Shown: piece by piece, positions 1-64,000 of the stretch
How the letters are laid out: each line of letters opens with the position of its first letter
How positions within the stretch are numbered: the first letter of the stretch is position 1
NCBI GenBank assembly: GCA_965249615.1
Contig: CBDFMI010000005.1
Location: 186,001 to 250,000, forward strand
Source: G963555815 sp965249615 [NCBI: bacterium]
GTDB lineage: Bacteria; UBA8248; JACPRG01
Direction: 5' to 3'
Length of the DNA stretch: 64,000 bases
Translations under genes and position numbers: made by a program
Notes under the pieces: model-generated
The model's input: only the letters and a program-made list of their open reading frames with translations
What the model was told of the DNA's origin: nothing
The model's database searches: none

Positions 1-1
1 G

Positions 2-265
2 ACGGCGAATGTGGCTCCCGTTGACGTGGCCGAGCTTTGCAACGCCATCGATAAAGGCGACTGGGCTCGGGCCCGGGGGCTTCACTATAAGCTGCGTCCC
101 CTGAACCACGCCATGTTCTTTGAGAGCAACCCCATTCCCGTAAAGACGGCCCTTGGGCTCATGGGAAAATGTACAGGGGAGATGCGCCTCCCTCTTTCGT
201 CGATGGGGGAACCCAATCGGCAACGGCTCAGCCAGGTTATGCGAGAATATGGTCTTTTGAACTGA
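2..265 (+). CDS. dapA: 4-hydroxy-tetrahydrodipicolinate synthase, C-terminal part (partial at window edge)
   Basis: The open frame enters from the left edge and ends at 265. The roughly 87 residues resemble the C-terminal helical part of DapA, including the SNPIPVKTAL segment that follows the TIM barrel. DapA condenses pyruvate with aspartate semialdehyde to start the diaminopimelate/lysine branch in the cytoplasm. The Schiff-base lysine and the barrel lie outside the window and cannot be checked. dapB lies 1.6 kb downstream, separated by a protease gene, so a dap operon is likely. Confidence 0.85.
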   Translation, partial: TANVAPVDVAELCNAIDKGDWARARGLHYKLRPLNHAMFFESNPIPVKTALGLMGKCTGEMRLPLSSMGEPNRQRLSQVMREYGLLN

Positions 266-299
266 AAGGTCTTTCTATTCTCTTTTCTCTGGGGTTGGG

Positions 300-1925
300 A
301 TGAGAAATCTTTTGAATCGGGCAGTGATTGTCTTCCTCTTGTTCTTCGGCGCCCTTGTGGCGTTGCCCACTGCCAGCGAGGCGCAGGGGCATCCCTCCGT
401 CGCAGATCAGCCTGACCTACAGAAAGAGCCCTCTTCGGATCCCTGCCTGAAATTTTTCGAAGAAGTCTTCCGCATAATCGAGAGAAACCACGTCGCAGAC
501 CCTTCAGTCAAGAGCCTCATGTCGGGGGCGATTGAGGGTTTGAGGAAGGAGGCGGGGGCCGACCTTGTTGAGAGGGAGGGGACGCCCGTCCTTCGGATAG
601 CCGGCAGGGAGTTGCAACTCTCCATCACGGAAGATGCGAAAAAAAGCCTAAGGGAGTTCTCGCAGGTCTACGACTTTCTGAGAGAGGGCATACCCGCGGA
701 GCGGGAGCACGGGGACCTCGCCTACGCCGCCGTTGAGGGGATGCTGACGGCCCTCGACCCTCACAGCCATCTCCTGCGGCCCGAGACCTTTGGGGAGTTC
801 CGGACCGAAACCCGCGGGGAGTTCAGTGGCCTTGGGATCGAGATCACCCTCCGGGAAGACAAGCTGATGGTGGTGGCCCCCATCGAGGGGACGCCGGCCT
901 ATCGAGCAGGTGTCCGGTCCAGGGACGAGATCGTCGAGATCGACGGGGTCAGCACCAGTGGGATGAACCTGTTCGAGTCCGTCCGCAGGATGCGGGGGGA
1001 CAGGGGCACCCAGGTCACGCTGACCATCCGGCGGGAGAGATCGCCGGGCCCTCTGTCCTTCACCCTGACCCGGGAGGTCATCAAGATCCGAAGTGTCCGC
1101 TCCAACATCCTGGAGGGGGACGTCGGCTATATTCGGATCCGAAGTTTTCTTGAGACGACCGGGGAGGATCTCCGCAGCGCCCTTCGGGACCTGACGGACC
1201 AAGAGATCAACGGCCTCATCTTAGACCTTCGAAATAACCCGGGGGGGCTCCTTCATCAGGCTGTCGAGGTGGCCGACGCTTTCCTCGAAAAGAGCTCTCT
1301 CATCGTCTCCACCCGCGCAAGACGTCCGGACCAGAACCTCAAATTTATTGACCGGAAAAGGGGCCCTTACGAGGAGATCCCTCTTGTGGTCCTGGTCAAT
1401 TCTGGCAGCGCCAGCGCGGCCGAGATCGTCTCAGGGGCCCTTCAGGACCTCGACCGGGGTCTCATCCTCGGACGGCGGACCTTTGGAAAAGGCTCCGTCC
1501 AATCTATCATCCCCCTCAGTGACGGTTCCGGTCTTCGTCTCACCACCTCCCACTATTACACTCCCCACGGGCGGGACATCCACGAGAAGGGTCTCCTGCC
1601 GGACATCCTTATCTCCCAGCCCGGAGACAATGCGGGAGAGGTCCTCCGCGAGCGAGACCTCGTCACTTACCACCAAAGGGGTGTCAGGCCCGAGGACGAT
1701 GTGGATCGCCCCACACGGAACCCGGGCCAGCCCTTGAGACCTCTTCTCGGCTCCCCGGAAGATCATCAGTTAGAGATAGCTCGAAGGCTCCTGGCGGAAC
1801 ACCCCACGGCGGACGTCTACGAGTTGTTCACCTACGCCAATCGCGAGCTTGAGTTGGTGGGGTCCACCTCTCAAACGCCTGAGGCCTCAGACTCCCAGGC
1901 CGACGACCTGGGGGAGGAGAGATGA
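300..1925 (+). CDS. Carboxy-terminal processing (S41) protease with PDZ domain
   Basis: 541 residues. The N terminus (about residues 5-28) is a hydrophobic signal sequence, so the enzyme should act in the periplasm or on the outer face of the inner membrane. A PDZ domain spans roughly residues 175-260 (GEFSGLGIEI onward). The S41 catalytic domain follows, with the nucleophile in NSGSASAAEI (Ser near 370) and the general-base lysine in TFGKGSVQ (near 397). These are the hallmarks of the Ser-Lys CtpA/Prc family, which trims or degrades envelope proteins. The gene starts 34 bases after dapA and overlaps the dapB start by four bases, so it is probably cotranscribed with lysine/diaminopimelate genes. 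The C-terminal 80 residues beyond the protease core are not recognised. The substrate is unknown. Confidence 0.93.
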   Translation: MRNLLNRAVIVFLLFFGALVALPTASEAQGHPSVADQPDLQKEPSSDPCLKFFEEVFRIIERNHVADPSVKSLMSGAIEGLRKEAGADLVEREGTPVLRIAGRELQLSITEDAKKSLREFSQVYDFLREGIPAEREHGDLAYAAVEGMLTALDPHSHLLRPETFGEFRTETRGEFSGLGIEITLREDKLMVVAPIEGTPAYRAGVRSRDEIVEIDGVSTSGMNLFESVRRMRGDRGTQVTLTIRRERSPGPLSFTLTREVIKIRSVRSNILEGDVGYIRIRSFLETTGEDLRSALRDLTDQEINGLILDLRNNPGGLLHQAVEVADAFLEKSSLIVSTRARRPDQNLKFIDRKRGPYEEIPLVVLVNSGSASAAEIVSGALQDLDRGLILGRRTFGKGSVQSIIPLSDGSGLRLTTSHYYTPHGRDIHEKGLLPDILISQPGDNAGEVLRERDLVTYHQRGVRPEDDVDRPTRNPGQPLRPLLGSPEDHQLEIARRLLAEHPTADVYELFTYANRELELVGSTSQTPEASDSQADDLGEER

Positions 1926-2731
1926 TCCGGGTCATCCTAGCTGGGGCTGCCGGGCGCATGGGAGAGCGCATCCTCCACGCCCTGGTCGAGTCAAAAGATT
2001 TCGAGCTCGGCGGGGCCTGTGAGCGATCCGACCACCCAGCGGTGGGGCAGGATGTGGGAACGCTGGCGGGTCTGGGCGACCTCGGTGTTCCCATCGCCGC
2101 CAGTTTGGATGAGGTCATCGAGCGAGGAGATGTCCTCATCGACTTCACAACCCCCCCCGCTTCGATCTCTCACCTGAAGACGGTGGCCAAAAAAGGGAAG
2201 GCCGCGGTGGTGGGGACAACGGGCTTTGACGAGGCCCAGCGAAAGACCGTCCAGTCTCTGGGGGATTCACTTCGCGCCGTCATTTCGCCCAACATGAGCA
2301 TCGGCGTCAACGTGATGCTGCGCCTCACGGCGGAAGCGGCTAAGCTCCTTGGGCCGGATTTCGATGTGGAGATCTTGGAGGCCCATCACAACCAGAAGAA
2401 GGACGCCCCGAGCGGGACCGCCCTCGCCCTCGCCAACGCGGTGGCTGGCAGCCAGGGGCGGAGCCTGGATGAGGTGGGGGTCTTTGGCCGAGAGGGCCTC
2501 GTCGGCGAGCGCAAGAAGGGCGAGATCGGCATCATGAGCCTTCGGGCTGGAGACCAGGTCGGAGAGCATCTGGTCATGTTCGCGGGAGTGGGAGAGCGCC
2601 TGGAAGTGGTCCACCGCGCCCATAGCCGGGACAACTTCGCTCGAGGGGCCATTCGGGCTGCGCGCTGGGTCGTTGACCAGCCCCCCGGGGTCTACTCCAT
2701 GGCCGATGTCCTGGGTTTCTCTGGGCGCTGA
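1922..2731 (+). CDS. dapB: 4-hydroxy-tetrahydrodipicolinate reductase
   Basis: 269 residues, the normal DapB length. The N terminus carries the NAD(P)-binding glycine motif GAAGRMGERI. The family signature EAHHNQKKDAPSGTA, with the catalytic His pair and Lys, lies near residues 155-170. The enzyme reduces the DapA product in the diaminopimelate/lysine pathway. Its ATG overlaps the protease stop as ATGA, which indicates translational coupling. dapL, 2 kb further on, supplies the aminotransferase shortcut to LL-diaminopimelate. The 59 bases after the stop are AT-rich, with an AATCTATT/AATAGATT inverted repeat and no clear terminator. Confidence 0.96.
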   Translation: MIRVILAGAAGRMGERILHALVESKDFELGGACERSDHPAVGQDVGTLAGLGDLGVPIAASLDEVIERGDVLIDFTTPPASISHLKTVAKKGKAAVVGTTGFDEAQRKTVQSLGDSLRAVISPNMSIGVNVMLRLTAEAAKLLGPDFDVEILEAHHNQKKDAPSGTALALANAVAGSQGRSLDEVGVFGREGLVGERKKGEIGIMSLRAGDQVGEHLVMFAGVGERLEVVHRAHSRDNFARGAIRAARWVVDQPPGVYSMADVLGFSGR

Positions 2732-2790
2732 TAATTTGGGTAGAATCTATTTATTCACAACACATTAGCCCAAACTCATAATGTAATAGA

Positions 2791-3570
2791 TTAACATATA
2801 GAATCACTCTTTTGTTCCCCTTCAAAGTAGTCCCGTGCCGCCCGAAGACCGAGGGGGGACCCCGTGTCAAAACCCCTCCCTTGAAGTTCTACCGCGAGCA
2901 CCTCTCTCTCCTGGATGAGCCTTTGGATGAGAGGGACGTCGTCGAGCTCCCCCTTTTTGGGCTTCATCTGTTGGATGAGGTCAAGGTAGTGCGGGAAGTG
3001 GACAGCGCGCGGGAAGAGCCGCGGGCGTCTTTGAGCCATTAAAACCTTGAAATTACCCGGATCTTTGTTCCCCAGGCGCAGAATCCTCCGGACGGCTTCT
3101 CCTTCCTCCAGCTCCACAGCGCCCGAGTTTTGCAGGACATCTTCTTTTGTCACCCAGGTGAAGCCGATGCAGTCCCTTTGCCGTTTCTGAAAGGCTTTGA
3201 GAACCTGCGCGAGGGCAGGTTCGGGGCCGGCGAAAAGGGTGTCGGGCAGAAGGAGGGCAAAGGGTTTTTCGCCCAGAAACTCTCGGCAGCGGCCTTCGGC
3301 CTCAGCAAGGCCGAGGGGTTCCGGCTGAAGGACGGCGGTGACTTTTAGTGCGGGCGGTGCCTCGGCCCGAAGGATGGAAAGGAGATTTAGTTTTGTTGGA
3401 CTCAGGACCAGAAGGGCCTCCTGAATCCCAGAGGCCGCTGCCTCCTGGAGGGCGTGGACGGCGAGAGGGACGCCCGCCACGGGGAGCATCTCTTTCGCGC
3501 CCCCCCGCGTCAGCTCCCGCATCCTCATCCCCCTTCCGGCCATGGGGATGATGACTTTTTGCACGTCCAT
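2791..3570 (-). CDS. GalU-like nucleotidyltransferase (UTP-glucose-1-phosphate uridylyltransferase family)
   Basis: About 259 residues from the ATG at 3570; a GTG two codons earlier (3576) is also possible. The N terminus IIPMAGRGMRMRELT with KEMLPVAGVPL is the sugar-nucleotide pyrophosphorylase core. The C terminus ends in GRGFDTGSPLGLRAA, the usual DxG segment of GalU proteins. The family makes NDP-sugars from NTP and sugar-1-phosphate. The exact sugar and nucleotide are inferred, not proven: the usual GLGTRFLP loop is changed to GRGMRMRE. The gene lies downstream of the metallo-hydrolase on the same strand and converges on dapB. Confidence 0.85.
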   Translation of the reverse strand: MDVQKVIIPMAGRGMRMRELTRGGAKEMLPVAGVPLAVHALQEAAASGIQEALLVLSPTKLNLLSILRAEAPPALKVTAVLQPEPLGLAEAEGRCREFLGEKPFALLLPDTLFAGPEPALAQVLKAFQKRQRDCIGFTWVTKEDVLQNSGAVELEEGEAVRRILRLGNKDPGNFKVLMAQRRPRLFPRAVHFPHYLDLIQQMKPKKGELDDVPLIQRLIQEREVLAVELQGRGFDTGSPLGLRAARDYFEGEQKSDSIC

Positions 3571-3677
3571 TTTCACCGGCGTTTCAATCGGGCGGGCCGC
3601 TTTTTTTGAATGGCCCAGGAGACAAAAAGCGCCAAGCCAGCGTCAGGGGGGGGCTCCTCTGGGGCCCTCTGAAAACC

Positions 3678-4387
3678 TCAGAAGGATTTGGTCTCCCCTG
3701 GCTGAAACTCCACCACTTCAAGATTGGCGATCCCACGGGTCTCCTTTCGGAAGGTTTCTGGTGTCCCCGTGACAGGGGGAAGGTTCCGTAGTGGCAGGGG
3801 ATGGCGGTTTGAATCCCCAGGAGCCGGCAGGCATAGGCCGCCTCGCGGGGGTCCATCGTGAAGTGGCTTCCAATGGGAAGGATGCCGATGGTGGGCCGGT
3901 AGAGTTCTCCGATGATCTTCATGTCCCCGAAGACGGAGGTGTCGCCTGCGATGTAGACCCGAACCCCGTTCTCGAACTCGACCACGTAGCCGGCCGCCTC
4001 GCCGAGATAGACGTTCCCCCCGTTCTCGACAGCGGAGGAGCTGTGCTGGGCGTGGGTCATGGTGAATTTGATGCCCAAGACCTCCTGGGTGCCGCCTTTG
4101 TTCATGCCGCTTACCTTCCCGACCCCTTTCTCGCCGAGCCAGACGGCGACCTCGTTTTGGGCGACGATGGGGGGCTTATGGGTCTTGGCGAGGGGGATCA
4201 CATCCCCTACGTGGTCGAAGTGTCCGTGGGTGATCAGGATGAGGTCGCACTTTTCGACCTTTTTCTGGTCCTGGGGACAGGAGGGGTTTTCCTCGAGCCA
4301 AGGGTCCAAGTAAAGTGTTTTCTTTCCCGGCGTATCTATTTTGAAGCTCGCATGCCCGAGCCAGGTGATGCTCAGCTTATCCGCCAT
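3678..4387 (-). pseudogene. UPF0173 metal-dependent hydrolase (metallo-beta-lactamase fold), frameshifted near the C terminus
   Basis: The start ATG at 4387 has an AGGAG site. The protein shows the metal-binding motif THGHFDHVGD, a central AGDTSVFGDM (Asp ligand) and the closing His in IPCHYGTFP, as in UPF0173/UlaG-like hydrolases. After HYGTFPL the literal frame runs on for about 65 unrelated residues to 3584. Adding one base in the five-G run at 3775-3779 restores the expected family ending VTGTPETFRKE...EVVEFQPGETKSF, with a stop at 3680-3678. So the gene is either inactivated only at its tail or mis-assembled. All metal ligands precede the shift. The substrate is unknown. Confidence 0.88.
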
Positions 4388-4735
4388 GCCCTAAATCTCC
4401 TTGCGGGGAAAAAATGAGCCTCATGGGTCATGAGAAGTTGAAGTTCCAGACCATCATGCAATAGGTGAGGTTTCCTGATGTATCTCCCTTCTAATTCTTG
4501 ACGAGGGCCCTTTTCAGCCCCTCTCCAATCTTCCAAGAAACCAGTTTAATTTTATCAGAGAAGGGGGTCTTCCGGAGTTTTTCCTTCGGCAGGGGACCTG
4601 CTCCATCGAAAGAGGTTGCGGCTCTTTAAAACCATGTGTTAACGTTTCTCAAGATTTTACCGTGGTGATTTCCGGAAGATGAAGGGAGGTCCTTCGAGCG
4701 GCGTGGGCGAAGTTCTGCGGGAAAGAGGACTACAG
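4388..4735. other. Divergent intergenic region upstream of dapL
   Basis: About 350 bases between the minus-strand metallo-hydrolase and dapL. I see no gene, hairpin terminator or structured RNA here. It must hold the promoters of both divergent units. It contains several moderately AT-rich patches (around 4540-4560 and 4630-4670), but no convincing -35/-10 pair that I would assign. An in-frame ATG at 4679 would extend dapL by 19 residues that do not resemble the family. Confidence 0.5.
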
Positions 4736-5902
4736 ATGAATGTCCCACGGGCTGATAGGCTTGACCGGCTGCCACCCTACCTCTTCGCCGAGATCGACCG
4801 GATGAAGCAGGAGGCCCTGGGACAGGGGATCTCCATCATTAGCCTGGGGATCGGGGACCCGGACCTCCCCACCCCCCCCCACATCGTCGAGGTTTTGAAG
4901 CGGGCGGCTGAGAATCCCGCCCATCATCGCTATCCCTCCTACCAGGGGATGCAGACGTTTCGAGAGGCGGTCGCCACCTGGTATCGTAATCGTTTCAGCG
5001 TTGAACTGGACCCCGATAGCGAGGTCCTCTCCCTCATCGGCTCCAAGGAGGGTCTCGGGCACCTGCCCCTCGCTTTTCTCAACCCGGGTGAGGTGTCCCT
5101 CATCCCGGACCCCGCCTATCCGGTCTACGAGGCGGGGACGGTCTTGGCGGGAGGCCATCCCGTCCGGATGCCCCTCCTGGCAGAAAACGCTTTTTTGCCT
5201 GACCCGGAAGATTTGAAGATGAGCGATGTCCGGCAGGCCAAGCTCCTCTTCTTGAACTATCCCAACAATCCGACGGCGGCCGTAGCCCCTGAGGAGTTTT
5301 TTGGCCAGATTGTGGACTTCGCCAGGGAGTACGAGATCATCGTGGTCCATGACGCCGCCTATTCGGAGATGGCCTTTGACGGATATCAGCCCCTGAGCTT
5401 CCTTCAGACGCCCGGGGCCAAAGAGGTGGGCATTGAGCTTCACTCCCTCTCGAAGACCTTTAACATGACGGGTTGGCGGGTTGCCTTCGCGGTGGGGAAT
5501 GAAGAGGTTCTTTCGGCTCTGGGGGCTGTCAAGACGAATATCGACTCGGGTGTCTTCCAAGCTGTTCAGGAAGCCGGCGTTGCGGCCCTCACGGGAGATC
5601 AAGGCTGTGTAGAGGAGATGCGGCAGATCTATGGACGTCGCCGGGACGTGATGTGCGAAGGAATCCGCTCCGTTGGCCTCCAGGCTGAAACTCCCCGAGC
5701 CACCTTCTATGTCTGGATTCGCGTCCCAGAGGGCTACACTTCGGCCAGCTTCACGGCCCATCTCCTCCAGAAGGCGGGTGTGATGACGACCCCTGGAAAT
5801 GGCTTTGGGGACAACGGTGAAGGTTTTATCCGCGCCGCCTTGACTCAGGACGAGAGCCAGATTCAGGAGGCCATCGAGCGAATCCGGAAGGCTGGCTTCT
5901 GA
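4736..5902 (+). CDS. dapL: LL-diaminopimelate aminotransferase (class I/II aminotransferase)
   Basis: 388 residues from the ATG at 4736, chosen because homology to fold-type I aminotransferases begins there. The PLP lysine sits in SLSKTFNMTGWR. The substrate motifs SLGIGDPDLPTP, NYPNNPTAA and HDAAYSE are all present. DapL converts tetrahydrodipicolinate directly to LL-diaminopimelate, bypassing the succinylase route, and is typical of some deltaproteobacterial, chlamydial and other lineages. The nearby dapA and dapB make this assignment likely, but alanine/aspartate aminotransferases of the same fold are hard to exclude from sequence alone. folK follows after 65 bases. Confidence 0.85.
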   Translation: MNVPRADRLDRLPPYLFAEIDRMKQEALGQGISIISLGIGDPDLPTPPHIVEVLKRAAENPAHHRYPSYQGMQTFREAVATWYRNRFSVELDPDSEVLSLIGSKEGLGHLPLAFLNPGEVSLIPDPAYPVYEAGTVLAGGHPVRMPLLAENAFLPDPEDLKMSDVRQAKLLFLNYPNNPTAAVAPEEFFGQIVDFAREYEIIVVHDAAYSEMAFDGYQPLSFLQTPGAKEVGIELHSLSKTFNMTGWRVAFAVGNEEVLSALGAVKTNIDSGVFQAVQEAGVAALTGDQGCVEEMRQIYGRRRDVMCEGIRSVGLQAETPRATFYVWIRVPEGYTSASFTAHLLQKAGVMTTPGNGFGDNGEGFIRAALTQDESQIQEAIERIRKAGF

Positions 5903-5967
5903 GGCACACGGGCCCTTGCGCCGGAGAGTCGGGACGCTTCCAATCTTCCAATGGGGGTCCGGAAAGC

Positions 5968-6525
5968 TTGAAACCTCCTCAGGAGATTGAGGTTTTTGTT
6001 GGGGTAGGGTCGAATCTGGAGGGTCCCCTGGAGCAGTGCCAGGAGGCCGTGAGACGGCTCGCCGAGGCTGAGGGGGTGACGGTGGACCGATGCTCTCCTT
6101 GGTACCGGACAGACCCCTTGGGTCCCCCTGATCAACCCGATTACGTCAATGGTGTGGTCCAGATTAAGACAGCCCTTGACCCGCTTGAGACCCTCAGGCT
6201 CCTCCGCACGATCGAGGACCAGATGGGAAGGCGCCGGGGGCCTCGCTGGAGTCCCCGCGTCATTGACCTGGACCTCCTCCTCTACGGTGACGTTGTCCTC
6301 AAGACCGAAATTCTCACGCTCCCCCATTCAGAGCTACATCATCGGCGTTTCGTCCTGGTCCCCCTCTTGGACCTTTCCCCCCAGGGCCGTCACCCCCTCC
6401 TCGGGAGGGGCTTTCGGGATCTTTTGGAAGCCCTTCCCGCGGGGCAAGGGGTGGGCCCACTTGCCTTGGAAAAAGAGAGGGAGGATCTGAGGGGTCATGG
6501 ATCAGGCAAGATACATCGCCATTGA
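5968..6525 (+). CDS. folK: 2-amino-4-hydroxy-6-hydroxymethyldihydropteridine pyrophosphokinase
   Basis: 185 residues from a TTG at 5968. The N terminus has VGVGSNLEGP. The metal/ATP motif RGPRWSPRVIDLDLLLYGD follows, containing the two catalytic aspartates (DLDLL), and then LPHSELHHRRFVLVPL. The enzyme transfers pyrophosphate from ATP to the pterin in folate synthesis. The last 10 codons overlap the start of the deoxynucleoside kinase gene, so the two are translationally linked; folK and panC in one operon is a common bacterial arrangement. Confidence 0.93.
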   Translation: MKPPQEIEVFVGVGSNLEGPLEQCQEAVRRLAEAEGVTVDRCSPWYRTDPLGPPDQPDYVNGVVQIKTALDPLETLRLLRTIEDQMGRRRGPRWSPRVIDLDLLLYGDVVLKTEILTLPHSELHHRRFVLVPLLDLSPQGRHPLLGRGFRDLLEALPAGQGVGPLALEKEREDLRGHGSGKIHRH

Positions 6526-7141
6526 AGGACCCATCGGCGTCGGGAAGACGAGCCTGGCCCGGAGGCTCGCAGAACGCCTGGACGGGGCCTGCGTCCTAGA
6601 AGCGGCCGAGGAAAACCCCTTTCTGAAACATTTCTACCGGGACGTTCGAGGCTACGCCTTTCAGACCCAACTCTTCTTCCTCCTCAACCGCTACCGTCAG
6701 CAGCTCAGCCTTGCCCAGCACGACCTCTTCAGCCAATTCACCTTCAGCGATTATCTCTTCGCCAAGGATCGGATCTTCGCCTACCTCAACCTGGATGAAG
6801 ATGAGCTCCGTCTCTATGAAGAGATCTACCTGCTCCTTCGCGCACGAACCCCGATCCCGGACCTCGTCGTCTTCCTCCAGGCCAGCACCGGAGTTCTTTT
6901 GGAGCGGATTCGGAGTCGGCGGCGGGATTATGAGAGCACACTTTTGTCCGAATACGTAGAGCGCCTGAACCAGGCCTATAACGGCTACTTCTTCCGCTAC
7001 CGCGAGACGCCTCTCCTGGTCGTCAACACGGATGAGCTGGACTTCGTCCATCGCGAAGAGGAATTCGAAGACCTGGTGAGGGAGATCCTCCTGATGAAAC
7101 AGGGGATACAGGCCTATATCCCCCGGGCTCGGAGATCCTGA
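6497..7141 (+). CDS. Deoxynucleoside kinase family protein
   Basis: 214 residues. The P-loop GPIGVGKTSLA lies at residues 10-20, followed by a FQTQLFFLLNRYRQ helix and the RDY/lid region RIRSRRRDYE. This matches the deoxyguanosine/deoxyadenosine kinase (dNK) family, which salvages deoxynucleosides with ATP. In many genomes this gene sits between folK and panC, as it does here. Specificity (dG, dA or dC) cannot be read from the sequence. It starts inside folK and ends 61 bases before the panC start. Confidence 0.88.
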   Translation: MDQARYIAIEGPIGVGKTSLARRLAERLDGACVLEAAEENPFLKHFYRDVRGYAFQTQLFFLLNRYRQQLSLAQHDLFSQFTFSDYLFAKDRIFAYLNLDEDELRLYEEIYLLLRARTPIPDLVVFLQASTGVLLERIRSRRRDYESTLLSEYVERLNQAYNGYFFRYRETPLLVVNTDELDFVHREEEFEDLVREILLMKQGIQAYIPRARRS

Positions 7142-7202
7142 GGGCCCGCTTCCCATCCAGCGGTGTCAGAAGGGCTTGCGCTCTTCCTTTAGAGGAGGAA
7201 AC

Positions 7203-8081
7203 GTGCGCGTTCTGGAAGCCAGTCGGGAGATGACGAAGGTCTCCCTCGACCTTCGGGCGAAGGGAGAGAGGATTGCCCTTGTCCCCACCATGGGGGCCCT
7301 CCATAGGGGACACATCAGTCTCCTTGAGCGGGCCAGGGGGGAGAACAACGTCCTGGTCATGAGTCTCTTTGTCAACCCGACCCAGTTCGCCCCGGGGGAG
7401 GATTATGAGGCTTATCCGAGAGACAGGGAGGGTGATCTGGGCAAGGCCCAAGAGGCGGGTGTTGATCTCGTCTTCGCGCCCACTGTTGAGGAGATGTACC
7501 CCCCAGGAGACAAAACCCCCGTTCGGGTGGAGGGACTTTCACAGAAACTTTGCGGGGCTTTTCGCCCGGGTCACTTCCAGGGGGTGACGACCGCAGTGGC
7601 AAAGCTCTTTGAAATCGTCCGGCCCCATCGTGCCTATTTCGGAAAGAAGGATTACCAGCAGTGGGTCATCCTGCGGCGGATGACCGAGGATCTGGGGATG
7701 GAGGTCGAGGTGATCGGGTGTCCCACCGTTCGGGACCCGGACGGCCTCGCCACGAGCTCAAGAAATGTCTATCTCAGCGAAGTGGAGCGGGCGCAGGCGA
7801 GGGTACTCCCGCGGGCCCTGAGGGGGGTCCAGGAGGCGGTGCGAGCGGGTGATCACACGTCGGCCCCCTTGGTGGCTGAGGCCCGTCGGCTGATGGAAGA
7901 GGCGGGGCTCCGGGTGGAGTATGTGGCCCTGGTTCACCCGGAGACCCTGGGGGATCTGGAGAAGATTAAAGGCCCCGCCGTGGCCCTGGCCGCAGTCTGG
8001 TGCGGACGGGCGAGGCTCATTGACAATGTGGAGCTGGGCGAAGGGGAGGAGACGTCGGGAGGCGATATTTTCCAGAAATAA
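7203..8081 (+). CDS. panC: Pantoate--beta-alanine ligase
   Basis: 292 residues from the GTG at 7203, chosen because a strong AGGAGG site lies at 7193-7198; the open frame begins nine codons earlier. The ATP-binding HIGH-type motif is PTMGALHRGH. Other signatures are VNPTQFAPGEDY, FRPGHFQGVTTAV, YFGKKDYQQ and the KMSKS-like SSRNVYLS. PanC joins pantoate and beta-alanine to make pantothenate, the coenzyme A precursor. An eight-pair hairpin follows the stop. Confidence 0.96.
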   Translation: MRVLEASREMTKVSLDLRAKGERIALVPTMGALHRGHISLLERARGENNVLVMSLFVNPTQFAPGEDYEAYPRDREGDLGKAQEAGVDLVFAPTVEEMYPPGDKTPVRVEGLSQKLCGAFRPGHFQGVTTAVAKLFEIVRPHRAYFGKKDYQQWVILRRMTEDLGMEVEVIGCPTVRDPDGLATSSRNVYLSEVERAQARVLPRALRGVQEAVRAGDHTSAPLVAEARRLMEEAGLRVEYVALVHPETLGDLEKIKGPAVALAAVWCGRARLIDNVELGEGEETSGGDIFQK

Positions 8082-8084
8082 GAA

Positions 8085-8111
8085 CAGGGGAGCAAAAAAT
8101 TTACTCCCCTG
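8085..8111 (-). terminator. Hairpin between panC and the small membrane protein gene
   Basis: A perfect eight-base-pair stem (8085-8092 with 8104-8111) and an 11-base loop lie between two convergent genes. Read on the minus strand it is followed by a T-rich stretch, so it best serves the 52-residue gene. On the plus strand it may also weaken read-through from panC, but there is no T run there. Confidence 0.6.
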
Positions 8112-8133
8112 CTTGTCGGAACGCGACGTTTTT

Positions 8134-8292
8134 CTAAAAGATAGCGTAAATGAAGGGGGCCAGCGCCGAGCCCTCGGTGAAGATGATGAGGAAGCTCAAG
8201 AGCACAAGCAGGATGAAGATCGGGGCGAGCCACCACTTCTTCCGAACCTTGAGAAACTCCCAAAATTCAGCGACGATGGCGATCTTGCTCAT
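8134..8292 (-). CDS. Small membrane protein, DUF5989-like (52 residues)
   Basis: A short gene of 53 codons from ATG 8292 to TAG 8134. The protein starts MSKIAIVAEFWEFLKVRKKW, a charged amphipathic segment. One strongly hydrophobic helix (about residues 21-38) follows, and then TEGSALAPFIYAIF. This layout (EFWEFL, RKKWWL, one helix, GSA-APFIY ending) matches the DUF5989/SxtN-like family of about 50-residue membrane proteins, which in other genomes accompany polysaccharide or carbamoyltransferase genes. No such neighbour is present here; it stands alone between panC and the helicase. Function unknown. Confidence 0.82.
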   Translation of the reverse strand: MSKIAIVAEFWEFLKVRKKWWLAPIFILLVLLSFLIIFTEGSALAPFIYAIF

Positions 8293-8418
8293 AGAAAATT
8301 TCCCTCCCGGCTACCCTAAAAGAAGTCTGAAACCCCGATCAGGTTTCAGCCCCTAAAATAAGAACAAAAATCTTCTTGTCGCGCAAGATCTTTTTCAATT
8401 CTCAAAAAAGGCGCCTTC

Positions 8419-8447
8419 TTGACCCCTTTTTTTCCCCATGCTAGCGT
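8419..8447 (+). promoter_or_regulatory. Possible sigma-70 promoter upstream of the UvrD-type helicase
   Basis: TTGACC at 8419-8424 and TAGCGT at 8442-8447, separated by 17 bases, about 100 bases before the helicase start. The -35 box is good and the -10 box is weak, so this is only a candidate. Confidence 0.35.
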
Positions 8448-8550
8448 GAGGCAACGAGATGGTAGTATTACCTTGCCGGACGTTGGACGATCAACTGAGC
8501 CATGTCCCCGGCCGCCGGCGGCAGGGGTTAAAAATTCTGACTGAGGGAAG

Positions 8551-10623
8551 GTGATGAGCCCCGCAAAGAAGTACACCCTTTCGCCTCCGGCCCAGCGCCG
8601 GGAGTTTAGGGTGGATTATGGGGCCGATCTCAACTCGGAGCAGCGAACCGTCGTGATGACCCCCGGGGGGCCCATGGTGGTCATCGCGGGGGCGGGGAGC
8701 GGGAAGACTCGGACGGTCACCTACCGGGTGGCGCGCCTCATCGAGTCGGGCGAGGACCCGCAGCGGATCCTTCTCCTCACCTTCACCAACAAGGCCGCCA
8801 GTGAGATGCTCCGCCGCGTCGAGGGCCTCATCCAGTCGAACGCCCGAAGGGTCTGGGGGGGAACCTTTCATCACATAGGGAACCTCATCCTGCGCCGGCA
8901 CGCAGAGGCCGTAGGCTTTAACCCTCAGTACTCCATCATGGACCGAGAGGATTCCTCGGATCTCCTCAACGTTTGTGCCACCGACGTCGGGATCAACTTC
9001 AAGGAGAAGCGTTTTCCCAAGGGCAACGTCCTCCTCGACATCATCTCATTCGCCTCGAACACACTGACTTCTCTTCCAGAGCTCGTTCAGCAGAGATACC
9101 CCTACTTCGAAGAGCTTCTCCCGGAGATCGAGCGGGTATCGGCCCGCTATGGGGTTAGAAAGCGGGAGATGAACCTTTTGGATTTCGACGACCTCCTCAT
9201 GCTTTGGCTCCGCCTCCTGAGGGAGCACCCCGCCGTTCTCGAAAGCTATCAGGGCCGGTTCCGCCAGATCATGGTAGACGAATACCAAGACACGAATCGG
9301 CTTCAAGGGGAGATCATCGACCTTCTGGGCGCCCACCACCGGAACGTCATGGCGGTGGGAGATGACGCACAGAGTATCTATTCTTTTCGGGGGGCGGATT
9401 TCTCCAACATCATGGAGTTTCCCAAACGCTATCCCGACGCCCAGGTCTTCCGGCTCGAGACCAATTACCGAAGCACCCCCCAGATCCTCTCCCTGGCCAA
9501 CGAGAGCATTGCCCACAACATCCACCAGTATGAGAAACGCCTGCAGGCCGTCCGAGGGGAGGGCCCCCTGCCCATCCTCGTTCCCGCCCGGGACGTGCTC
9601 CAGCAAGCGGACTTCGTGACACAGCGGATCCTGGAGATGCGGGACGAGGGGATCCCCCTCGAGGAGATGGCGGTCCTTTATCGGGCGCACTTTCACTGTA
9701 TGGAGCTTCAGATGGAGCTCACCCGGCGGGGAATCCCCTTTGAGATCCGTTCCGGGCTCCGGTTCTTTGAACAGCGCCACGTTAAGGACGTGACGGCCCA
9801 CCTCAAAGTTGCCGTCAACCCCCTTGACGAGATCGCCTGGAAACGGATCCTCCTCCTGATCACGGGGGTGGGGAACGCAACGGTCCACCGCCTCTGGTCT
9901 CATCTTTCCAAGCTGTCAGAACCCCTGTCGGCCCGGGGGACTGACAAGACAACGGCCCTCTTCCCACGGGCCTCACGACCCGCTTGGGCACGCCTGGCGG
10001 GGGTTCTGGAGAAACTGCGCACGGAGGAATTCCTCAGCCAACCGTCCGAGATGATCCGCCTTGTGGTCCAGGAGAGCTATGAGGAGTACATGCAGAAAAA
10101 TTTCACCAACTACACCTCCCGACTCGAGGATCTGGAACAACTGGCCCGATTCGCAGAACAGTGGTCTTCTAAGGGCGAAGAGGCCTCCGAGGTCTTCCTG
10201 AGTGAGCTGGCGCTCATGTCGGCGGCGTCCGGGGAGGAGGCGACCGAGACGGATGAGGACGAGCGGGTGACCCTCAGCTCGGTCCACCAGGCAAAAGGTC
10301 TCGAATGGCGGGTTCTTTTCATCATCTGGCTTTCTGACGGGCGCTTTCCCTCCAGCCGCGCGCTTCAAGACGAGGCGGGGGAAGAGGAGGAACGCCGCCT
10401 CTTTTATGTGGCCGCCACCCGCGCCCAGGAGCATCTTTACCTTTGCTACCCGATCCTCGAGATGGATCGCTACCGAATGAGCACCTTCTCCAGGCCTTCC
10501 CGGTTTCTCAAAGAGATCCCGGCGGCCTTGATGGAGGCGTGGTCCTTGGATGAGGGCCTGGAGGTTTCAAGGGAAGGCTTGGGGGAGGAGGATATCTCCC
10601 AGGTCGGCGGGAGCTGGGAGTAA
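8551..10623 (+). CDS. UvrD/PcrA-type superfamily 1 DNA helicase
   Basis: 690 residues (GTG 8551, ATG 8554 next; GGAAGG site just upstream). SF1A motifs appear in order: Q motif LNSEQRTVV, Walker A AGAGSGKTRT (residues 46-55), Walker B VDEYQDTN (near 242), motif III GDDAQSIYSFRGA, motif IV ETNYRST, motif V SVHQAKGLEW (near 577) and motif VI YVAATRAQEHL. The enzyme should unwind DNA 3' to 5' in repair or replication. It is shorter than typical UvrD and lacks a nuclease domain. trkA starts five bases after its stop, an unusual partner that probably only reflects shared transcription. Confidence 0.94.
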   Translation: MMSPAKKYTLSPPAQRREFRVDYGADLNSEQRTVVMTPGGPMVVIAGAGSGKTRTVTYRVARLIESGEDPQRILLLTFTNKAASEMLRRVEGLIQSNARRVWGGTFHHIGNLILRRHAEAVGFNPQYSIMDREDSSDLLNVCATDVGINFKEKRFPKGNVLLDIISFASNTLTSLPELVQQRYPYFEELLPEIERVSARYGVRKREMNLLDFDDLLMLWLRLLREHPAVLESYQGRFRQIMVDEYQDTNRLQGEIIDLLGAHHRNVMAVGDDAQSIYSFRGADFSNIMEFPKRYPDAQVFRLETNYRSTPQILSLANESIAHNIHQYEKRLQAVRGEGPLPILVPARDVLQQADFVTQRILEMRDEGIPLEEMAVLYRAHFHCMELQMELTRRGIPFEIRSGLRFFEQRHVKDVTAHLKVAVNPLDEIAWKRILLLITGVGNATVHRLWSHLSKLSEPLSARGTDKTTALFPRASRPAWARLAGVLEKLRTEEFLSQPSEMIRLVVQESYEEYMQKNFTNYTSRLEDLEQLARFAEQWSSKGEEASEVFLSELALMSAASGEEATETDEDERVTLSSVHQAKGLEWRVLFIIWLSDGRFPSSRALQDEAGEEEERRLFYVAATRAQEHLYLCYPILEMDRYRMSTFSRPSRFLKEIPAALMEAWSLDEGLEVSREGLGEEDISQVGGSWE

Positions 10624-10628
10624 GAGAT

Positions 10629-11972
10629 TTGCGGATCATTGTGATCGGAGCGGGCGAGGTGGGGTTCCACATCGCCAAGCGTCTCATCCAGGAGGGCCAT
10701 GACATCGTCCTCATCGATGAGCGCCAAAAACTCCTTGACCTGGTGAGCGAAGAGCTGGACGCCCTCACCATTCAGGGCAACGGGGCCAATCCCGAGCTTC
10801 TGGCCGAGGCCGGCCTCAAGGACGCGGGGATGCTCATCGCCGTCAGCAACCAGGACGCTGTGAACCTGGTGGCCTGCCATCTGGCGGCGGCGAACGGGGT
10901 CGAGGTCAAAATTGCCCGAGTGCAAGAGCCCGCCTACCTGAGGGAAGACTTGAAAATTAAAGGTCGGGATTTCGGGGCGGACCTCCTGATTGACCAAGCC
11001 CAGGAGGTGGCAAAGACCATCGCTCGCCTGGTCAGGACGCCGGGGGCCATCGAGGCGGCCGATTTCTTAGACGGCGGGGTCGAGGTGGTAGGCCTTCGGG
11101 TCGCCGAGGGCGCTCCTCTGACCAAGAAACCCCTCCAGGAGCTTAAAGAAGAGGTGGAGAAGCCAAGATTCCTCCTGGTGGCCATCAGCCGAGAGGAAAA
11201 GGTTTATATACCGCATGGTTCCTCGGTGGTGGAGCCCTCTGATGTCATCCTGGCAGCGGTGAAACGGGAGGCCATTGGGGCCCTTGGCCAGGCCTGCGGC
11301 CTTCAGGAGAAGGAGGCCAAGCGGGTCTTCATCATCGGCGGGGGACAGGTAGGCCTTCACGTAGCCGAGCTCCTCTTGGCCGACGACCATGAGGTCAAGG
11401 TGATGGAGGCCGACGAGGCCCGCTGCCATCATCTGGCGTCGCTCCTCCCTGATGCCCTTGTCCTCAACGGGGACGGAACGGATGTGCGAGTCCTCCTGAC
11501 GGAAGGGATCGATGACGCGGATGTGGTCGTCACCGTCTCCGACGACGACGAGACAAACCTTCTTTCCGCCATTATGGCCAAGCAACAGGGGGCCCGAAGG
11601 TCCATCGCCCTCATCAAGCGGCCCGACTATGCCCCCCTTGTTTTCTCTCTCGGGATCGATGCCGCCATCAGCCCCAGGCTCGTTACGGCTTCCGTCATCT
11701 TGCGCTACATCTTGCGGGCCCACATGTTGGCTGAGTTTACGACCGCCTTCCGGGAGGCCGAGGCCGTGGAGTTGGAGGTGGCGGAGAAGGCCAAGGCGAC
11801 AAAGAAGCCGCTCTCTGAGCTGGGACTTTCGGAGAAGGCCATCATCGGAGCGGTCTCCCGCAACGGGGAAATCCTCATCCCCCGGGGGGAGACGACTCTT
11901 CAGGGAGGGGACCGGGTTATCCTTTTCGCTCTCACCGGTGCCCTCCGCGAAACCTCCCGACTCTTTCGCTGA
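10629..11972 (+). CDS. trkA: Trk potassium uptake system regulatory NAD-binding subunit
   Basis: 447 residues from a TTG at 10629. There are two tandem RCK units: Rossmann motif IVIGAGEVGFHIAKRL at the N terminus and FIIGGGQVGLHVAELL near residue 235, each followed by a TrkA-C domain. TrkA is the cytoplasmic gating ring that binds NAD(H)/ATP and controls the TrkH channel. trkH follows 27 bases later, confirming the pair. Confidence 0.96.
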   Translation: MRIIVIGAGEVGFHIAKRLIQEGHDIVLIDERQKLLDLVSEELDALTIQGNGANPELLAEAGLKDAGMLIAVSNQDAVNLVACHLAAANGVEVKIARVQEPAYLREDLKIKGRDFGADLLIDQAQEVAKTIARLVRTPGAIEAADFLDGGVEVVGLRVAEGAPLTKKPLQELKEEVEKPRFLLVAISREEKVYIPHGSSVVEPSDVILAAVKREAIGALGQACGLQEKEAKRVFIIGGGQVGLHVAELLLADDHEVKVMEADEARCHHLASLLPDALVLNGDGTDVRVLLTEGIDDADVVVTVSDDDETNLLSAIMAKQQGARRSIALIKRPDYAPLVFSLGIDAAISPRLVTASVILRYILRAHMLAEFTTAFREAEAVELEVAEKAKATKKPLSELGLSEKAIIGAVSRNGEILIPRGETTLQGGDRVILFALTGALRETSRLFR

Positions 11973-11999
11973 GTCAGTGGAAATTCGGACCTAATTCAT

Positions 12000-13439
12000 A
12001 TGCAGATTCGTGCCATCCTGCGGGGTTTTGGTTTTCTGGCCCTGCTCCTGGCCGTTGCCTTGCTGGTCCCCTTTGGGGTGGCCCTTGGCACTCAGGGGCC
12101 GGATGCGAAGGCCTTTGGATGGACGATCCTCCTGACAGTGGCGGTGGGGGGAGGGCTCATCGCCTCGGGCAAGGGGAAAGAGCTTGGGGTCCGGGATGGG
12201 TTTGCCATCGTCACCGGGGGTTGGCTCCTTTTCGCCCTTCTGGGTAGCCTGCCTTACCTTTTTTCCGGGACCGTTTCCTCATACACAGATGCTTTCTTTG
12301 AGGCGATGTCGGGCTTCACAACGACAGGGGCCACCATCCTCCCCGACATCGAAACGGCCCCTTTGGGGATCCTCCTCTGGCGGAGCCTGACCCAGTGGTT
12401 GGGAGGGATGGGGATCATCGTCCTCAGCATCGCCCTCCTCCCCCTCTTCGGTGTGGGAGGGCTTCAGCTCTTCCGGGCTGAGACCCCCGGGCCCACGAAG
12501 GAACGGCTGGTTCCGCGCATCCGTGAGACGGCGAAACTCCTCTGGGGGGTCTATGTGGCCCTTTCGGCCTTGGAGTGGCTCCTGCTCGCCCTCGGCGGGA
12601 TGCCCCCCTTTGAGGCCCTTCTGCACACCTTCACGACCATGTCGACAGGGGGATTCTCACCGAAAAACGCCAGCATTGCTGCCTACGCCAGCCCCTACCT
12701 CCAATGGGTCATCGTCGTCTTCATGGCCCTCGCGGGGACCAGCTTCAGCCTCCATTATTTCGCGATCAATGGAAATCCAAAGGCATATTGGAAAAACAGA
12801 GAATTTCGACTCTACTTCTTCGTCATCCTTCTGGCGGCCGCAGTCGGGGTGGGGTCACTCTTGGCGGCAGGGGCCCGGGACATTGGGGCAACAATTCGGG
12901 ACGCCATCTTCCAAGCGGTCTCCATTACCACGACGACGGGCTTTGTCACGGCGGACTTCGAGGTCTGGCCCATCTTCCTTCAGACGGTTCTCCTCTTCCT
13001 CATGTTTTTCGGGGGTTGTTCCGGGTCCACAGGGGGAGGCATGAAGCACATTCGCCTCTATTTTCTCTTTCGTCAGGGCGGGACCCAGATTGCAAGGCTC
13101 GTCCATCCCCGGGCCGTGAAGGAACTTGTCATGGGGGGCCGACCCGTCTCGGGCGATGTCATCCAGGGCGTTCAGGCCTTCTTCTTTCTTTACCTGACCG
13201 CCTGGATGGTGGGGGCCCTGGGTCTCGCCGCTCTCGGAATGGATTTAGTGAGCGGCCTCTCGGCGGCGGCGTCCGCCTTAGGTAATATAGGGCCTGCATT
13301 GGGGGCGGTCGGGCCGACGGACCATTTTGGCGAGTTGCATTTTCTCGCCAAATGGCTTCTCACTGGCCTTATGCTGCTCGGGCGTCTTGAGATCTTTCCT
13401 GTCCTGGCCGTGCTGACACGGGGGTTTTGGCGCCAGTAG
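12000..13439 (+). CDS. trkH: Trk potassium transporter membrane subunit
   Basis: 479 residues, about ten hydrophobic helices. The four pore-loop signatures with their filter glycines are visible: SGFTTTGATI, TMSTGGFS, ITTTTGFVT and ALGNIGPALG. This is the K+-translocating subunit in the inner membrane, working with TrkA encoded just upstream. Length and order are normal. Confidence 0.96.
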   Translation: MQIRAILRGFGFLALLLAVALLVPFGVALGTQGPDAKAFGWTILLTVAVGGGLIASGKGKELGVRDGFAIVTGGWLLFALLGSLPYLFSGTVSSYTDAFFEAMSGFTTTGATILPDIETAPLGILLWRSLTQWLGGMGIIVLSIALLPLFGVGGLQLFRAETPGPTKERLVPRIRETAKLLWGVYVALSALEWLLLALGGMPPFEALLHTFTTMSTGGFSPKNASIAAYASPYLQWVIVVFMALAGTSFSLHYFAINGNPKAYWKNREFRLYFFVILLAAAVGVGSLLAAGARDIGATIRDAIFQAVSITTTTGFVTADFEVWPIFLQTVLLFLMFFGGCSGSTGGGMKHIRLYFLFRQGGTQIARLVHPRAVKELVMGGRPVSGDVIQGVQAFFFLYLTAWMVGALGLAALGMDLVSGLSAAASALGNIGPALGAVGPTDHFGELHFLAKWLLTGLMLLGRLEIFPVLAVLTRGFWRQ

Positions 13440-13512
13440 CTGGCGGAGGTCCACTGTTAAGACAAAAGATCAATCTGTCCCGCGAGACCGTCGTTTGCCA
13501 AAAGACTTCAAT

Positions 13513-13541
13513 TGACAAGGCGGATCCCTCGGACTAGATTC
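13513..13541 (+). promoter_or_regulatory. Sigma-70 type promoter of the MetE-like gene pair
   Basis: A perfect TTGACA at 13513-13518 and TAGATT at 13536-13541, spaced 17 bases. The start codon of the first MetE-like gene is 62 bases further on. No riboswitch was recognised in the leader. Confidence 0.65.
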
Positions 13542-13603
13542 GGGGGAGTCGCCCAAGGGTCGAGGCATCTTCACCATCTTCACTCGGAGAATAAGGATTT
13601 CCT

Positions 13604-14593
13604 GTGGATCTCAAACTGACTAGTGCGGGGAGCCATCCCAGGGTAGGGGACGCGCCTGAGGATCAGCGCCTTCGCCGAGCCCGTCGTCTCTGGGAGGAAG
13701 GGGCCCTCTCTGACCCCCAATACCTGGAGACCCAACGTGCCGCGACAGCAGAGGCCATCCAGGAACAGGTGGCGGCGGGGCTGGATCTCGTGACAGACGG
13801 TCAAGTCCGCTGGGGGGACCCCGTCTCCTACGTGGCGGGGAACTTCTCCGGCGTCGAGGTCAACGGGCTCCTTCGATACTTTGACACAAATTTCTATTTC
13901 AGACAGCCTGTCATGCGAGGGCCCGTCAAACGCAAGGGCCCGCTCCTGATAGAGGACTACCGATACGCGACGAGCGTCTCTGAGAGGCCCGTTAAGCCTA
14001 TCCTGACCGGACCCTATACCACAGCCCTTCTCTCCATTGTGGAGTGGGAGGGGTATCGGGATCGAAGGAAGCTTGTGGAAGACTTGGCCCGCGCTCTGGC
14101 CGAGGAGGTGGCGGATCTTTCTGCCGCCGGGGCCAGTATCATTCAGATCGACGAGCCCGAAATCCTGAAACACCCGGAGGACCTTCCTCTCCTGGCCGAT
14201 GCCCTTGGCCTCCTTGCTGCGAAGAAGGGGAAGGCCCAGCTCGCCCTGTACGTCTACTTCGGAGACGTGTGCCCCCTCTTGGATCGTCTCCTTGATTTGT
14301 CTGTGGACGTTTTGGGCCTTGATTTCACTTATTCCAAAGACCTTGCAGAGCGGATCGTCTCAATTTCTCCAGAGAAGGTTTTGGGACTTGGACTGGTGGA
14401 CGGCCGCAACACCCGCCTGGAGACACCCGGGGAGATGCGCCGGACCTTGGAGGTTGTTCTGCCCAGCCTGAAAGCGGACCATTGCTATCTGAACCCCTCT
14501 TGTGGCCTGGAATATCTTCCCAGGGGTCGGGCCAGAGAGAAGCTGGCCCTTCTTTCCGAGATCCGCAGGGACCTAAAGGGAGGGAAGCCGTGA
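13604..14593 (+). CDS. MetE-like (UROD/MetE superfamily) protein lacking the usual zinc His-x-Cys pair
   Basis: 329 residues from a GTG at 13604 with AAGGA upstream. It has MetE catalytic-domain features: LVTDGQVRWGDPV, LTGPYTT, QIDEPE and LNPSCGLEYLPR. In cobalamin-independent methionine synthase the catalytic zinc is held by His-x-Cys and a later Cys. Here the His-x-Cys position, aligned with SHICYG of the next gene, reads VYVYFG, so two ligands appear replaced by Tyr; only the late Cys remains. It may be an accessory or substrate-binding partner, like the inactive N-terminal half of full-length MetE, or a methyltransferase with another substrate. It overlaps the next gene by four bases. 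Confidence 0.8.
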   Translation: MDLKLTSAGSHPRVGDAPEDQRLRRARRLWEEGALSDPQYLETQRAATAEAIQEQVAAGLDLVTDGQVRWGDPVSYVAGNFSGVEVNGLLRYFDTNFYFRQPVMRGPVKRKGPLLIEDYRYATSVSERPVKPILTGPYTTALLSIVEWEGYRDRRKLVEDLARALAEEVADLSAAGASIIQIDEPEILKHPEDLPLLADALGLLAAKKGKAQLALYVYFGDVCPLLDRLLDLSVDVLGLDFTYSKDLAERIVSISPEKVLGLGLVDGRNTRLETPGEMRRTLEVVLPSLKADHCYLNPSCGLEYLPRGRAREKLALLSEIRRDLKGGKP

Positions 14594-15594
14594 GCCGAGA
14601 AAAGCTGAAGGAGCTGGGGCTGGATCTTCCCCTTCTCCCGACGACGACGGTGGGGAGTTTTCCAAAGCCTGAGGCCCTGCGGGAGGCGAGGACTCAGTTC
14701 AATCGAGGTGCCATCAGTCGGGAGCGTCTGGAGGATGAGGAGCGTCGGGCGACAGAGGCCTGGATCACCTTTCAGCAGGAGGTGGGACTCGACCTCCTAG
14801 TGGACGGGGAGATGTATCGGGGCGACATGGTGGCCTACTTTGCCGAGACCCTAAAAGGTTTTGGACGGGGGGGTCTCGTTCGCTCGTACGGGAATCGCTA
14901 CTATCACAAGCCCGCCATTGTGGGAGAGGTGAAGTGGGAGGGACCCATCACCACCCAGTGGTGGAAATTCGCCCAGGGCCTCTCGAGCCGTCCGGTCAAG
15001 GGGATGCTGACCGGCCCTTACACCATCATGGATTGGTCGTTTAATGAATATTATCCCGATCGAAAAGCCGCCTGTTTCGCCCTGGCCAAAGAGATCAGAA
15101 AGGAAGTGGAGGCCCTAGGGGAGGCGGGCGCCAAGGTGGTTCAGGTCGATGAGCCCGCCCTGTCGGTGCGCCCAGAGGAGCTCCCCTTCGCTCTTGAAGC
15201 CATGAGGATGGTCACGGAGGGCCTTCCTCTGTATTTCGTCTCCCACATCTGCTACGGGGCCTTTGAGCTGGTCTACCCCGCAATCCTCGACCTTGCCGTC
15301 GATAACCTTGACCTTGAGATGTCCAACAGCGAGCTCGACCTCCTGAAACTCTTTGAAAAGCACCCTTTCAAAAAGGACCTCTCCTTCGGCGTCCTGGATG
15401 TTCACTCTCATCAGATAGAATCCGCCAAGAAGGTGGAGGCAAGGCTCCGCGCTGCCCTGCGCTTGCTCTCGCCCGAGGCCCTCTGGGTGGACCCTGATTG
15501 CGGCCTCAAGACCCGTAACGAAGAGGAGGCGCGAGGGAAGATCCAGGTGATGATGGAAGTGGTGAAGAAGATACGAGGGGAACTCGCTCGCTGA
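14590..15594 (+). CDS. Core MetE-type methionine synthase (cobalamin-independent catalytic domain)
   Basis: 334 residues from the GTG at 14590, which overlaps the previous stop (GTGA) and has an AGGGAGGG site. It corresponds to the C-terminal catalytic half of MetE: TTTVGSFPKP near the start, LVDGEMYRGDMV, MLTGPYTIMDWS, QVDEPALSVR. The zinc ligands are present as SHICYG and in DPDCGLKTR. Stand-alone core methionine synthases methylate homocysteine but often do not use the usual polyglutamylated methyltetrahydrofolate; the donor here is unknown. metK and ahcY further on complete a methyl cycle. Pairing with a paralogue lacking zinc ligands is notable. Confidence 0.87.
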   Translation: MSREKLKELGLDLPLLPTTTVGSFPKPEALREARTQFNRGAISRERLEDEERRATEAWITFQQEVGLDLLVDGEMYRGDMVAYFAETLKGFGRGGLVRSYGNRYYHKPAIVGEVKWEGPITTQWWKFAQGLSSRPVKGMLTGPYTIMDWSFNEYYPDRKAACFALAKEIRKEVEALGEAGAKVVQVDEPALSVRPEELPFALEAMRMVTEGLPLYFVSHICYGAFELVYPAILDLAVDNLDLEMSNSELDLLKLFEKHPFKKDLSFGVLDVHSHQIESAKKVEARLRAALRLLSPEALWVDPDCGLKTRNEEEARGKIQVMMEVVKKIRGELAR

Positions 15595-15599
15595 GCGGC

Positions 15600-16693
15600 T
15601 TAATTTCTTCTCTTTATTAGATCTCGGGTCCTCTCAAAGGATGTTCCATCCCCCCGTTTGATCCGGGAAATCCCACACCCCTTCATCTTCTGGTAAAGAG
15701 TTTTTCGGTCGATCTGGAGGACGCGGGCCGCCCTCGATCGATTGTTTTTGGCGAGGTTCAGGGCCGTCTGGATGGCCTCCCGCTCGACCTGATCGACGAT
15801 GCGCTGACTCATCTCCGTCAAGCTCAAGCCCTCCTCCAGCCAGGACGCGATGTCCACGCGGCTATTGTTCCCACTGGAGCCGTTCTTGCCGTTCATAAAG
15901 CTTAAATGTTCTGGTCCGATGACCCCCTTGGCCAGGAGCATGGCGCGCCGGACAATGTTTCTCAGCTCTCGCACATTGCCCGGGAAAGGATAGGCGAGGA
16001 GTGTGTCCAGGGCCTCTTTCGAGAACCCTTTGACCTCCTTGTTCAACTCCGCGCTGGTTTCCTCCCGGAAGCGATTGGCCAGGGAGGGAGGTCTTCTTTT
16101 CTCTCTCGAAGGGCCGGGACCTTGATGGTGAACTCGCTCAGTCGGTGATAGAGGTCCGCCCGGAATCTTCCCTTTTTCACCTCCTCCTCGAGATTCGCAT
16201 TGGTGGCCACCAGGATTCGCACCTCCATCGGAACGGGCTTTTTGCCCCCGATGGGCAGGAACGCCTTTGCCTCCAGGACCCTCAGAAACTTGCGCTGCAT
16301 CTCCGGCGTGAGGCCCGTGATCTCATCCAGGAGCAGGGTCCCACCCTTGGCCACCGCCAGGAGTCCCTGGACCTTTGAGTCAGCCCCTGTGAAGGCCCCC
16401 TTCTCGTGGCCGAAGAGCTCGCTCTCAAAGAGCGACCCTGACATGGCCCCGCAGTCGACGCCGAGGAAGGGCGAAGCCTTTCTGTTGCTTCGCTGGTGGA
16501 TCTGGCGGGCGACGACCTCTTTGCCTGTCCCCGTCTCTCCTTGGATGACGACGGTGTAATCGGTCTTTGCGATTTGCTCCACCGCGAAGGAGAGATCTTC
16601 GATGGCCCGGCTTCTCCCCATCAGGGGTTTGAGCCCATGGGGGCCTGTGCCCCGAAGGGTCGCCGCGTCCGTTGAGAGATTAAGGCTGCTCAC
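15600..16693 (-). pseudogene. Sigma-54-dependent transcriptional activator (AAA+ and Fis-type HTH), frameshifted
   Basis: Starts at a GTG (16693) with a near-perfect GGAGGTGA site. The AAA+ domain has Walker A GETGTGKEV, the sigma-54 contact loop GAFTGA, Walker B GGTLLLDEI and the arginine-finger region. After RERKEDLP the frame shifts and stops. In another frame the protein continues LANRFREETSAELNKEVKGF to the PGNVRELRN segment and a Fis-type HTH (NNRSRAARVLQIDRKTL) ending at 15600. One extra base in the GGGAGGG run at 16082-16088 would repair it. There is no receiver domain; a separate receiver gene lies just upstream. Confidence 0.9.
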
Positions 16694-16727
16694 CGCGCAT
16701 CACCTCCCGCCTGAGGGCCTGGGGCCC

Positions 16728-17099
16728 TCAGTTCGCCATCAAACTGAGGATCTTGAGCCACACGCTCTTCTCGAGATAGTTGAGGTCCAGGGGTTTCGTG
16801 ATGTAATCGTCGGCCCCCATCTGACGGGCCAAGCGAATGACCTCTTCGTCCATTACCCCGGTGATCATGATCACCCCAAGATTGGGGTTCTTCTCCTTCG
16901 CCTGGGCCAGGACCTCCATCCCGTCCATCCCCGGCATGCGAACGTCGAGGAGCATCACGAGGGGCTTCTCGGAGACCACCTTGCTGAGAGCCTCCTCGCC
17001 CCCGCTAGCGGTGATCGGTTCATACCCCTTTCCCTGGAAGAATTCTCCCAGGGTTTGGCAGGTCAGGGGCTCGTCATCTACGATCAGGATCTTTTTCAT
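16728..17099 (-). CDS. Single-domain response regulator (receiver only)
   Basis: 123 residues, only a CheY-like receiver. The acidic pair is in IVDDE, the phosphoacceptor Asp in LLDVRMPGMDG, the conserved Thr in MITG and the Lys in YITKPLD. It overlaps the histidine kinase gene by four bases, so the kinase is its likely partner. Having no output domain, it may act on the neighbouring sigma-54 activator or simply relay phosphate. Confidence 0.93.
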   Translation of the reverse strand: MKKILIVDDEPLTCQTLGEFFQGKGYEPITASGGEEALSKVVSEKPLVMLLDVRMPGMDGMEVLAQAKEKNPNLGVIMITGVMDEEVIRLARQMGADDYITKPLDLNYLEKSVWLKILSLMAN

Positions 17100-17908
17100 G
17101 GACGCTCTCCTTCAACGAGGGCTGGGAGCTCGACACGAAAGGTGGAGCCCTTCCCCTCCGCGCTCTCTGCGCTGATTTTGCCGTCATAGTTTTCGACAAT
17201 CTCACGACAGATCGATAAACCCAGCCCCGTCCCCTGGTCCTGAGGCTTGGTTGTAAAAAAGGGTTCGAAAAGCTTGAGCAGGTTTTCCCTCGAGATTCCA
17301 TGGCCCGTGTCAGAGAAGGAGACCTCTACCGTCTTCTTTCCGTTGACCCCCTTCACCCGTGCCGAGACTGTGAGGGAGCCTCCCTGGGGCATGGCGTCCT
17401 TGGCATTGGAGATCAGATTCAGGAAGGCCTGGGAGAGCCGGCGGCGATCGGCCTGAATTTCGGGGAGCCCCTGGGCCAGCTCCTTTTGCAGGCGGACGTT
17501 GGCCAACTGGAGCTCTCGGCCAAGTAAAGAGAGGGTTTCTTCGATCACCTCATCGACCGGCATGCTGGTTTGTATGATGGTCTCTTTCCGCGAAAACCGG
17601 CGAAGCTGGTCTGTGATGTTAACAATCCGCTGGACCTGCTCGAGGATCCCTTGGAACCTTTCCTTGAGAGGATGTTCCAGATCGGGGCTCGTGAGGGCGA
17701 GCTGGGCCTGCATGGAGATGATGCTGAGGGGATTTAAGATTTCGTGGCAGGCCCCTGCCGTCAGCCGGCCAAGGGAGGCGAGCTTCTCAGAGGAGATGAG
17801 TCGTTCCCGGGCCTCTCTTGTCCACCCGTTTTGGCGTGGCGAGGATTTTTGGGGGACGGCCCCCGCCTTCGCCGCCGGTTTTCGTCGCCTCTCTTTTTTG
17901 ACCTTCAT
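17096..17908 (-). CDS. Sensor histidine kinase (soluble, NtrB-like)
   Basis: About 270 residues from the ATG at 17908 (an AAGGGTG site lies upstream; TTG 17932 and GTG 17917 are alternatives). There is no membrane segment or sensory domain: a basic N terminus leads straight to the dimerisation/phosphoacceptor helix GACHEILNPLSII. The ATPase boxes follow: N box NLISNAKDAM, G1 SDTGHGI, F box FEPFFTTK and G2 GTGLGLSI. It should autophosphorylate and pass phosphate to the adjacent receivers. What it senses is unclear; a cytoplasmic partner is likely. Confidence 0.93.
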   Translation of the reverse strand: MKVKKERRRKPAAKAGAVPQKSSPRQNGWTREARERLISSEKLASLGRLTAGACHEILNPLSIISMQAQLALTSPDLEHPLKERFQGILEQVQRIVNITDQLRRFSRKETIIQTSMPVDEVIEETLSLLGRELQLANVRLQKELAQGLPEIQADRRRLSQAFLNLISNAKDAMPQGGSLTVSARVKGVNGKKTVEVSFSDTGHGISRENLLKLFEPFFTTKPQDQGTGLGLSICREIVENYDGKISAESAEGKGSTFRVELPALVEGERP

Positions 17909-17939
17909 TTCTTTCACCCTTCCTGGTTCCAACGCGCCC

Positions 17940-18473
17940 TTAGCGCTTCCTAACGACCTCTTGCACGACTGTCTCTATGTCCACCAGCGAGACGGGCTTT
18001 CTCAGGATCATGAAAGGGCCCATTTCGAGGGCCTGACGGAGGAGGGCCTCATCTGACGTAGATGTGATGACAACGACCTTGGCGCTGGGGGCAAACTTCT
18101 TGACGGCCCTAAAGACCTCAACCCCGTTCATCCCCGGCAGCTTGAGGTCGAGGAAGACGAGATCAAACTGCCCTTGCCTGGCCAGGTCGATGGCCTCCTC
18201 TCCGGTTTGAGTCGTGACGACACCGTACGGGAGAAGAAAGGACATCTCTTTGAACGAGTTGCAGACGCTCTCTTCGTCATCTACCACCAAGACCCGGGGG
18301 CCCGGGCGAGTCCCCTGGCCATCAAGCCAACTCTCCAGTGTCTGCTGGCGGAGGCGCCACTGTCCGCCGACCTTGAAGGCGGGGATCTTCCGCTGGTTCA
18401 CAAGGGCGTAGAGGGTGGAGAGGCCCACCTTTAAGTAGTCCGCCGCTTGACGTAGCGTGAGGATGTTATCCAT
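17940..18473 (-). CDS. Excisionase-type (MerR-like) DNA-binding domain fused to a receiver domain
   Basis: 177 residues. Residues 1-52 form a helix-turn-helix of the excisionase/HTH_17 type (LTLRQAADYLKVGLSTLYAL then KVGGQWRLRQ). Residues 59-177 are a CheY-like receiver: VVDDEES, phosphoacceptor Asp in FLDLKLPGMNG, Thr as VITST and Lys as RKP. The order, DNA-binding domain first and receiver second, reverses most response regulators. It is first in the minus-strand cluster, seven to thirty bases before the kinase, so all four genes probably form one signalling unit. Confidence 0.9.
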   Translation of the reverse strand: MDNILTLRQAADYLKVGLSTLYALVNQRKIPAFKVGGQWRLRQQTLESWLDGQGTRPGPRVLVVDDEESVCNSFKEMSFLLPYGVVTTQTGEEAIDLARQGQFDLVFLDLKLPGMNGVEVFRAVKKFAPSAKVVVITSTSDEALLRQALEMGPFMILRKPVSLVDIETVVQEVVRKR

Positions 18474-19134
18474 AGGGAAAACCCTACCAAGATTCCTCGA
18501 TGTTTGCTACTTCTCTTATTTTTTAGTGATTATATACTTAAAATAATGGACTTATATAATTTGTCAAAAAAAATATTTAATTACTTTTATTAACAATAAA
18601 AATATAATAATAGTGTTTAATATTCTGAATATTATTGAATAATGTTTAATATTACTATGGCTTTAATGTTTATATGTAAACTCATTGAATATGCTTTTGT
18701 TATTATCAAAATACAAGCGGCTCTTGAGGGGTCCCAGGGGTCATATTGGTGATAATGTACATTAACGGTGGACATACAGGGGAGAAATGTACATCCATTG
18801 TGGACATCTGGCTTAGCACTCGAAATGGGCCATCCGATCTCTTAGACGTGCGCGTGCCCGATAGGCTCTGGCCAGATATCCCCCAAAGTCGCCCCCCCTT
18901 CAGCCGATATCCATCTCAGCAAAATTCTTCAGGGGACAAGCGGTGGCAAAAATTTAGCACCTAAAATCTGTTGCGGAGATGGAGCGCTCGGCTTTCTTGT
19001 TTCTTCCTTATGTAGAAGGCCGGGGGCCATTTTGTTTGAGGAATACCTTTCGCCGGCGTGGGTTTTGGGGTAAAATTCGACCGTTTTTTCCTTTGGGTCT
19101 TGCTGTGAATTGAGGAGAGGAGAGGAACGGGGCT
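18474..19134. other. AT-rich intergenic island between two divergent operons
   Basis: No gene is seen in these 660 bases. From about 18510 to 18715 the DNA is extremely AT-rich (long A/T tracts; GTTTAATATT twice), in sharp contrast to the GC-rich surroundings. GC content recovers after 18720, where a pair of direct repeats lies. It must contain promoters for the signalling cluster (minus) and the Mla operon (plus); a TAAAAT at 19071-19076 is a possible -10 for mlaE. Bendable or silencer-bound DNA, a remnant of acquired DNA, or a replication-related element are all possible. Confidence 0.6.
18755..18807. repeat. Two 21-bp imperfect direct repeats, possible insertion-sequence end remnant
   Basis: ATGTACAT-N5-GTGGACAT occurs at 18755-18775 and again at 18787-18807 (17 of 21 bases identical, 32 bases apart). 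Repeated TGTCCAC/TGTACAT blocks of this kind are reminiscent of terminal repeats of IS21-type elements, but no transposase genes are near. A solo element end or a tandem regulator binding site are both possible. Confidence 0.5.
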
Positions 19135-19896
19135 TTGATCCAATATCTCGGGAGCATGGGCCTTTTCGTCGTCCAGGAGATGGGACGGATGCTCCTTTTT
19201 CTCCTTGCGGCCGTTCAAGGCGCCTTTCGGCCCCCCCTTCGCTTGGGGCTCATTGTCAAACGGATCAACTTTATCGGGGTTAAGTCTCTTTTTGTCATTG
19301 CCCTGACGGCTGCCTTTACGGGGATGGTGCTTGCCCTTCAAGGTTTCTTCACGCTCCAAAAGTTTGGAGCCGAGGGACTCCTTGGATCCGCGGTGGCCCT
19401 CAGCCTCATCCGAGAGTTGGGGCCCGTCCTCGCTGCCCTCATGGTGACGGGGCGGGCGGGTTCTGCGATGACGGCAGAGATCGGCATCATGGCCATCACC
19501 GAGCAGATTGATGCCCTCCGTGCTATGGCGGTGAACCCCATCAAATATTTAGTCGTCCCGAATCTCATCGCAGGACTCATCGCGGTCCCCCTCTTGACCG
19601 CTCTATTTGATCTGATTGGGATATTCGGGGGTTTTGTCGTGGGCGTGAAGCTCCTGGGGCTAAGCTCGGGGGCCTATTTTGGCCAGATGGAGGCCAGCGT
19701 GAGTTTTCAGGATATCAGCAGTGGTTTCTGGAAGTCGGTGAGCTTTGGGTTTCTGCTGACGCTGGTTGCGTGCTATAAAGGGTACTTTGCCCGCCACGGG
19801 GCCGAGGGAGTCAGCAAGGCGACGACACAGTCGGTCGTCATGGCCTCCGTCCTCATTCTGGTGTGGGACTATTTCATGACGTCGCTGTTCTTCTGA
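19135..19896 (+). CDS. mlaE: MlaE/YrbE-type ABC permease for lipid transport
   Basis: 253 residues from a TTG at 19135. The hydrophobic protein has the family core ELGPVLAALMVTGRAGSAM-(T)AE and the EQIDALRAMAV coupling segment. MlaE is the inner-membrane permease of the Mla system, which moves phospholipids between the membranes. mlaD follows after 28 bases and mlaC lies beyond the tolC-like gene. The matching ATPase gene (mlaF) is not in this cluster or recognisable elsewhere in the window. Confidence 0.95.
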   Translation: MIQYLGSMGLFVVQEMGRMLLFLLAAVQGAFRPPLRLGLIVKRINFIGVKSLFVIALTAAFTGMVLALQGFFTLQKFGAEGLLGSAVALSLIRELGPVLAALMVTGRAGSAMTAEIGIMAITEQIDALRAMAVNPIKYLVVPNLIAGLIAVPLLTALFDLIGIFGGFVVGVKLLGLSSGAYFGQMEASVSFQDISSGFWKSVSFGFLLTLVACYKGYFARHGAEGVSKATTQSVVMASVLILVWDYFMTSLFF

Positions 19897-19924
19897 GGTC
19901 GGGAGGCTTTTTGGGAGAGGGACC

Positions 19925-20371
19925 ATGAAGCGTGGAACGACTGAGACGATGGTTGGACTCTTCGTCCTGTTAGGCATTGCCGCCCTGGCCTACCTGGCCT
20001 TCCAGCTCGGGGACGTGCAATTCTTGGGCAGCCAAAACTATACGGTGAGGGCCATCTTCCCCTCGGTCACCGGCCTCAAGGAGGGGGCGGGTGTGGAGAT
20101 CGCAGGGGTGGAGGTGGGAAAGGTGACGAGCATCTCGCTCCATGAGGACCGGGCTTTGGTCACCCTCCGGCTCCAGAAAGAAGTCGTTCTTGTCGAGGAT
20201 GTGATCGCCTCAGTCAGGACCAAGGGCCTCATCGGGGACAAGTATGTCCAGCTCGCTCCAGGTGGATCAGACACGACCATTCAGGCTGGGGGCCGGATTC
20301 GAGAGACGGTGCCGCCTGTGGATCTAGAAGAACTCATCGGCCAATTCATCTTCGGTCGGATAGATCAGTAG
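19925..20371 (+). CDS. mlaD: MlaD-type MCE-domain lipid-binding protein
   Basis: 148 residues. One N-terminal membrane helix (TMVGLFVLLGIAALAYLAF), then a single MCE domain: VRAIFPSVTGLKEGAGVEIAG, VGKVTSI, SVRTKGLIGDKYVQL. It anchors in the inner membrane and forms the periplasmic ring that receives lipid from MlaC or passes it on. Length is typical of MlaD. Confidence 0.94.
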   Translation: MKRGTTETMVGLFVLLGIAALAYLAFQLGDVQFLGSQNYTVRAIFPSVTGLKEGAGVEIAGVEVGKVTSISLHEDRALVTLRLQKEVVLVEDVIASVRTKGLIGDKYVQLAPGGSDTTIQAGGRIRETVPPVDLEELIGQFIFGRIDQ

Positions 20372-20434
20372 AGGTGAGGCCCCCTGAAGCAGGGTAGGGG
20401 GCTCGGTCCTGAGACATGAGAGGGAGAGGAAAGC

Positions 20435-21913
20435 ATGAATATTTTCTCTAAGGGGTTCAGGGTGTCAATCAGCAGGGGTACAGTCCTCCTCGCAGGGGGA
20501 GCCCTCCTTGGGGTCTTGACCCTTCCCGCATTTGCCCAAGAAACCCCAGGGAGGCGGGTCGTCAACCTTGACGAGGCCATCCGTCTCGCTCTTCAGAATA
20601 ACGCCGAGATCAAAGAGTCTAAGGAGGGCATATCCGGGGCCCTGGGGAAAAAGAGGCAAGCGGATGCAGCCCAATTTGCCCAGGCGGACCTCGTGGGCTT
20701 CCTTGGGCCCTCGCCCCAAGCCCGGGGAAACCAAATCGTCTCCCCGGACGATGTGGATAGACCCACCATCAATGGGGTCTTCACGCGGGCCATCGTCAAC
20801 ATCGTCCAGCCCATCTTCACCTTCGGCGAGATTAGCGGGCTTCGGGAGGCAGCCTCCTCGGGGGTGAGAGTGGAGGAGGCCAGGGTCCAAGAAAAATCGT
20901 CCAAGGTCATTGTGGCAGTGAAGCAGTTCTACTACGGGGTGATCCTGGCACGGGAGCTAAGGACCCTCGCCCAGGAGGTCATGGATCAGCTGGATGGCGC
21001 CAAGCAAAAGTTAAGGGAACTCCTTGACGGGGGGGCCGTCTCGGTGGATGAAGTGGCCCTCTGGAAGCTCGAGGCTTTTCAGGGGACGGTCGAGACCGGC
21101 CTCCATGAGGCTGAGAAGGCCGTCGAGCTCGCCCTGGGGGCCCTTAAATTCACCTTGGGGTTTGGCCCCAATGAGGACCTCGACGTGGCTGACCGGCGGC
21201 TTATCATGGAGCAAAAGTCGCTGGAGTCCCTTCCCTTTTATCAGGAGAGGTCCTTTGAGCTTCGCCCGGAGTTCACCCAGATCCAAGAGGGGCTGAAAGC
21301 CCTTCGGGCCCTCGTGCGGGTGGAAAAGAGCAAGTACTACCCGAAATTCTTCGTCGGGGCCCTGGCCGATGCGGCTGAGGCCGGAAACAGGACCGACATT
21401 AACAACCCCTTCATCAATGACGAGCTAAACCATGAGACGTTGGGCGTCGCCGTGGGTTTCAAGTGGGCCTTCAATTTCGGCATCACGACGGGGAAGGTCC
21501 AGGTGGCCCGGGCGGAGGTGGCCAAGCTGGAGCACAAGAAAAGCTTTGCTGAAGGGGGTATCCCCCTCGAGGTCAAGAAGGCCTATGAAGAGGTAATGGA
21601 GGCCGACAAAAACTTTGCAGTGACTGAGACCTCCTACCAATCGGCTCGAAAGTGGCTGGTCGCCTCTGTTGCAAACTTTGACCTGGGGATTGGAGATCCG
21701 GAAGAGATCTTTGAGGCCCTGGAACAGTATGCGAAGATGCGAGTGAGGAACTTCCAGTCAATGTATGAGCATAACCTGGCTGTGGCGATGTTGGAGCACG
21801 CGAGCGGCCTCCTGGTGGTGGCGGTGGATCAGACTGGGGAGGCTGAGGAAGAGAAGCCGGCGGAGCAGGCTAGGGAGGAGAAGGGTATTGACGATGATGA
21901 AAGCGTTTCTTAA
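20435..21913 (+). CDS. TolC-family outer-membrane efflux protein
   Basis: 492 residues. A signal peptide ends near LPAFAQ. The long coiled-coil/beta-barrel TolC pattern begins NLDEAIRLALQNNAEIKESK, repeated halfway as in the internal duplication of TolC. The C terminus is acidic and probably unstructured. It sits between mlaD and mlaC, so here an outer-membrane channel is built into the lipid-transport operon. No periplasmic adaptor or drug pump is nearby. The stop overlaps the mlaC start by about 20 bases. Confidence 0.88.
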   Translation: MNIFSKGFRVSISRGTVLLAGGALLGVLTLPAFAQETPGRRVVNLDEAIRLALQNNAEIKESKEGISGALGKKRQADAAQFAQADLVGFLGPSPQARGNQIVSPDDVDRPTINGVFTRAIVNIVQPIFTFGEISGLREAASSGVRVEEARVQEKSSKVIVAVKQFYYGVILARELRTLAQEVMDQLDGAKQKLRELLDGGAVSVDEVALWKLEAFQGTVETGLHEAEKAVELALGALKFTLGFGPNEDLDVADRRLIMEQKSLESLPFYQERSFELRPEFTQIQEGLKALRALVRVEKSKYYPKFFVGALADAAEAGNRTDINNPFINDELNHETLGVAVGFKWAFNFGITTGKVQVARAEVAKLEHKKSFAEGGIPLEVKKAYEEVMEADKNFAVTETSYQSARKWLVASVANFDLGIGDPEEIFEALEQYAKMRVRNFQSMYEHNLAVAMLEHASGLLVVAVDQTGEAEEEKPAEQAREEKGIDDDESVS

Positions 21914-22517
21914 CAGTTGGGCGAAGTGGGCGCTTTTAGGGGCGTTCCTGGCGGGCTTTACAATCGGGGAGCCCCTGGAGGCGCAACCGAGGAGTGAGCT
22001 GAAGGGGACAGTGGACGAGGTCCTCACTATCCTGAAGAACCCGAGCTTAAAGGGGGCGGGCAACGACCAGACCCGCCGTGACCTCCTCCGTTCGGCCATT
22101 GGCCCGCGGTTCGATTACCGCGAGATGGCCAAGCGTTCCCTCGCACGGCACTGGAGGGATCTTTCCGACGAGGAGAGGGAAGAGTTCGTCGAGGTCTTCG
22201 CAGACCTCCTGCAACAGTCCTATGTATCTAAAATCGAGGCTTTCACAGATCAAGAGATTGTCTATCCAGAGGAGCGGATTGACGAGAATTTCGCCGAAGT
22301 CGAGACCAAGATCGTCATAGAGTCGGGGCGGGAAGTCCCGATCGATTATCGTCTATACGAGACCGAGACGGGTTGGCGCGTCTATGACGTCATCATCGAA
22401 GGTGTCAGCCTTGTTAGCAACTACCGCTCTCAGTTCAACCGCATCATCAACCAGGATTCCTACGATGCGCTCCTGAATCGGATGCACACAAAGCAAGAAG
22501 AAGAAGTGGCCAATTGA
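21894..22517 (+). CDS. mlaC: MlaC-type periplasmic phospholipid carrier
   Basis: 207 residues from the ATG at 21894 (a second ATG follows at once), placed inside the end of the tolC-like gene. A signal peptide (WAKWALLGAFLAGFTIGEPLEAQ) precedes the MlaC domain: FDYREMAKRSLARHWRDLS, EREEFVEVFADLLQQSY and YDVIIEGVSLVSNYRSQFN. It ferries lipids across the periplasm between MlaD and the outer membrane. The very basic upstream extension of the same frame is not part of the protein. Confidence 0.94.
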   Translation: MMKAFLNSWAKWALLGAFLAGFTIGEPLEAQPRSELKGTVDEVLTILKNPSLKGAGNDQTRRDLLRSAIGPRFDYREMAKRSLARHWRDLSDEEREEFVEVFADLLQQSYVSKIEAFTDQEIVYPEERIDENFAEVETKIVIESGREVPIDYRLYETETGWRVYDVIIEGVSLVSNYRSQFNRIINQDSYDALLNRMHTKQEEEVAN

Positions 22518-22579
22518 GCCCCCATTAAGGGCGACATGGCGAAAATGAGAGCGGGAAAAGACAGTCCGAAGAGGGTGGC

Positions 22580-23020
22580 ATGGGGCAGAAGGGGGGAGCG
22601 TCCGTCCGGCTGAGGGGGGCTCTCTTCCATGGGCTTGGGGCGGGGTCCGGTTTTACCGAGCTACCCTGGGCCAAGGAAAAGTTAAAGCAAATTTTAGGAT
22701 TTGTCCCTCACCCGGGCACTCTCAACCTTCGCCTGGATCTCAAAGAAAACGCCGACCCCCTCTCTACCATCCGGTCCTCGCCGGGCCACCTCATGTCTCC
22801 TCCCCCCAATGATTCCTCCTGCGCCGCCCGCTGCTATCCGGCGACCATCGCTGGGCACATCCCCGGGGGCCTCGTGGTCCCCATGGTGGAAGGCTATGAC
22901 GAGGACGTCTTAGAGCTTCTGGCCCCGGTCAATCTCCGCGAAACTTTAAATCTGGAAGAAGGAGACCTCGTCTGGGTGGAGGTCTTCTTAGAAGGAAAGC
23001 GGGGGATCCCCTTCGATTGA
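22580..23020 (+). CDS. DUF120 / CTP-dependent riboflavin kinase-like protein
   Basis: 146 residues. The pattern RGALFHGLGAGSGFTELPWAKEKLKQILGF-PHPGTLNLRL is that of the DUF120 RibK fold, which in archaea phosphorylates riboflavin with CTP. A CARCYPATIAGH segment and a C-terminal DLVWVEVFL strand also fit. In most bacteria riboflavin kinase is the unrelated RibF, so this archaeal-type domain is unusual. It ends the Mla operon, 62 bases after mlaC. Activity on riboflavin is inferred only from the fold; another nucleotide- or carbohydrate-related role is possible. Confidence 0.75.
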   Translation: MGQKGGASVRLRGALFHGLGAGSGFTELPWAKEKLKQILGFVPHPGTLNLRLDLKENADPLSTIRSSPGHLMSPPPNDSSCAARCYPATIAGHIPGGLVVPMVEGYDEDVLELLAPVNLRETLNLEEGDLVWVEVFLEGKRGIPFD

Positions 23021-23053
23021 GCTTTCGGGATTGCGGCTGGGGACGTCTTTCTC

Positions 23054-24289
23054 TCAGGCGGGGATGACGCCGGGCTTCTCCAGCGCTGCTTTTAGCTGCT
23101 GGAGAAAATCGGCGGCTGGCGCTCCGTCGATGATGCGGTGGTCAAAAGAGAGGCTGAGATAGAGGATGTCTCGGATGGCGATGTGGCCATCCATGGCGAC
23201 CGGCGTCTTGGTGATCTTCCCAATCCCGAGAATGCAGGCGTCCGGCAGGTTGACAATGGGCGTGAACATCTGGATCCCATAAGCCCCGAGGTTCGTCGTC
23301 GTAAAGGTGCTCCCCTCGACATCTTCCAGTGCGAGCTTTCCTTCTCTGCCCCGGCGGGCGAGGTCTCGGGTCTCCCGAGCGATGGTCCCAAGGTCTTTTT
23401 GGTCGGCGTTTCGGATCACGGGGACGATGAGGCCCGCCTCGGTCTGGACGGCGACGCCTATGTGGATATCCCCTAGAATCTGAATCACGTCCCCTTCAAG
23501 TCTTGCATTGACAGCGGGGAAACGGCGGATGGTCCTGGTGGTGTAGTGGGTGAGGAGGTCATTGAATGAGATCTTTGTCCCATAGACCTTCTCCCAGAGG
23601 GCCTGATTCGTCTCCCGCATCCGGACAATCTCTGTCATATCCACGTCGATGATCTCGGTCACCCGCGCCACCTGAGCCCAACTCTGGGCCATGCGCTCGG
23701 CGATCACCTTCCGGATCCCCGTGACGGGAATAGTCTTGGTTTTCCCGGCGGGGACGGGGGTCCCGCGGACCCCAGGGGGAGCCGCAGATTTTGTCTGGGC
23801 TGTTCGTTCGATGTCGGTTTTGACGATTCGGCCATTTGGGCCACTTCCCCGAATGGCTTTATAGTCCACCCCCAGTTCTTGGGCGAGTTTCCGAGCGGCC
23901 GGTGAGATGGGAACCCTTCCTTCGCGGGAAGGGAGGGTTGCCTTGCTGGCCTCCGTGCCGGTGGGCGGGGAGGGAGTCTTGGCGGGCTCTGGAGGGGCAG
24001 CAGGGGAGGGCTTGACGGCCGTTGGGGGGGTAACTTTGGGGACCGCCTCGCCAGAGGCACCAATGAAGGCGATGGGTCCCCCTGTGGGGATCACCTCTCC
24101 CTCTTTGGCAAAGGTTTTCAGGACCGTTCCCGCGGAGGGGGCCTCCAATTCATACTCGATCTTGTCGGTCTGGATGGAAACGAGAGGGTCCCCTTTCCCG
24201 ATGGTCTCGCCCTCTTGCTTGTGCCAACTCAGGATAGTCCCTTCCTCCATGGTTTGGCCGAGTTTGGGCATAGTGATCTGCGTTGCCAT
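23054..24289 (-). CDS. Dihydrolipoamide acyltransferase (E2) of a 2-oxoacid dehydrogenase complex
   Basis: 411 residues from the ATG at 24289, supported by an AGGAGG site; the longer upstream frame is not family-like. Residues 1-80 form a lipoyl domain with the lipoylated lysine in QTDKIEYELEAP. A Pro/Ala-rich linker, the E1/E3-binding domain (RVPISPAARKLAQELGVD) and the catalytic domain ending SFDHRIIDGAPAADFL (His and Asp of the active site) follow. E2 passes acyl groups from E1 to coenzyme A. No E1 or E3 gene is near, so it is an orphan here. It is alone on the minus strand. Confidence 0.93.
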   Translation of the reverse strand: MATQITMPKLGQTMEEGTILSWHKQEGETIGKGDPLVSIQTDKIEYELEAPSAGTVLKTFAKEGEVIPTGGPIAFIGASGEAVPKVTPPTAVKPSPAAPPEPAKTPSPPTGTEASKATLPSREGRVPISPAARKLAQELGVDYKAIRGSGPNGRIVKTDIERTAQTKSAAPPGVRGTPVPAGKTKTIPVTGIRKVIAERMAQSWAQVARVTEIIDVDMTEIVRMRETNQALWEKVYGTKISFNDLLTHYTTRTIRRFPAVNARLEGDVIQILGDIHIGVAVQTEAGLIVPVIRNADQKDLGTIARETRDLARRGREGKLALEDVEGSTFTTTNLGAYGIQMFTPIVNLPDACILGIGKITKTPVAMDGHIAIRDILYLSLSFDHRIIDGAPAADFLQQLKAALEKPGVIPA

Positions 24290-24520
24290 CCTCGAAAACC
24301 TCCTCTTATCAGCCCACGGGGAAAGGCGTTTCCGTTGAGAAAAGACCTTTTGCATCCTAGCATGGGAAGGCGTGTTGTCAACCTCGAACCCTTGCAGTAT
24401 CGGGCCTTGTGGGGGGGGAGGCGGCCTGTCGCCCTGACCTTGACGCACGCAGATAGGGGATATAACTTTGTTCTAAAGGAGAAGGTGGTTTCTCGGCGGA
24501 TATGGGCTGGCAAAGAGCTG

Positions 24521-24688
24521 ATGCGGGTATTTAGAAGGCAGGAGATCGAGGGGGCAATTTTAGTCGCCTGCGCCTTCGTCAGCGTTTTCTTTGGGCTCAA
24601 AGTGGGTGACTTGAATTACAAGCTCTTCCTCTTTCTCCTGGCGGGTGTCTTCGCCCTCGCCATTTTCCGCCCGAAACACTCTCCGTAA
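24521..24688 (+). CDS. Possible small two-helix membrane protein (55 residues)
   Basis: An open frame from ATG 24521 (possibly GTG 24485) to 24688 encodes a basic N terminus MRVFRRQEIEG. Two hydrophobic helices follow (AILVACAFVSVFFGLKV and LFLFLLAGVFALAIF), with a basic tail. It fills most of the gap between the divergent E2 gene and tRNA(CAU). No family was recognised and the ribosome binding site is weak. The hydrophobic pattern is the main support. Confidence 0.5.
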   Translation: MRVFRRQEIEGAILVACAFVSVFFGLKVGDLNYKLFLFLLAGVFALAIFRPKHSP

Positions 24689-24707
24689 AGAGGATCGTGG
24701 TTGGCTT

Positions 24708-24784
24708 GGCGGTGTAGCTCAGCTGGTTAGAGCATGCGGCTCATATCCGCAGAGTCCGGGGTTCGAATCCCTGCACCGCCACCA
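24708..24784 (+). tRNA. tRNA with CAU anticodon (elongator Met, possibly Ile2)
   Basis: A full cloverleaf of 77 bases with encoded CCA: acceptor GGCGGTG/CACCGCC, D arm GCTCAGCTGGTTAGAGC, anticodon loop CTCATAT (CAU), T arm GGGGTTCGAATCCC. CAU can be elongator Met or, after lysidine modification, Ile2. General resemblance favours Met, but the next gene is tilS, the Ile2-modifying enzyme, 72 bases downstream. Acceptor pairs G4-C69 and G5-C68 fit neither E. coli reference exactly. Confidence 0.96.
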
Positions 24785-24855
24785 TTTCATTCCTCTTGAA
24801 CGAGGCAGGCTCAGCGAAGGCCCCTCGGATGAGCCCTTTTAAGAGGGCCAAGGTG

Positions 24856-26253
24856 ATGCATCCCTTCCTGAAAAGTTTTTCCCGCACCCTCGAGAGACAT
24901 GAGATGGTTCGCCCAGGGGAGCGGGTCCTCGTCGGGGTCTCGGGAGGGCCTGACTCCGTCTCCCTCCTGCACGGTCTTCTTCACCTCGACCTTTCCCTTG
25001 AGCTTCGGATCCTTCATATCCACCATGGCCTTCGAGGAGCCGAGGCCGACGAGGAAGCCAAGTGGGTGGAGAATCTCGGGGCCCGCCTGGGTGTGCCCTG
25101 CACCGTGAGAAAGATCGAGCCCGGGTCTCTTGTGACGCCGGGGTTTTCCCTTCAGATGGCGGCCCGAAGCAGGCGCTATGAGATCTTCCGTGAGGAGGTC
25201 GAGCGCCAGGGGGCTCATCGCCTGGCCCTCGGCCACACCGCCGACGACCGGGCTGAGACGCTCCTCATGGGACTCCTTCGGGGTGCCGGCTTGAAAGGGC
25301 TTTCCGGGATTCCTCCTGTGCGGGAGGGTTGGGTCATCCGGCCCCTTTTGGAGACGACCAGAAGTCTCATCGAAGGGTTTCTCTCGAGCGAGGGGATCCC
25401 CTTCCTTCAAGACCCCTCCAACCTTCGTCAGGAATATCTTCGAAATTGTATTCGCCACCGCCTCCTCCCGGACCTCGAGGCCTCCTATAATCCACGGCTT
25501 CGAGAGACCCTCGCCCGGACAGCTGAACGGCTTTGGGCGGAGGATGAGTGGATGGAGGCCGAGACATCCCGCGCCCTGGACCGACTTCTCGTCCGATGGC
25601 CGCAAGGGGAGGTGGCCCTTCCTGTCGGGGCTTTAGCGGAGACCCATCTGGCCCTTCGACGACGCTTGGTCCTGAAAATCTTGACGGACATGGGGGCTCC
25701 TGCCGCCCGCATCCGATCGGTCCACGTCGAGGTCCTCTTGGAGAGTCTTTGCCGCTGGAGCGGGGAGCGTCGATTTCGACTCCCCGGGGGTTTTAGCGTC
25801 ACTCGAGATCGACACTGGCTCATCTTTCGCCGGGGCGCCGAGCCACCCCGACCTTCAGCCGAGGTCCCCCTTCAGATCCCGGGACGGACCGCCCTTGAGC
25901 CTTGGGGTCTCACCCTCTCGGCCCAAGTCTTCGACCGCGGGGACAAAAGCCCCTTTGAGACGGACCCCCTTCGAGCCTGGTTCGATCTCGGGAGCGTGGG
26001 GGGAGATCTCCTCGTCCGGTCTCGAAGACCAGGAGATCGTTTCCGGCCCTTGGGGCTCTCGGGGACGAAGAAACTGAAGGATTTTTTCATTGACGCCAGA
26101 ATCCCCCGGCGAGAAAGAGACACCATCCCCCTTCTCGTCGTCGGGGAACAGATTCTTTGGATCATTGGCCATCGTCTTGGGAAAGGGGCCGAAATTTCGG
26201 CGGAAACTAAGGCCGTTTTGGCGCTTGAGGTGGTGGAAAAGGGAAAGGCCTGA
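24856..26253 (+). CDS. tilS: tRNA(Ile)-lysidine synthetase
   Basis: 465 residues from the ATG at 24856; ATG 24829 is an alternative, while earlier starts abut the tRNA. The PP-loop SGGPDS lies near residues 29-34, with HIHHGLRG and LGHTADDRAET further on. The C-terminal TilS domain has SRRPGDRFRPLG, KKLKDFFIDARIPR and RDTIPLLV. TilS attaches lysine to C34 of tRNA-Ile(CAU), so it reads AUA. It lies directly behind a CAU tRNA and in front of ftsH, a widely conserved order. Confidence 0.95.
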   Translation: MHPFLKSFSRTLERHEMVRPGERVLVGVSGGPDSVSLLHGLLHLDLSLELRILHIHHGLRGAEADEEAKWVENLGARLGVPCTVRKIEPGSLVTPGFSLQMAARSRRYEIFREEVERQGAHRLALGHTADDRAETLLMGLLRGAGLKGLSGIPPVREGWVIRPLLETTRSLIEGFLSSEGIPFLQDPSNLRQEYLRNCIRHRLLPDLEASYNPRLRETLARTAERLWAEDEWMEAETSRALDRLLVRWPQGEVALPVGALAETHLALRRRLVLKILTDMGAPAARIRSVHVEVLLESLCRWSGERRFRLPGGFSVTRDRHWLIFRRGAEPPRPSAEVPLQIPGRTALEPWGLTLSAQVFDRGDKSPFETDPLRAWFDLGSVGGDLLVRSRRPGDRFRPLGLSGTKKLKDFFIDARIPRRERDTIPLLVVGEQILWIIGHRLGKGAEISAETKAVLALEVVEKGKA

Positions 26254-26370
26254 AGAGGGTTTCGGAGAAAAGTTCTTGAATTTGCGCCATGATTTGCTTA
26301 ACTTTTTAAGTGGGAAAGGAAATTCCCTGAGACTCTGTCGCGTTCGACCTCGAAAGAGGAGAGAGGTGTC

Positions 26371-28296
26371 TTGAACCAATTCTATAGAAACTTGGCCCTC
26401 TGGCTCGTAATCGGGCTGATGATGGTGTTTGTCTTCCAGCTTTTCAGTGCCCGTCGGCCGCCCGAGACGGAGGTCATCTTTAGCCAGTTTGTCCAGGACG
26501 TGGAGGAGGGGCGCATCCTGGAGGTGACGATCCAGGGGAACAATATCCGCGGTCAATTCGCTGACGGTGGTGCCTTCAGGACTTTTGCTCCGGAAGACCC
26601 CGAGCTTATTTCGATCTTGCGAGCGAAGAGCGTCAGCATTCGGGCGGAGCCTCCTCAGCAGAACGCTTGGTATACGAACCTCCTCCTCTCGTGGTTCCCG
26701 ATGTTGATCCTCCTCGGCATCTGGGTCTTTTTCATGCGTCAGATGCAGGCCGGTGGGAGCAAGGCGCTCTCTTTTGGCAAGAGTAAGGCACGCCTTCTCT
26801 CAGACCAGAAGAAGAAGGCCACCTTCCAGGATGTGGCGGGCGTCGAGGAAGCGAAAGAAGAGCTTCAGGAGATCATCGAGTTTCTGAGGGAGCCCCAAAA
26901 GTTCCAGGAGCTTGGAGGAAAGATCCCGAAGGGGGTCCTCCTGGTCGGTCCCCCGGGGACGGGAAAGACCCTTTTGGCCCGGGCGATTGCCGGTGAGGCG
27001 GGTGTGCCTTTCTTCAGCATCAGCGGCTCGGACTTTGTGGAAATGTTCGTGGGCGTGGGTGCCTCCCGCGTCCGTGACCTCTTCGAACAGGGTAAGAAAC
27101 ACGCCCCTTGCATCATCTTCGTTGACGAGATCGATGCTGTCGGCCGACATCGCGGGGCGGGGCTCGGGGGCGGCCATGACGAAAGAGAGCAGACCCTGAA
27201 CCAGCTCCTTGTCGAGATGGACGGTTTTGAGTCGAACGAAGGGGTTATCCTCATTGCTGCCACCAATCGCCCCGACGTCCTGGACCCGGCCCTCATGCGT
27301 CCGGGGCGTTTCGACCGCCAAGTGGTGGTTCCCCTTCCGGACCTTCGGGGCCGGGAGGAGATCCTCAAGGTTCATAGTAGGAAGGTCCGCGTTGGAGAAT
27401 CGGTGAACCTCGGAGTGATCTCCCGGGGAACGCCGGGCTTCTCAGGGGCCGATCTTGCCAACCTCGTGAACGAGGCGGCCCTTTTCGCCGCTCGGATGGG
27501 GAAGAAGGCGGTCGGCATGTCCGACTTTGAGAACGCCAAGGACCGGGTCATGATGGGCGCCGAGCGCAAGAGCATGATAGTCAGCGACGACGACAAGCAG
27601 AAGATCGCTTTTCACGAGTCGGGGCATACGCTGGTGTCCAAGCTCATCCCTGGAACGGATCCGATCCACAAAGTGACCATCATCCCGCGGGGGCTGGCCC
27701 TTGGCCTGATGCAGCCCCTTCCGGAGGAGAAATACACCCACTCCAAGACGTATCTGCTGAGCCAGTTGGCCGTTTATATGGGCGGCCGAGCTGCTGAGGA
27801 GATCGTCTTCGGTGAGGGGGAGATGACCACTGGGGCGGCCAACGACATTGAGAAGGCCACGGACCTCGCGCGAAAGATGGTCTGTGAGTTCGGCATGAGC
27901 GATAGGTTGGGGCCTCTGGCCTTCGGGAAGAAGGACGAACATATCTTCCTCGGCCGCGAGTTCTCCCGCCACAAAGATTTTAGCGAGCGGACGGCCATCC
28001 AGATTGATGAAGAGATTACCCTGATGGTCTCAGAGAATTATGACCGGGCCAGGAAGCTCCTCGCTGAAAATCGGGACAAGCTTGACACCCTCGCCCACGC
28101 ACTTCTTGAAAAGGAGTCTTTGGACGGGGCAGATGTGGACACCCTCTTCGAAAAGGGCTTTTTGCCCGCGTCCAAGCCCGTCGTCGAGGAGACCCCGCCC
28201 GACACCCCGGCCCCCGATGCCCAGCAGGAGAAAACGGACGTCGTCCCACGCTCTCAGGTCTCCGGCCCTCCCCCTCCCAGGGAGCAGCCGGCTTAG
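26371..28296 (+). CDS. ftsH: ATP-dependent zinc metalloprotease FtsH
   Basis: 641 residues from a TTG at 26371 with GAGGAGAG upstream. Two membrane helices (residues about 6-24 and 107-125) flank a small periplasmic domain. The AAA+ domain has Walker A GPPGTGKT (193-200), Walker [10 protein letters not shown] and the SRH region [19 protein letters not shown]. The M41 protease domain carries the zinc motif HESGH (415-419) and a later conserved Asp region. It degrades unneeded membrane and regulatory proteins. Normal length and order. Confidence 0.97.
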
Positions 28297-28479
28297 AAGA
28301 CCGAGGAGCTCTGGGCGAAGGAGGCTCGGCGATGGGCCCGAGGCTGACGCTCAGGCTCCCTAGAAACTCATCCCCTCCAAAGCTGGTTACTGATTCCCTC
28401 CGCCTGTGGCGGATCTCTCGCTTCCCTTTTGGGCACTCCCGGCCCAAGCGGTTCGAGGGGGCCCCTTGAGGAAGACGTG

Positions 28480-29214
28480 ATGGTTGATCTTTGTGTGAAC
28501 GTGGACCATGTGGCCACTCTCCGTCAGGCCCGAAGGGGAGTCGAGCCCGACCCCATTGCGGTGGCCCTCCAAGCTGAGATGGCTGGGGCGGTGGGGATTA
28601 CGGTTCACTTGAGAGAGGACCGGCGCCACATCCAGGAGCGAGACCTTCGCCTCCTTCGAGAAGTGGTCCGGGGGAAGCTGAATTTGGAGATGGCCCCGGT
28701 GGAGGAAATGAAGGTTATTGCCATCGAGGTTCGACCGGATCAGGTGACCTTGGTCCCCGAGCGGCGGCAGGAACTGACGACTGAGGGGGGGGTTGATGCC
28801 CACCGTCTGAAGGGGTCTCTGGAGGGTTTTGTCCCGGCACTTCGGGACGCGGGTCTTCTGGTGAGCCTTTTCATTGACCCCGCCGAACCTCAGATCAAGG
28901 CGGCCAAGGAGCTGGGCGTTGACTCCGTTGAGATCAATACAGCCCGCTACTCCGAGGCCCGCAAGCCTGCCGACATCGACCGGGAGTTTGCGCAGCTCCA
29001 GAAGGCCGTTGAGGAAGGCAGGGCTGCTGGACTCGGCGTCCACGCCGGCCACGGACTCGATTACTTCAACACGGGCCGAGTGGCGGCGCTTTCCCGGATC
29101 TCGGAACTCAACATCGGTTATAGCATTGTTTCCCGCTCGCTCTTTGTGGGGGTGGAGCGGGCAGTCCGGGAGATGGTGGGAATACTCAGACAAACGGCTG
29201 CGGACGGAGGCTGA
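28480..29214 (+). CDS. pdxJ: Pyridoxine 5'-phosphate synthase
   Basis: 244 residues from the ATG at 28480 with GAGGAAG upstream. Signatures: LCVNVDHVATLRQARRG at the start, ITVHLREDRRHI, NLEMAP, TLVPERRQELTTEGG, IDP, EINTARYSE, HAGHGLDYFN and ELNIGYSIVSRSLFVG. PdxJ condenses 1-deoxyxylulose-5-phosphate with aminoacetone-phosphate to form pyridoxine phosphate, the last de novo step before vitamin B6 cofactors. nnr begins one base after its stop. Confidence 0.96.
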   Translation: MVDLCVNVDHVATLRQARRGVEPDPIAVALQAEMAGAVGITVHLREDRRHIQERDLRLLREVVRGKLNLEMAPVEEMKVIAIEVRPDQVTLVPERRQELTTEGGVDAHRLKGSLEGFVPALRDAGLLVSLFIDPAEPQIKAAKELGVDSVEINTARYSEARKPADIDREFAQLQKAVEEGRAAGLGVHAGHGLDYFNTGRVAALSRISELNIGYSIVSRSLFVGVERAVREMVGILRQTAADGG

Positions 29215-29215
29215 A

Positions 29216-30778
29216 ATGCTGACACCGGTTGCCACGGCGGCAGAGATGGCGGCCATCGACCAGCGGACCATCGAGGAGTTCGGCCTCCCGGGGGTGTGCC
29301 TCATGGAGAACGCCGGAACCCGAGTGGTCGAGGCCATGAAGGCCCGCTACGGTGACCTCCGAGGCCGCCCGATCCGGCTCCTGGCCGGGAAGGGGAATAA
29401 CGGCGGGGACGCCTTTGTGGCGGCTCGCCACTTGGCAAATCTGGGGGCCGACGTTGCCGTCTACCTGCTTTGTGCCTTCGACGACGCTCGAGGAGATGCC
29501 CGAATCCACCTGGAGGTCCTGCGGCGGATGGAGGTACCCCTTCACCCTGTCACGAATGAAGAGGAGGTCCGAAAGGCCTTCCAAAAACACGAGGAGGCCA
29601 TTTGGGTAGATGGGGTCTTTGGAACCGGCCTCGACTCGGAGCCTCGCGGCCACATTGCAGAGGCCCTCTTCGTCCTTGGGTCAAAGACGGTCCCCATCGT
29701 CGCCATCGACATCCCCTCGGGAGTCCACGCTGATACGGGAAGAGCCTTTCGGGGGGCACTGAGGGCCGACCTGACGGTGACCTTCGGCCTGCCCAAGCGG
29801 GGCCAACTCCTCTACCCCGGGGCGGAGCATGTGGGGGAGTTCGTCGTCGCCGACATCGGGATTCCCGCGGAGGCGGTCAAGGCCCAGGGGATCACCACCT
29901 ATCTCCTCGACGCCCCTGACGTGAGGGCCCTCTTTCCGCCGGTTTCACCGAACGCCCATAAGGGGACCTTTGGTCACGTCTTGGTCGTCGCCGGGTCTGT
30001 AGGAAAAATGGGGGCGGCCCATCTTGCGACCTCGGCGGTCCTTCGCATGGGAGGGGGACTTGTGACCCTGGCCCACCCAAAAGATGCTGAAGCCCTGAGT
30101 TCGGCACCTGCCGAGGCGATGACGCTTCCCCTTCCCGCGACGACTGATGGGACCATCGCCAAGGAGGGGGTGGGGCGTGTTTTGGAGATGGCCGAGCGGG
30201 TGGATGCCGTTGTCCTCGGCCCCGGCCTGACTACCCAGGATGAAACCGTCTCTTTTGTGAAGGAGTTGGTGACAAGATGCTCACGGCCGATGGTGGTGGA
30301 CGCTGACGGCCTGAACGGCCTCGCCCAGGGTTTTGAGGGATGGAGTTCCCTTCCCGCTCCCCGCTGTCTCACCCCCCACCCGGGGGAGATGGGGCGTCTT
30401 GTGGGGGTGGAGACGGGGGAAGTCCAGGCCGACCGGGTGGAGACCTGCCGGGCTTTTTCGCGCTCCCGGGGGGTTTTTATGGTCCTCAAAGGGGCAAGGA
30501 CCCTGATCGCCACCCCTCAGGGAGAGGTCTTTTTCAATCCCACGGGGAACCCGGGCCTGGCCACAGGGGGGAGCGGCGATGTCCTGGCCGGTGCCATCGG
30601 GGCCCTCTTGGGTCAGGGGCTTTCGCCCAAAGAGGCCCTCATCGTCGGGGTCTACACGCATGGGCTTGCAGGAGACCTGGGGGCCAAGGAGGTGGGCGTG
30701 CGGGGTCTTTTGGCCTCGGATGTCTTGGACCGACTGCCGACTGCTCGACAGGCCCTCCTCGAGTCCTCAAAGGGATAG
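29216..30778 (+). CDS. nnr: Bifunctional NAD(P)H-hydrate epimerase / ADP-dependent dehydratase
   Basis: 520 residues from the ATG at 29216; the long upstream extension in this frame is a shadow of pdxJ. The N-terminal half is YjeF_N epimerase (ENAGTRVVEAM, GKGNNGGDAFVAARHL, AIDIPSGVHADTG). The C-terminal half is the carbohydrate-kinase-like dehydratase (HKGTFGHVLVVAGS, LGPGL, LTPHPGEMGRL, NPTGNPGLATGGSGDVLAG). It repairs damaged NADHX and NADPHX in the cytoplasm. Both active domains appear intact. Confidence 0.95.
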   Translation: MLTPVATAAEMAAIDQRTIEEFGLPGVCLMENAGTRVVEAMKARYGDLRGRPIRLLAGKGNNGGDAFVAARHLANLGADVAVYLLCAFDDARGDARIHLEVLRRMEVPLHPVTNEEEVRKAFQKHEEAIWVDGVFGTGLDSEPRGHIAEALFVLGSKTVPIVAIDIPSGVHADTGRAFRGALRADLTVTFGLPKRGQLLYPGAEHVGEFVVADIGIPAEAVKAQGITTYLLDAPDVRALFPPVSPNAHKGTFGHVLVVAGSVGKMGAAHLATSAVLRMGGGLVTLAHPKDAEALSSAPAEAMTLPLPATTDGTIAKEGVGRVLEMAERVDAVVLGPGLTTQDETVSFVKELVTRCSRPMVVDADGLNGLAQGFEGWSSLPAPRCLTPHPGEMGRLVGVETGEVQADRVETCRAFSRSRGVFMVLKGARTLIATPQGEVFFNPTGNPGLATGGSGDVLAGAIGALLGQGLSPKEALIVGVYTHGLAGDLGAKEVGVRGLLASDVLDRLPTARQALLESSKG

Positions 30779-30786
30779 GGGCTGGC

Positions 30787-31284
30787 TTGCGCTGGAAGCT
30801 GAAATCCCGGGGTCCTCAAATGACCCGTCGGCTCGGAGTTCTTCTTGGGGAGAATCTCTTTGGCGGGGCGGCCATCTGCCTCTCGGGGGATCTGGGGGCG
30901 GGGAAGACGCTCCTGACCCTCGGAATCATGGAAGGCCTTCGCGGAGACATCTCTGGGGTTCGAAGTCCCTCATTTACACTCATTAATCACTACCCTGCTC
31001 CTATTGAGGTCTTCCACGTGGATCTCTATCGGCTCTCGGACCGGGAGGAGGTGGGGGGACTGGGTCTCGAGGAGCTCTTCGAGGCGTCGGGTGTCGTGGT
31101 CGTCGAATGGGCTGAGAAGCTAGGGGAGATGGCCCCGGCGGAAAGTTTGAAGGTCCAGCTTCAGGTCACGGGTCCCCTGGAGCGAGAGATATCCTGGGAG
31201 ACTCGCGGTGAAGCGTACGAGGCTCTCCTGACCCGAGTTCGAGGGGCATGGATCCCTTCCCGGGCCCATGAGAAGGGGCGGTAA
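30787..31284 (+). CDS. tsaE: tRNA threonylcarbamoyladenosine biosynthesis ATPase
   Basis: 165 residues from a TTG at 30787, or 154 from ATG 30820; homology begins before the ATG. Walker A is SGDLGAGKTLL. SPSFTLINHY, HVDLYRL and EWAEKLGE follow, the TsaE pattern. TsaE assists TsaB and TsaD in making t6A37 on ANN-decoding tRNAs. It sits directly behind nnr, as in many bacteria. Confidence 0.92.
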   Translation: MRWKLKSRGPQMTRRLGVLLGENLFGGAAICLSGDLGAGKTLLTLGIMEGLRGDISGVRSPSFTLINHYPAPIEVFHVDLYRLSDREEVGGLGLEELFEASGVVVVEWAEKLGEMAPAESLKVQLQVTGPLEREISWETRGEAYEALLTRVRGAWIPSRAHEKGR

Positions 31285-31297
31285 GGCATCTTTTCAC

Positions 31298-31326
31298 TTT
31301 ACAGTTATCAAAATCTGTGCCATATT
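31298..31326 (+). promoter_or_regulatory. Candidate promoter of the lpt-rpoN-PTS operon
   Basis: TTTACA at 31298-31303, 17 bases, then CATATT at 31321-31326. It is 28 bases before the lptC start, and a GGAGGGGG site follows. It lies just after tsaE and would open a long run of closely spaced genes. Confidence 0.5.
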
Positions 31327-31353
31327 TGTCCCCGTCTATAAGGAGGGGGACGT

Positions 31354-31920
31354 ATGGCCTTTTGGAAAAATTTTCGACTATGGCTTCTCCTGCTCATAGT
31401 CTTCACGTCCGCCGCAGTCGGTTTTTTCGTGGCCACCAATTGGCAGGAGAAGACCCTACCCAAACGCTTTCATCTCTCCGGGACAGATGCAGACCTTCGT
31501 CTCCAGGATGTCTTCCTCCTGGAGGACAAGAAGGGGTTGAAGGCCTGGGAGCTCAAGGCCAAGTGGGCCAAGATGTATAGGGAGGCTGGAAAGACCTTCT
31601 TTGAGGACATACACGTGGTTGTCTTCGTCGAGGACCGCGAGCCCGTTCATATCACGGCCCTGCGGGCGGAGATGGACAATGAAAGTCGAGACCTCACGAT
31701 AGAGGGCAATGTGGAGGTGGTCTCAGAAGAGGGCTACTCCCTCAGAACTGAACGGCTCAGGTGGTTTTCCGACAAGCGGGAAATAGTGACCGAGGCCCCT
31801 GTGATGGCTGCGGGCAAAGATATCCAGATCTCGGGTAGGGGGCTGAGGGCCCACATCGACAACCAATTGCTCTGGCTGGACAACCGTGTTACGGCCCAGC
31901 TGATCCCGAGAAGCAGGTAG
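31354..31920 (+). CDS. lptC: LPS export ABC transporter periplasmic protein LptC
   Basis: 188 residues with one N-terminal membrane helix (LWLLLLIVFTSAAVGFFVA) and a periplasmic OstA-like beta-jellyroll. The pattern LRLQDVFLLEDK then LEGNVEVVSEEGYSLRTERLRW is typical. LptC receives lipopolysaccharide from LptBFG and hands it to LptA. lptA and lptB follow directly, which fixes the assignment. lptF and lptG are not in the window. Confidence 0.93.
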   Translation: MAFWKNFRLWLLLLIVFTSAAVGFFVATNWQEKTLPKRFHLSGTDADLRLQDVFLLEDKKGLKAWELKAKWAKMYREAGKTFFEDIHVVVFVEDREPVHITALRAEMDNESRDLTIEGNVEVVSEEGYSLRTERLRWFSDKREIVTEAPVMAAGKDIQISGRGLRAHIDNQLLWLDNRVTAQLIPRSR

Positions 31921-31935
31921 GTACCCCCGTAGAGC

Positions 31936-32622
31936 GTGGAGGAAAAAACCGTGGGGCTGAACCGTTGGCCAAAGACCTGGGCGTTTGTGGCCGGGGTGAC
32001 GATGGCTTGGACCCTGGGAGGGCTGATGACCCTGGCAGGGGCCCAGTCGTTGAGAGAGGGCTCGTTGAGGGAGGGCATTGAGGGCCCCATTCCCATTTAT
32101 ATCGTCTCAGACCGCATGGAGGCCGATAACAAGAACCAGTGGGTCTACTTCATTGGCAATGTGACGGCCACCCGGGGGGCAATGACGCTCCACAGTGACC
32201 GGCTGGAGATTTATCGAAATGAGGAAAAGGACCAGATCGACCGAATCGAGGCCATCGGTCACGTGGACATCAACCACCAAGGCAAGTTCGCCACCGGCGA
32301 AAAGGCGATTTTTCATGAGGCCGATCAGAGTTTGGTTCTGACGGGAAACCCGAAGGCCTGGGAAGACAGTAATATCATCACCGGCGAAAAGATGATCTTC
32401 TATTTAGATAGCGACCGGGTCGTGGTAGAGGGCAACGAGAGCAAGCGGGTAGACGTGGTTCTCTACCCTGATGGGGAGGACAACCGATATATCCGAACTA
32501 GTCCCGCCCGTCGCGAAACCCCCAGCCCAGAAGAAAACGGAGTCGGAGGAGTCGAAGACGATGGCACCTCCGAACTCCCGGCTGGCGGTCCAGGGGCTGG
32601 TGAAGTCTTATCGACGCCGTAG
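31936..32622 (+). CDS. lptA: LPS transport periplasmic protein LptA
   Basis: 228 residues from a GTG at 31936. A signal sequence ends near LAGAQS and is followed by a short SLREG tandem. The OstA domain shows [31 protein letters not shown] and [16 protein letters not shown], the repeated beta strands of the periplasmic bridge. The C-terminal 45 residues are low-complexity and overlap the lptB start by about 60 bases. Confidence 0.92.
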
Positions 32623-33298
32623 GGTTGTTGATGAGGTTAGCCTGGACGTTCGCCCGGGGGAGATCGTGGGCCTCCTGGGGCCAAATGGCGCGGGTAAGAC
32701 CACCACCTTCTACATGATCGTAGGGCTCATCCGGCCCGACGATGGACAGGTGATGCTGAACGGGGCAGACGTTACCCATCTGCCCATGTACAAACGGGCG
32801 AGGCTCGGAGTCGGGTATCTTCCGCAAGAGCCCTCGGTCTTCAGAAAGCTCACCGTCGAAGAGAACATCCTGGCCATCCTGGAGACAAACGGGGGTTACG
32901 GGCGCGAGGCCAGGAAAAAGCGGGCCCGAGCTCTCATGGAAGAGCTCAATATCTACCACATCCGCCGCTCCAAGGGCTTTTCCCTCTCAGGGGGAGAGCG
33001 GCGTCGGGTGGAGATCTCAAGGGCCCTGGCCACCTCGCCCTCCTTCATCCTTCTGGACGAGCCCTTCGCCGGGATCGACCCCATCGTCGTCATTGACATC
33101 CAGAACATGGTGACCCAGTTGCGAGATCGCGGGATCGGGGTCCTCGTGACGGACCACAATGTCCGGGAGACCCTGCGGATCGTGGATAGGGCCTACATTA
33201 TCAACGAGGGCGAGATCCTGGAGAGCGGGAAACCGGAGGCTATTGCCCAGAGCAAACGGGCCCGTCAGCTCTATCTGGGGGAACGTTTTTCCCTGTAA
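32561..33298 (+). CDS. lptB: LPS export ABC transporter ATP-binding protein LptB
   Basis: 245 residues from the ATG at 32561, nested in the end of lptA. Walker A is [13 protein letters not shown]. The signature is [12 protein letters not shown], Walker [14 protein letters not shown], the H loop [10 protein letters not shown]. The ENILAILE and [13 protein letters not shown] stretches are hallmark LptB sequence. It powers lipopolysaccharide extraction from the inner membrane. Confidence 0.96.
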
Positions 33299-33310
33299 GG
33301 GAGCCTCTTC

Positions 33311-34716
33311 TTGAGCCTGGAGTTACAACAAAAGCAAAGGCAAACGCAGAAGCTGGTCATGACGGTCATGCTTCAGCAGGCCATCCAGCTCCTGCCCCTC
33401 TCCCGCCTTGAGCTCCAACAGCGGGTCCAGCAGGAGATGGTGGAGAACCCCCTCCTTGAAGAGGTCCTAGGCGGCGAGGGTGGAGTTGAAGGTCAGGAAG
33501 AAGAGGTGCAGACCCCAGAGGTGCCCGAAGGAGAGATCCTAGACCCCGACCTCGCCTTGGCGGCCTCCTTCGGTGACACCCTTGATCTCGGCTATTACGA
33601 AGAGGACCTCCCGGCGCGCCCCTCTCCGGAGGCTACACTCAGTCACGAGACTTCCCTCTCGGACCACCTCCATTGGCAGCTCTCCCTCTCGACGGCCAAA
33701 AGAGAGGAGAGGATTTTGGGGGCCCTCATCATCGGGAATATTTCCGAGGAGGGTTATTTCCAGGGGGACCTTGAGGAGATCGCCAGAGAGGGCGAGACGA
33801 CCACAGAACGGGCGGCCGAGGTTCTAAAGCTCATCCGGTCCTTCGACCCGCCGGGGGTGGGGGCCTGCTCCCTTCCGGAGTGCCTTCGCCTGCAGCTGGA
33901 GTCTCTGGGGGGCCTGAGCCCGCTCCTGGACGCACTCTTGAGCGACCACCTGGACCGATTGGAGGACCGGAACCTTCCGAAGATCGCCCGCTCTCTTGGA
34001 GTCGAAGTTTCTGAAGTGTCGGCGGCTGCACGACTTATCCGGGGACTGGACCCCTATCCGGGTCTTCGATACCAGCAGTCCCGCACCGAGTGCGTCTATC
34101 CCGATGTCTACGTGATCAAGATGGGCGATGAATATCAGGTCTACCTTAATGACGACGGCCTCCCGAAGCTTCGGATCAACGGCTATTATCGAAAGATCAT
34201 CCAGCAGGGGGCAAACGCCGACGACCAAGCCTATCTGGGCGAGCGGTTCAAGTCGGCCCTTTGGCTCATCAGAAGTATTGAACAGCGCCGCCAGACGCTC
34301 CTAAAAGTCTCCCGCAGCATTGTCCACCACCAACGTGATTTCTTCGATCGGGGTCTCGAAGCCCTTCATCCCCTCGTGTTGAAGCAGGTGGCGGACGACA
34401 TCGAGATGCATGAGTCCACTGTCAGCCGTGTTACCACCCACAAGTACATACACACCCCGCAGGGGGTCCTTGAACTAAAATTCTTTTTCAATGGGGCGAT
34501 TGGATTGCTCGACGGCGAAAGCATGTCTTCTACATCGGTCAAGGAACAAGTACGCCGTCTTGTGGGGAAGAAGACCCTCTAAAACCCCTTACGGACGAGC
34601 GTATCGGGGAGGCCCTCAGGGCCAGAAACATCATCATCGCCCGAAGAACGGTGACGAAGTATCGAAAGGAACTGAAACTCCCCCCGGCTGGAAAGCGGAA
34701 GAAGATTTGCACCTAA
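33311..34716 (+). pseudogene. rpoN: RNA polymerase sigma-54 factor, frameshifted before the RpoN box
   Basis: The frame starts MSLELQQKQRQTQKLVMTVM (activator-interacting region I), then a core-binding domain and the DNA-binding domain (HESTVSRVTTHKYIHTPQGV). The literal frame stops at 34582 after QVRRLVGKKTL. In another frame the expected ending continues: EDPLKPLTDERIGEALRARN, then the RpoN box ARRTVTKYRKE and a stop at 34714-34716. One extra G in the GGGG run at 34564-34567 joins them. As written, the protein loses the RpoN box that reads the -24 element, so it would be largely non-functional. The gene lies between lptB and hprK as in many bacteria; hpf is missing here. Confidence 0.92.
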
Positions 34717-34811
34717 AGGCCCTTTAGGAGACGGCGATGTCCTCGTGTCACTCCGAGGACGGCCGCACACTCTTTGATCAGGGGTTCCTTGGGGTCACTT
34801 AGGGGATAGAG

Positions 34812-35777
34812 ATGGGTTTGCTGACGGTTCAAGAGCTCCTGGAGGCCCAGGGAAAGACCCTTGAGCTGGAAGTTCTTGCGGGGGCCAAGGGGCTTCAGAA
34901 TCCCATCGGGCATCCGCGGATCCAGAAGTACAGCCTGGCCTTTGCGGGCTACTTTCGGTTTTTCCATCCCGACCGGGTCCAGATTATGGGCGAGACGGAG
35001 GTGTCTTACCTTCAAACCCTTCCGCCCCCCCGCCAGACAGAGGTCATCGAGGCTCTTTTCGCCCATCCCATCTGCTGCGTGATCGTGACGAAGGGTTTAG
35101 AAGTCCCGCCCAGCCTGTTGGCGGCCGCCGACCGGAGTCATGCCCCGGTTCTTCGTTCCGCGCGCAAGAGCTCCGTAGTGATGACACAGCTTTCGGCCTA
35201 TGTGGAGGATTGCTTGGCGCCCAAGACGACGGTCCACGGGGTTCTGATGGATGTTTATGGCGTCGGGGTCCTTATCTTGGGTAAGAGCGGGATCGGCAAG
35301 AGCGAGAGCGCTCTCCACCTGATCCAGCGCGGGCACCGCCTGATTGCCGACGATGTCGTGGAGGTGCGTCAGAAGGAGAACATCCTGGTGGGAAGCGGTT
35401 TGGAGCTCCTTCGCCACCACATCGAGATCCGAGGCATGGGGATCGTGAACATCCGCGACCTCTTTGGGGTTGCGGCCATCCGTGACCACAAGAAGATTGA
35501 GCTCGTGGTCCACTTGCAGGAGTGGGATCCCAAGCAGGATTATGACCGCCTAGGCCTGGACGAAGAGACCCACACACTTCTTGGTCTGAACATTCCGCTG
35601 GTTCGGGCCCCGGTGAGGCCCGGGCGGAATATCTCCACCATCATCGAAGTGTCCGCTCGAAATCAGCTCCTTCGGGTCATGGGCTATCACTCCGCCGAGG
35701 TTTTTAACGAGAAGCTCCTCCAACAGCTTACCTCGATCCCCACCGCCTCGAAACCCTTCGAGTGCAATGAAGAGTGA
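34812..35777 (+). CDS. hprK: HPr kinase/phosphorylase
   Basis: 321 residues. Walker A is GKSGIGKSESA. The HprK signature LEIRGMG-type segment (HIEIRGMGIVNIRDLFGV) and the C-terminal RPGRNISTIIEVSARN are present. It phosphorylates and dephosphorylates Ser46 of HPr. EIIA, HPr and EI genes follow with overlaps. In Gram-negative bacteria of this layout the chain is thought to be regulatory rather than sugar-transporting. Confidence 0.95.
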   Translation: MGLLTVQELLEAQGKTLELEVLAGAKGLQNPIGHPRIQKYSLAFAGYFRFFHPDRVQIMGETEVSYLQTLPPPRQTEVIEALFAHPICCVIVTKGLEVPPSLLAAADRSHAPVLRSARKSSVVMTQLSAYVEDCLAPKTTVHGVLMDVYGVGVLILGKSGIGKSESALHLIQRGHRLIADDVVEVRQKENILVGSGLELLRHHIEIRGMGIVNIRDLFGVAAIRDHKKIELVVHLQEWDPKQDYDRLGLDEETHTLLGLNIPLVRAPVRPGRNISTIIEVSARNQLLRVMGYHSAEVFNEKLLQQLTSIPTASKPFECNEE

Positions 35778-36219
35778 GGGGCCCGAAGAGGGGGCCCGGC
35801 CAGCACCCCTGGGAGTCGTCCTCGTGACACACGGGCGACTGGGGGTGGAACTTAAGGAAATTGCGGAGGTCATCGTGGGGCCGCTTTCGGGTGTGAAGGC
35901 CGTTAGCATTGACGTGGACGTGGACCGGGCCCGGACCGCCATCGGAGAGGCCATCAATGAGGTGGACCAGGGTCCTGGGGTCCTCCTCCTCATCGACATG
36001 TTCGGGGGCACTCCCTCTAACCTCAGCCTCTCCTTCCTTGATCAGAAGAGGGTGGAGGTCGTCACAGGCGTCAATCTCCCCATGCTTCTCAAGCTCCCAT
36101 TCATCTTGGACAAGATGGACCTGAAAGAGGCGGCGGCCTTCATCCGGGACTACGGGAGAAAGAATATCACCGTGGCCGGCGCGCTCTTGACTCCCTCTGA
36201 GGCGGGGCCGGAGACTTGA
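35767..36219 (+). CDS. PTS EIIA component, mannose (EIIA-Man) family
   Basis: 150 residues. The active histidine is in VVLVTHGRLGVEL, and the LLIDMFGGTPSNLS loop is typical of EIIA-Man. It overlaps the end of hprK by 11 bases and the HPr start by four. There is no EIIB, EIIC or EIID domain in the window, so its phosphate probably goes to a regulatory target. Normal length for a stand-alone EIIA. Confidence 0.92.
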   Translation: MKSEGPEEGARPAPLGVVLVTHGRLGVELKEIAEVIVGPLSGVKAVSIDVDVDRARTAIGEAINEVDQGPGVLLLIDMFGGTPSNLSLSFLDQKRVEVVTGVNLPMLLKLPFILDKMDLKEAAAFIRDYGRKNITVAGALLTPSEAGPET

Positions 36220-36494
36220 GCCTACGGGTGGAGGCGGAGGTCACCATTCAGAACCGGTTAGGGCTCCACGCCCGGTCGGCGGCGGCGCTCGTGAAAATAA
36301 CCAATCGGTACACCAGTGAGGTGTCGATCGCAAAAGATGGCCTGGTCGTGAACGGCAAGAGTATTATGGGAGTGATGATGCTGGGGGCGGCGAAGGGGAC
36401 CTGCCTGACTTTGCAGGCCGAGGGACCTGACGCCGAGGCCCTTATCGCTGAGATGGTCCACCTCATTAACCAGAAGTTTTACGAGGACTCATGA
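36216..36494 (+). CDS. ptsH: Phosphocarrier protein HPr
   Basis: 92 residues from a TTG at 36216. The EI-phosphorylated histidine is in NRLGLHARSAAALV and the HprK-target serine in NGKSIMGVMML. Both regulatory sites are therefore retained, consistent with the HprK gene nearby. It passes phosphate from EI to EIIA. TTGA and ATGA overlaps link it to the genes before and after. Confidence 0.96.
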   Translation: MSLRVEAEVTIQNRLGLHARSAAALVKITNRYTSEVSIAKDGLVVNGKSIMGVMMLGAAKGTCLTLQAEGPDAEALIAEMVHLINQKFYEDS

Positions 36495-38293
36495 CGACTG
36501 TTTCACCCAGAGAAGAAGAGCTCTACGGGATCGGGGTTTCACCCGGGATTGTCCAGGGTGAAGTCCATCTCGTGGGCCGAAGGAACCAGGAGGTTCCCCG
36601 GTATCGTATTTCTCCGGATGAGGTGGAGGCGGAAGTGGAGCGCTTCCAGCGGGCTCTGGGGGAGGCCAGGGAGGAGCACGCCAGGCTTCTCAGACGTCTG
36701 GGTCCCGTTCTCAGGAAAGAGCACCTCGGCATCCTGGATGCCCACCACCTGCTCCTCGGGGACGAGATGCTGATCCAGGCTGCCGTGGAGCACGTGCGCC
36801 AGGATTGCTGGAACGCCGAATGGGCCCTTCAGATGGCCGTAGACCGGTTCAAGGGGATCTTTGAAGCGATGGGCCATGAGTATTTGCGGGAACGGCAGGG
36901 GGATCTGCACCAGGTGAGCGAGCATCTCTTGAGCCATCTCCTCGGCACAGCCCGAGCGGGTAGCCCGCTGGCCCAGAGACCGATGGTCCTGGTGGCCCAC
37001 GAGCTTACGCCCGCCGAGCTGCTGGATCTCCACCAAGGACCCCTTCTTGGTTTTGTGACTGACCTTGGCGGCAAGACCTCTCACACCGCGATCCTCGCCG
37101 GTGCCCTGGATATCCCGGCCGTCCTGGGTCTCAGGGAGATCACCCAACGGGTTCAAACGGGGGATGCGATCCTCTTGGACGGGGAGACGGGGCGAGTGGT
37201 CCTTCATCCCCTGGAGGAGACCGTCCGGGAAAGCGAATCAAGTCGTCTCCGGTATATCCAGCATCAAGAGGCCCTGCAGAGGTTGAGGGCCCTGGCCTGT
37301 GTCACCTCAGACGGAGTGCGGTGCGCCCTCAGGGCCAACGTAGAGCTGGCTGAGGAGGTCGCCGCGGTCCAGGCTTACGGCGCCGAAGGAGTGGGTCTTT
37401 ACAGAACCGAATACCTCTTTCTCAACCGGCCCGACCTGCCCGGGGAGGAGGAGCACTTTCAGGCCTACCGGAGGCTGGCCGAGTCCGTCCTGCCCCACCC
37501 GGCTGTCATTCGAACCTTTGACTTGGGAGGGGACATCTTTCCGGCTTCCCTGGGCCTTCCTCATGAGCAAAACCCTGCCCTGGGCCTTCGGGCGATTCGT
37601 TTGAGCCTGGAGCAAAGGGATCTCTTCTTGCCCCAGCTCAGGGGGATCTTGAGGGCGAGCGCCTTTGGAAAGCTTCAGCTGATGTATCCACTCATCTCGG
37701 GAGTGGAGGAGGTCCGCAGGGCGAACGCCTTGTTGGAGGAGGTGAAGGAGGGACTTCGTGCCGAGGGGGTGGACTTCGATGGGGAGCTTCCGGTGGGAGT
37801 CATGATCGAGACCCCATCTGCAGCGATTCTGGCCGATGTCCTGGCTCAGGAGGTGGATTTCTTCAGCATCGGGACGAACGACCTCAGCCAGTACACCCTC
37901 GCCCTGGATCGGGGGAATGAAGAGGCCTCCTCCTTTTACGAGCCTTTCCACCCCGCCGTCCTTCGCCTCATCCGCAGTGTCGTCGCACAGGCGGAAAAAT
38001 CCGGCATTCGGGTCGCCCTTTGCGGCGAGATGGCGGCGGACCCCCTTCAAGCCCTTATCCTCATCGGGCTTGGGCTTCGAGACCTTAGCATGACCCCTCG
38101 CTCCATCCCCCGGGTGAAACAGATTCTTCGGTCGATCTCCTTGGTCCAGGCGGAGGAGATGGCCCAAAAGGCCCTGGGGCTTGCAACGGCCGACGAGTTG
38201 AGGGCACTGAGGGCCTGGGTTCGCGAGGACCTGGCCCCCCAATTTCCTGACCAGTTACCCTTGGATCTATCCACTCTTTCGGCCCCGGTCTAA
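36491..38293 (+). CDS. ptsI: PTS enzyme I (phosphoenolpyruvate-protein phosphotransferase)
   Basis: 600 residues, close to the usual 575. The phosphoacceptor histidine is in [14 protein letters not shown]. The PEP-binding barrel shows [59 protein letters not shown] and ALCGEMAAD. It draws phosphate from PEP to HPr. With hprK, EIIA and HPr it completes a minimal phosphorelay; no sugar permease is present. Confidence 0.96.
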
Positions 38294-38315
38294 GCCGGGG
38301 GCTTGGGAGGCATCG

Positions 38316-39482
38316 ATGGGAAAAACGAATTTCCTCTTTACGTCTGAGTCAGTGACGGAGGGTCATCCGGACAAGGTGTCCGATCAGATCTCCGACGCTG
38401 TCGTGGACGCTGTCTTGGAACAGGACCCCCTCGGGCGGGTTGCCTGCGAGACCCTGGTGACGACGGGCCTTGCCTTTGTGTCCGGGGAGATCACGACAAA
38501 GTGTTATGTGCACATCCCGAGCGTCGTGCGGAAGGTCATCCACGACATTGGCTACACCCGTGCCAAGTATGGATTTGACAGCGAGACCTGCGCCGTCATT
38601 ACCTCCATTGACGAACAGTCGCCCGACATAGATATGGGAGTCTCTGAGCGGGGGGGACATGAACAGGGGGCAGGGGACCAGGGGTTGATGTTTGGATACG
38701 CCACTCGGGAGACCGAGGAGCTTATGCCCCTTCCTATCTTGCTGGCCCACAAGGTCTGCGAACGGCTGGCCGAGATTCGAAAGAATGACGTTCTCAGCTA
38801 CCTTCGCCCTGACGGGAAGAGTCAGGTGACGGTAGAGTACGTCAACGGGAACCCTCTTCGGGTAGACACTGTCGTGGTGGCGGCCCAGCATAGCCCTGAG
38901 GCCGAGCTCGATGAGATACGCGAGGACATGATCGAGAAGGTCATCAAGCCGGTGATCCCTGCCCATTTGCTGGATGAGGAACGGGTGACTTATCATGTGA
39001 ACCCCACTGGACGGTTCGTGGTGGGGGGGCCCAAGGCCGACACCGGCCTGACCGGCCGGAAGCTCATCGTGGACACCTACGGAGGGGTTGGGAGCCACGG
39101 GGGGGGATCCTTCTCCGGCAAGGACCCTAGCAAGGTGGACCGCTCGGCGTCTTACATGGCCCGCCACATTGCCAAGAACATCGTGGCGTCCTCTGCCTGC
39201 GACAAGTGCGAGGTCCAGCTTGCCTACGCCATTGGTATCCCTGAACCGGTCTCGGTCATGGTGGACGATTTCGGGACGGGCCGGGTTGAGCTGGAGAAGA
39301 TGCGACGAAGTGTCCGCGAGATCTTCCCCCTGAAACCCAGGCAGATCATCGAATATCTGGACCTTCGTCGGCCCATTTTCAGAAAGACAGCTGCCTATGG
39401 ACACTTTGGCCGAAACGAGCCCGAGTTTACCTGGGAGAAGACGAACCGGGTGGGCGACATAAAAACCGCCCTCGGCCTTTAA
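38316..39482 (+). CDS. metK: S-adenosylmethionine synthetase
   Basis: 388 residues, GGGAGG site upstream. MetK signatures: [32 protein letters not shown], the P-loop-like [19 protein letters not shown] and [12 protein letters not shown]. It makes S-adenosylmethionine from methionine and ATP. ahcY lies 30 bases downstream; together with the core MetE protein the window encodes three steps of the methyl cycle. Confidence 0.97.
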
Positions 39483-40769
<1,287 letters not shown>

Positions 40770-40799
40770 TGAGGGGACAGGGCCCCTTTCAGGAAAGAC

Positions 40800-41489
40800 G
40801 TGGAGCGTCTGCTCGAGCCCGAGGTGATGGACTCCCTCGAAGAGGCAGTGGAGTATGACCGGATGGACCACCGTCTGGCGAACGAGGCCTTCGTCGAGAG
40901 GGCCCTCGAACTCGGAGCAAAGGGGGGCGACCTTCTGGATCTCGGGACAGGCCCTGCGGTGATCTCCGTCGTCCTCTGCCAGGGGCTTCCCGATCTAAAG
41001 GTCATCGCCTGCGACCTCTCGCAAGGCATGTTGGCGATCGCCACCCAGCGGGTCGAAAATGCCGGTCTCCAGGACCGGATCGATCTTCGCCGCCTGGATG
41101 CCAAGGTGCTTCCTTTCAAAGACGCCTCCTTTGACGGCCTTCTCTCGAACAGCCTCGTCCACCACCTCCCCGATCCGATCATCGCCCTTCGCGAGATAGC
41201 CCGTGTGGTCCGAGACGACGGGCTTTTCCTCGTCCGGGACCTCATCCGCCCTGAGACAGAAGAGCGGGCGCGGGAGCTTGTCCGAGAATACGCGGGGGAG
41301 GAGGGAGAAGGAGGAAAGAGGATGTTCTACAATTCTTTTCTGGCTTCTTTGACCCTGGAGGAAGTGGAGGCTCTTGTTGCCGATCTCGATCTTCCGGGGG
41401 TCAGGGTCGTTCAGTCCTCGGACCGGCATTGGACTCTCGAGCGGCCGGCCGGCGGGCACCACAAAAACTCCTCAGGGGAGAAGAGGTAG
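40800..41489 (+). CDS. Class I SAM-dependent methyltransferase
   Basis: 229 residues from a GTG at 40800 with AGGAAAG upstream. The SAM-binding motif I is LLDLGTGPAVISVVL. Motif II-like ACDLSQGML and the post-motif FDGLLSNSLVHHLPDP follow, as in the Methyltransf_11/25 family. The substrate cannot be told. Its place right after metK and ahcY suggests shared transcription with methyl-cycle genes. The peptidase gene begins one base after its stop. Confidence 0.9.
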   Translation: MERLLEPEVMDSLEEAVEYDRMDHRLANEAFVERALELGAKGGDLLDLGTGPAVISVVLCQGLPDLKVIACDLSQGMLAIATQRVENAGLQDRIDLRRLDAKVLPFKDASFDGLLSNSLVHHLPDPIIALREIARVVRDDGLFLVRDLIRPETEERARELVREYAGEEGEGGKRMFYNSFLASLTLEEVEALVADLDLPGVRVVQSSDRHWTLERPAGGHHKNSSGEKR

Positions 41490-41490
41490 G

Positions 41491-42582
41491 GTGGTTTCGT
41501 CTTGCTGGGCCTCGGGCCACAGGAGGTGGCTGTGGGGGATCCTTTTGGTTGGAGCCCTTTCCGGATGCTCGAAACCCGCTTACTTGGTGGGACTTGCCCG
41601 AGGACAGGCCAAGATCCTTGCCCACAGGGTCCCCATTGAGGAGATCCTGAAGGAGCCCCCCGAAGACCTTTCCGAGGAGCACCTTGCAAGGCTCCGCATG
41701 CTCCCTGAGATCAAAAACTTCTCTGCCCGTTTGGGACTTGAGGTTGAAGACCTCTACTCCACCTACTCGCCTGTTCGGGACTTTGAACTCTGGGTCGTCA
41801 GCGCCAGCGAAAAGCTTCACCTGGAGTCTTATCTCTGGCGCTGGCCCCTGGTGGGGTCCGTTCCCTACAAAGGTTTCTTCTCGAAAGAGGCCGCTCAGAA
41901 GGAGATGCGGGCTCTAAAAGCCCAGGGCCTCGATGTCAACCTCAGAAGTGTCCCGACCCACAGCACCATCGGCTGGTTTGAGGACCCCGTCCTCCCCCCG
42001 ATGCTCCACGCTTCGGAGATCTCTTTCATTTCCCTTCTCGTCCATGAGGCGGTCCACGCCACCATCTACCGCCCCGACGCCCCAGTCTTTAACGAAGGGG
42101 TGGCGGCCTTCATCGAACGGAAAGGGGTGGAGCTTTTTGTCCGGGAAAGACACGGGATTTCTTCCGAAATCTATCAGCGCTATCTAAAGAGAGAGCGGGG
42201 GCAGAGGGCTTTTCTGCGGGTCATCAACTCCCTCTTTGAGGCGCTTGAGAACCTGTATTCACAGGAGATCCCGGAGGCCGAAAAGCTCAGTCGCCGCCAA
42301 GCGCTCTTTGGTCGATATCTCTCGGCCCACACCAACCTTCAGAGGAGGGTGGAGGCAGAGCAACGCAAAGCGGGAGAGGGCGTGGACCTGAACAACGCTT
42401 TTCTCCTCTCTTACCGGATCTATTTTGAAGAGGAGGAGAAGCTGGAGCGCCTCTACCGGGCCACGGGGAATGACCTCAAGCTCACACTCGAACTTCTTAC
42501 ATCTCTGGGCCGAAGGGAAGGGGACCCCTTTGTTCTCATGGAAGAAATCATGGCAGAGCTCGCGAGAAACCCCGCGAGATGA
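41491..42582 (+). CDS. Putative lipoprotein aminopeptidase (PF10023-like, HExxH metallopeptidase)
   Basis: 363 residues from the GTG at 41491 with GAGAAGAGG upstream. The N terminus LWGILLVGALSGC is a lipoprotein signal with lipobox cysteine, so it is membrane-anchored in the periplasm. The zinc motif is LVHEAVHATIY, and NEGVAAFIERKG supplies a downstream Glu, a gluzincin layout. It resembles the predicted aminopeptidase family with VDLYSTYSPVRDFELWVVSAS-like segments. Substrate unknown. Confidence 0.85.
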   Translation: MVSSCWASGHRRWLWGILLVGALSGCSKPAYLVGLARGQAKILAHRVPIEEILKEPPEDLSEEHLARLRMLPEIKNFSARLGLEVEDLYSTYSPVRDFELWVVSASEKLHLESYLWRWPLVGSVPYKGFFSKEAAQKEMRALKAQGLDVNLRSVPTHSTIGWFEDPVLPPMLHASEISFISLLVHEAVHATIYRPDAPVFNEGVAAFIERKGVELFVRERHGISSEIYQRYLKRERGQRAFLRVINSLFEALENLYSQEIPEAEKLSRRQALFGRYLSAHTNLQRRVEAEQRKAGEGVDLNNAFLLSYRIYFEEEEKLERLYRATGNDLKLTLELLTSLGRREGDPFVLMEEIMAELARNPAR

Positions 42583-42589
42583 ACAGAAG

Positions 42590-42619
42590 TTGACTTTCCC
42601 CCTTAATGTGCCATATATT
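42590..42619 (+). promoter_or_regulatory. Sigma-70 type promoter of the amidase gene
   Basis: TTGACT at 42590-42595 and TATATT at 42614-42619 with an 18-base spacer. The start codon lies 26 bases further, preceded by GGGGAGGGGG. Confidence 0.6.
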
Positions 42620-42645
42620 TCAGAGAGTTATGGGGAGGGGGGGCC

Positions 42646-43833
42646 TTGTTGAGACAAAGGCCTAAAAAATTCGCGATCTGGGGTGGAGCACTCTTTGTTG
42701 CAGGAGCGCTTCTCGTCGGGACCATTCCGGGTCTGGTCCTGGCGCGATCCCTCTCTGTGACGAAAATCCTGGCTGAGACCCACCCCGATTCCACCCGGAT
42801 CGTCATCCATGTGAGCGGTCCGACCTCCTATCGCCACGACCGACTCCATAACCCTGAGCGACTCTATGTGGACGTCCATGGGAGTGTGCTGAGGCTTCAA
42901 ACACCCGGGGACATTCCTGGTCGCAACAGTCACCTGAAGCAGATCCGGACAGCTCAAAACAGCCCCTCCGTCGTCCGGGTGGTCCTTGACCTGAAGAAAA
43001 ACCCGGATTATCGGGTCTTTACGCTGGCCAATCCTTTTCGGATTGTGGTGGAGATTCAGGGGCGAGCGCTCGGGGTAGATTCCCCCGAGGCGAAGGGGAG
43101 GGCCGATCCCCCGAACATCACATTGGTCGAGCGTTTTAAACGGGGCCTCGGCAGGATTGTCATCGACCCAGGACATGGGGGGAAGGATCCGGGGGCCATC
43201 GGGGTGACGGGTCTCGAAGAGAAAAAGGTGGCCTTGGACATCGCAAGACGCCTCGCCCCCATCCTTCGCAAAACGCTTAGAGCGACGGTCTTTCTCACCC
43301 GGGAGAAAGACGTGTTCCTCTCCCTGGAGGCCCGCACCGCCTTTGCCAATGCCAAGAAGGCCGATCTCTTCATCTCCATCCACGCGAATTCAAGCCCTCG
43401 GTCCAAAGTCCGAGGCATTGAGACTTACATTCTTCGGGAGGCCTCGAACCGAGATGCGCTGGAGACCGCTGCCCGTGAGAACAACGTTTCCATCAAAAAG
43501 CTCTCAGACCTTCAGATCATCCTGAGTGACATGATGCTGCGCTCCAAGGCTGACGAGTCCCTGTTCCTGGCCCGGGCGGTCCATAGCGCCTTGCTGACCT
43601 CCGTCAAGACGCAGTCCCCGAAGTCGAAGGATCTCGGCATCCGGCAGGCGCCCTTTTACGTCCTCCTGGGGGCTGAGATGCCAAGTATTCTCGTGGAGAC
43701 AGGCTTTATCTCCAACCGGAAGGAAGAAAAGCAGATACGCTCGGCCCGCTATCGAAAGGCCCTTGCCTTGGCCATCGCCCAAGGCGTGAGAGATTTTGTC
43801 ACTGGGGCTCCCATTACTGCCCAGGCCCGCTGA
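42646..43833 (+). CDS. N-acetylmuramoyl-L-alanine amidase (AmiC-like, AMIN and Amidase_3)
   Basis: 395 residues from a TTG at 42646. A signal sequence runs to about residue 34. An AMIN domain (residues 37-135) targets septal peptidoglycan or membranes. Amidase_3 follows with zinc ligands in IDPGHGGKDPGA (His177), GLEEK and SIHANSS, and a C-terminal SILVETGFISN with the catalytic Glu. It cleaves stem peptides from glycan strands during division or turnover. Confidence 0.94.
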   Translation: MLRQRPKKFAIWGGALFVAGALLVGTIPGLVLARSLSVTKILAETHPDSTRIVIHVSGPTSYRHDRLHNPERLYVDVHGSVLRLQTPGDIPGRNSHLKQIRTAQNSPSVVRVVLDLKKNPDYRVFTLANPFRIVVEIQGRALGVDSPEAKGRADPPNITLVERFKRGLGRIVIDPGHGGKDPGAIGVTGLEEKKVALDIARRLAPILRKTLRATVFLTREKDVFLSLEARTAFANAKKADLFISIHANSSPRSKVRGIETYILREASNRDALETAARENNVSIKKLSDLQIILSDMMLRSKADESLFLARAVHSALLTSVKTQSPKSKDLGIRQAPFYVLLGAEMPSILVETGFISNRKEEKQIRSARYRKALALAIAQGVRDFVTGAPITAQAR

Positions 43834-43877
43834 GATCCCCTTAGGGGAACCCGTCCACCCCATTTCGGATTATCGCC

Positions 43878-45233
43878 ATGCCCCCCCTGGTTGCCATTGT
43901 GGGCCGGCCCAACGTGGGAAAGTCCACCCTCTTCAACCGCCTCGTAGGAGGCCGAGGGGCCATCGTCGAGCCAACTCCCGGCGTGACCCGGGACTACCAC
44001 TACAGGGGCACCTCCTGGTCGGGGCGGGACTTTCTGGTAGTGGACACCGGCGGGATCGGCCTTGACCTGACGACCGATCTGGACCGTTCAGTGGCCCACC
44101 AGACGACCATGGCCATCGAAATCGCGGACCTCATCCTTTTCCTGGTGGACGGGCGGGCAGGGGTGACAGGGGCCGATAAAGAGGTGGCCCAGTCCTTGCG
44201 CCGTGCCGCCAAACCCCTCGCCCTGATCGTGAACAAGATAGATGACTCGGGACAAGACACCGATGTTGCCGAGTTCTATCGTCTTGGCATCGGACCGCTT
44301 TACGCCATTTCAGCAGAGCATGGCCGCAGTGTGGGAGACTTGCTGGACGCCATTGTGGAGCTCCTACCCCCTTCCCCCTCGCCGGAGACCTCCGGGGAGG
44401 CCCCGGTGGCAGTGGCGGTGGGGGGGCGACCCAACGTGGGTAAGTCCTCCCTGGTGAACCGGCTCTTGGGAGAAGAACGCGTCATCGTGAACCCAGAGCC
44501 CGGGACGACGCGAGACGCCATTGACACCCCTCTGAGAGTCCAAGGGCGGGACTACCTCCTCATCGATACGGCGGGGATCCGGCGAAAGGGAAAGCTGCGT
44601 CTCCCTGTGGAGCGTTACAGCGTCCTATCGGCCCTCAAGAGTTTCTCGCGCGCCGATATAGTTCTCCTTTTGCTGGACGCGACCGAGGGACTGGCGGTGC
44701 AAGACGCCCGGATCGCGGGCTACGCCGCCTCGTCCGGAGCAGGCCTTGTCCTGGTGGTGAACAAGTGGGACGCAGTCCCTGAAGAGCGCAAGGATGTCCG
44801 GATCTGGACGGAGGAGCTTCGAGACCGGTTGAGGCACGTCAGCTTCGCACCCATCCTCACCCTCTCAGCCCTGACAGGCCAGCGGGTCTCCCGCCTCTTC
44901 CCCCTCATCGACCGGGTGGCGGCCGAGCACTCCAAGCGCGTTCCCTCGGCCGAGGTGAGCAAGGCCCTGGAAGAGATTTTCTTTCGCCACCCGCCCCCCC
45001 TCGTGGGCGGGCATCCTATGCGATTTCATTCGGGGAAGCAGATCGGGGTCCGTCCTCCCACCTTCCTCTTCTCGGTAAACCGGCCCGAGGCGGTTCATTT
45101 CTCCTATGAGCGCTATCTCGCGAATCAGCTCCGCCGGCGTTTTGGGTTTAAGGGAACCCCGCTTCGTCTGCTCTTCCGCACACGCCGGAAATCCCCTTCG
45201 CGAAGAGGAGGCCCCACCCGGGGCGCGCCTTGA
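43878..45233 (+). CDS. der: Ribosome biogenesis GTPase Der (EngA)
   Basis: 451 residues with two tandem GTPase domains: GRPNVGKSTLFNRLVG and DTGGIGLD in the first, GRPNVGKSSLVNRLLG and DTAGIRRKGK in the second. NKID and NKWD follow, then the KH-like C-terminal domain. It acts in 50S subunit assembly. The C terminus ends in Arg-rich sequence. No clear ribosome binding site is seen at the ATG, but the N terminus aligns. Confidence 0.96.
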   Translation: MPPLVAIVGRPNVGKSTLFNRLVGGRGAIVEPTPGVTRDYHYRGTSWSGRDFLVVDTGGIGLDLTTDLDRSVAHQTTMAIEIADLILFLVDGRAGVTGADKEVAQSLRRAAKPLALIVNKIDDSGQDTDVAEFYRLGIGPLYAISAEHGRSVGDLLDAIVELLPPSPSPETSGEAPVAVAVGGRPNVGKSSLVNRLLGEERVIVNPEPGTTRDAIDTPLRVQGRDYLLIDTAGIRRKGKLRLPVERYSVLSALKSFSRADIVLLLLDATEGLAVQDARIAGYAASSGAGLVLVVNKWDAVPEERKDVRIWTEELRDRLRHVSFAPILTLSALTGQRVSRLFPLIDRVAAEHSKRVPSAEVSKALEEIFFRHPPPLVGGHPMRFHSGKQIGVRPPTFLFSVNRPEAVHFSYERYLANQLRRRFGFKGTPLRLLFRTRRKSPSRRGGPTRGAP

Positions 45234-45259
45234 CAAGGGATCGGTGCCCTTGTTAGAGT
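45230..45259 (+). promoter_or_regulatory. Candidate promoter overlapping the der stop codon
   Basis: TTGACA at 45230-45235, which contains the der TGA, with TAGAGT at 45254-45259 after 18 bases. It would drive the EF-G-like and MerR genes. Confidence 0.45.
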
Positions 45260-45295
45260 CAAGGCATCTCTTTGATCCCGAGGGGATGCCTGTGC

Positions 45296-47374
45296 ATGAA
45301 GGCCTATGATGTTCAGCATCTTCGCAATGTAGGTCTCATTGGCCAGGGAGGGGCTGGAAAGACTTCTCTGGCGGAGGCCATGCTTTTTGACGCCGGCGCC
45401 ACCCAGCGCCTGGGAAAGGTGGCGAACGGCTCTTCCATCTTCGATTGCGATCCCGACGAAGTCACGCGGCAGAAAAGCATCAACGCGATGCTAGGGTTTT
45501 GCGAGTGGAAGAACCAGAAAATTAACATCGTGGATACTCCTGGCTACGCCAACTTCACTGCTGACACTCAGGGCTGCATGCGGATCCTGGACGGGGCCAT
45601 CGTCCTGCTGGACGCCTCGGCCGGCTTGAAGGTCCAGACGGAAAAGGTGTGGAAGTGGGCCGAGGATGCCCAGGTGCGCCGCCTCATTTTTCTAAACCAG
45701 ATGGATGAGGAGCGGGCGGACTTCGAGGGGACTCTGGATCAGGCCGCTCAAGTCCTCAGCCCGAAGCCCGTCGCGATCCAGGTCCCCATCGGCAAGGGTC
45801 CGGACTTTCGTGGTGTGGTGGACCTTCTGGACCAGAAGGCCTGGTTGTTTGCCAGCGACGGTAGCGGGAAGATGGAGGGGGGAGAGGTCCCGGCAGAGCT
45901 CCAGAAGAAGGTTGAGGAGGCTCGGGAGAATCTTGTCGAACTCATTGCAGAGACCGATGACAAGCTCCTGGAGAACTATCTGGAGACCGGAGAGCTGCCG
46001 GTCGAAGAGGCCAGGAAAGCGATGGCGGCGGGTGTCCGAGCGGGGAAACTGGTTCCCGCGCTCTGCGGCTCGGCTGTGAATAATATGGGTGTCCAGCCGC
46101 TCCTTGATGCCATCTCGGCTTTTTTGCCATCGCCGTTGGAGCGCCCCCCGGTGGAGGGCACGCCCCTGGACGGAGACAAAGCCTCTCGGGCCGAGCCCAA
46201 GCCTGATGCCCCCTTGATTGCCCAGGTCTTCAAGACCCTCTCCGACCCTTATGCCGGCCGGCTGACCTTCTTTCGGGTTTTCTCAGGGACCCTCCGCGCG
46301 GACTCCACCATTTACAATTCGGCCCAGAAGGAAAAAGAGCGCGTGGGGCAACTCTTTTTCATGCAGGGCAAGGAGCAGAAACCCGCCCCGACCGTCTCGG
46401 CTGGGGACTTTGGAGCCGTGGCCAAGCTGAAGATCACAAAGACAGGGGACACCCTTTGCGATGAAAAGGCACCCCTGCTCTTGCCTCCCATCCCATTTCC
46501 CTCACCTCTCCTCTCCTTGGCTATCGTTCCCAAGGCCAAGGGGGACGAGGAAAAGGTGAGCGTGGCCCTTGGCCGGCTGGTGGAGGAAGACCCAGCCCTT
46601 CGGGTGGGCCGGGATCCCCAAACGAATGAGAGGATTATCTCCGGGCTGGGGGATCTGCACCTGGAGGTCATGGTAGAACGGATGAAGCGCAAGTTCGGCG
46701 TTGAGGTGGACGTCAAGACCCCGCGGGTCCCTTACAAGGAGACCGTCCGCTCGTCCGCCAAGGCCCAGGGAAAATACAAGAAGCAGACGGGGGGACGGGG
46801 TCAGTACGCCGATGCCTGGATTGAGATTAAAGCCCTGCCTCACGGTCAGGGTTTCGAGTTCGTCAACAAGATCGTGGGCGGCGCAATCCCGAGGCAGTAC
46901 ATTCCGGCCGTGGAAAAAGGGATTGTTGAGGCCATGGGGTCAGGCCCCCTAGCGGGTTACCCAGTTGTGGATCTGAGGGTCACCCTCTACGATGGGTCCT
47001 TCCACGCCGTTGATTCCTCCGAAATGGCATTCAAGATCGCCGGCTCTCTCGGGTTCAAAAAGGCGTTTCAAGAGGCCAAGCCGATCCTCCTTGAGCCCGT
47101 CATGAACATAGAGGTGGAAGTCCCGGACGAACTGGTGGGGGACGCCATCGGAGACCTGAACTCTAGGCGAGGGAAGGTGCTGGGAGTCCGTTCAGCCTTC
47201 GGTTCTCAGGTGGTTTCGGCCCAAGTCCCCATGGTTGAAGTCCTCACCTACGCCTCGACCCTTCGGTCTATGACGGCCGACCGGGGGAGTTTTTCCATGG
47301 ACTTCTCCCATTACGAAGAAATCCCAGGCCAGTTGGCCGAGAAACTGATCTCCAAGAGCGCCAAGGAATCCTAA
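45296..47374 (+). CDS. Elongation factor G-like GTPase (EF-G-2 / FusA2 type)
   Basis: 692 residues from the ATG at 45296. All EF-G domains are present, with RGQY and GGAIPRQYIPAVEKG in domain IV. G motifs depart from canonical EF-G: G1 is GQGGAGKTSL, G3 is DTPGYANF instead of DTPGHVDF (catalytic His replaced by Tyr) and G4 is NQMD instead of NKMD. These changes are known in the EF-G-2 subgroup. There are no ribosomal-operon neighbours. It may act in a specialised translation step or not be a main translocase; the main fusA is not in the window. Confidence 0.9.
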   Translation: MKAYDVQHLRNVGLIGQGGAGKTSLAEAMLFDAGATQRLGKVANGSSIFDCDPDEVTRQKSINAMLGFCEWKNQKINIVDTPGYANFTADTQGCMRILDGAIVLLDASAGLKVQTEKVWKWAEDAQVRRLIFLNQMDEERADFEGTLDQAAQVLSPKPVAIQVPIGKGPDFRGVVDLLDQKAWLFASDGSGKMEGGEVPAELQKKVEEARENLVELIAETDDKLLENYLETGELPVEEARKAMAAGVRAGKLVPALCGSAVNNMGVQPLLDAISAFLPSPLERPPVEGTPLDGDKASRAEPKPDAPLIAQVFKTLSDPYAGRLTFFRVFSGTLRADSTIYNSAQKEKERVGQLFFMQGKEQKPAPTVSAGDFGAVAKLKITKTGDTLCDEKAPLLLPPIPFPSPLLSLAIVPKAKGDEEKVSVALGRLVEEDPALRVGRDPQTNERIISGLGDLHLEVMVERMKRKFGVEVDVKTPRVPYKETVRSSAKAQGKYKKQTGGRGQYADAWIEIKALPHGQGFEFVNKIVGGAIPRQYIPAVEKGIVEAMGSGPLAGYPVVDLRVTLYDGSFHAVDSSEMAFKIAGSLGFKKAFQEAKPILLEPVMNIEVEVPDELVGDAIGDLNSRRGKVLGVRSAFGSQVVSAQVPMVEVLTYASTLRSMTADRGSFSMDFSHYEEIPGQLAEKLISKSAKES

Positions 47375-47379
47375 GACCG

Positions 47380-47805
47380 ATGAGAAACCTACAGGGCGAA
47401 GTCTCGGAGGGCGGGGTGGCAAAGGAGCCCATTCCCGACAGGCTCTTCTTTAAGATCGGGGAGGTGGCCGATCTGGCCAGGACCAAACCCCACGTGCTTC
47501 GTTACTGGGAGTCGGAGTTCAAAGTCCTCAAGCCTGTCAAGAATGCCTCAGGGCAACGCGTGTACAGGCGAAAGGATGTCGAGCTGGTCTTAGAGATTAA
47601 GCGGCTCCTCTACGAGGAGCAGTACACCATTGCAGGGGCCAAAAAGAAGCTTTCCACCCGCAGAAGTTCTACTAAAGCGGGTGAACCGCATCAGGGGGAA
47701 GGCGCGGACCCTGGAAGTATCGACAGGACCCGCCTCGACAAGCTCCTGAAAGAGATCGAAGAGGGCCTTTCTTCCCTCCTAAACCTCCTGGGACCGCCCC
47801 CTTGA
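47380..47805 (+). CDS. MerR-family transcriptional regulator
   Basis: 141 residues, starting five bases after the EF-G-like stop. The MerR helix-turn-helix with wing spans residues 23-92: [40 protein letters not shown]. No effector-binding cysteines are seen. The C-terminal part is short and ends with a helix ([16 protein letters not shown]) that could dimerise. Its target is not evident. Confidence 0.9.
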
Positions 47806-47832
47806 GTCCCGTCGTAGCTCTTTGTGAATCCC

Positions 47833-47861
47833 TTGACGAAAATCCTGGCGGGTGCTAAGAA
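47833..47861 (+). promoter_or_regulatory. Candidate promoter of tRNA-Pro
   Basis: TTGACG at 47833-47838 and TAAGAA at 47856-47861 with a 17-base spacer. The tRNA starts 20 bases later. Confidence 0.5.
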
Positions 47862-47880
47862 AGAATCAGAGGTTTCCGAT

Positions 47881-47958
<78 letters not shown>

Positions 47959-47969
47959 TAAAATACAGG

Positions 47970-47999
47970 GGGTTACGGAAAATTCCGTGACCCTTTTTT
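47970..47999 (+). terminator. Rho-independent terminator after tRNA-Pro
   Basis: An 11-base-pair stem (47970-47980 with 47983-47993, one G-T pair), a very tight loop, and six T residues at 47994-47999. It lies 12 bases after the tRNA CCA end. Confidence 0.9.
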
Positions 48000-48082
48000 C
48001 TTGCCAATATCCAGAATGTGTCTCGTGACAATACGCGTGCTAGATGGACGCGAGGCGCCAGTTTCCGAGTTCCAAAAGGCGC

Positions 48083-48150
48083 TTGACAGCCAAGGGGCGG
48101 ACTGGTTACCATGGATTTACGCGGACGTAACAACGAGGCAGGTCTCGTTG
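48083..48150 (+). promoter_or_regulatory. Promoter region with operator-like inverted repeat before the metallo-hydrolase gene
   Basis: TTGACA at 48083-48088 with TACCAT at 48107-48112 (18-base spacer). A perfect seven-base inverted repeat follows, CAACGAG (48131-48137) and CTCGTTG (48144-48150), with a six-base loop. A second TTGACA starts at 48148. The repeat may be a repressor site or an RNA hairpin. Confidence 0.45.
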
Positions 48151-48190
48151 ACAGTCGGCGCCAAACGATTACGGATTTGGGGAGGTATTT

Positions 48191-49147
48191 ATGTTGAGAA
48201 AGGCTGTTTTCACCGTAGTGGGTATTTTCGTGTTTTTGTCCCTGGCCTCGGCCCAGCCCGAATACGCCCCCGTTCCCGACGGAGCGAAGGGTCCCGCTAT
48301 CCCGGAAACAGGATATTTGGTCTCGGGGATTCGCGACGGGGTTTATTCGGTGACCAATGGCGTCTATCAAGCGCTGATTATCACCACTGGAAAAGGCGTC
48401 ATCATGGTGGATGCGCCCCCGAGCATTGGAGAAAATTTGCTGAAGGCAGTCTCAGATGTCACGAGTGAGCCGGTCAAATTTTTTATTTATAGCCACGAAC
48501 ACAAAGATCACGTGGGCGCCGCGGCCCTTTTTGAAGGCGCAACCTATGTTTCCCACGAGAAAACGGCAGAACACCTGACGAGGGCCAACGACCCGGGCCG
48601 CCCGGTGCCCTCGGTCACTTTTACGGACGATCACACAATCAAGCTGGGGAGTAAAAGGGTAGAGCTATCTAATAAAGGTGGAAATCACACGCCCGGAAAC
48701 TCATTTATCCACTTGCCAAAGCAGAAGATATTGATGCTGGTTGACGTCGTTTATCCTGGTTGGGTGCCTTTCAAGAGTTTCGCTGAGGCGAAGGATGTGG
48801 GGAGGTATATCGAAGCGCACGATCAGATATTGGAGTACGACTTCGAGCACTTCGTCGGAGGACATCTCACCCGCCTAGGCACTCGCCAAGACGTCGAGAT
48901 CGCAAAAGAGTACGTTTTGGACGTCAAAGCCAACGCTCAGAACGCGATTGAGACCGTTGATTTCTCCGCGATAGCGGGAGAAGTCGGTTTTGCAAACCCG
49001 TTCGCCCTGTTCAAGACTTACTTGGACACGCTCGCAAATACGTGCACCAACGCGACGACGCCGAAGTGGGTTGATAAATTGGGGGGGACGGATGTTTATA
49101 CCTTTGATCACTGCCTCTCGATGCACTTCCATCTGAGCATCGACTAG
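48191..49147 (+). CDS. Secreted metallo-beta-lactamase-fold hydrolase
   Basis: 318 residues, GGGGAGG site upstream. A signal peptide (KAVFTVVGIFVFLSLASAQ) directs it to the periplasm. The metal motif is YSHEHKDHVGAA (HxHxDH), with NHTPGNSFI and GGHLTRLG supplying later ligands. Its DNA is clearly poorer in GC than its neighbours and its codon choice differs, and it lies right behind tRNA-Pro and a terminator. This suggests acquisition by transfer. Unlike most genes here it is not in an operon. Substrate unknown; it is not a recognised beta-lactamase. Confidence 0.88.
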   Translation: MLRKAVFTVVGIFVFLSLASAQPEYAPVPDGAKGPAIPETGYLVSGIRDGVYSVTNGVYQALIITTGKGVIMVDAPPSIGENLLKAVSDVTSEPVKFFIYSHEHKDHVGAAALFEGATYVSHEKTAEHLTRANDPGRPVPSVTFTDDHTIKLGSKRVELSNKGGNHTPGNSFIHLPKQKILMLVDVVYPGWVPFKSFAEAKDVGRYIEAHDQILEYDFEHFVGGHLTRLGTRQDVEIAKEYVLDVKANAQNAIETVDFSAIAGEVGFANPFALFKTYLDTLANTCTNATTPKWVDKLGGTDVYTFDHCLSMHFHLSID

Positions 49148-49276
49148 AGAAAGCTCAGTTATAGAGAGGCTGTGAGTTCATAAACGGGGTTTATGTTATC
49201 CGGCCCAGAGGAAATAGGCGGCGGCCGTCCGTGAGCGCAGCTCCATCCGAATGACCTCTTGTCCTGTGGACTCCCT

Positions 49277-49666
49277 TTATTCATCCAGGACAGCGATGGC
49301 CTCGATCTCTACCAGTATGTCCGGGCGAGCGAGGGTCGCCTGGACCGTGGATCGGCTCGGCTTGTTGCTGCCAGGGAAATATTTGGCGTAGACTTCGTTC
49401 ATGGCCTGGAAGTTCCGTATGTCGGCCAGGAACACGGTGCATTTGACCACGTCTTCCATCTTGGCCCCCCCCTCTGCGAGGACAGCCTGGACGTTTTTCA
49501 TCACCTGATCCGTCTGGGCCGGGACGTCGCCAGGACCGACCAGATTGCCCTGGACATCCATGGGTATCTGGCCGGACGTGAAAACGAACCCTCCTTGCTT
49601 GACACCTGGGGAGTAGGGGTTTTTGGGGACAGCGACGCTTGAGGGCTGAAGGGGAGTTTTTGGCAT
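49277..49666 (-). CDS. RidA/YjgF-family enamine/imine deaminase
   Basis: 129 residues from the ATG at 49666, which has AAGGAG upstream; the longer frame is not family-like. Signatures: PYSPGVKQGGFVFTSGQIP, QTDQVMKNVQAVLAEGG, KCTVFLADI and PSRSTVQATLARPDILVEIE, with the catalytic Arg in SRST. RidA hydrolyses reactive 2-aminoacrylate released by PLP enzymes. It converges on the metallo-hydrolase. Confidence 0.95.
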   Translation of the reverse strand: MPKTPLQPSSVAVPKNPYSPGVKQGGFVFTSGQIPMDVQGNLVGPGDVPAQTDQVMKNVQAVLAEGGAKMEDVVKCTVFLADIRNFQAMNEVYAKYFPGSNKPSRSTVQATLARPDILVEIEAIAVLDE

Positions 49667-50202
49667 CTTCTGTCTCCTTGCGTAGAGTTGAAACCGGCTT
49701 GATTGGAAAAGGCGTCTCACCTGGGAAGGGCGGATGAGGAGTGTAAGCAATAGGGGTAAAGGGCACAAGGGGGAATCCCTGACGATGGGCCCATGCGCTG
49801 AGAGAAAAGCGGCGTTTGAAGGTGGGAGAAGGGGTGGCTGAGCGGGCCAAGTGGATAAAGCGGCTTAGCCGACGCCGGCTCCGGATCCCGCCCGGGGGGG
49901 GGGAGATTCCTGAAAAGGGGAAGGATCCGCAGGCTGCGCGCCGGCTTGGCAAGGAGGAGGCGCGGCGGGCCCTTTACGACCCCGACGAGGTAGAGGACGG
50001 GGGGAAAGAGTCGGCCGAGGACGAGACGAATCTGGAGGAAAGAGGAAGGGGAGGGGCCTGGGAAGACGCAATAGTCCTAAGGCGGATCCCGCAGCCCATC
50101 TCCTCGTGAGCCGTTGCCGAGAGATCATCGAAAGGAAAAGGGCGAGTTGAGGACAAGAGATCGGGGGCGCAACCCCCTAAGGGTCTTCTTCAGTAGAGGG
50201 AA
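49667..50202. other. Intergenic stretch between ridA and the M16 peptidase gene
   Basis: About 540 bases. The only long open frame on the plus strand (49816-50109, starting TTG) is Arg/Glu/Gly-rich, has no ribosome binding site and matches no family I know, so I do not call it as a gene. A G5/C5 hairpin lies near 50163-50177. Promoters of ridA (minus) and the peptidase (plus) must lie here but I cannot assign them. Confidence 0.5.
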
Positions 50203-50211
50203 TTGGAGCGG

Positions 50212-51462
50212 ATGACGCTTCGGCAAGCCACACTCAGCAACGGCATCCGCCTGGTCACTGAGGCCCGAGAGACGGAGGCCGTCGCCCTTCATATCTACTT
50301 TGGCTGCGGAGGCCGACACGAGCCTGACGAAGTGGTCGGTGTATCCCACGCCCTGGAGCACATGATCTTCAAGGGGACGCCGACGCGGACCCATTTCCAG
50401 ATTGCCCAGGAGATGGAGGGGGTGGGTGCCTCCATCAACGCCAACACCGGGGCCGAGCGGACCTGCTATCACTTTCTGGCCCCGGCTGAGGTGGTCCCCC
50501 AGGTCCTGGAGGTCTACGCTGATGCCGTGAATAACAGCCTCCTTGATGACGCGGAGTGGGAAAAGGAGCGAAAGGTCATCCTGGAAGAGCTCAAGATGTA
50601 TGAGGACATGCCCCGCATCTGGGTCAGCGACCGGCTGGAGACCACCATGTTTAATCTTCAAGTCGGGATCATCGGAGACCGCGATACCATCCAGAGCATC
50701 AAGACCCACCACATGCGTGAGCTGATGGAGCGGTGGTATCGGCCTGAGAACGCCGTCATCTCCGTGGCAGGCCGAGTCGATCATGACTCCATCCTAGACC
50801 TCGTTGAGAAAGCTTTTGGGGAGCGATGGCAAAAAGCTCCCCTTCCAACCCTGCCCAAGCTCCCGGAGAAAAGCCGCCAACGCATGTGCTCGATTGTGCG
50901 CCAGACAGACCAGGTGAATCTTGCCATCGGTTTTCGAGCCCACGGCCACACCCACCCAAGGCTTGCGGCGCTCCGTCTCCTGAATGACATTCTGGGCGGT
51001 AAAATGTCGAGTCGGCTCTTTGAAGAGGTCCGCGAGAAAAGAGGTCTGGCCTACAGCGTAGGCTCGAGCGTTGACCCGTTCATAGATACAGGCTACGTTG
51101 AGCTGAAAGCGGGGGTTGCCCTTGAGAAGACGGTGGAGGCGAGCCGCGTTATCCTCTCCGAGGCCGCCAGGCTTCGTGAAGAGCTTGTCCCGCAGGAGGA
51201 GCTCACGGCAGCCAAGCGCCACCTTCGGGGCCTTATCTTGGTGGAGGAAGAGTCGTCGGAATTTGCAGGTCGAAACGGGTCAACCTGGCTTTTAGAGGGA
51301 CGGGTCCACACCGTGGAGGAAGAACTGGCTGAACTGGACCAGGTGGAGGTCGAGGATCTGCAACAGGTTGCCCAAGAGGTCTTTCGAGATGAAGAGCTCA
51401 CCGCTGCCTTCATCGCAGAGAAGGACCTGAGCGAAGATCTGGCGCCGGCCCTCCACATCTAG
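50212..51462 (+). CDS. M16-family zinc metallopeptidase (processing-peptidase-like)
   Basis: 416 residues from the ATG at 50212 (GGAG eight bases upstream; TTG 50203 is an alternative). The inverted zinc motif HALEHMIFKGT (HxxEH) lies near residue 48, and the distal Glu is in EKERKVILEELKMYEDMP. The C-terminal half carries the R/Y substrate segment (EEVREKRGLAYSVGS). Bacterial M16B enzymes are cytoplasmic or periplasmic oligopeptidases; no signal peptide is visible here, so it is probably cytoplasmic. Confidence 0.93.
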   Translation: MTLRQATLSNGIRLVTEARETEAVALHIYFGCGGRHEPDEVVGVSHALEHMIFKGTPTRTHFQIAQEMEGVGASINANTGAERTCYHFLAPAEVVPQVLEVYADAVNNSLLDDAEWEKERKVILEELKMYEDMPRIWVSDRLETTMFNLQVGIIGDRDTIQSIKTHHMRELMERWYRPENAVISVAGRVDHDSILDLVEKAFGERWQKAPLPTLPKLPEKSRQRMCSIVRQTDQVNLAIGFRAHGHTHPRLAALRLLNDILGGKMSSRLFEEVREKRGLAYSVGSSVDPFIDTGYVELKAGVALEKTVEASRVILSEAARLREELVPQEELTAAKRHLRGLILVEEESSEFAGRNGSTWLLEGRVHTVEEELAELDQVEVEDLQQVAQEVFRDEELTAAFIAEKDLSEDLAPALHI

Positions 51463-51575
51463 CAGGGGCCTTCGCGGTCATGCGCAGGCGAGGAGCAGAA
51501 TTGGCAATATTTAAGGAAGGGAAGACCTGTAAAATCCTGTGTGCCCCAGAAAACCCTGCTGGGGAGAAAGGATTT

Positions 51576-52934
51576 ATGATTTTTGTCGCATCTTTCCGCC
51601 GCCGGGTGGCCCGTTGGCTCTTCCTTCCCCTTCTTTTCGCTACCCCGGGGATGGGGGCGACTCAGGAATCTTCCTGTCCGGGGGCGGCGGCTCATTTCCT
51701 TGAAGCGGCCGAAGGCACCGAGGACCCCGTCGCCCGGCAATCCCTTCTTGAGCAGGCGATTGATCTTTGTCCTGAGGACCCCGAACCCTATTTGCTCCTT
51801 GGGCGTCTCTACCAGTCTTTGAACCTTAAATCCAGGGCCAGGAGGGCTTACGCCGAAGCCCTGGGACGGGTGCCGCACCTGCGGGAAATTCTTCGAGAGA
51901 TGAGCGAGCTTGACCCCGGGAGTCAAGACGACTCCCTTTTGCAGGCCCTCCTCTCTTCCGAGGCCGGAAAGAGGGTGGCGCTTCCTCCCCAGGAGTCGGC
52001 CGAGGAATTGCTGGTGAAGGAGCCGACGGATCCTAAGGCGCGATTGACCCTTGCTGAGGAGCTGGCAAGCCGGGGTCAAGAGATGTTGCTTCAGAATCTG
52101 CCCGGTCTCCCCCTCATTCAAAGGGCCGTCGAGCTCGCCCCGGACTATGGAAGGGCGCGCGAGCTCTTGGTGGAACACCACCGGACGCTTGGGGATTATC
52201 ACTACAACGGTGAGCTGTATGAAAAGGCCTTGGCTCAATACCTCAAGGGTCTTGAGTATGACTCAGGGGATCCCCTTCTTCACCTCCAAGCCGCGGAGAG
52301 CTATAGCCGTCTTGAAGACCGTGAGGAGAACGCCCTGGACCACTATCGAGAGGCTGACCAGGTATTTGCCTCACGGGTTGAGGAGATGAGTGAAGAAGAG
52401 CAGAGATCTCTACAGGAGCGGATCAAACGCGGCCTGACTCGTCTGGACGATACGCAGCCCGAATACCGTCAGGCCCAGGGGGCCCGCGTTCACACCGAGG
52501 GAAGACAATTGCTCGCCCGGGGAGATTACGAAGCGGCCTCCAGGACTCTGAAGGATGCCATTGGTTGGACCCCTGGAAACGCCCTCATACACTTCGATCT
52601 AGCCACCGCCCTGAAACAGCTTCCACCCCACCGGGAGGAGGCCCTGAGCCAGTTTCAGCGCGCCTTGTCTCTCTTTGAGACCCATCCTCCGCCCGAAGTG
52701 GCTTCCCGGGTAGACCGTTTCAAGGCGCGAACCCAGATCGAGATCGATCACCTGTCTGGTCAAACCGGATCCTTGACCTACATCCTGCGTCAGCTGGCCG
52801 TGGGGGCCCAAGCCCGAGCCCTAGAGATAGGGCTCTTCGTTCTCTCCTTCGGGGCCATCGGGGCCTACCTTCTGCGGGCGGGACTCCGCTTCAGCGGAGG
52901 AGACGCTGATGCCCCTGATGCCGAGGGGACCTGA
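51576..52934 (+). CDS. TPR-repeat protein with signal sequence and C-terminal membrane helix
   Basis: 452 residues from the ATG at 51576 (AAAGGA upstream). A signal or anchor (ARWLFLPLLFATPGMGA) is followed by several tetratricopeptide repeats, e.g. residues 40-90 (QAIDLCPEDPEPYLLLGRLY) and 170-320. A C-terminal membrane helix (IGLFVLSFGAIGAYLLRAGL) closes it. The protein should lie in the periplasm or envelope and scaffold other proteins. No catalytic domain is seen. Its 3' end overlaps the convergent gene by 70 bases. Confidence 0.85.
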   Translation: MIFVASFRRRVARWLFLPLLFATPGMGATQESSCPGAAAHFLEAAEGTEDPVARQSLLEQAIDLCPEDPEPYLLLGRLYQSLNLKSRARRAYAEALGRVPHLREILREMSELDPGSQDDSLLQALLSSEAGKRVALPPQESAEELLVKEPTDPKARLTLAEELASRGQEMLLQNLPGLPLIQRAVELAPDYGRARELLVEHHRTLGDYHYNGELYEKALAQYLKGLEYDSGDPLLHLQAAESYSRLEDREENALDHYREADQVFASRVEEMSEEEQRSLQERIKRGLTRLDDTQPEYRQAQGARVHTEGRQLLARGDYEAASRTLKDAIGWTPGNALIHFDLATALKQLPPHREEALSQFQRALSLFETHPPPEVASRVDRFKARTQIEIDHLSGQTGSLTYILRQLAVGAQARALEIGLFVLSFGAIGAYLLRAGLRFSGGDADAPDAEGT

Positions 52935-53314
52935 GACCGATCCCACCCAATAGACGCGCAGGGGACCCGGAGGGGGGATTGGGAGGCTAAGGTCACCACC
53001 CAACAGTCATTCACCCAGCGGTCGAACCTCCAGATCCGGTCAAAGACATAGACGTGCTTGACCTCGTAGGTGCCCGGCCCGCTTCGGCGGGCGAGCCAGT
53101 CATAGGAGCGGGCGTCGACGTTGTAGGCCGAGGCGGTGAGGTTTGTAGGCAGGCGGAGCTGGACGATCTCAATGGCCTGGGTGCGCTCCCGGGCCTCTTG
53201 AAGGTTCTTCCACCAGCGGGCCCCCCCGATCACCAGGAGAGCGGTGGTGAGGAGACCCAGGCCTATGAGGAGTCCAGGACCGCGCGACCGGGCGATTTTT
53301 GTCTCCCCCGACAT
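52865..53314 (-). CDS. Hypothetical single-pass membrane protein
   Basis: 149 residues with an N-terminal membrane helix (LLIGLGLLTTALLVIGGARWW) and a predicted extracytoplasmic domain (YNVDARSYDWLARRSGPGTY, KHVYVFDRIWRFDRW). I do not recognise the family. It starts three bases after the glycosyltransferase stop on the same strand, so it may help that enzyme. The last 23 residues overlap the convergent TPR gene and are low-complexity, so a frameshift near the end is possible. Confidence 0.65.
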   Translation of the reverse strand: MSGETKIARSRGPGLLIGLGLLTTALLVIGGARWWKNLQEARERTQAIEIVQLRLPTNLTASAYNVDARSYDWLARRSGPGTYEVKHVYVFDRIWRFDRWVNDCWVVTLASQSPLRVPCASIGWDRSQVPSASGASASPPLKRSPARRR

Positions 53315-53317
53315 GAC

Positions 53318-54034
53318 TCAAAAGCGGTGCTTTCGAAGCAGGATGGCCCAAAGATACCAACGAAAGTAACTGCGGGCCACGCGGAATATCCGAAAGCTGG
53401 ATGTTCCAAGTGTCCGGCCTCGCCAGACGGTCGGAACCTCTGTGATGCGGTGGCCCTTTAAAAAGGCCTTGACGCAGATCTCCAGGGACGAAGCGAAGCC
53501 CGCCTCCTCCAAGGGGGTTCTGTTCAGGACTTCGGTCCGGTACATTTTAAATGCGTTGCTCACGTCGTGCGTGGGAATCCCCGTAAGACGCTTGAGAGAG
53601 GCACAGACGAAGCGCGAAAACACCCCTTGAAGCCACGGTCCTCCCAGGCGCTCGCCTCCCGGCATGTACCGAGAGGCACAAACGACATCATAACCCTCCT
53701 CGATTTTCTCATACATCTTCTCGATTGTGTGAGGGTCATCGGCCGCGTCCGCCATCAGTACCACGGTGACCGGCGTGTGCACCTCCTCGAATCCCGACCG
53801 CAGGGCGTTAGTGATCCCGCGAGGCCGCTGGCTTGAGACGAGTCGCAGGTGGGGATACCGGGCCGACATCTGATGGACGACCTGGGCGGTCCCGTCATCA
53901 GAGCTGTCGTCTACGACAATGACCTCATGGGGAAGGCCCAGGACCCCCTCCAGGGATTCCAGGGTCTCTCCAATCGTCTCCTCCTCGTTGAGCGCCGGGA
54001 TGACGACGGTGAGCTTGGGATCTTCAGACATCAT
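53318..54034 (-). CDS. Family 2 glycosyltransferase (polyprenyl/dolichol-phosphate mannosyltransferase-like)
   Basis: 238 residues from the ATG at 54034 (a second ATG follows; AAGGGGTG upstream). GT-A motifs: VVIPALNEEETIGETLESL, VIVVDDSSDDGT and the DxD-like MADAADDP. HDVSNAFKMYR and a C-terminal membrane-proximal WRGRTLGTSSF are as in DPM1/polyprenyl-phosphate sugar transferases. It should move a sugar onto a lipid carrier at the inner membrane. A long structured RNA region lies upstream. Confidence 0.9.
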   Translation of the reverse strand: MMSEDPKLTVVIPALNEEETIGETLESLEGVLGLPHEVIVVDDSSDDGTAQVVHQMSARYPHLRLVSSQRPRGITNALRSGFEEVHTPVTVVLMADAADDPHTIEKMYEKIEEGYDVVCASRYMPGGERLGGPWLQGVFSRFVCASLKRLTGIPTHDVSNAFKMYRTEVLNRTPLEEAGFASSLEICVKAFLKGHRITEVPTVWRGRTLGTSSFRIFRVARSYFRWYLWAILLRKHRF

Positions 54035-54135
54035 ACACCCCTTCACGAAAGGCAGCCGCCCCTTCACCCCACCGGTTTGAGAGATGGGGAGAGGGAAATT
54101 TTAATTCATTGTTTGGGAAAGAAAAGAAAATTGAG

Positions 54136-54165
54136 AAAAAAGCCCCTCTTCAAAAGAAGAGAGGC
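54136..54165 (-). terminator. Minus-strand intrinsic terminator upstream of the glycosyltransferase gene
   Basis: A ten-pair stem (54142-54151 with 54156-54165) with a four-base loop, followed on the minus strand by six T. One pair is a G-U only when read on the minus strand (C-A on the other), which supports this orientation. There is no gene directly upstream that it would end. Confidence 0.75.
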
Positions 54166-54408
54166 AGCGCAGGCGAGCCCACAGTGTTTCCTTCTGAAGG
54201 GCAGTGCGCCCTTCCTTCGGCAGCCATTGGCAGAGCCGGGGCAAAAAGCCCTCGGTGTCCTGGGTAGGTGCCGTTTGCGCTGGCCGCCGTCCGATTCTCT
54301 TCAGCCTGCCTCCCTGCGTTATGTGCCTGCCAACGAAAGACTCGCCTGCGCCTCTCCCACAAAGCCATCGGTTGGGCAAAAGGGGGCAAACCCAACATCT
54401 TGTGCCCT
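54136..54408 (-). ncRNA. Candidate structured RNA or terminator-controlled leader, class unassigned
   Basis: No protein gene fits 54035-54573, but the minus strand holds a transcription-unit layout: promoter at 54443-54416, start about 54408, and an intrinsic terminator ending in a T run at 54141-54136. The RNA can form a long helix of seven plus nine pairs (54341-54356 with 54159-54177, one 3-base bulge), enclosing about 160 bases. Smaller hairpins include GAAGGGC/GCCCTTC and a TTGGCAG/CTGCCAA pair. The 3' strand of the long helix shares seven bases with the terminator 5' arm, so the two are mutually exclusive. I compared it by eye with 6S, SRP, tmRNA, RNase P, lysine and cobalamin RNAs and found no convincing match. 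It is either an independent RNA or a switch ahead of the glycosyltransferase. Confidence 0.5.
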
Positions 54409-54415
54409 GCTATGC

Positions 54416-54443
54416 AGTAAAAGGCCAAATATTGGCTTGTCAA
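54416..54443 (-). promoter_or_regulatory. Minus-strand promoter with palindrome in the spacer
   Basis: Read on the minus strand, TTGACA (54443-54438), a 16-base spacer and TTTACT (54421-54416). The spacer contains a perfect 13-base palindrome, GCCAA-ATA-TTGGC (54424-54436), a likely operator. The divergent DtxR-gene promoter lies 60 bases away. Confidence 0.55.
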
Positions 54444-54502
54444 GGGAAATATAGGGTGTGATCTGTCAGAAGACGCAGAGGCGACGGGGGAGAATTTTTT
54501 CC

Positions 54503-54531
54503 TTGACAGGCCAGTTGGGCCACGGTATGTT
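54503..54531 (+). promoter_or_regulatory. Strong sigma-70 promoter of the DtxR-family gene
   Basis: TTGACA at 54503-54508, a 17-base spacer and TATGTT at 54526-54531. The start codon is 42 bases further on. This is among the best consensus promoters in the window. Confidence 0.7.
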
Positions 54532-54573
54532 CTGCGGCCAGGACAGAGTTTTGTAAGATAAACAAGGTTCCCG

Positions 54574-55134
54574 ATGCTAACATTTCAAATCAAAAAAGAG
54601 TTCCCCTTCACACCGAGTGAGCAACACTACCTGCGGGCGATATACGAGCTTCAGGAGGAGCAGGGGTACGCCCGGGTCACGGATGTCGCTCGCAAGCTCA
54701 ACATCGGCAAAGGGGCCGTTTCTTTGGCTCTGAAAGGGCTGGTCGAGCGCGATCTGATACGCCACCCCCACTACCAAGTCATCGAGCTCTTGCCCCAGGG
54801 GAAGGTGGCGGCCAAGCAAGTGATGAGCCGGTTTGCCGTCCTCAAACATTTCCTTGAACGGGTTTTAGGCGTCAAAAAGAACATGGCTTACGTTGACGCC
54901 TGCCTGATGGAGCATTTCATCAGTGGCGAAACGCTGGATCGCCTCATTGACCTCATTCGTTTCTTTGAGCTGGAAGATGACCTGGTCCGAGAGGCCGTGC
55001 AGCGGTTTCAGGCCTACCGGCGAACCTGCGAGAGCACGGAGCATTGTCCGATCTGCGAGTTCAACTGCGAGGTGGTCCTTCCCGAGTTGGAGAATTCAGC
55101 TGCGGACCCCGGGCCGGGCCACACGGTGAGGTGA
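54574..55134 (+). CDS. DtxR/MntR-family metal-dependent transcriptional regulator
   Basis: 186 residues. Residues 12-75 are the DtxR helix-turn-helix (SEQHYLRAIYELQEEQGYAR, VTDVARKLNIGKGAVSLALK, GLVERDLIRH). A dimerisation/metal domain follows (LKHFLERVLGV, DACLMEHFISGETLDRL). The C terminus carries a cysteine cluster CESTEHCPICEFNCEVV not seen in classical DtxR, perhaps a metal or iron-sulfur site. It directly precedes an iron ABC importer, so it is probably the iron (or manganese) repressor of this locus. An intrinsic terminator follows. Confidence 0.9.
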   Translation: MLTFQIKKEFPFTPSEQHYLRAIYELQEEQGYARVTDVARKLNIGKGAVSLALKGLVERDLIRHPHYQVIELLPQGKVAAKQVMSRFAVLKHFLERVLGVKKNMAYVDACLMEHFISGETLDRLIDLIRFFELEDDLVREAVQRFQAYRRTCESTEHCPICEFNCEVVLPELENSAADPGPGHTVR

Positions 55135-55224
55135 TATCAAGGCCAAAAGTTCCCGAAGGGAACCTTTGCCTGTTCCCAATTCCTGACCAGCTACTTCAGC
55201 CCCATCGAGGCCGCAAGGAAGCCA

Positions 55225-55260
55225 GCCAAGGAAGGGAAAAAATTCCTTTCCCGGCTTTTT
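55225..55260 (+). terminator. Rho-independent terminator between the DtxR gene and the iron importer
   Basis: A nine-pair stem (55230-55238 with 55243-55251) extended by GCC/GGC, a four-A loop and five T at 55256-55260. It separates the regulator from fbpA, or attenuates read-through into it. Confidence 0.8.
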
Positions 55261-55318
55261 CATGAGTGGGAGGCGAGGCACTCGTCAAGCTTCTGTCTCA
55301 TTAGGGAGAAAAAGACTA

Positions 55319-56335
55319 ATGGCACTGTTTAGATCTCGGATGAGTTTTTTTCATGCGATTGCCTGCTTTGCTCTCGCCCCGCTTTTCCTTCTTCTTTGGC
55401 CCCCCTTCTCAGGGGCTCAAGAGCTTGTGGTCTATTCGGGGCGAAAGGAGATTGCCATTAAACCGGTGATCGAGGCCTTCGAGAAGAAGACCGGTATCCG
55501 GGTGGCCTTGAAGATCGGAAAGACGGGCGGGTTCATTAATCAACTCATACAGGAGAGCCGCAACCCGCAAGCCGACGTCTTCATCTCGACGACGGCGGGG
55601 GCGATCATCTCGGTCTCGGATCGGGATCTCTTCCATCCCTATGTTTCCCCGATCGCAAGCTCCATTCCGGACGTCTACAAGGGCCCTGATGGCCTTTGGA
55701 CGGGGATCTCCGGGCGAGCTCGAATCCTGATGTATAACACCCAGCTCATCAAGCCTGAAGAAGTGCCGAGGTCTGTCTTCGAGCTAACGGATCCAAAATA
55801 CCGAGGTCTTCTGGCCATCGCCAGCACTCGCGAGCGGACCACCCTGGGCTGGCTCAGCGCCCTGCTGGACTTCTTGGGCGAGGCAGAGGCCAAGGCCTAT
55901 ATCCAGAAACTTCGGGCCAACGGTCTTCACATCCTTCCAGATAACACGGACGTCCGCCGGGGCGTTGGAAATGGGGAGTTCGCCCTTGGCCTGACGAATT
56001 CCCCGAATTTCCATCTCACCTTGAGGGAGGGGGACCCCGTTGGGGTGGTCTTTCCGGATCAGGGCACTGATCAGATGGGGATACTTATCAATCCCAACAC
56101 GGTTTCCATCGTGAAAGGGGCAGAAAATCTCGACGAGGCCAAGCAGTTTGTGGATTTCATCCTTTCCCCGGAGGTGGCTGGGATCCTTGTTCAAAATGCC
56201 TTCGAGATCCCCCTTCACCCCGATGTGACCCCCGTGGGTGTCCAAGGTCTCGGGGATTTTAGTCCAGCCGCCGTGACCCAAAGCCGACTGGGGTCTCTCG
56301 CTGAGCGCACCCTAGAGATTTTCCCCGACTTCTGA
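55319..56335 (+). CDS. Iron(III) ABC transporter substrate-binding protein (FbpA-like)
   Basis: 338 residues from the ATG at 55319 (AGGGAG upstream). A signal peptide ends near PPFSGAQ. The mature part begins ELVVYSGRKEIAIKPVIEAF, the family-1 periplasmic ferric-binding pattern. PQADVFISTTAGA, NPNTVSIVKGAENLDEAK and the C-terminal FVDFILSPEVAGIL also fit. The FbpA tyrosine pair is not obvious at the usual place, so the ligand set may differ. Permease and ATPase genes follow at once. Other family-1 ligands such as thiamine or phosphonate cannot be fully excluded. Confidence 0.88.
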   Translation: MALFRSRMSFFHAIACFALAPLFLLLWPPFSGAQELVVYSGRKEIAIKPVIEAFEKKTGIRVALKIGKTGGFINQLIQESRNPQADVFISTTAGAIISVSDRDLFHPYVSPIASSIPDVYKGPDGLWTGISGRARILMYNTQLIKPEEVPRSVFELTDPKYRGLLAIASTRERTTLGWLSALLDFLGEAEAKAYIQKLRANGLHILPDNTDVRRGVGNGEFALGLTNSPNFHLTLREGDPVGVVFPDQGTDQMGILINPNTVSIVKGAENLDEAKQFVDFILSPEVAGILVQNAFEIPLHPDVTPVGVQGLGDFSPAAVTQSRLGSLAERTLEIFPDF

Positions 56336-56342
56336 GATATCG

Positions 56343-57953
56343 ATGACGCTGGAGACAATCGCCAGGAGGCCGTCACGAGTTCGGACCCGTCGTTCTCTCG
56401 GCGCCGTCAAGTGGTCTATCCCCGTTGCGGTCCTCCTCGTATTCTTTCTGAGCCCCCTCGCCAATCTCCTCGTGGAGGCCGTTGGCATTAAGTCTCCTGC
56501 CCTGGCCACCCTCTTTCGGTCAACCTTGCCCTGGCTTATCCTTCGGACGCTCCTGCTGGCCCTGGCGACCACCCTGGCGGCCGTCTCCTTGGGGCTTCCT
56601 CTGGCTTGGCTTGCCGTCAGGACTGATGTTCCGGGGCGAAGGCTTTGGAGGTGGCTCGGCGCTCTTCCCCTGGCCATCCCCCCCTATATTGGGGCCCTTG
56701 CCTTTCTCAACCTCCTGGGTCCGGGCGGGGTTGTCAATGTCCTCTATCGAGAGGCGACGGGTGCCCCGGGCCTCATCGTCAACCTCTACAGCTTTGGGGG
56801 AACGGTCTTCGTCCTTTCCCTCTTCACCTATCCCCTTGTCTTCCTCTTCACCGCTTCGGCCCTGGAGGGGAGCCACGCTACCTTCGAGGAGGTGGCCCGA
56901 AGCCTTGGTCACCGCTCAGGCAGGGTCTTCTGGCGGGTCACCTTCCCCCTGCTTCGTCCGTCCCTTTTGGCCGGGGGCTTGCTCGTCTTCCTCTATGTCT
57001 TGGCGGACTTTGGCGCAGTCTCCGTCCTGCGCCAGCAGACTTTCACGACAGAGATCTTTCATTTCCTGAATACGCGCTTTGATCAGGCGGCGGCCGCGGC
57101 CCTCTCCATCATCCTGACGATCATCACTGTTTCTGTTCTCCTGGCTCAACGTCGGTTCCTCGGGCGGAGAAGCTATGTCCAGATTGAGGGCCGGGCACGC
57201 CCGGCTCGCCCCAATCGCCTCGGACCTTGGAGGCCGATCGCTGTCCTTTATCCAGTGACCCTGACGGCCGCCTCCCTGGGTCTCCCCATCTTTCTCCTCC
57301 TTTTACAGATTGAATCTTGGTCGGCTGCCGTGGCGACCGTGCTGGACCAGGCTGGTTTTCTCTGGGCGAGTGTCTGGACGGCCGCCGTCGCGGCCACGGC
57401 GGGAGTCGGCATTGGACTCTTTGCAGGCTATCTAGCCCTTCGCAGGGCCCGCCAGGGCGGGGCCTCCCTCTTCTGGGGCCTTCAGCTCTGTTATGCCATC
57501 CCCGGAACGGTCCTGGGGCTCAGCCTGATCCTCCTCTATAGCTCCTGGCTGCCTTGGGTCTACGGGACAGCCGTCATGGTGGTGATTGGCTACACGATTC
57601 GTTTCATCCCTCAGGCTGTCCAGGGCATCACGGGGGCCCTTCGGCAAGCCCACCATCAACTGGAGGAGGCGGCCAGGGGGCTTGGGCTTGGGGCCCTGGA
57701 GACTGTCCGGCGGGTCGTCATCCCCCTCATTCGCTCCGGTCTTCTGGCCACCTGGGTCCTCGTCTTCATCTCTTCCATGAAGGAGTTGGCGGCCACCCTC
57801 CTGTTGCGCCCCGCCGGCTTTGATACGTTGCCCGTGCGCATTTGGATCCACACCATTGAGGCCGATTACTCCAAGGCGTCCACCCTAGCCCTGGTCCTTG
57901 TCGCGGTTTCCGCCCTTCCTCTCCTTTTGGTGGAGTGGAGGAGGATCACCTGA
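56343..57953 (+). CDS. Iron ABC transporter permease (FbpB-like, two fused halves)
   Basis: 536 residues, about twelve membrane helices in two homologous halves, as in FbpB. Each half has the EAA coupling loop: FEEVARSLGHRSGRVFWRV in the first and LEEAARGLGLGALETVRRV in the second. It starts seven bases after the binding protein and forms the inner-membrane channel of the importer. Confidence 0.92.
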   Translation: MTLETIARRPSRVRTRRSLGAVKWSIPVAVLLVFFLSPLANLLVEAVGIKSPALATLFRSTLPWLILRTLLLALATTLAAVSLGLPLAWLAVRTDVPGRRLWRWLGALPLAIPPYIGALAFLNLLGPGGVVNVLYREATGAPGLIVNLYSFGGTVFVLSLFTYPLVFLFTASALEGSHATFEEVARSLGHRSGRVFWRVTFPLLRPSLLAGGLLVFLYVLADFGAVSVLRQQTFTTEIFHFLNTRFDQAAAAALSIILTIITVSVLLAQRRFLGRRSYVQIEGRARPARPNRLGPWRPIAVLYPVTLTAASLGLPIFLLLLQIESWSAAVATVLDQAGFLWASVWTAAVAATAGVGIGLFAGYLALRRARQGGASLFWGLQLCYAIPGTVLGLSLILLYSSWLPWVYGTAVMVVIGYTIRFIPQAVQGITGALRQAHHQLEEAARGLGLGALETVRRVVIPLIRSGLLATWVLVFISSMKELAATLLLRPAGFDTLPVRIWIHTIEADYSKASTLALVLVAVSALPLLLVEWRRIT

Positions 57954-57994
57954 TGGGCATCGCCTCGCTGCTCGGCCTGAAGGACGTGTGACCC

Positions 57995-59122
57995 TTGTCA
58001 ACGCCCATTATCAAAGTTGAAGACCTTCGGATGCGCTATGGGGCGCGCGAGCCCTGGGCCGTCTCCGACGTCTCTCTTTTTTTGGAGGAGGGAGAGATCC
58101 TGACCCTCCTTGGCCCAAGCGGGTGCGGCAAGACGACCATGCTCCGCCTCATCGCAGGCTTTGAGGTCCCCGAACGGGGCCGAGTCGTCATCGATGGGCA
58201 TTTGGTGGCGGGGGAGGGGGCCTGGTATCCCCCCGAGCAGAGGGGCGTGGGAATGGTCTTTCAGAACTATGCCCTCTTCCCTCACCTGACAGTGGCAGAG
58301 AACGTGGGTTTTGGCCTGCACCCCTGGCCGCTTCCGCTTCGAAACGCCCGGATCGGGGAAGTCCTGTGCTTGGTGGACCTGCTGGCCCTTCGGGATCGCT
58401 ATCCCCACGAGCTCTCCGGGGGGCAGCAGCAGCGCATCGCCCTCGCCCGGGCCCTGGCCCCGGGTCCCCTGGTCATCCTCCTCGACGAGCCCTTCAGCAA
58501 TCTGGACGCCGACATGAGGGGTCAGGTCCGCCAGGAAGTCCGAGACATCCTGCGGCGCTCCAAGATGACGGCCCTTTTTGTGACCCACGAGCAGCAGGGG
58601 GCCTTTGAGATCTCAGACCGGATCGCCGTCATGAACAAGGGTCGAATCGAGCAGTTGGACACGCCAGAGAACATCTTCCACAACCCCGGCACCCCCTTTG
58701 TGGCCCGGTTTCTCGGCCAGACTGACCTCGTGCCCGGCGTCATCCGCGGAGATTGCGTGGAGACAGAGCTTGGCAGCTTCCCCTATTTCACCGACGGCGG
58801 GGGCCTCCCCGATGGGATGCGTGTCGAGGCGGTCATCCGGCCGGCCGATGTAGACGTCATTCCCTCCCGGCAGGGAACGGCCGCGGTGAAGGGACGTCGC
58901 TTTCGAGGCTCAGACAACCTCTACACGTTGATCCTCGCCTCGGGAACCAAAGTCCATAGCGCCACGCCCTGGGATTTCGTCCTCCCCCTTGGAAGCCAGG
59001 TTTCGGTCTCGATGGAGCCCCTTCGGGTGGTCGTGTTTCCGGTGGGGGAGGAAAAAACATCTGAAAACCGGAGCAAAGAAACGCCGAGTTCGACTCTTTC
59101 AGGAAGGATGTCAAATGGATAA
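57995..59122 (+). CDS. Iron ABC transporter ATP-binding protein (FbpC-like)
   Basis: 375 residues from a TTG at 57995. Walker A is GPSGCGKTTM, Q loop GMVFQNYALFPHLTV, signature HELSGGQQQRIA, Walker B LVILLDEPFSNLD, H loop VTHEQQGAFEI. A TOBE-type domain makes up the last 120 residues. It fuels the importer. The 3' end overlaps the P19-like gene by eight bases, so the two are translationally coupled. Confidence 0.93.
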   Translation: MSTPIIKVEDLRMRYGAREPWAVSDVSLFLEEGEILTLLGPSGCGKTTMLRLIAGFEVPERGRVVIDGHLVAGEGAWYPPEQRGVGMVFQNYALFPHLTVAENVGFGLHPWPLPLRNARIGEVLCLVDLLALRDRYPHELSGGQQQRIALARALAPGPLVILLDEPFSNLDADMRGQVRQEVRDILRRSKMTALFVTHEQQGAFEISDRIAVMNKGRIEQLDTPENIFHNPGTPFVARFLGQTDLVPGVIRGDCVETELGSFPYFTDGGGLPDGMRVEAVIRPADVDVIPSRQGTAAVKGRRFRGSDNLYTLILASGTKVHSATPWDFVLPLGSQVSVSMEPLRVVVFPVGEEKTSENRSKETPSSTLSGRMSNG

Positions 59123-59618
59123 CAGGAGCATGTACTCACTAAGTTGGCTTGTCGCAGGATTCCTCTTCCTTTGGACCGGAATTGCCTCTGGGGACGAACA
59201 AGTCTTGGCCCAGGAGGTCCGCGAAGGACTTTCCATCGTCGTCATCTCGGAAACCGCTGAGGGGGTCCACCCTCCCGACCTGACGCTTCCGGCGAATCAG
59301 GCGACTCATCACATCGAGGTCTTCGCCACCTTCGCCGAAGGAAACCTTTACGGGGGACATCCCGCGAGTTTTTTCCCCTACCTCAGACTCCTAGTGACTA
59401 CCCGTCGGGCGGGAAAGGAAGAGATTTTTCGGACCCCCCTCATCCCCCTGGCTCATCATCGCGGGCTTCACTATGGGGCCAATGTCAACCTTCCTGAGAA
59501 GGGACGCTACGAGATGACCCTTCGGGTGGAGCCGCCTGGTGAGCACGAGGTGGGGCGTCACGACGATGTGGGGGACTGGTTTCCCCCCTTCGAGGTGACC
59601 TTCGATCTTGTCTATTAA
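59115..59618 (+). CDS. Periplasmic P19/Tp34-like metal-binding protein (Iron_transport family)
   Basis: 167 residues from the ATG at 59115 with AAGGATG upstream. A signal peptide (LSWLVAGFLFLWTGIASG) is followed by a beta-sandwich pattern: THHIEVFATFAEGNLY, PYLRLLVTT, PLAHHRGLHYGANVNLPEKG and YEMTLRVEPP. P19 and Tp34 bind copper/iron on a His/Met/Glu site; candidate His are at THH and LAHHRGLHYG. Here it is linked to an FbpABC-type importer rather than to an FTR1 permease. It may oxidise, reduce or hand over iron. It is the last gene before a structured leader. Confidence 0.82.
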   Translation: MDNRSMYSLSWLVAGFLFLWTGIASGDEQVLAQEVREGLSIVVISETAEGVHPPDLTLPANQATHHIEVFATFAEGNLYGGHPASFFPYLRLLVTTRRAGKEEIFRTPLIPLAHHRGLHYGANVNLPEKGRYEMTLRVEPPGEHEVGRHDDVGDWFPPFEVTFDLVY

Positions 59619-59663
59619 ACGCAGACTATTGGGACCTTTGTCGGAAGGGGGTGAGAAATGAGG

Positions 59664-59850
59664 TGCTAGCAAGGTAAGCTTGTGCGCTCTTAAAAAGAGA
59701 AGGCTACCGGCCACAGGATGGCTGTCCGAGCCGGTAGCCCCGCAACCAACCGCTGGCCTTGCTCCGCTGACGTCGGCGCAGTCTGATTGTAGGATTTTTG
59801 CTGCAAAAGTCAACTGCTGAGAGCAAGGCTTACCTTGAAAAGGAGGTAGG
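59664..59850 (+). promoter_or_regulatory. Riboswitch-like leader before the porin gene, class unassigned
   Basis: The 233 bases between the P19-like gene and the porin start hold no gene but strong structure. A closing helix AGCAAGG (59668-59674) with CCTTGCT (59757-59763) encloses a CTCTT/AAGAG hairpin and a ten-pair hairpin GGCTACCGGC/GCCGGTAGCC (59702-59711 with 59730-59739). Alternatively CAAGGTAAGC (59670-59679) pairs perfectly over ten bases with GCTTACCTTG (59828-59837), just before the AGGAGG of the porin gene. The two pairings share bases and exclude each other, which is classic switch design. The CCGCAACC after the big hairpin recalls SAM-type and NiCo RNAs, but no consensus fits. 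Confidence 0.5.
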
Positions 59851-59851
59851 C

Positions 59852-61194
59852 ATGCAACGCCCAGCCGCCATTGGTTTTGTATGGTGCTTTCTCCTCTTGG
59901 GGACCGCTTTTGCGTGGGCCCAAGAGGAGGATGTGAAGGGGCGAATTGAGAACCTGGAAAGGGAGCTTGGGGAAGTCCGGGAACAACTTGAGAGGCAGGG
60001 GGAGGAGGTGGAGAGGAGAACGCGTGTCCTTGGGGAGGAGGTGGAGTCTTTCAGGGTGAGGCTCGCCGTTCCAGAGGTGAGAGAACTAAAGAGTGTTTAC
60101 GGTCTCGGACCTGCGGCGTCGAAGGTCTATGGCGTTGAACAAGGGCTCTCCATAGGTGGTTACGGGGAGTGGACCCTCCAGACGTTTCACGGGGATGTAA
60201 CGGACGAGCGGAACAAGGCTGACATCTTGCGCACGGTCCTTTACACTGGTTTCAAGTTCAGCGACCAGTTCGTCCTGAACGCCGAGTTCGAATTCGAGCA
60301 CGGCACCAGCTCGTCCACATCGAGTTCCTCCAATGGGTCGGTCTCGGTGGAGTTCGCCTACCTGGACTGGCTGATAGCGCCCCCCATCAACTTTCGGGTG
60401 GGTGGTGTTCTCATCCCGGTGGGTTTTCTCAACGAGGTCCACGAACCCCCCTTCTTCCACGGGGTGATTCGCCCTTCAGTGGAGCGGCAGATCATACCGA
60501 CCACTTGGCGGGAGATCGGAGCAGGGTTCTTTGGTGAGCCCTTGCCAGGGCTTGAGTATCGCACCTATGTGGTCAACGGGATGAACGCCAAGGGCTTCTC
60601 AAAGAGCAATATCCGGGGGGGCCGACAGAAACTGAACCGAGCCTTCGCGGAGGATTTTGCCCTGACCGGACGCTTGGACTATACTGGGGTACCGGGCCTT
60701 CTGGTGGGCGGTTCTTTCTTCTGGGGGGACTCAGGCCAGGATTAAAAGTTTGCGGGAAAGAAAGTAGACGCAGAGCTCCTGATGGGGGACCTCCACGCCC
60801 AGTACCGTTTTCGTGGTCTGGAGCTGAGGGCTCTCGGCGTGGCGACCCATATCGGTGATGCTGACCAACTTAGCAATGACCCGGACATCAAGGGTCCGAT
60901 CAGCAGTTTCCTCTGGGGATGGTATGCGGAGGCTGCCTACAATGTGCTCCCCCTCTTCCTCCCGGAGACCGGTCAGTTTCTGGCCCCTTTTTCCGGTGGG
61001 AACAATTCAACACCCAGGCGGATGTGCCCAGCGGGTTCACCCCCGATCGCTCGAGGGATAGAGACCTTCTCACGCTCGGGCTCACCTATAAGCCGATCCC
61101 GAACCTCGTCTTCAAGGCCGACTATCGAAACTTCTTCCCGGACGCCGGGGTAGAGGCGGCCGAGTTCAACTTGGGTGTGGGGTTTGTGTTTTAA
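59852..61194 (+). pseudogene. Porin-like outer-membrane beta-barrel protein, interrupted by a stop codon and a frameshift
   Basis: The start is ATG 59852, supported by AGGAGG; a signal peptide (AIGFVWCFLLLGTAFAWAQ) precedes a coiled coil (NLERELGEVREQLERQGEEV). A barrel follows, with YGEWTLQTF, ERQIIPTTWREIGAGFFGE and LEYRTYVVNG, as in phosphate-selective-type porins. An in-frame TAA at 60743-60745 interrupts it after WGDSGQD, yet the same frame continues KFAGKKVDAEL and HAQYRFRG. A missing base in the T run at 60988-60992 then breaks it again; the next frame carries RWEQFNTQADVP and ends with the barrel terminus NLGVGFVF. About 447 residues if repaired. It is probably the outer-membrane port of the iron locus. 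Confidence 0.85.
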
Positions 61195-61215
61195 ACGATG
61201 GATTTTCCTTATGGG

Positions 61216-61245
61216 TCTCGGGAGGGGCTTGCTCCCCTCCCGAGA
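61216..61245 (+). promoter_or_regulatory. Perfect 12-bp hairpin abutting the ribosome binding site of the FMN-binding protein gene
   Basis: TCTCGGGAGGGG (61216-61227) and CCCCTCCCGAGA (61234-61245) form a perfect stem with a six-base loop. No T run follows, so it is not a normal terminator. The AAGGGG site begins one base later. It may set the level of translation or stabilise mRNA at the porin boundary. Confidence 0.6.
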
Positions 61246-61254
61246 AGGGGTTCA

Positions 61255-61806
61255 ATGCGGCAGTTTGAAATGTTGCTGGTCGGTGTTCTCCTCTTTCTCC
61301 TTGGCGTGGCTGGAGAAGTCCAAGGCCAGGTGTTTTTGTCTAAGGAGGAAGCCCTTGAGCTGGCCTTCCCAGAGGCCGATCAGGTAGAACGGAAGACCTT
61401 CTTTCTCACGGAAGATCAAAAGGAAAGGGCTGAAGGTCTTGCGAGGAGCGCACTCGATTTCAATCTCTTCACCTTCTTTGTTGGAAAAAAGGGAGAAAAT
61501 GTCCTTGGTTATGCCGCCATTGACGTTCACGTTGTCCGCACCTTCCCCGAGGCCTTCCTGATCATTCTCGGTCCGGATGGCCGGGTGACAAATACTGTCC
61601 TCCTGGCCTTCTATGAGCCGAGAGAATATCTTCCGAGCGAGAGGTGGTTGGAACAGTTTCCAGGAAGCGACTTGAACTCAGACCTCAGGGTCGGACGTAG
61701 AATCCACGGTATCGCGGGTTCGACGCTAACCGCTCGGGCTGTGACAGGGGCGGTGAGAAAGGTCCTGGCCCTTTACCGGGTGTTGATCCAGGAAGGAGAT
61801 GGGTAA
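61255..61806 (+). CDS. FMN-binding-domain protein (covalently flavinylated, RnfG/NqrC-like)
   Basis: 183 residues from the ATG at 61255. A signal peptide (MLLVGVLLFLLGVAGEVQG) leads to one FMN_bind domain. GPDGRVTNTVLLAFYEP is the core, and HGIAGSTLTARAVTGAVRKV holds the flavinylation Thr of the [S/T]GxT-x-T type motif. Apo-protein would receive FMN through a phosphoester bond from ApbE, which is encoded two genes downstream. It is a periplasmic one- or two-electron carrier. The gene overlaps the next start (TAATG). Confidence 0.88.
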   Translation: MRQFEMLLVGVLLFLLGVAGEVQGQVFLSKEEALELAFPEADQVERKTFFLTEDQKERAEGLARSALDFNLFTFFVGKKGENVLGYAAIDVHVVRTFPEAFLIILGPDGRVTNTVLLAFYEPREYLPSERWLEQFPGSDLNSDLRVGRRIHGIAGSTLTARAVTGAVRKVLALYRVLIQEGDG

Positions 61807-62321
61807 TGCGATTTGTCGTGACAGGGGAGTGGAAACAAAACGACCTTTTGAGATTTATTCTTTACTTTTTTCTCCTTTATTCTTCTCTCCTCTGGGTGAC
61901 GAACCTCCTCCTGAACCTCGGAAAGATGGGCCTCACATATGGCTCGGTGGTTGCCTATTACCGGGGGGCGGAGGAACAATTCCTGCAGCCTCGAAGCTAT
62001 CTCGGGCTCCTGGAGATCACCCATTTTCATGTGTTCGCGATGGGCATTCTCATCCTGACGCTGACCCATCTTGCACTCTTCGTTCCCGTTCACCCTAGGT
62101 TTAAGTTCTGGCTCATTGGGGTTTCTTTCCTTTCCGCCATCTCGGACGAGGGGGGAGGTTGGCTGACCCGATTCGTCCACCCGGCTTTCGCCTACTTCAA
62201 GATCGGTTCTTTTCTTCTGTTCCAAATCTCCCTGGGTACCCTCATCCTCATCGTGTTTTTTTCCCTCCTGTTTTCACAACGAAATGCCTATTCGGAGGGC
62301 CCCGGAAATTCGGCGCCATGA
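61806..62321 (+). CDS. Four-helix membrane protein with intramembrane histidines (possible cytochrome b-like)
   Basis: 171 residues with about four hydrophobic helices: FILYFFLLYSSLLWVTNLLL, EITHFHVFAMGILILTLTHL, FKFWLIGVSFLSAIS and FLLFQISLGTLILIVFF. Helix two carries three His (THFH and THL), and RFVHPAF has another, compatible with haem ligands. It lies between the FMN-binding protein and ApbE, overlapping both, so it may pass electrons across the membrane to the flavin protein. Family not recognised. Confidence 0.8.
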   Translation: MRFVVTGEWKQNDLLRFILYFFLLYSSLLWVTNLLLNLGKMGLTYGSVVAYYRGAEEQFLQPRSYLGLLEITHFHVFAMGILILTLTHLALFVPVHPRFKFWLIGVSFLSAISDEGGGWLTRFVHPAFAYFKIGSFLLFQISLGTLILIVFFSLLFSQRNAYSEGPGNSAP

Positions 62322-63385
62322 CCCCCGCCCATTGGCAGAGGATGAATAGGCCTAAGGTGCGGTCCTTTTTCCGGTCTCCTTCGAAGCTTACAAGATTTAT
62401 TCTGCCGTTATTCCTTCTTTTCAGTCCCCCCCCTGCCTCAAGCCAGGTCCTTTTGGAGGAGAGCCACTATGTGATGGGAACCTGGTTGAGAATCACCATG
62501 CCGGAATCAGACGCCCAGTCCGGCAGAAAAATCCTCCGCCAGGCCTTCGAGGAAGTGCAGCGCCTGGACGGCCTCCTCAGTCACTATCGGCTAGATACCC
62601 CCCTGAGCCGCCTAAATTGTCAGGCGGGACGCGGTCCCCAGGAGGCCCCCTTTGAGCTGATGGAGGTGCTCCACATTTCAGCTCGATTAAGCCGTCTCAC
62701 GGAGGGGGCCTTCGACATCACGATCGGGCCCCTGGTCTCTCTATTAGAGGAGGCAAGTCGGAGCGGTTTCTGGCCGCAAGATCTCGGCGACGTTCTCCCG
62801 AATATTGGGTGGGAACTACTGCGTTTTCCGGGCGGAAACCAGGTGGAACTTTCCCGACCGGGAATGCACCTTGACCTTGGAGGGATCGGGAAGGGGTACG
62901 CGGTCGATCGGATCCGCGAGATCCTGATTGAGGCGGGGACACGCTCGGCCTTCCTCAATTTTGGTGAGAGTAGCCTCTTGGCCTTGGGCAACCCCCCGGA
63001 TTCCCCCTCTTGGAATATTCTGGTTCGAGGTCTCGAGCCCGACACCTTCCTTGGGGTCTTGTCCCTGCGGGACCAGGCTGTGTCTATTTCCTCCACCTTC
63101 GGTCGAACATTCCAGGTGGATGGGAAGACCTATGGACATATCTTTGACCCGAGGACAGGGGCCCCACTTTCTGAACCTGCCCTGGCAGTCGTCGTGGCAG
63201 TCAACGCCGCAGAGGCCGAGGCCCTGTCGACGGCGTTGCTGATCCTTGGCGCTGAGGAGGGATTTTCCCTCTTGGATCAATTCCCGGGCAGCGCTGCTCT
63301 CTATGCTTCCGATGAGGCTGTTAGAATGACGCCCGCTTTTGAAAAGCTCTTCGATTTAACCACCTTCGAGAAACAGGACGATTGA
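62318..63385 (+). CDS. apbE: FAD:protein FMN transferase ApbE
   Basis: 355 residues from the ATG at 62318, which overlaps the previous stop as ATGA; the longer upstream frame is a shadow. An N-terminal signal/anchor (LTRFILPLFLLFSPPPASS) places it in the periplasm. MGTWLRITM, the core HLDLGGIGKGYAVD, LNFGESSLLALG and HIFDPRTGAP are ApbE motifs. It attaches FMN from FAD to Thr/Ser of the target. The FMN_bind protein two genes upstream is the evident substrate. Confidence 0.94.
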   Translation: MTPAHWQRMNRPKVRSFFRSPSKLTRFILPLFLLFSPPPASSQVLLEESHYVMGTWLRITMPESDAQSGRKILRQAFEEVQRLDGLLSHYRLDTPLSRLNCQAGRGPQEAPFELMEVLHISARLSRLTEGAFDITIGPLVSLLEEASRSGFWPQDLGDVLPNIGWELLRFPGGNQVELSRPGMHLDLGGIGKGYAVDRIREILIEAGTRSAFLNFGESSLLALGNPPDSPSWNILVRGLEPDTFLGVLSLRDQAVSISSTFGRTFQVDGKTYGHIFDPRTGAPLSEPALAVVVAVNAAEAEALSTALLILGAEEGFSLLDQFPGSAALYASDEAVRMTPAFEKLFDLTTFEKQDD

Positions 63386-63547
63386 CGCCTCCAACAGGAG
63401 TGGGCTGAGGGCTTCCTTTGGGACCTCTGAGTTCTCCTTCGCCATCAGAAGATGGGCCAGATATTTTATTCGCCAGCTAGAATGAAAATGATATTTCTGT
63501 GAGGGTTTCTGTTTTTGCCGTCCTGGTTCCTCGGAGGAGCTTCAATC

Positions 63548-64000
63548 ATGACCCTAAGCTTACGAGAATTCTAGACAGTCCTGCACGGGACAGTTTTCGG
63601 GGCCATCTATCTCATCGCCTTCGCCGGAGGCTTTGCGGGCCTTTGGAGCCTTCGAAAAGAGTTTGTCACGGCGGAAGGGCTTCGGGAACGGCTTCGCCGC
63701 CTCTACGCCGGGGTCTGGGGGATGGCGATCATATGCTGGGTCGCGGTGCTCAGCGGGACCTACATCGTTTATCCCTGGTATCGGGCGGCCATCCCAGAGA
63801 GCCCCCGCTCGAGGCTCCTGGCCGATCCCGCGAAGGCGGCCTGGCACACCTTTGGGATGGAGTGGAAGGAGCACATCGGCTGGCCGTCGGCGATCCTGGC
63901 AACGGCGGTCGCCTTTGTCGTGACCTACTATGGCCCCGCGCTTTTGAAACGACAGCAGTTGCGGAAGGCTGTCCTCGTTCTTTTTGTTCTCGCCTTTTTC
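63548..64000 (+). pseudogene. Multi-helix membrane protein with an in-frame TAG near the start (runs off the window)
   Basis: GGAGGAG at 63533-63539 precedes the ATG at 63548. After MTLSLREF an in-frame TAG occurs at 63572-63574, but the same frame continues at once with TVLHGTVFGAIYLIAFAGGF, LWSLRKEFVTAEGLRERL, WVAVLSGTYIVYPWYR and further helices to the window end without another stop. No ATG or GTG restart exists before 63720, inside the second helix. A Leu codon (TTG) changed to TAG would explain it. The family is not recognised; the histidines (HGT, WHTF, EHIGW) could bind haem. It may belong to the flavin/iron module. Confidence 0.7.

What the first reader, a model, noticed from the sequence alone, without database searches (positions are those of the whole stretch)
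54574..64000. Iron ABC importer joined to a flavinylated periplasmic redox chain
Seen: DtxR-type regulator, FbpABC-like importer, P19/Tp34-like protein overlapping the ATPase gene, porin-like barrel, FMN_bind protein, His-bearing membrane protein and ApbE, all on one strand with tight or overlapping junctions. Known: ApbE flavinylates FMN_bind proteins, and P19 proteins bind iron/copper in the periplasm. Inference: electrons pass from the membrane protein to the covalent flavin and then to Fe(III), or to the P19-like protein, so iron is reduced or released for import. P19 is usually known beside FTR1-type permeases; here it pairs with an ABC importer, and a dedicated outer-membrane port is included.
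Basis: partly seen in the sequence, partly recalled or inferred. Interest (0 to 1): 0.75.

Follow-up and report, generated by a model that had tools for sequence, protein, structure and literature searches.

The report
Iron-controlled flavin electron-transfer gene cassette
A bacterial contig carries a four-gene set (an outer-membrane pore, a flavin-carrying protein, an unknown membrane protein and the enzyme that attaches the flavin) whose relatives in many Myxococcota sit behind iron-switch DNA sites, so it is probably a little-known iron-reducing uptake system, while the iron importer beside it here looks like a neighbour and not a fixed partner.

Summary
The genes are there, but in two units 233 nt apart. 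Unit A: DtxR-type regulator, ABC importer, P19-like protein. Unit B: porin, RnfG-like FMN_bind protein, small membrane protein, ApbE. The window's porin gene is broken (in-frame stop and frame change).

Unit B recurs across Myxococcota without unit A. None of 45 relative loci (6-20 kb each) shows an SBP, permease, P19 or DtxR homologue, and 0 of 50 cassette genomes has P19 (PF10634). So the proposed FbpABC-P19-flavin chain is not a conserved system. The window's substrate-binding protein also lacks the di-tyrosine of ferric-binding proteins.

The iron theme survives on new evidence. A Fur-box profile built from feoAB regions of the same phylum hits 39 of 48 cassette promoters, against 6 of 384 control upstreams. 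Fur or FeoB lies within 5 kb in 8 of 52 genomes.

Best reading: unit B is an iron-starvation-induced, flavin-based periplasmic ferric reductase with its own porin. Fur control in relatives is well supported by sequence. Ferric reduction, heme, covalent flavin, and the same role in the window are inferred. The membrane protein has no significant Pfam match. New variant of a known kind (flavinylated assimilatory iron reductases).

The parts
54574..55134 (+). Unit A: DtxR-family metalloregulator. Has Cys in the 'ACLMEH' stretch where MntR has Glu; Cys is typical of the iron-type DtxR/IdeR (recalled)
   Evidence: PF01325/PF02742; alignment to MntR chains
55262..56335 (+). Unit A: periplasmic substrate-binding protein. 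Nearest solved relatives are ferric-binding proteins, but the di-Tyr, His and Glu ligand positions are not kept; start may be 55319 or 55340
   Evidence: start codons read
56343..57953 (+). Unit A: ABC permease, two BPD_transp_1 halves fused
57995..59122 (+). Unit A: ABC ATPase with TOBE domain
59115..59618 (+). Unit A: P19/FetP/Tp34-family periplasmic protein; keeps HxE and the HYGAN His, replaces the Met and Asp recalled as metal ligands
   Evidence: PF10634; alignment to the best PDB match 3nrp
59619..59851 (+). Gap between the units: structured leader (z -2.32), no Rfam match at the gathering score, no Fur box
59852..61194 (+). Unit B gene 1: outer-membrane porin-like protein with an N-terminal coiled-coil-like stretch (by eye); broken here (in-frame TAA 60743-60745, frame change about 60985-61000)
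   Evidence: tblastn of four intact homologues
61198..61806 (+). Unit B gene 2: RnfG/NqrC-like FMN_bind protein, signal-like N-terminus (by eye); AGSTLT flavinylation motif; likely start 61255
61806..62321 (+). Unit B gene 3: four-helix membrane protein of an unnamed family; invariant H73, H75, H88
62318..63385 (+). Unit B gene 4: ApbE FAD:protein FMN transferase, signal-like N-terminus (by eye)
   Evidence: PF02424 4.2e-61

Best explanation
Unit B (porin, FMN_bind, membrane protein, ApbE) is a self-standing, iron-regulated, flavin-based periplasmic electron-transfer system, most likely an assimilatory ferric reductase. ApbE attaches FMN to the Thr of the RnfG-like protein (shown only by motif). 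The His-bearing membrane protein passes electrons from quinol or a cytoplasmic donor, perhaps through b-heme held between two subunits, to the FMN (inferred). The FMN reduces Fe(III) chelates that enter through the dedicated porin (inferred). The Fe(II) is taken up by FeoB in the Myxococcota relatives (inferred from co-occurrence). In the window the importer beside it is an FbpABC-type system with a P19-like protein under a DtxR-type regulator. That neighbour fits the iron theme but is not a conserved partner.
For: Conserved cassette: all four families in 6 of the 9 genome-contig loci, two more being cut by contig ends (L004, L010) and one without a porin hit (L008); in 30 phylum loci the membrane protein in 29, ApbE in 28, porin in 26; all four families in 29 of 45 longer loci. 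Regulation: a profile built from 17 sites of 26 feoAB regions of the same phylum scores 14 bits or more in 39 of 48 cassette upstreams, against 6 of 384 control upstreams and 4 of 240 shuffles; with a stretch widened afterwards 46 of 48 against 6 of 325. The motif resembles the published delta-proteobacterial Fur box (PMC545781 passages). Genes: Fur within 5 kb in 6 of 52 cassette genomes (7 with a fragment at a contig end in G141) and FeoB in 2 of 52; Fur is the commonest Pfam family among the 124 neighbour proteins scanned, of 226 listed (7); on the tree the Fur neighbourhood needs two changes and the FeoAB one a single change. Flavin: RnfG match through the flavin-Thr motif, ApbE. FeoB in 50 of 52.
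Against: No ferric-reductase activity, heme or covalent flavin was shown. In the window itself no Fur box lies before the porin, the SBP or the regulator (at most 4.4 bits; 5.5 before the FMN_bind gene), and the porin gene is broken. The membrane protein has no significant match to a known electron-transfer family. 36 of 45 loci show neither Fur nor FeoAB beside the cassette (FeoB was searched only in the 52 strong genomes), and many neighbours are housekeeping genes. Fur control also fits an iron-sparing electron carrier.
Confidence: 0.6

Rival explanations
1. Iron-sparing carrier: under iron limitation the flavin protein replaces an iron-containing periplasmic electron carrier (as flavodoxin replaces ferredoxin), and the porin brings in a non-iron electron acceptor.
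For: Fur boxes alone do not show the substrate. In Ideonella the same porin and flavin genes follow a MauG-type di-heme peroxidase; in Prevotella and Pseudoalteromonas a homologous porin stands with imelysin and a di-heme oxidoreductase instead of flavin genes.
Against: Fur or FeoB within 5 kb of the cassette in 8 of 52 genomes. No terminal oxidoreductase recurs in the cassette.
Confidence: 0.2
2. One reading: unit B delivers electrons to P19 or to Fe(III) so that the FbpABC-type importer beside it can import iron, as one co-adapted machine.
For: Adjacency and same strand in the window; DtxR-type regulator with an iron-type Cys position (recalled meaning); published P19 clusters with FMN_bind genes (PMC8238504).
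Against: 0 of 45 relative loci have an SBP, permease, P19 or DtxR homologue; P19 in 0 of 50 cassette genomes; 233-nt gap between the units; SBP without the di-Tyr pair.
Confidence: 0.12
3. Decayed locus: in the window organism unit B is no longer functional, because the porin and the gene after ApbE are interrupted.
For: In-frame stop and frame change in the porin; in-frame stop in the gene after ApbE.
Against: FMN_bind, membrane protein and ApbE are intact and conserved. Errors of the record are as likely.
Confidence: 0.08

Closest known systems
P19-associated flavinylation clusters (Meheust et al. 2021, PMC8238504)
   Same: P19 family protein near an FMN_bind gene; proposed redox role in iron assimilation
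   Different: Those clusters are described with the FTR1 permease and mostly in Gram-positives (passage). Here the importer is ABC-type and the flavin cassette lives without P19 in relatives
PepSY-like and MsrQ-like flavinylation systems (same paper)
   Same: ApbE, flavinylated periplasmic protein and a membrane electron-transfer protein; Fur repression reported for PepSY clusters (passage)
   Different: The membrane protein here has no match to those Pfam families, and a dedicated porin is part of the cassette
DUF4405/FezC cytochromes (PMC11334425, sections 10-12 read)
   Same: Small His-bearing membrane protein beside flavinylation or iron genes; FezC is modelled to form heme sites by homodimerisation
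   Different: No DUF4405 match in 18 members; His pattern HxHx12H on one helix
RnfG / NqrC
   Same: FMN_bind family by profile, flavinylation-type motif
   Different: Not part of an Rnf/Nqr operon; in three loci (L057-L059) the cassette merely adjoins one (L059 by cluster membership only)
Fur-regulated hypothetical porins of delta-proteobacteria (Rodionov et al. 2004, PMC545781)
   Same: Porins predicted under a delta-type Fur box (passages)
   Different: The passages seen mention no flavin genes; whether that paper's psp porin is homologous to this one was not tested

Membership tests
ApbE flavin transferase | PF02424 domain above cut-off | tested here: met
   207 bits against 25.6; export signal only read by eye
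FMN_bind / RnfG-NqrC | Profile match and S/A-G-A/S-T-x-T/S motif (motif recalled) | tested here: met
   RnfG 9eri E 1.6e-11; motif kept in alignment A3. Pfam PF04205 alone is below its cut-off
FMN_bind / RnfG-NqrC | Covalent FMN on the motif Thr | not testable with these tools
   needs protein
P19 (Iron_transport) | PF10634 domain | tested here: met
   79.6 bits against 21
P19 (Iron_transport) | Metal ligands of FetP/P19 (ligand set recalled) | tested here: inconclusive
   HxE, HYGAN His and RH kept; Met and Asp positions replaced
FbpA-type ferric-binding protein | Overall similarity to solved ferric SBPs | tested here: met
   7w3w E 1.5e-36
FbpA-type ferric-binding protein | Di-tyrosine iron ligands (ligand role recalled) | tested here: not met
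   In the five alignments shown (two of them HitA) the YY faces Pro-Asn in four and a gap in one
P19-FMN_bind iron assimilation cluster | P19 conserved with the flavin genes | tested here: not met
   0 of 50 cassette genomes with PF10634; 0 of 45 loci
P19-FMN_bind iron assimilation cluster | FTR1 permease | not tested
   No protein of 54-64 kb scanned was named so; no dedicated FTR1 search was run
PepSY, MsrQ or DUF4405 membrane electron donors | Sequence match of the membrane protein to these Pfam families | tested here: not met
   None among 18 members at E up to 1
b-type cytochrome | Heme-b binding through conserved His pairs | tested here: inconclusive
   H73, H75, H88 invariant in 18 sequences; helical model, pLDDT 73.5, no significant fold match
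Fur regulon | Fur box before the cassette in relatives | tested here: met
   39 of 48 against 6 of 384
Fur regulon | Fur box before the cassette in the window | tested here: not met
   best score 1.3 bits before the porin
DtxR family, iron branch | Cys at the DtxR metal site in place of MntR Glu (recalled) | tested here: inconclusive
   'ACLMEH' aligned to MntR 'VEGIEH'; closest NCBIfam model is MntR, below its cut-off

The most novel reading that the evidence does not exclude
Unit B is an unrecognised, TonB-independent reductive iron-uptake system: a Fur-controlled porin of its own lets ferric chelates in, a flavinylated RnfG-like protein reduces them in the periplasm, and a new family of small membrane proteins (possibly homodimeric di-heme b cytochromes) feeds it electrons, so that FeoB or another importer takes up the Fe(II). 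It would be a further class of flavin-based membrane electron donor beside PepSY, MsrQ, NapH, DsbD, Nqr/Rnf and DUF4405.
Probability: 0.4. Interest if true: 0.72.

Novelty: new variant of a known kind. Interest (0 to 1): 0.55.

Why it matters
About half of the genomes with ApbE flavinylation machinery were reported to lack one of the characterised systems (PMC11334425 introduction, passage). This cassette gives one such orphan set a regulatory signature, a membrane protein family and a pore that can be tested together. If it reduces and admits iron without TonB, it adds a route for iron into Gram-negative cells and helps explain a porin family that occurs with different periplasmic redox modules in different phyla.

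Tried and rejected
Rejected: the joined FbpABC-P19-flavin machine as a conserved system. The window's P19 protein as a query gave 0 of 266 genomes of the phylum; the tool warns that an empty answer without a known positive shows nothing, so I lean on PF10634, for which one of 14 control genomes rang.

Rejected: a known riboswitch in the 233-nt leader. No Rfam family reaches its gathering score, and the leader has no blastn match among the loci held.

Led nowhere: fold search with the membrane protein. Foldseek gave no match at E 0.001 or below; VIA-align gave only general helical bundles, best Z 9.8. PepSY, b561, MsrQ and FezC folds were not among the rows shown, which excludes nothing. The porin model was poor (pLDDT 51.4), so no fold search was run with it; its barrel nature rests on strands in that weak model and on hits of remote homologues to barrel families, all below cut-off. 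The small membrane proteins of the Ideonella, Bradyrhizobium and Methylocystis clusters did not match the window's family by profile comparison (probability 1.8).

Led nowhere: DtxR, IdeR and MntR boxes recalled from memory were not found in the window above shuffles, except E. coli MntR before the regulator (13 of 20; 5 of 100 shuffles as good). The window organism's phylum was not determined: no whole genome is held, and the cassette tree leaves it on a long branch outside 35 of the 37 Myxococcota-phylum rows. A second phylum draw around G007 (70 of 235) turned out to be the same phylum and largely the same genomes, so it is not independent. A first gene calling by ORF length was poor in these GC-rich genomes and was replaced.

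Caveats on counts: absence of unit A in the 45 loci rests on blastp at 1e-5 against genes called by my own finder (third-position GC) within the DNA held (5.7-20.5 kb). Control upstreams come from the same loci with the same finder, so some control genes are misplaced; some of the six control hits are cassette genes (L072, L074) or neighbours. Nine of 48 cassettes missed at the first stretch; seven reached the threshold only after widening it post hoc; L069 and L072 did not. Two loci with the porin at a contig end were dropped (L043, L112); still held L043. The 17 profile sites were picked automatically with the recalled E. coli consensus, and a few (for example in L086 and L118) lie away from a feo start or look poor. 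The Fisher value is not corrected for kinship. Neighbour families cover 124 of 226 listed proteins, and only the first 25 of 103 families were shown. G141 was not labelled as a Fur neighbour on the tree. Papers: PMC8238504 abstract, outline and passages; PMC11334425 sections 10-12 and passages; PMC545781 and PMC12052999 passages; all others only as search listings. In the ten searches I saw no paper describing this four-gene cassette; only open-licence papers are held.
Full report
What is there. The 54.6-63.4 kb stretch holds nine genes on the + strand. Five form unit A: a DtxR-type regulator, a substrate-binding protein, a fused ABC permease, an ATPase and a P19-family protein whose start overlaps the ATPase stop by 8 nt. 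After 233 nt without a gene follows unit B: porin, FMN_bind protein, small membrane protein and ApbE, the last three overlapping by 1 and 4 nt. A tenth gene is cut by the window end. The porin is not intact: four homologues align to it in one frame with a stop inside and then in another frame for their last 69-94 residues. The gene after ApbE also has an in-frame stop. Whether these are errors of the record or real decay cannot be told.

Unit B stands on its own in relatives. One scan with the FMN_bind protein found nine loci, all from Myxococcota or 'Deltaproteobacteria' MAGs at 47-57% identity. Six of the nine hold all four families; L004 and L010 are cut by contig ends, and L008 has no porin hit. 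In a draw of 282 genomes of that phylum, 89 matched at E 0.001 and, by my count, 51 at 1e-25 or better. In the 30 loci returned, the membrane protein stands beside the FMN_bind gene in 29, ApbE near it in 28 and the porin in 26. In 45 longer loci, one per genome, 29 hold all four families near each other; in some of these ApbE lies on the other strand, for example in L057-L059, where it adjoins an Rnf operon.

Unit A is absent there. Of those 45 loci (5.7-20.5 kb held) none has a homologue of the window's SBP, permease, P19 or DtxR, and one has a general ABC ATPase. P19 (PF10634) is in 0 of 50 cassette genomes, which are all but one (G173) of the 51 strong ones; earlier 0 of 9. A close SBP homologue is in 1 of the 30 cassette genomes searched, with two more weak matches. 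FeoB is in 50 of 52. So unit B does not need P19 or FbpABC, and the pairing in the window is, on present evidence, a neighbourhood of one lineage.

Unit A is less clearly ferric than it looks. The SBP is nearest to solved ferric-binding proteins (7w3w, 1.5e-36), but the two neighbouring tyrosines that hold iron in them (role recalled) face Pro-Asn in four and a gap in one of the five alignments shown, and the positions recalled as His9 and Glu57 are Lys and Thr against HitA. The P19-like protein keeps HxE and the HYGAN His but not the Met and Asp (ligand identities recalled). The regulator has 'ACLMEH' where MntR has 'VEGIEH', the Cys being the iron-type residue of DtxR and IdeR (recalled). 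A palindrome at 55146-55166 before the SBP has a poorer copy over the regulator's start (54564-54584), one more at 8847-8867 and none before the porin (pattern built from the first site); this is weak evidence for an operator of unit A alone.

Iron evidence for unit B comes from its relatives. With the canonical Fur consensus (recalled), 27 of 36 porin upstreams reach 12 of 19 matches against 36 of 419 controls. To avoid fitting the motif to its own data I fetched 26 feoAB regions of the same phylum, built a profile from 17 sites in them, and scanned the cassettes: 39 of 48 reach 14 bits against 6 of 384 control upstreams (Fisher p about 2e-40, not corrected for kinship); shuffled upstreams reach it in 4 of 240. 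Strongly related loci give 31 of 37, the others 8 of 11. Widening the stretch afterwards gives 46 of 48 against 6 of 325. The profile's consensus, GAAAATGAAATTCATTTTC, resembles the delta-proteobacterial Fur box deduced in 2004 from feoAB, in a paper that also predicted Fur-controlled porins of unknown role (PMC545781, passages).

Neighbouring genes agree. Fur is the family most often met among the 124 neighbour proteins scanned (7). It lies within 5 kb of the cassette in 6 of 52 genomes, and FeoB in 2 of 52, where my arithmetic from mostly 1-3 Fur genes per genome of about 5 Mb expects well under one. In a seventh genome (G141) an N-terminal fragment of the FMN_bind gene lies at a contig end 1.7 kb downstream of Fur, with the rest on another contig. 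On a tree of 38 rows the Fur neighbourhood (six rows) needs at least two changes and the FeoAB one a single change. With the window that makes up to four separate meetings of the cassette with iron genes. Against this, 36 of 45 loci show no Fur, nor, where it was searched, FeoB beside the cassette.

The parts. The FMN_bind family matches RnfG of solved Rnf complexes at 1.6e-11 through the flavin-Thr motif. The membrane protein has four long helices in its model (pLDDT 73.5), invariant H73, H75 and H88 in 18 sequences, and no consistent Pfam, PDB-sequence or fold match. H75 and H88 are 13 residues apart on one helix; FezC, a ferrosome cytochrome, is modelled to form heme sites by pairing of two subunits (PMC11334425, section 12). 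A heme pair between two subunits is therefore my guess for the way electrons cross. The porin family is wider: on plasmids it occurs with FMN_bind, ApbE and another small membrane protein in Ideonella, Bradyrhizobium and Methylocystis, and with imelysin and a di-heme oxidoreductase in Prevotella and Pseudoalteromonas. The same kind of pore thus seems to go with different periplasmic redox modules.

Verdict. The most likely reading is an iron-starvation-induced flavin-based ferric reductase with its own porin (0.6), the main rival being an iron-sparing electron carrier (0.2). Shown by sequence: the cassette, its spread, its Fur boxes in relatives, its independence of P19. Inferred: covalent flavin, heme, iron as substrate, FeoB as partner, and that the window's copy works at all.

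Noticed in passing
window 59619-59851: Leader of the porin folds more stably than shuffles (z -2.32, 4 of 200 as good) with a 10-bp GC-rich hairpin and no Rfam family at the gathering score; possible unknown cis-acting RNA.
   Followed up: partly
window 55146-55166 and 54564-54584: Palindrome AAAGTTCCCGAAGGGAACCTT before the SBP with a poorer copy over the regulator's start codon and another at 8847-8867; candidate operator of the DtxR-type protein.
   Followed up: partly
window 63548-64000: Membrane protein gene after ApbE, cut by the window end, with an in-frame stop near its start; no homologue seen among the relatives' loci by blastp.
   Followed up: partly
L125:3884-8452, L128:3875-8111: Porin homologues in Prevotella and Pseudoalteromonas followed by imelysin and a di-heme oxidoreductase: the same kind of pore with a heme-based instead of a flavin-based partner set.
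   Followed up: partly
L123:3400-7787: Ideonella cluster: MauG-type di-heme peroxidase, porin, FMN_bind, ApbE, and a small membrane protein weakly like DUF4405 (E 0.0067, below cut-off).
   Followed up: partly
L068:5233-6519: A divergent cassette variant lies beside an HTTM / vitamin K-dependent gamma-carboxylase-like gene on the FMN_bind gene's strand.
   Followed up: no
L057, L058, L059: Cassette copies adjoin an Rnf operon, whose ApbE gene may serve both.
   Followed up: no
window 3584-4387: Metal-dependent hydrolase-like ORF whose C-terminal tail reads like an out-of-frame stretch (by eye); the window record may hold several frame errors.
   Followed up: no
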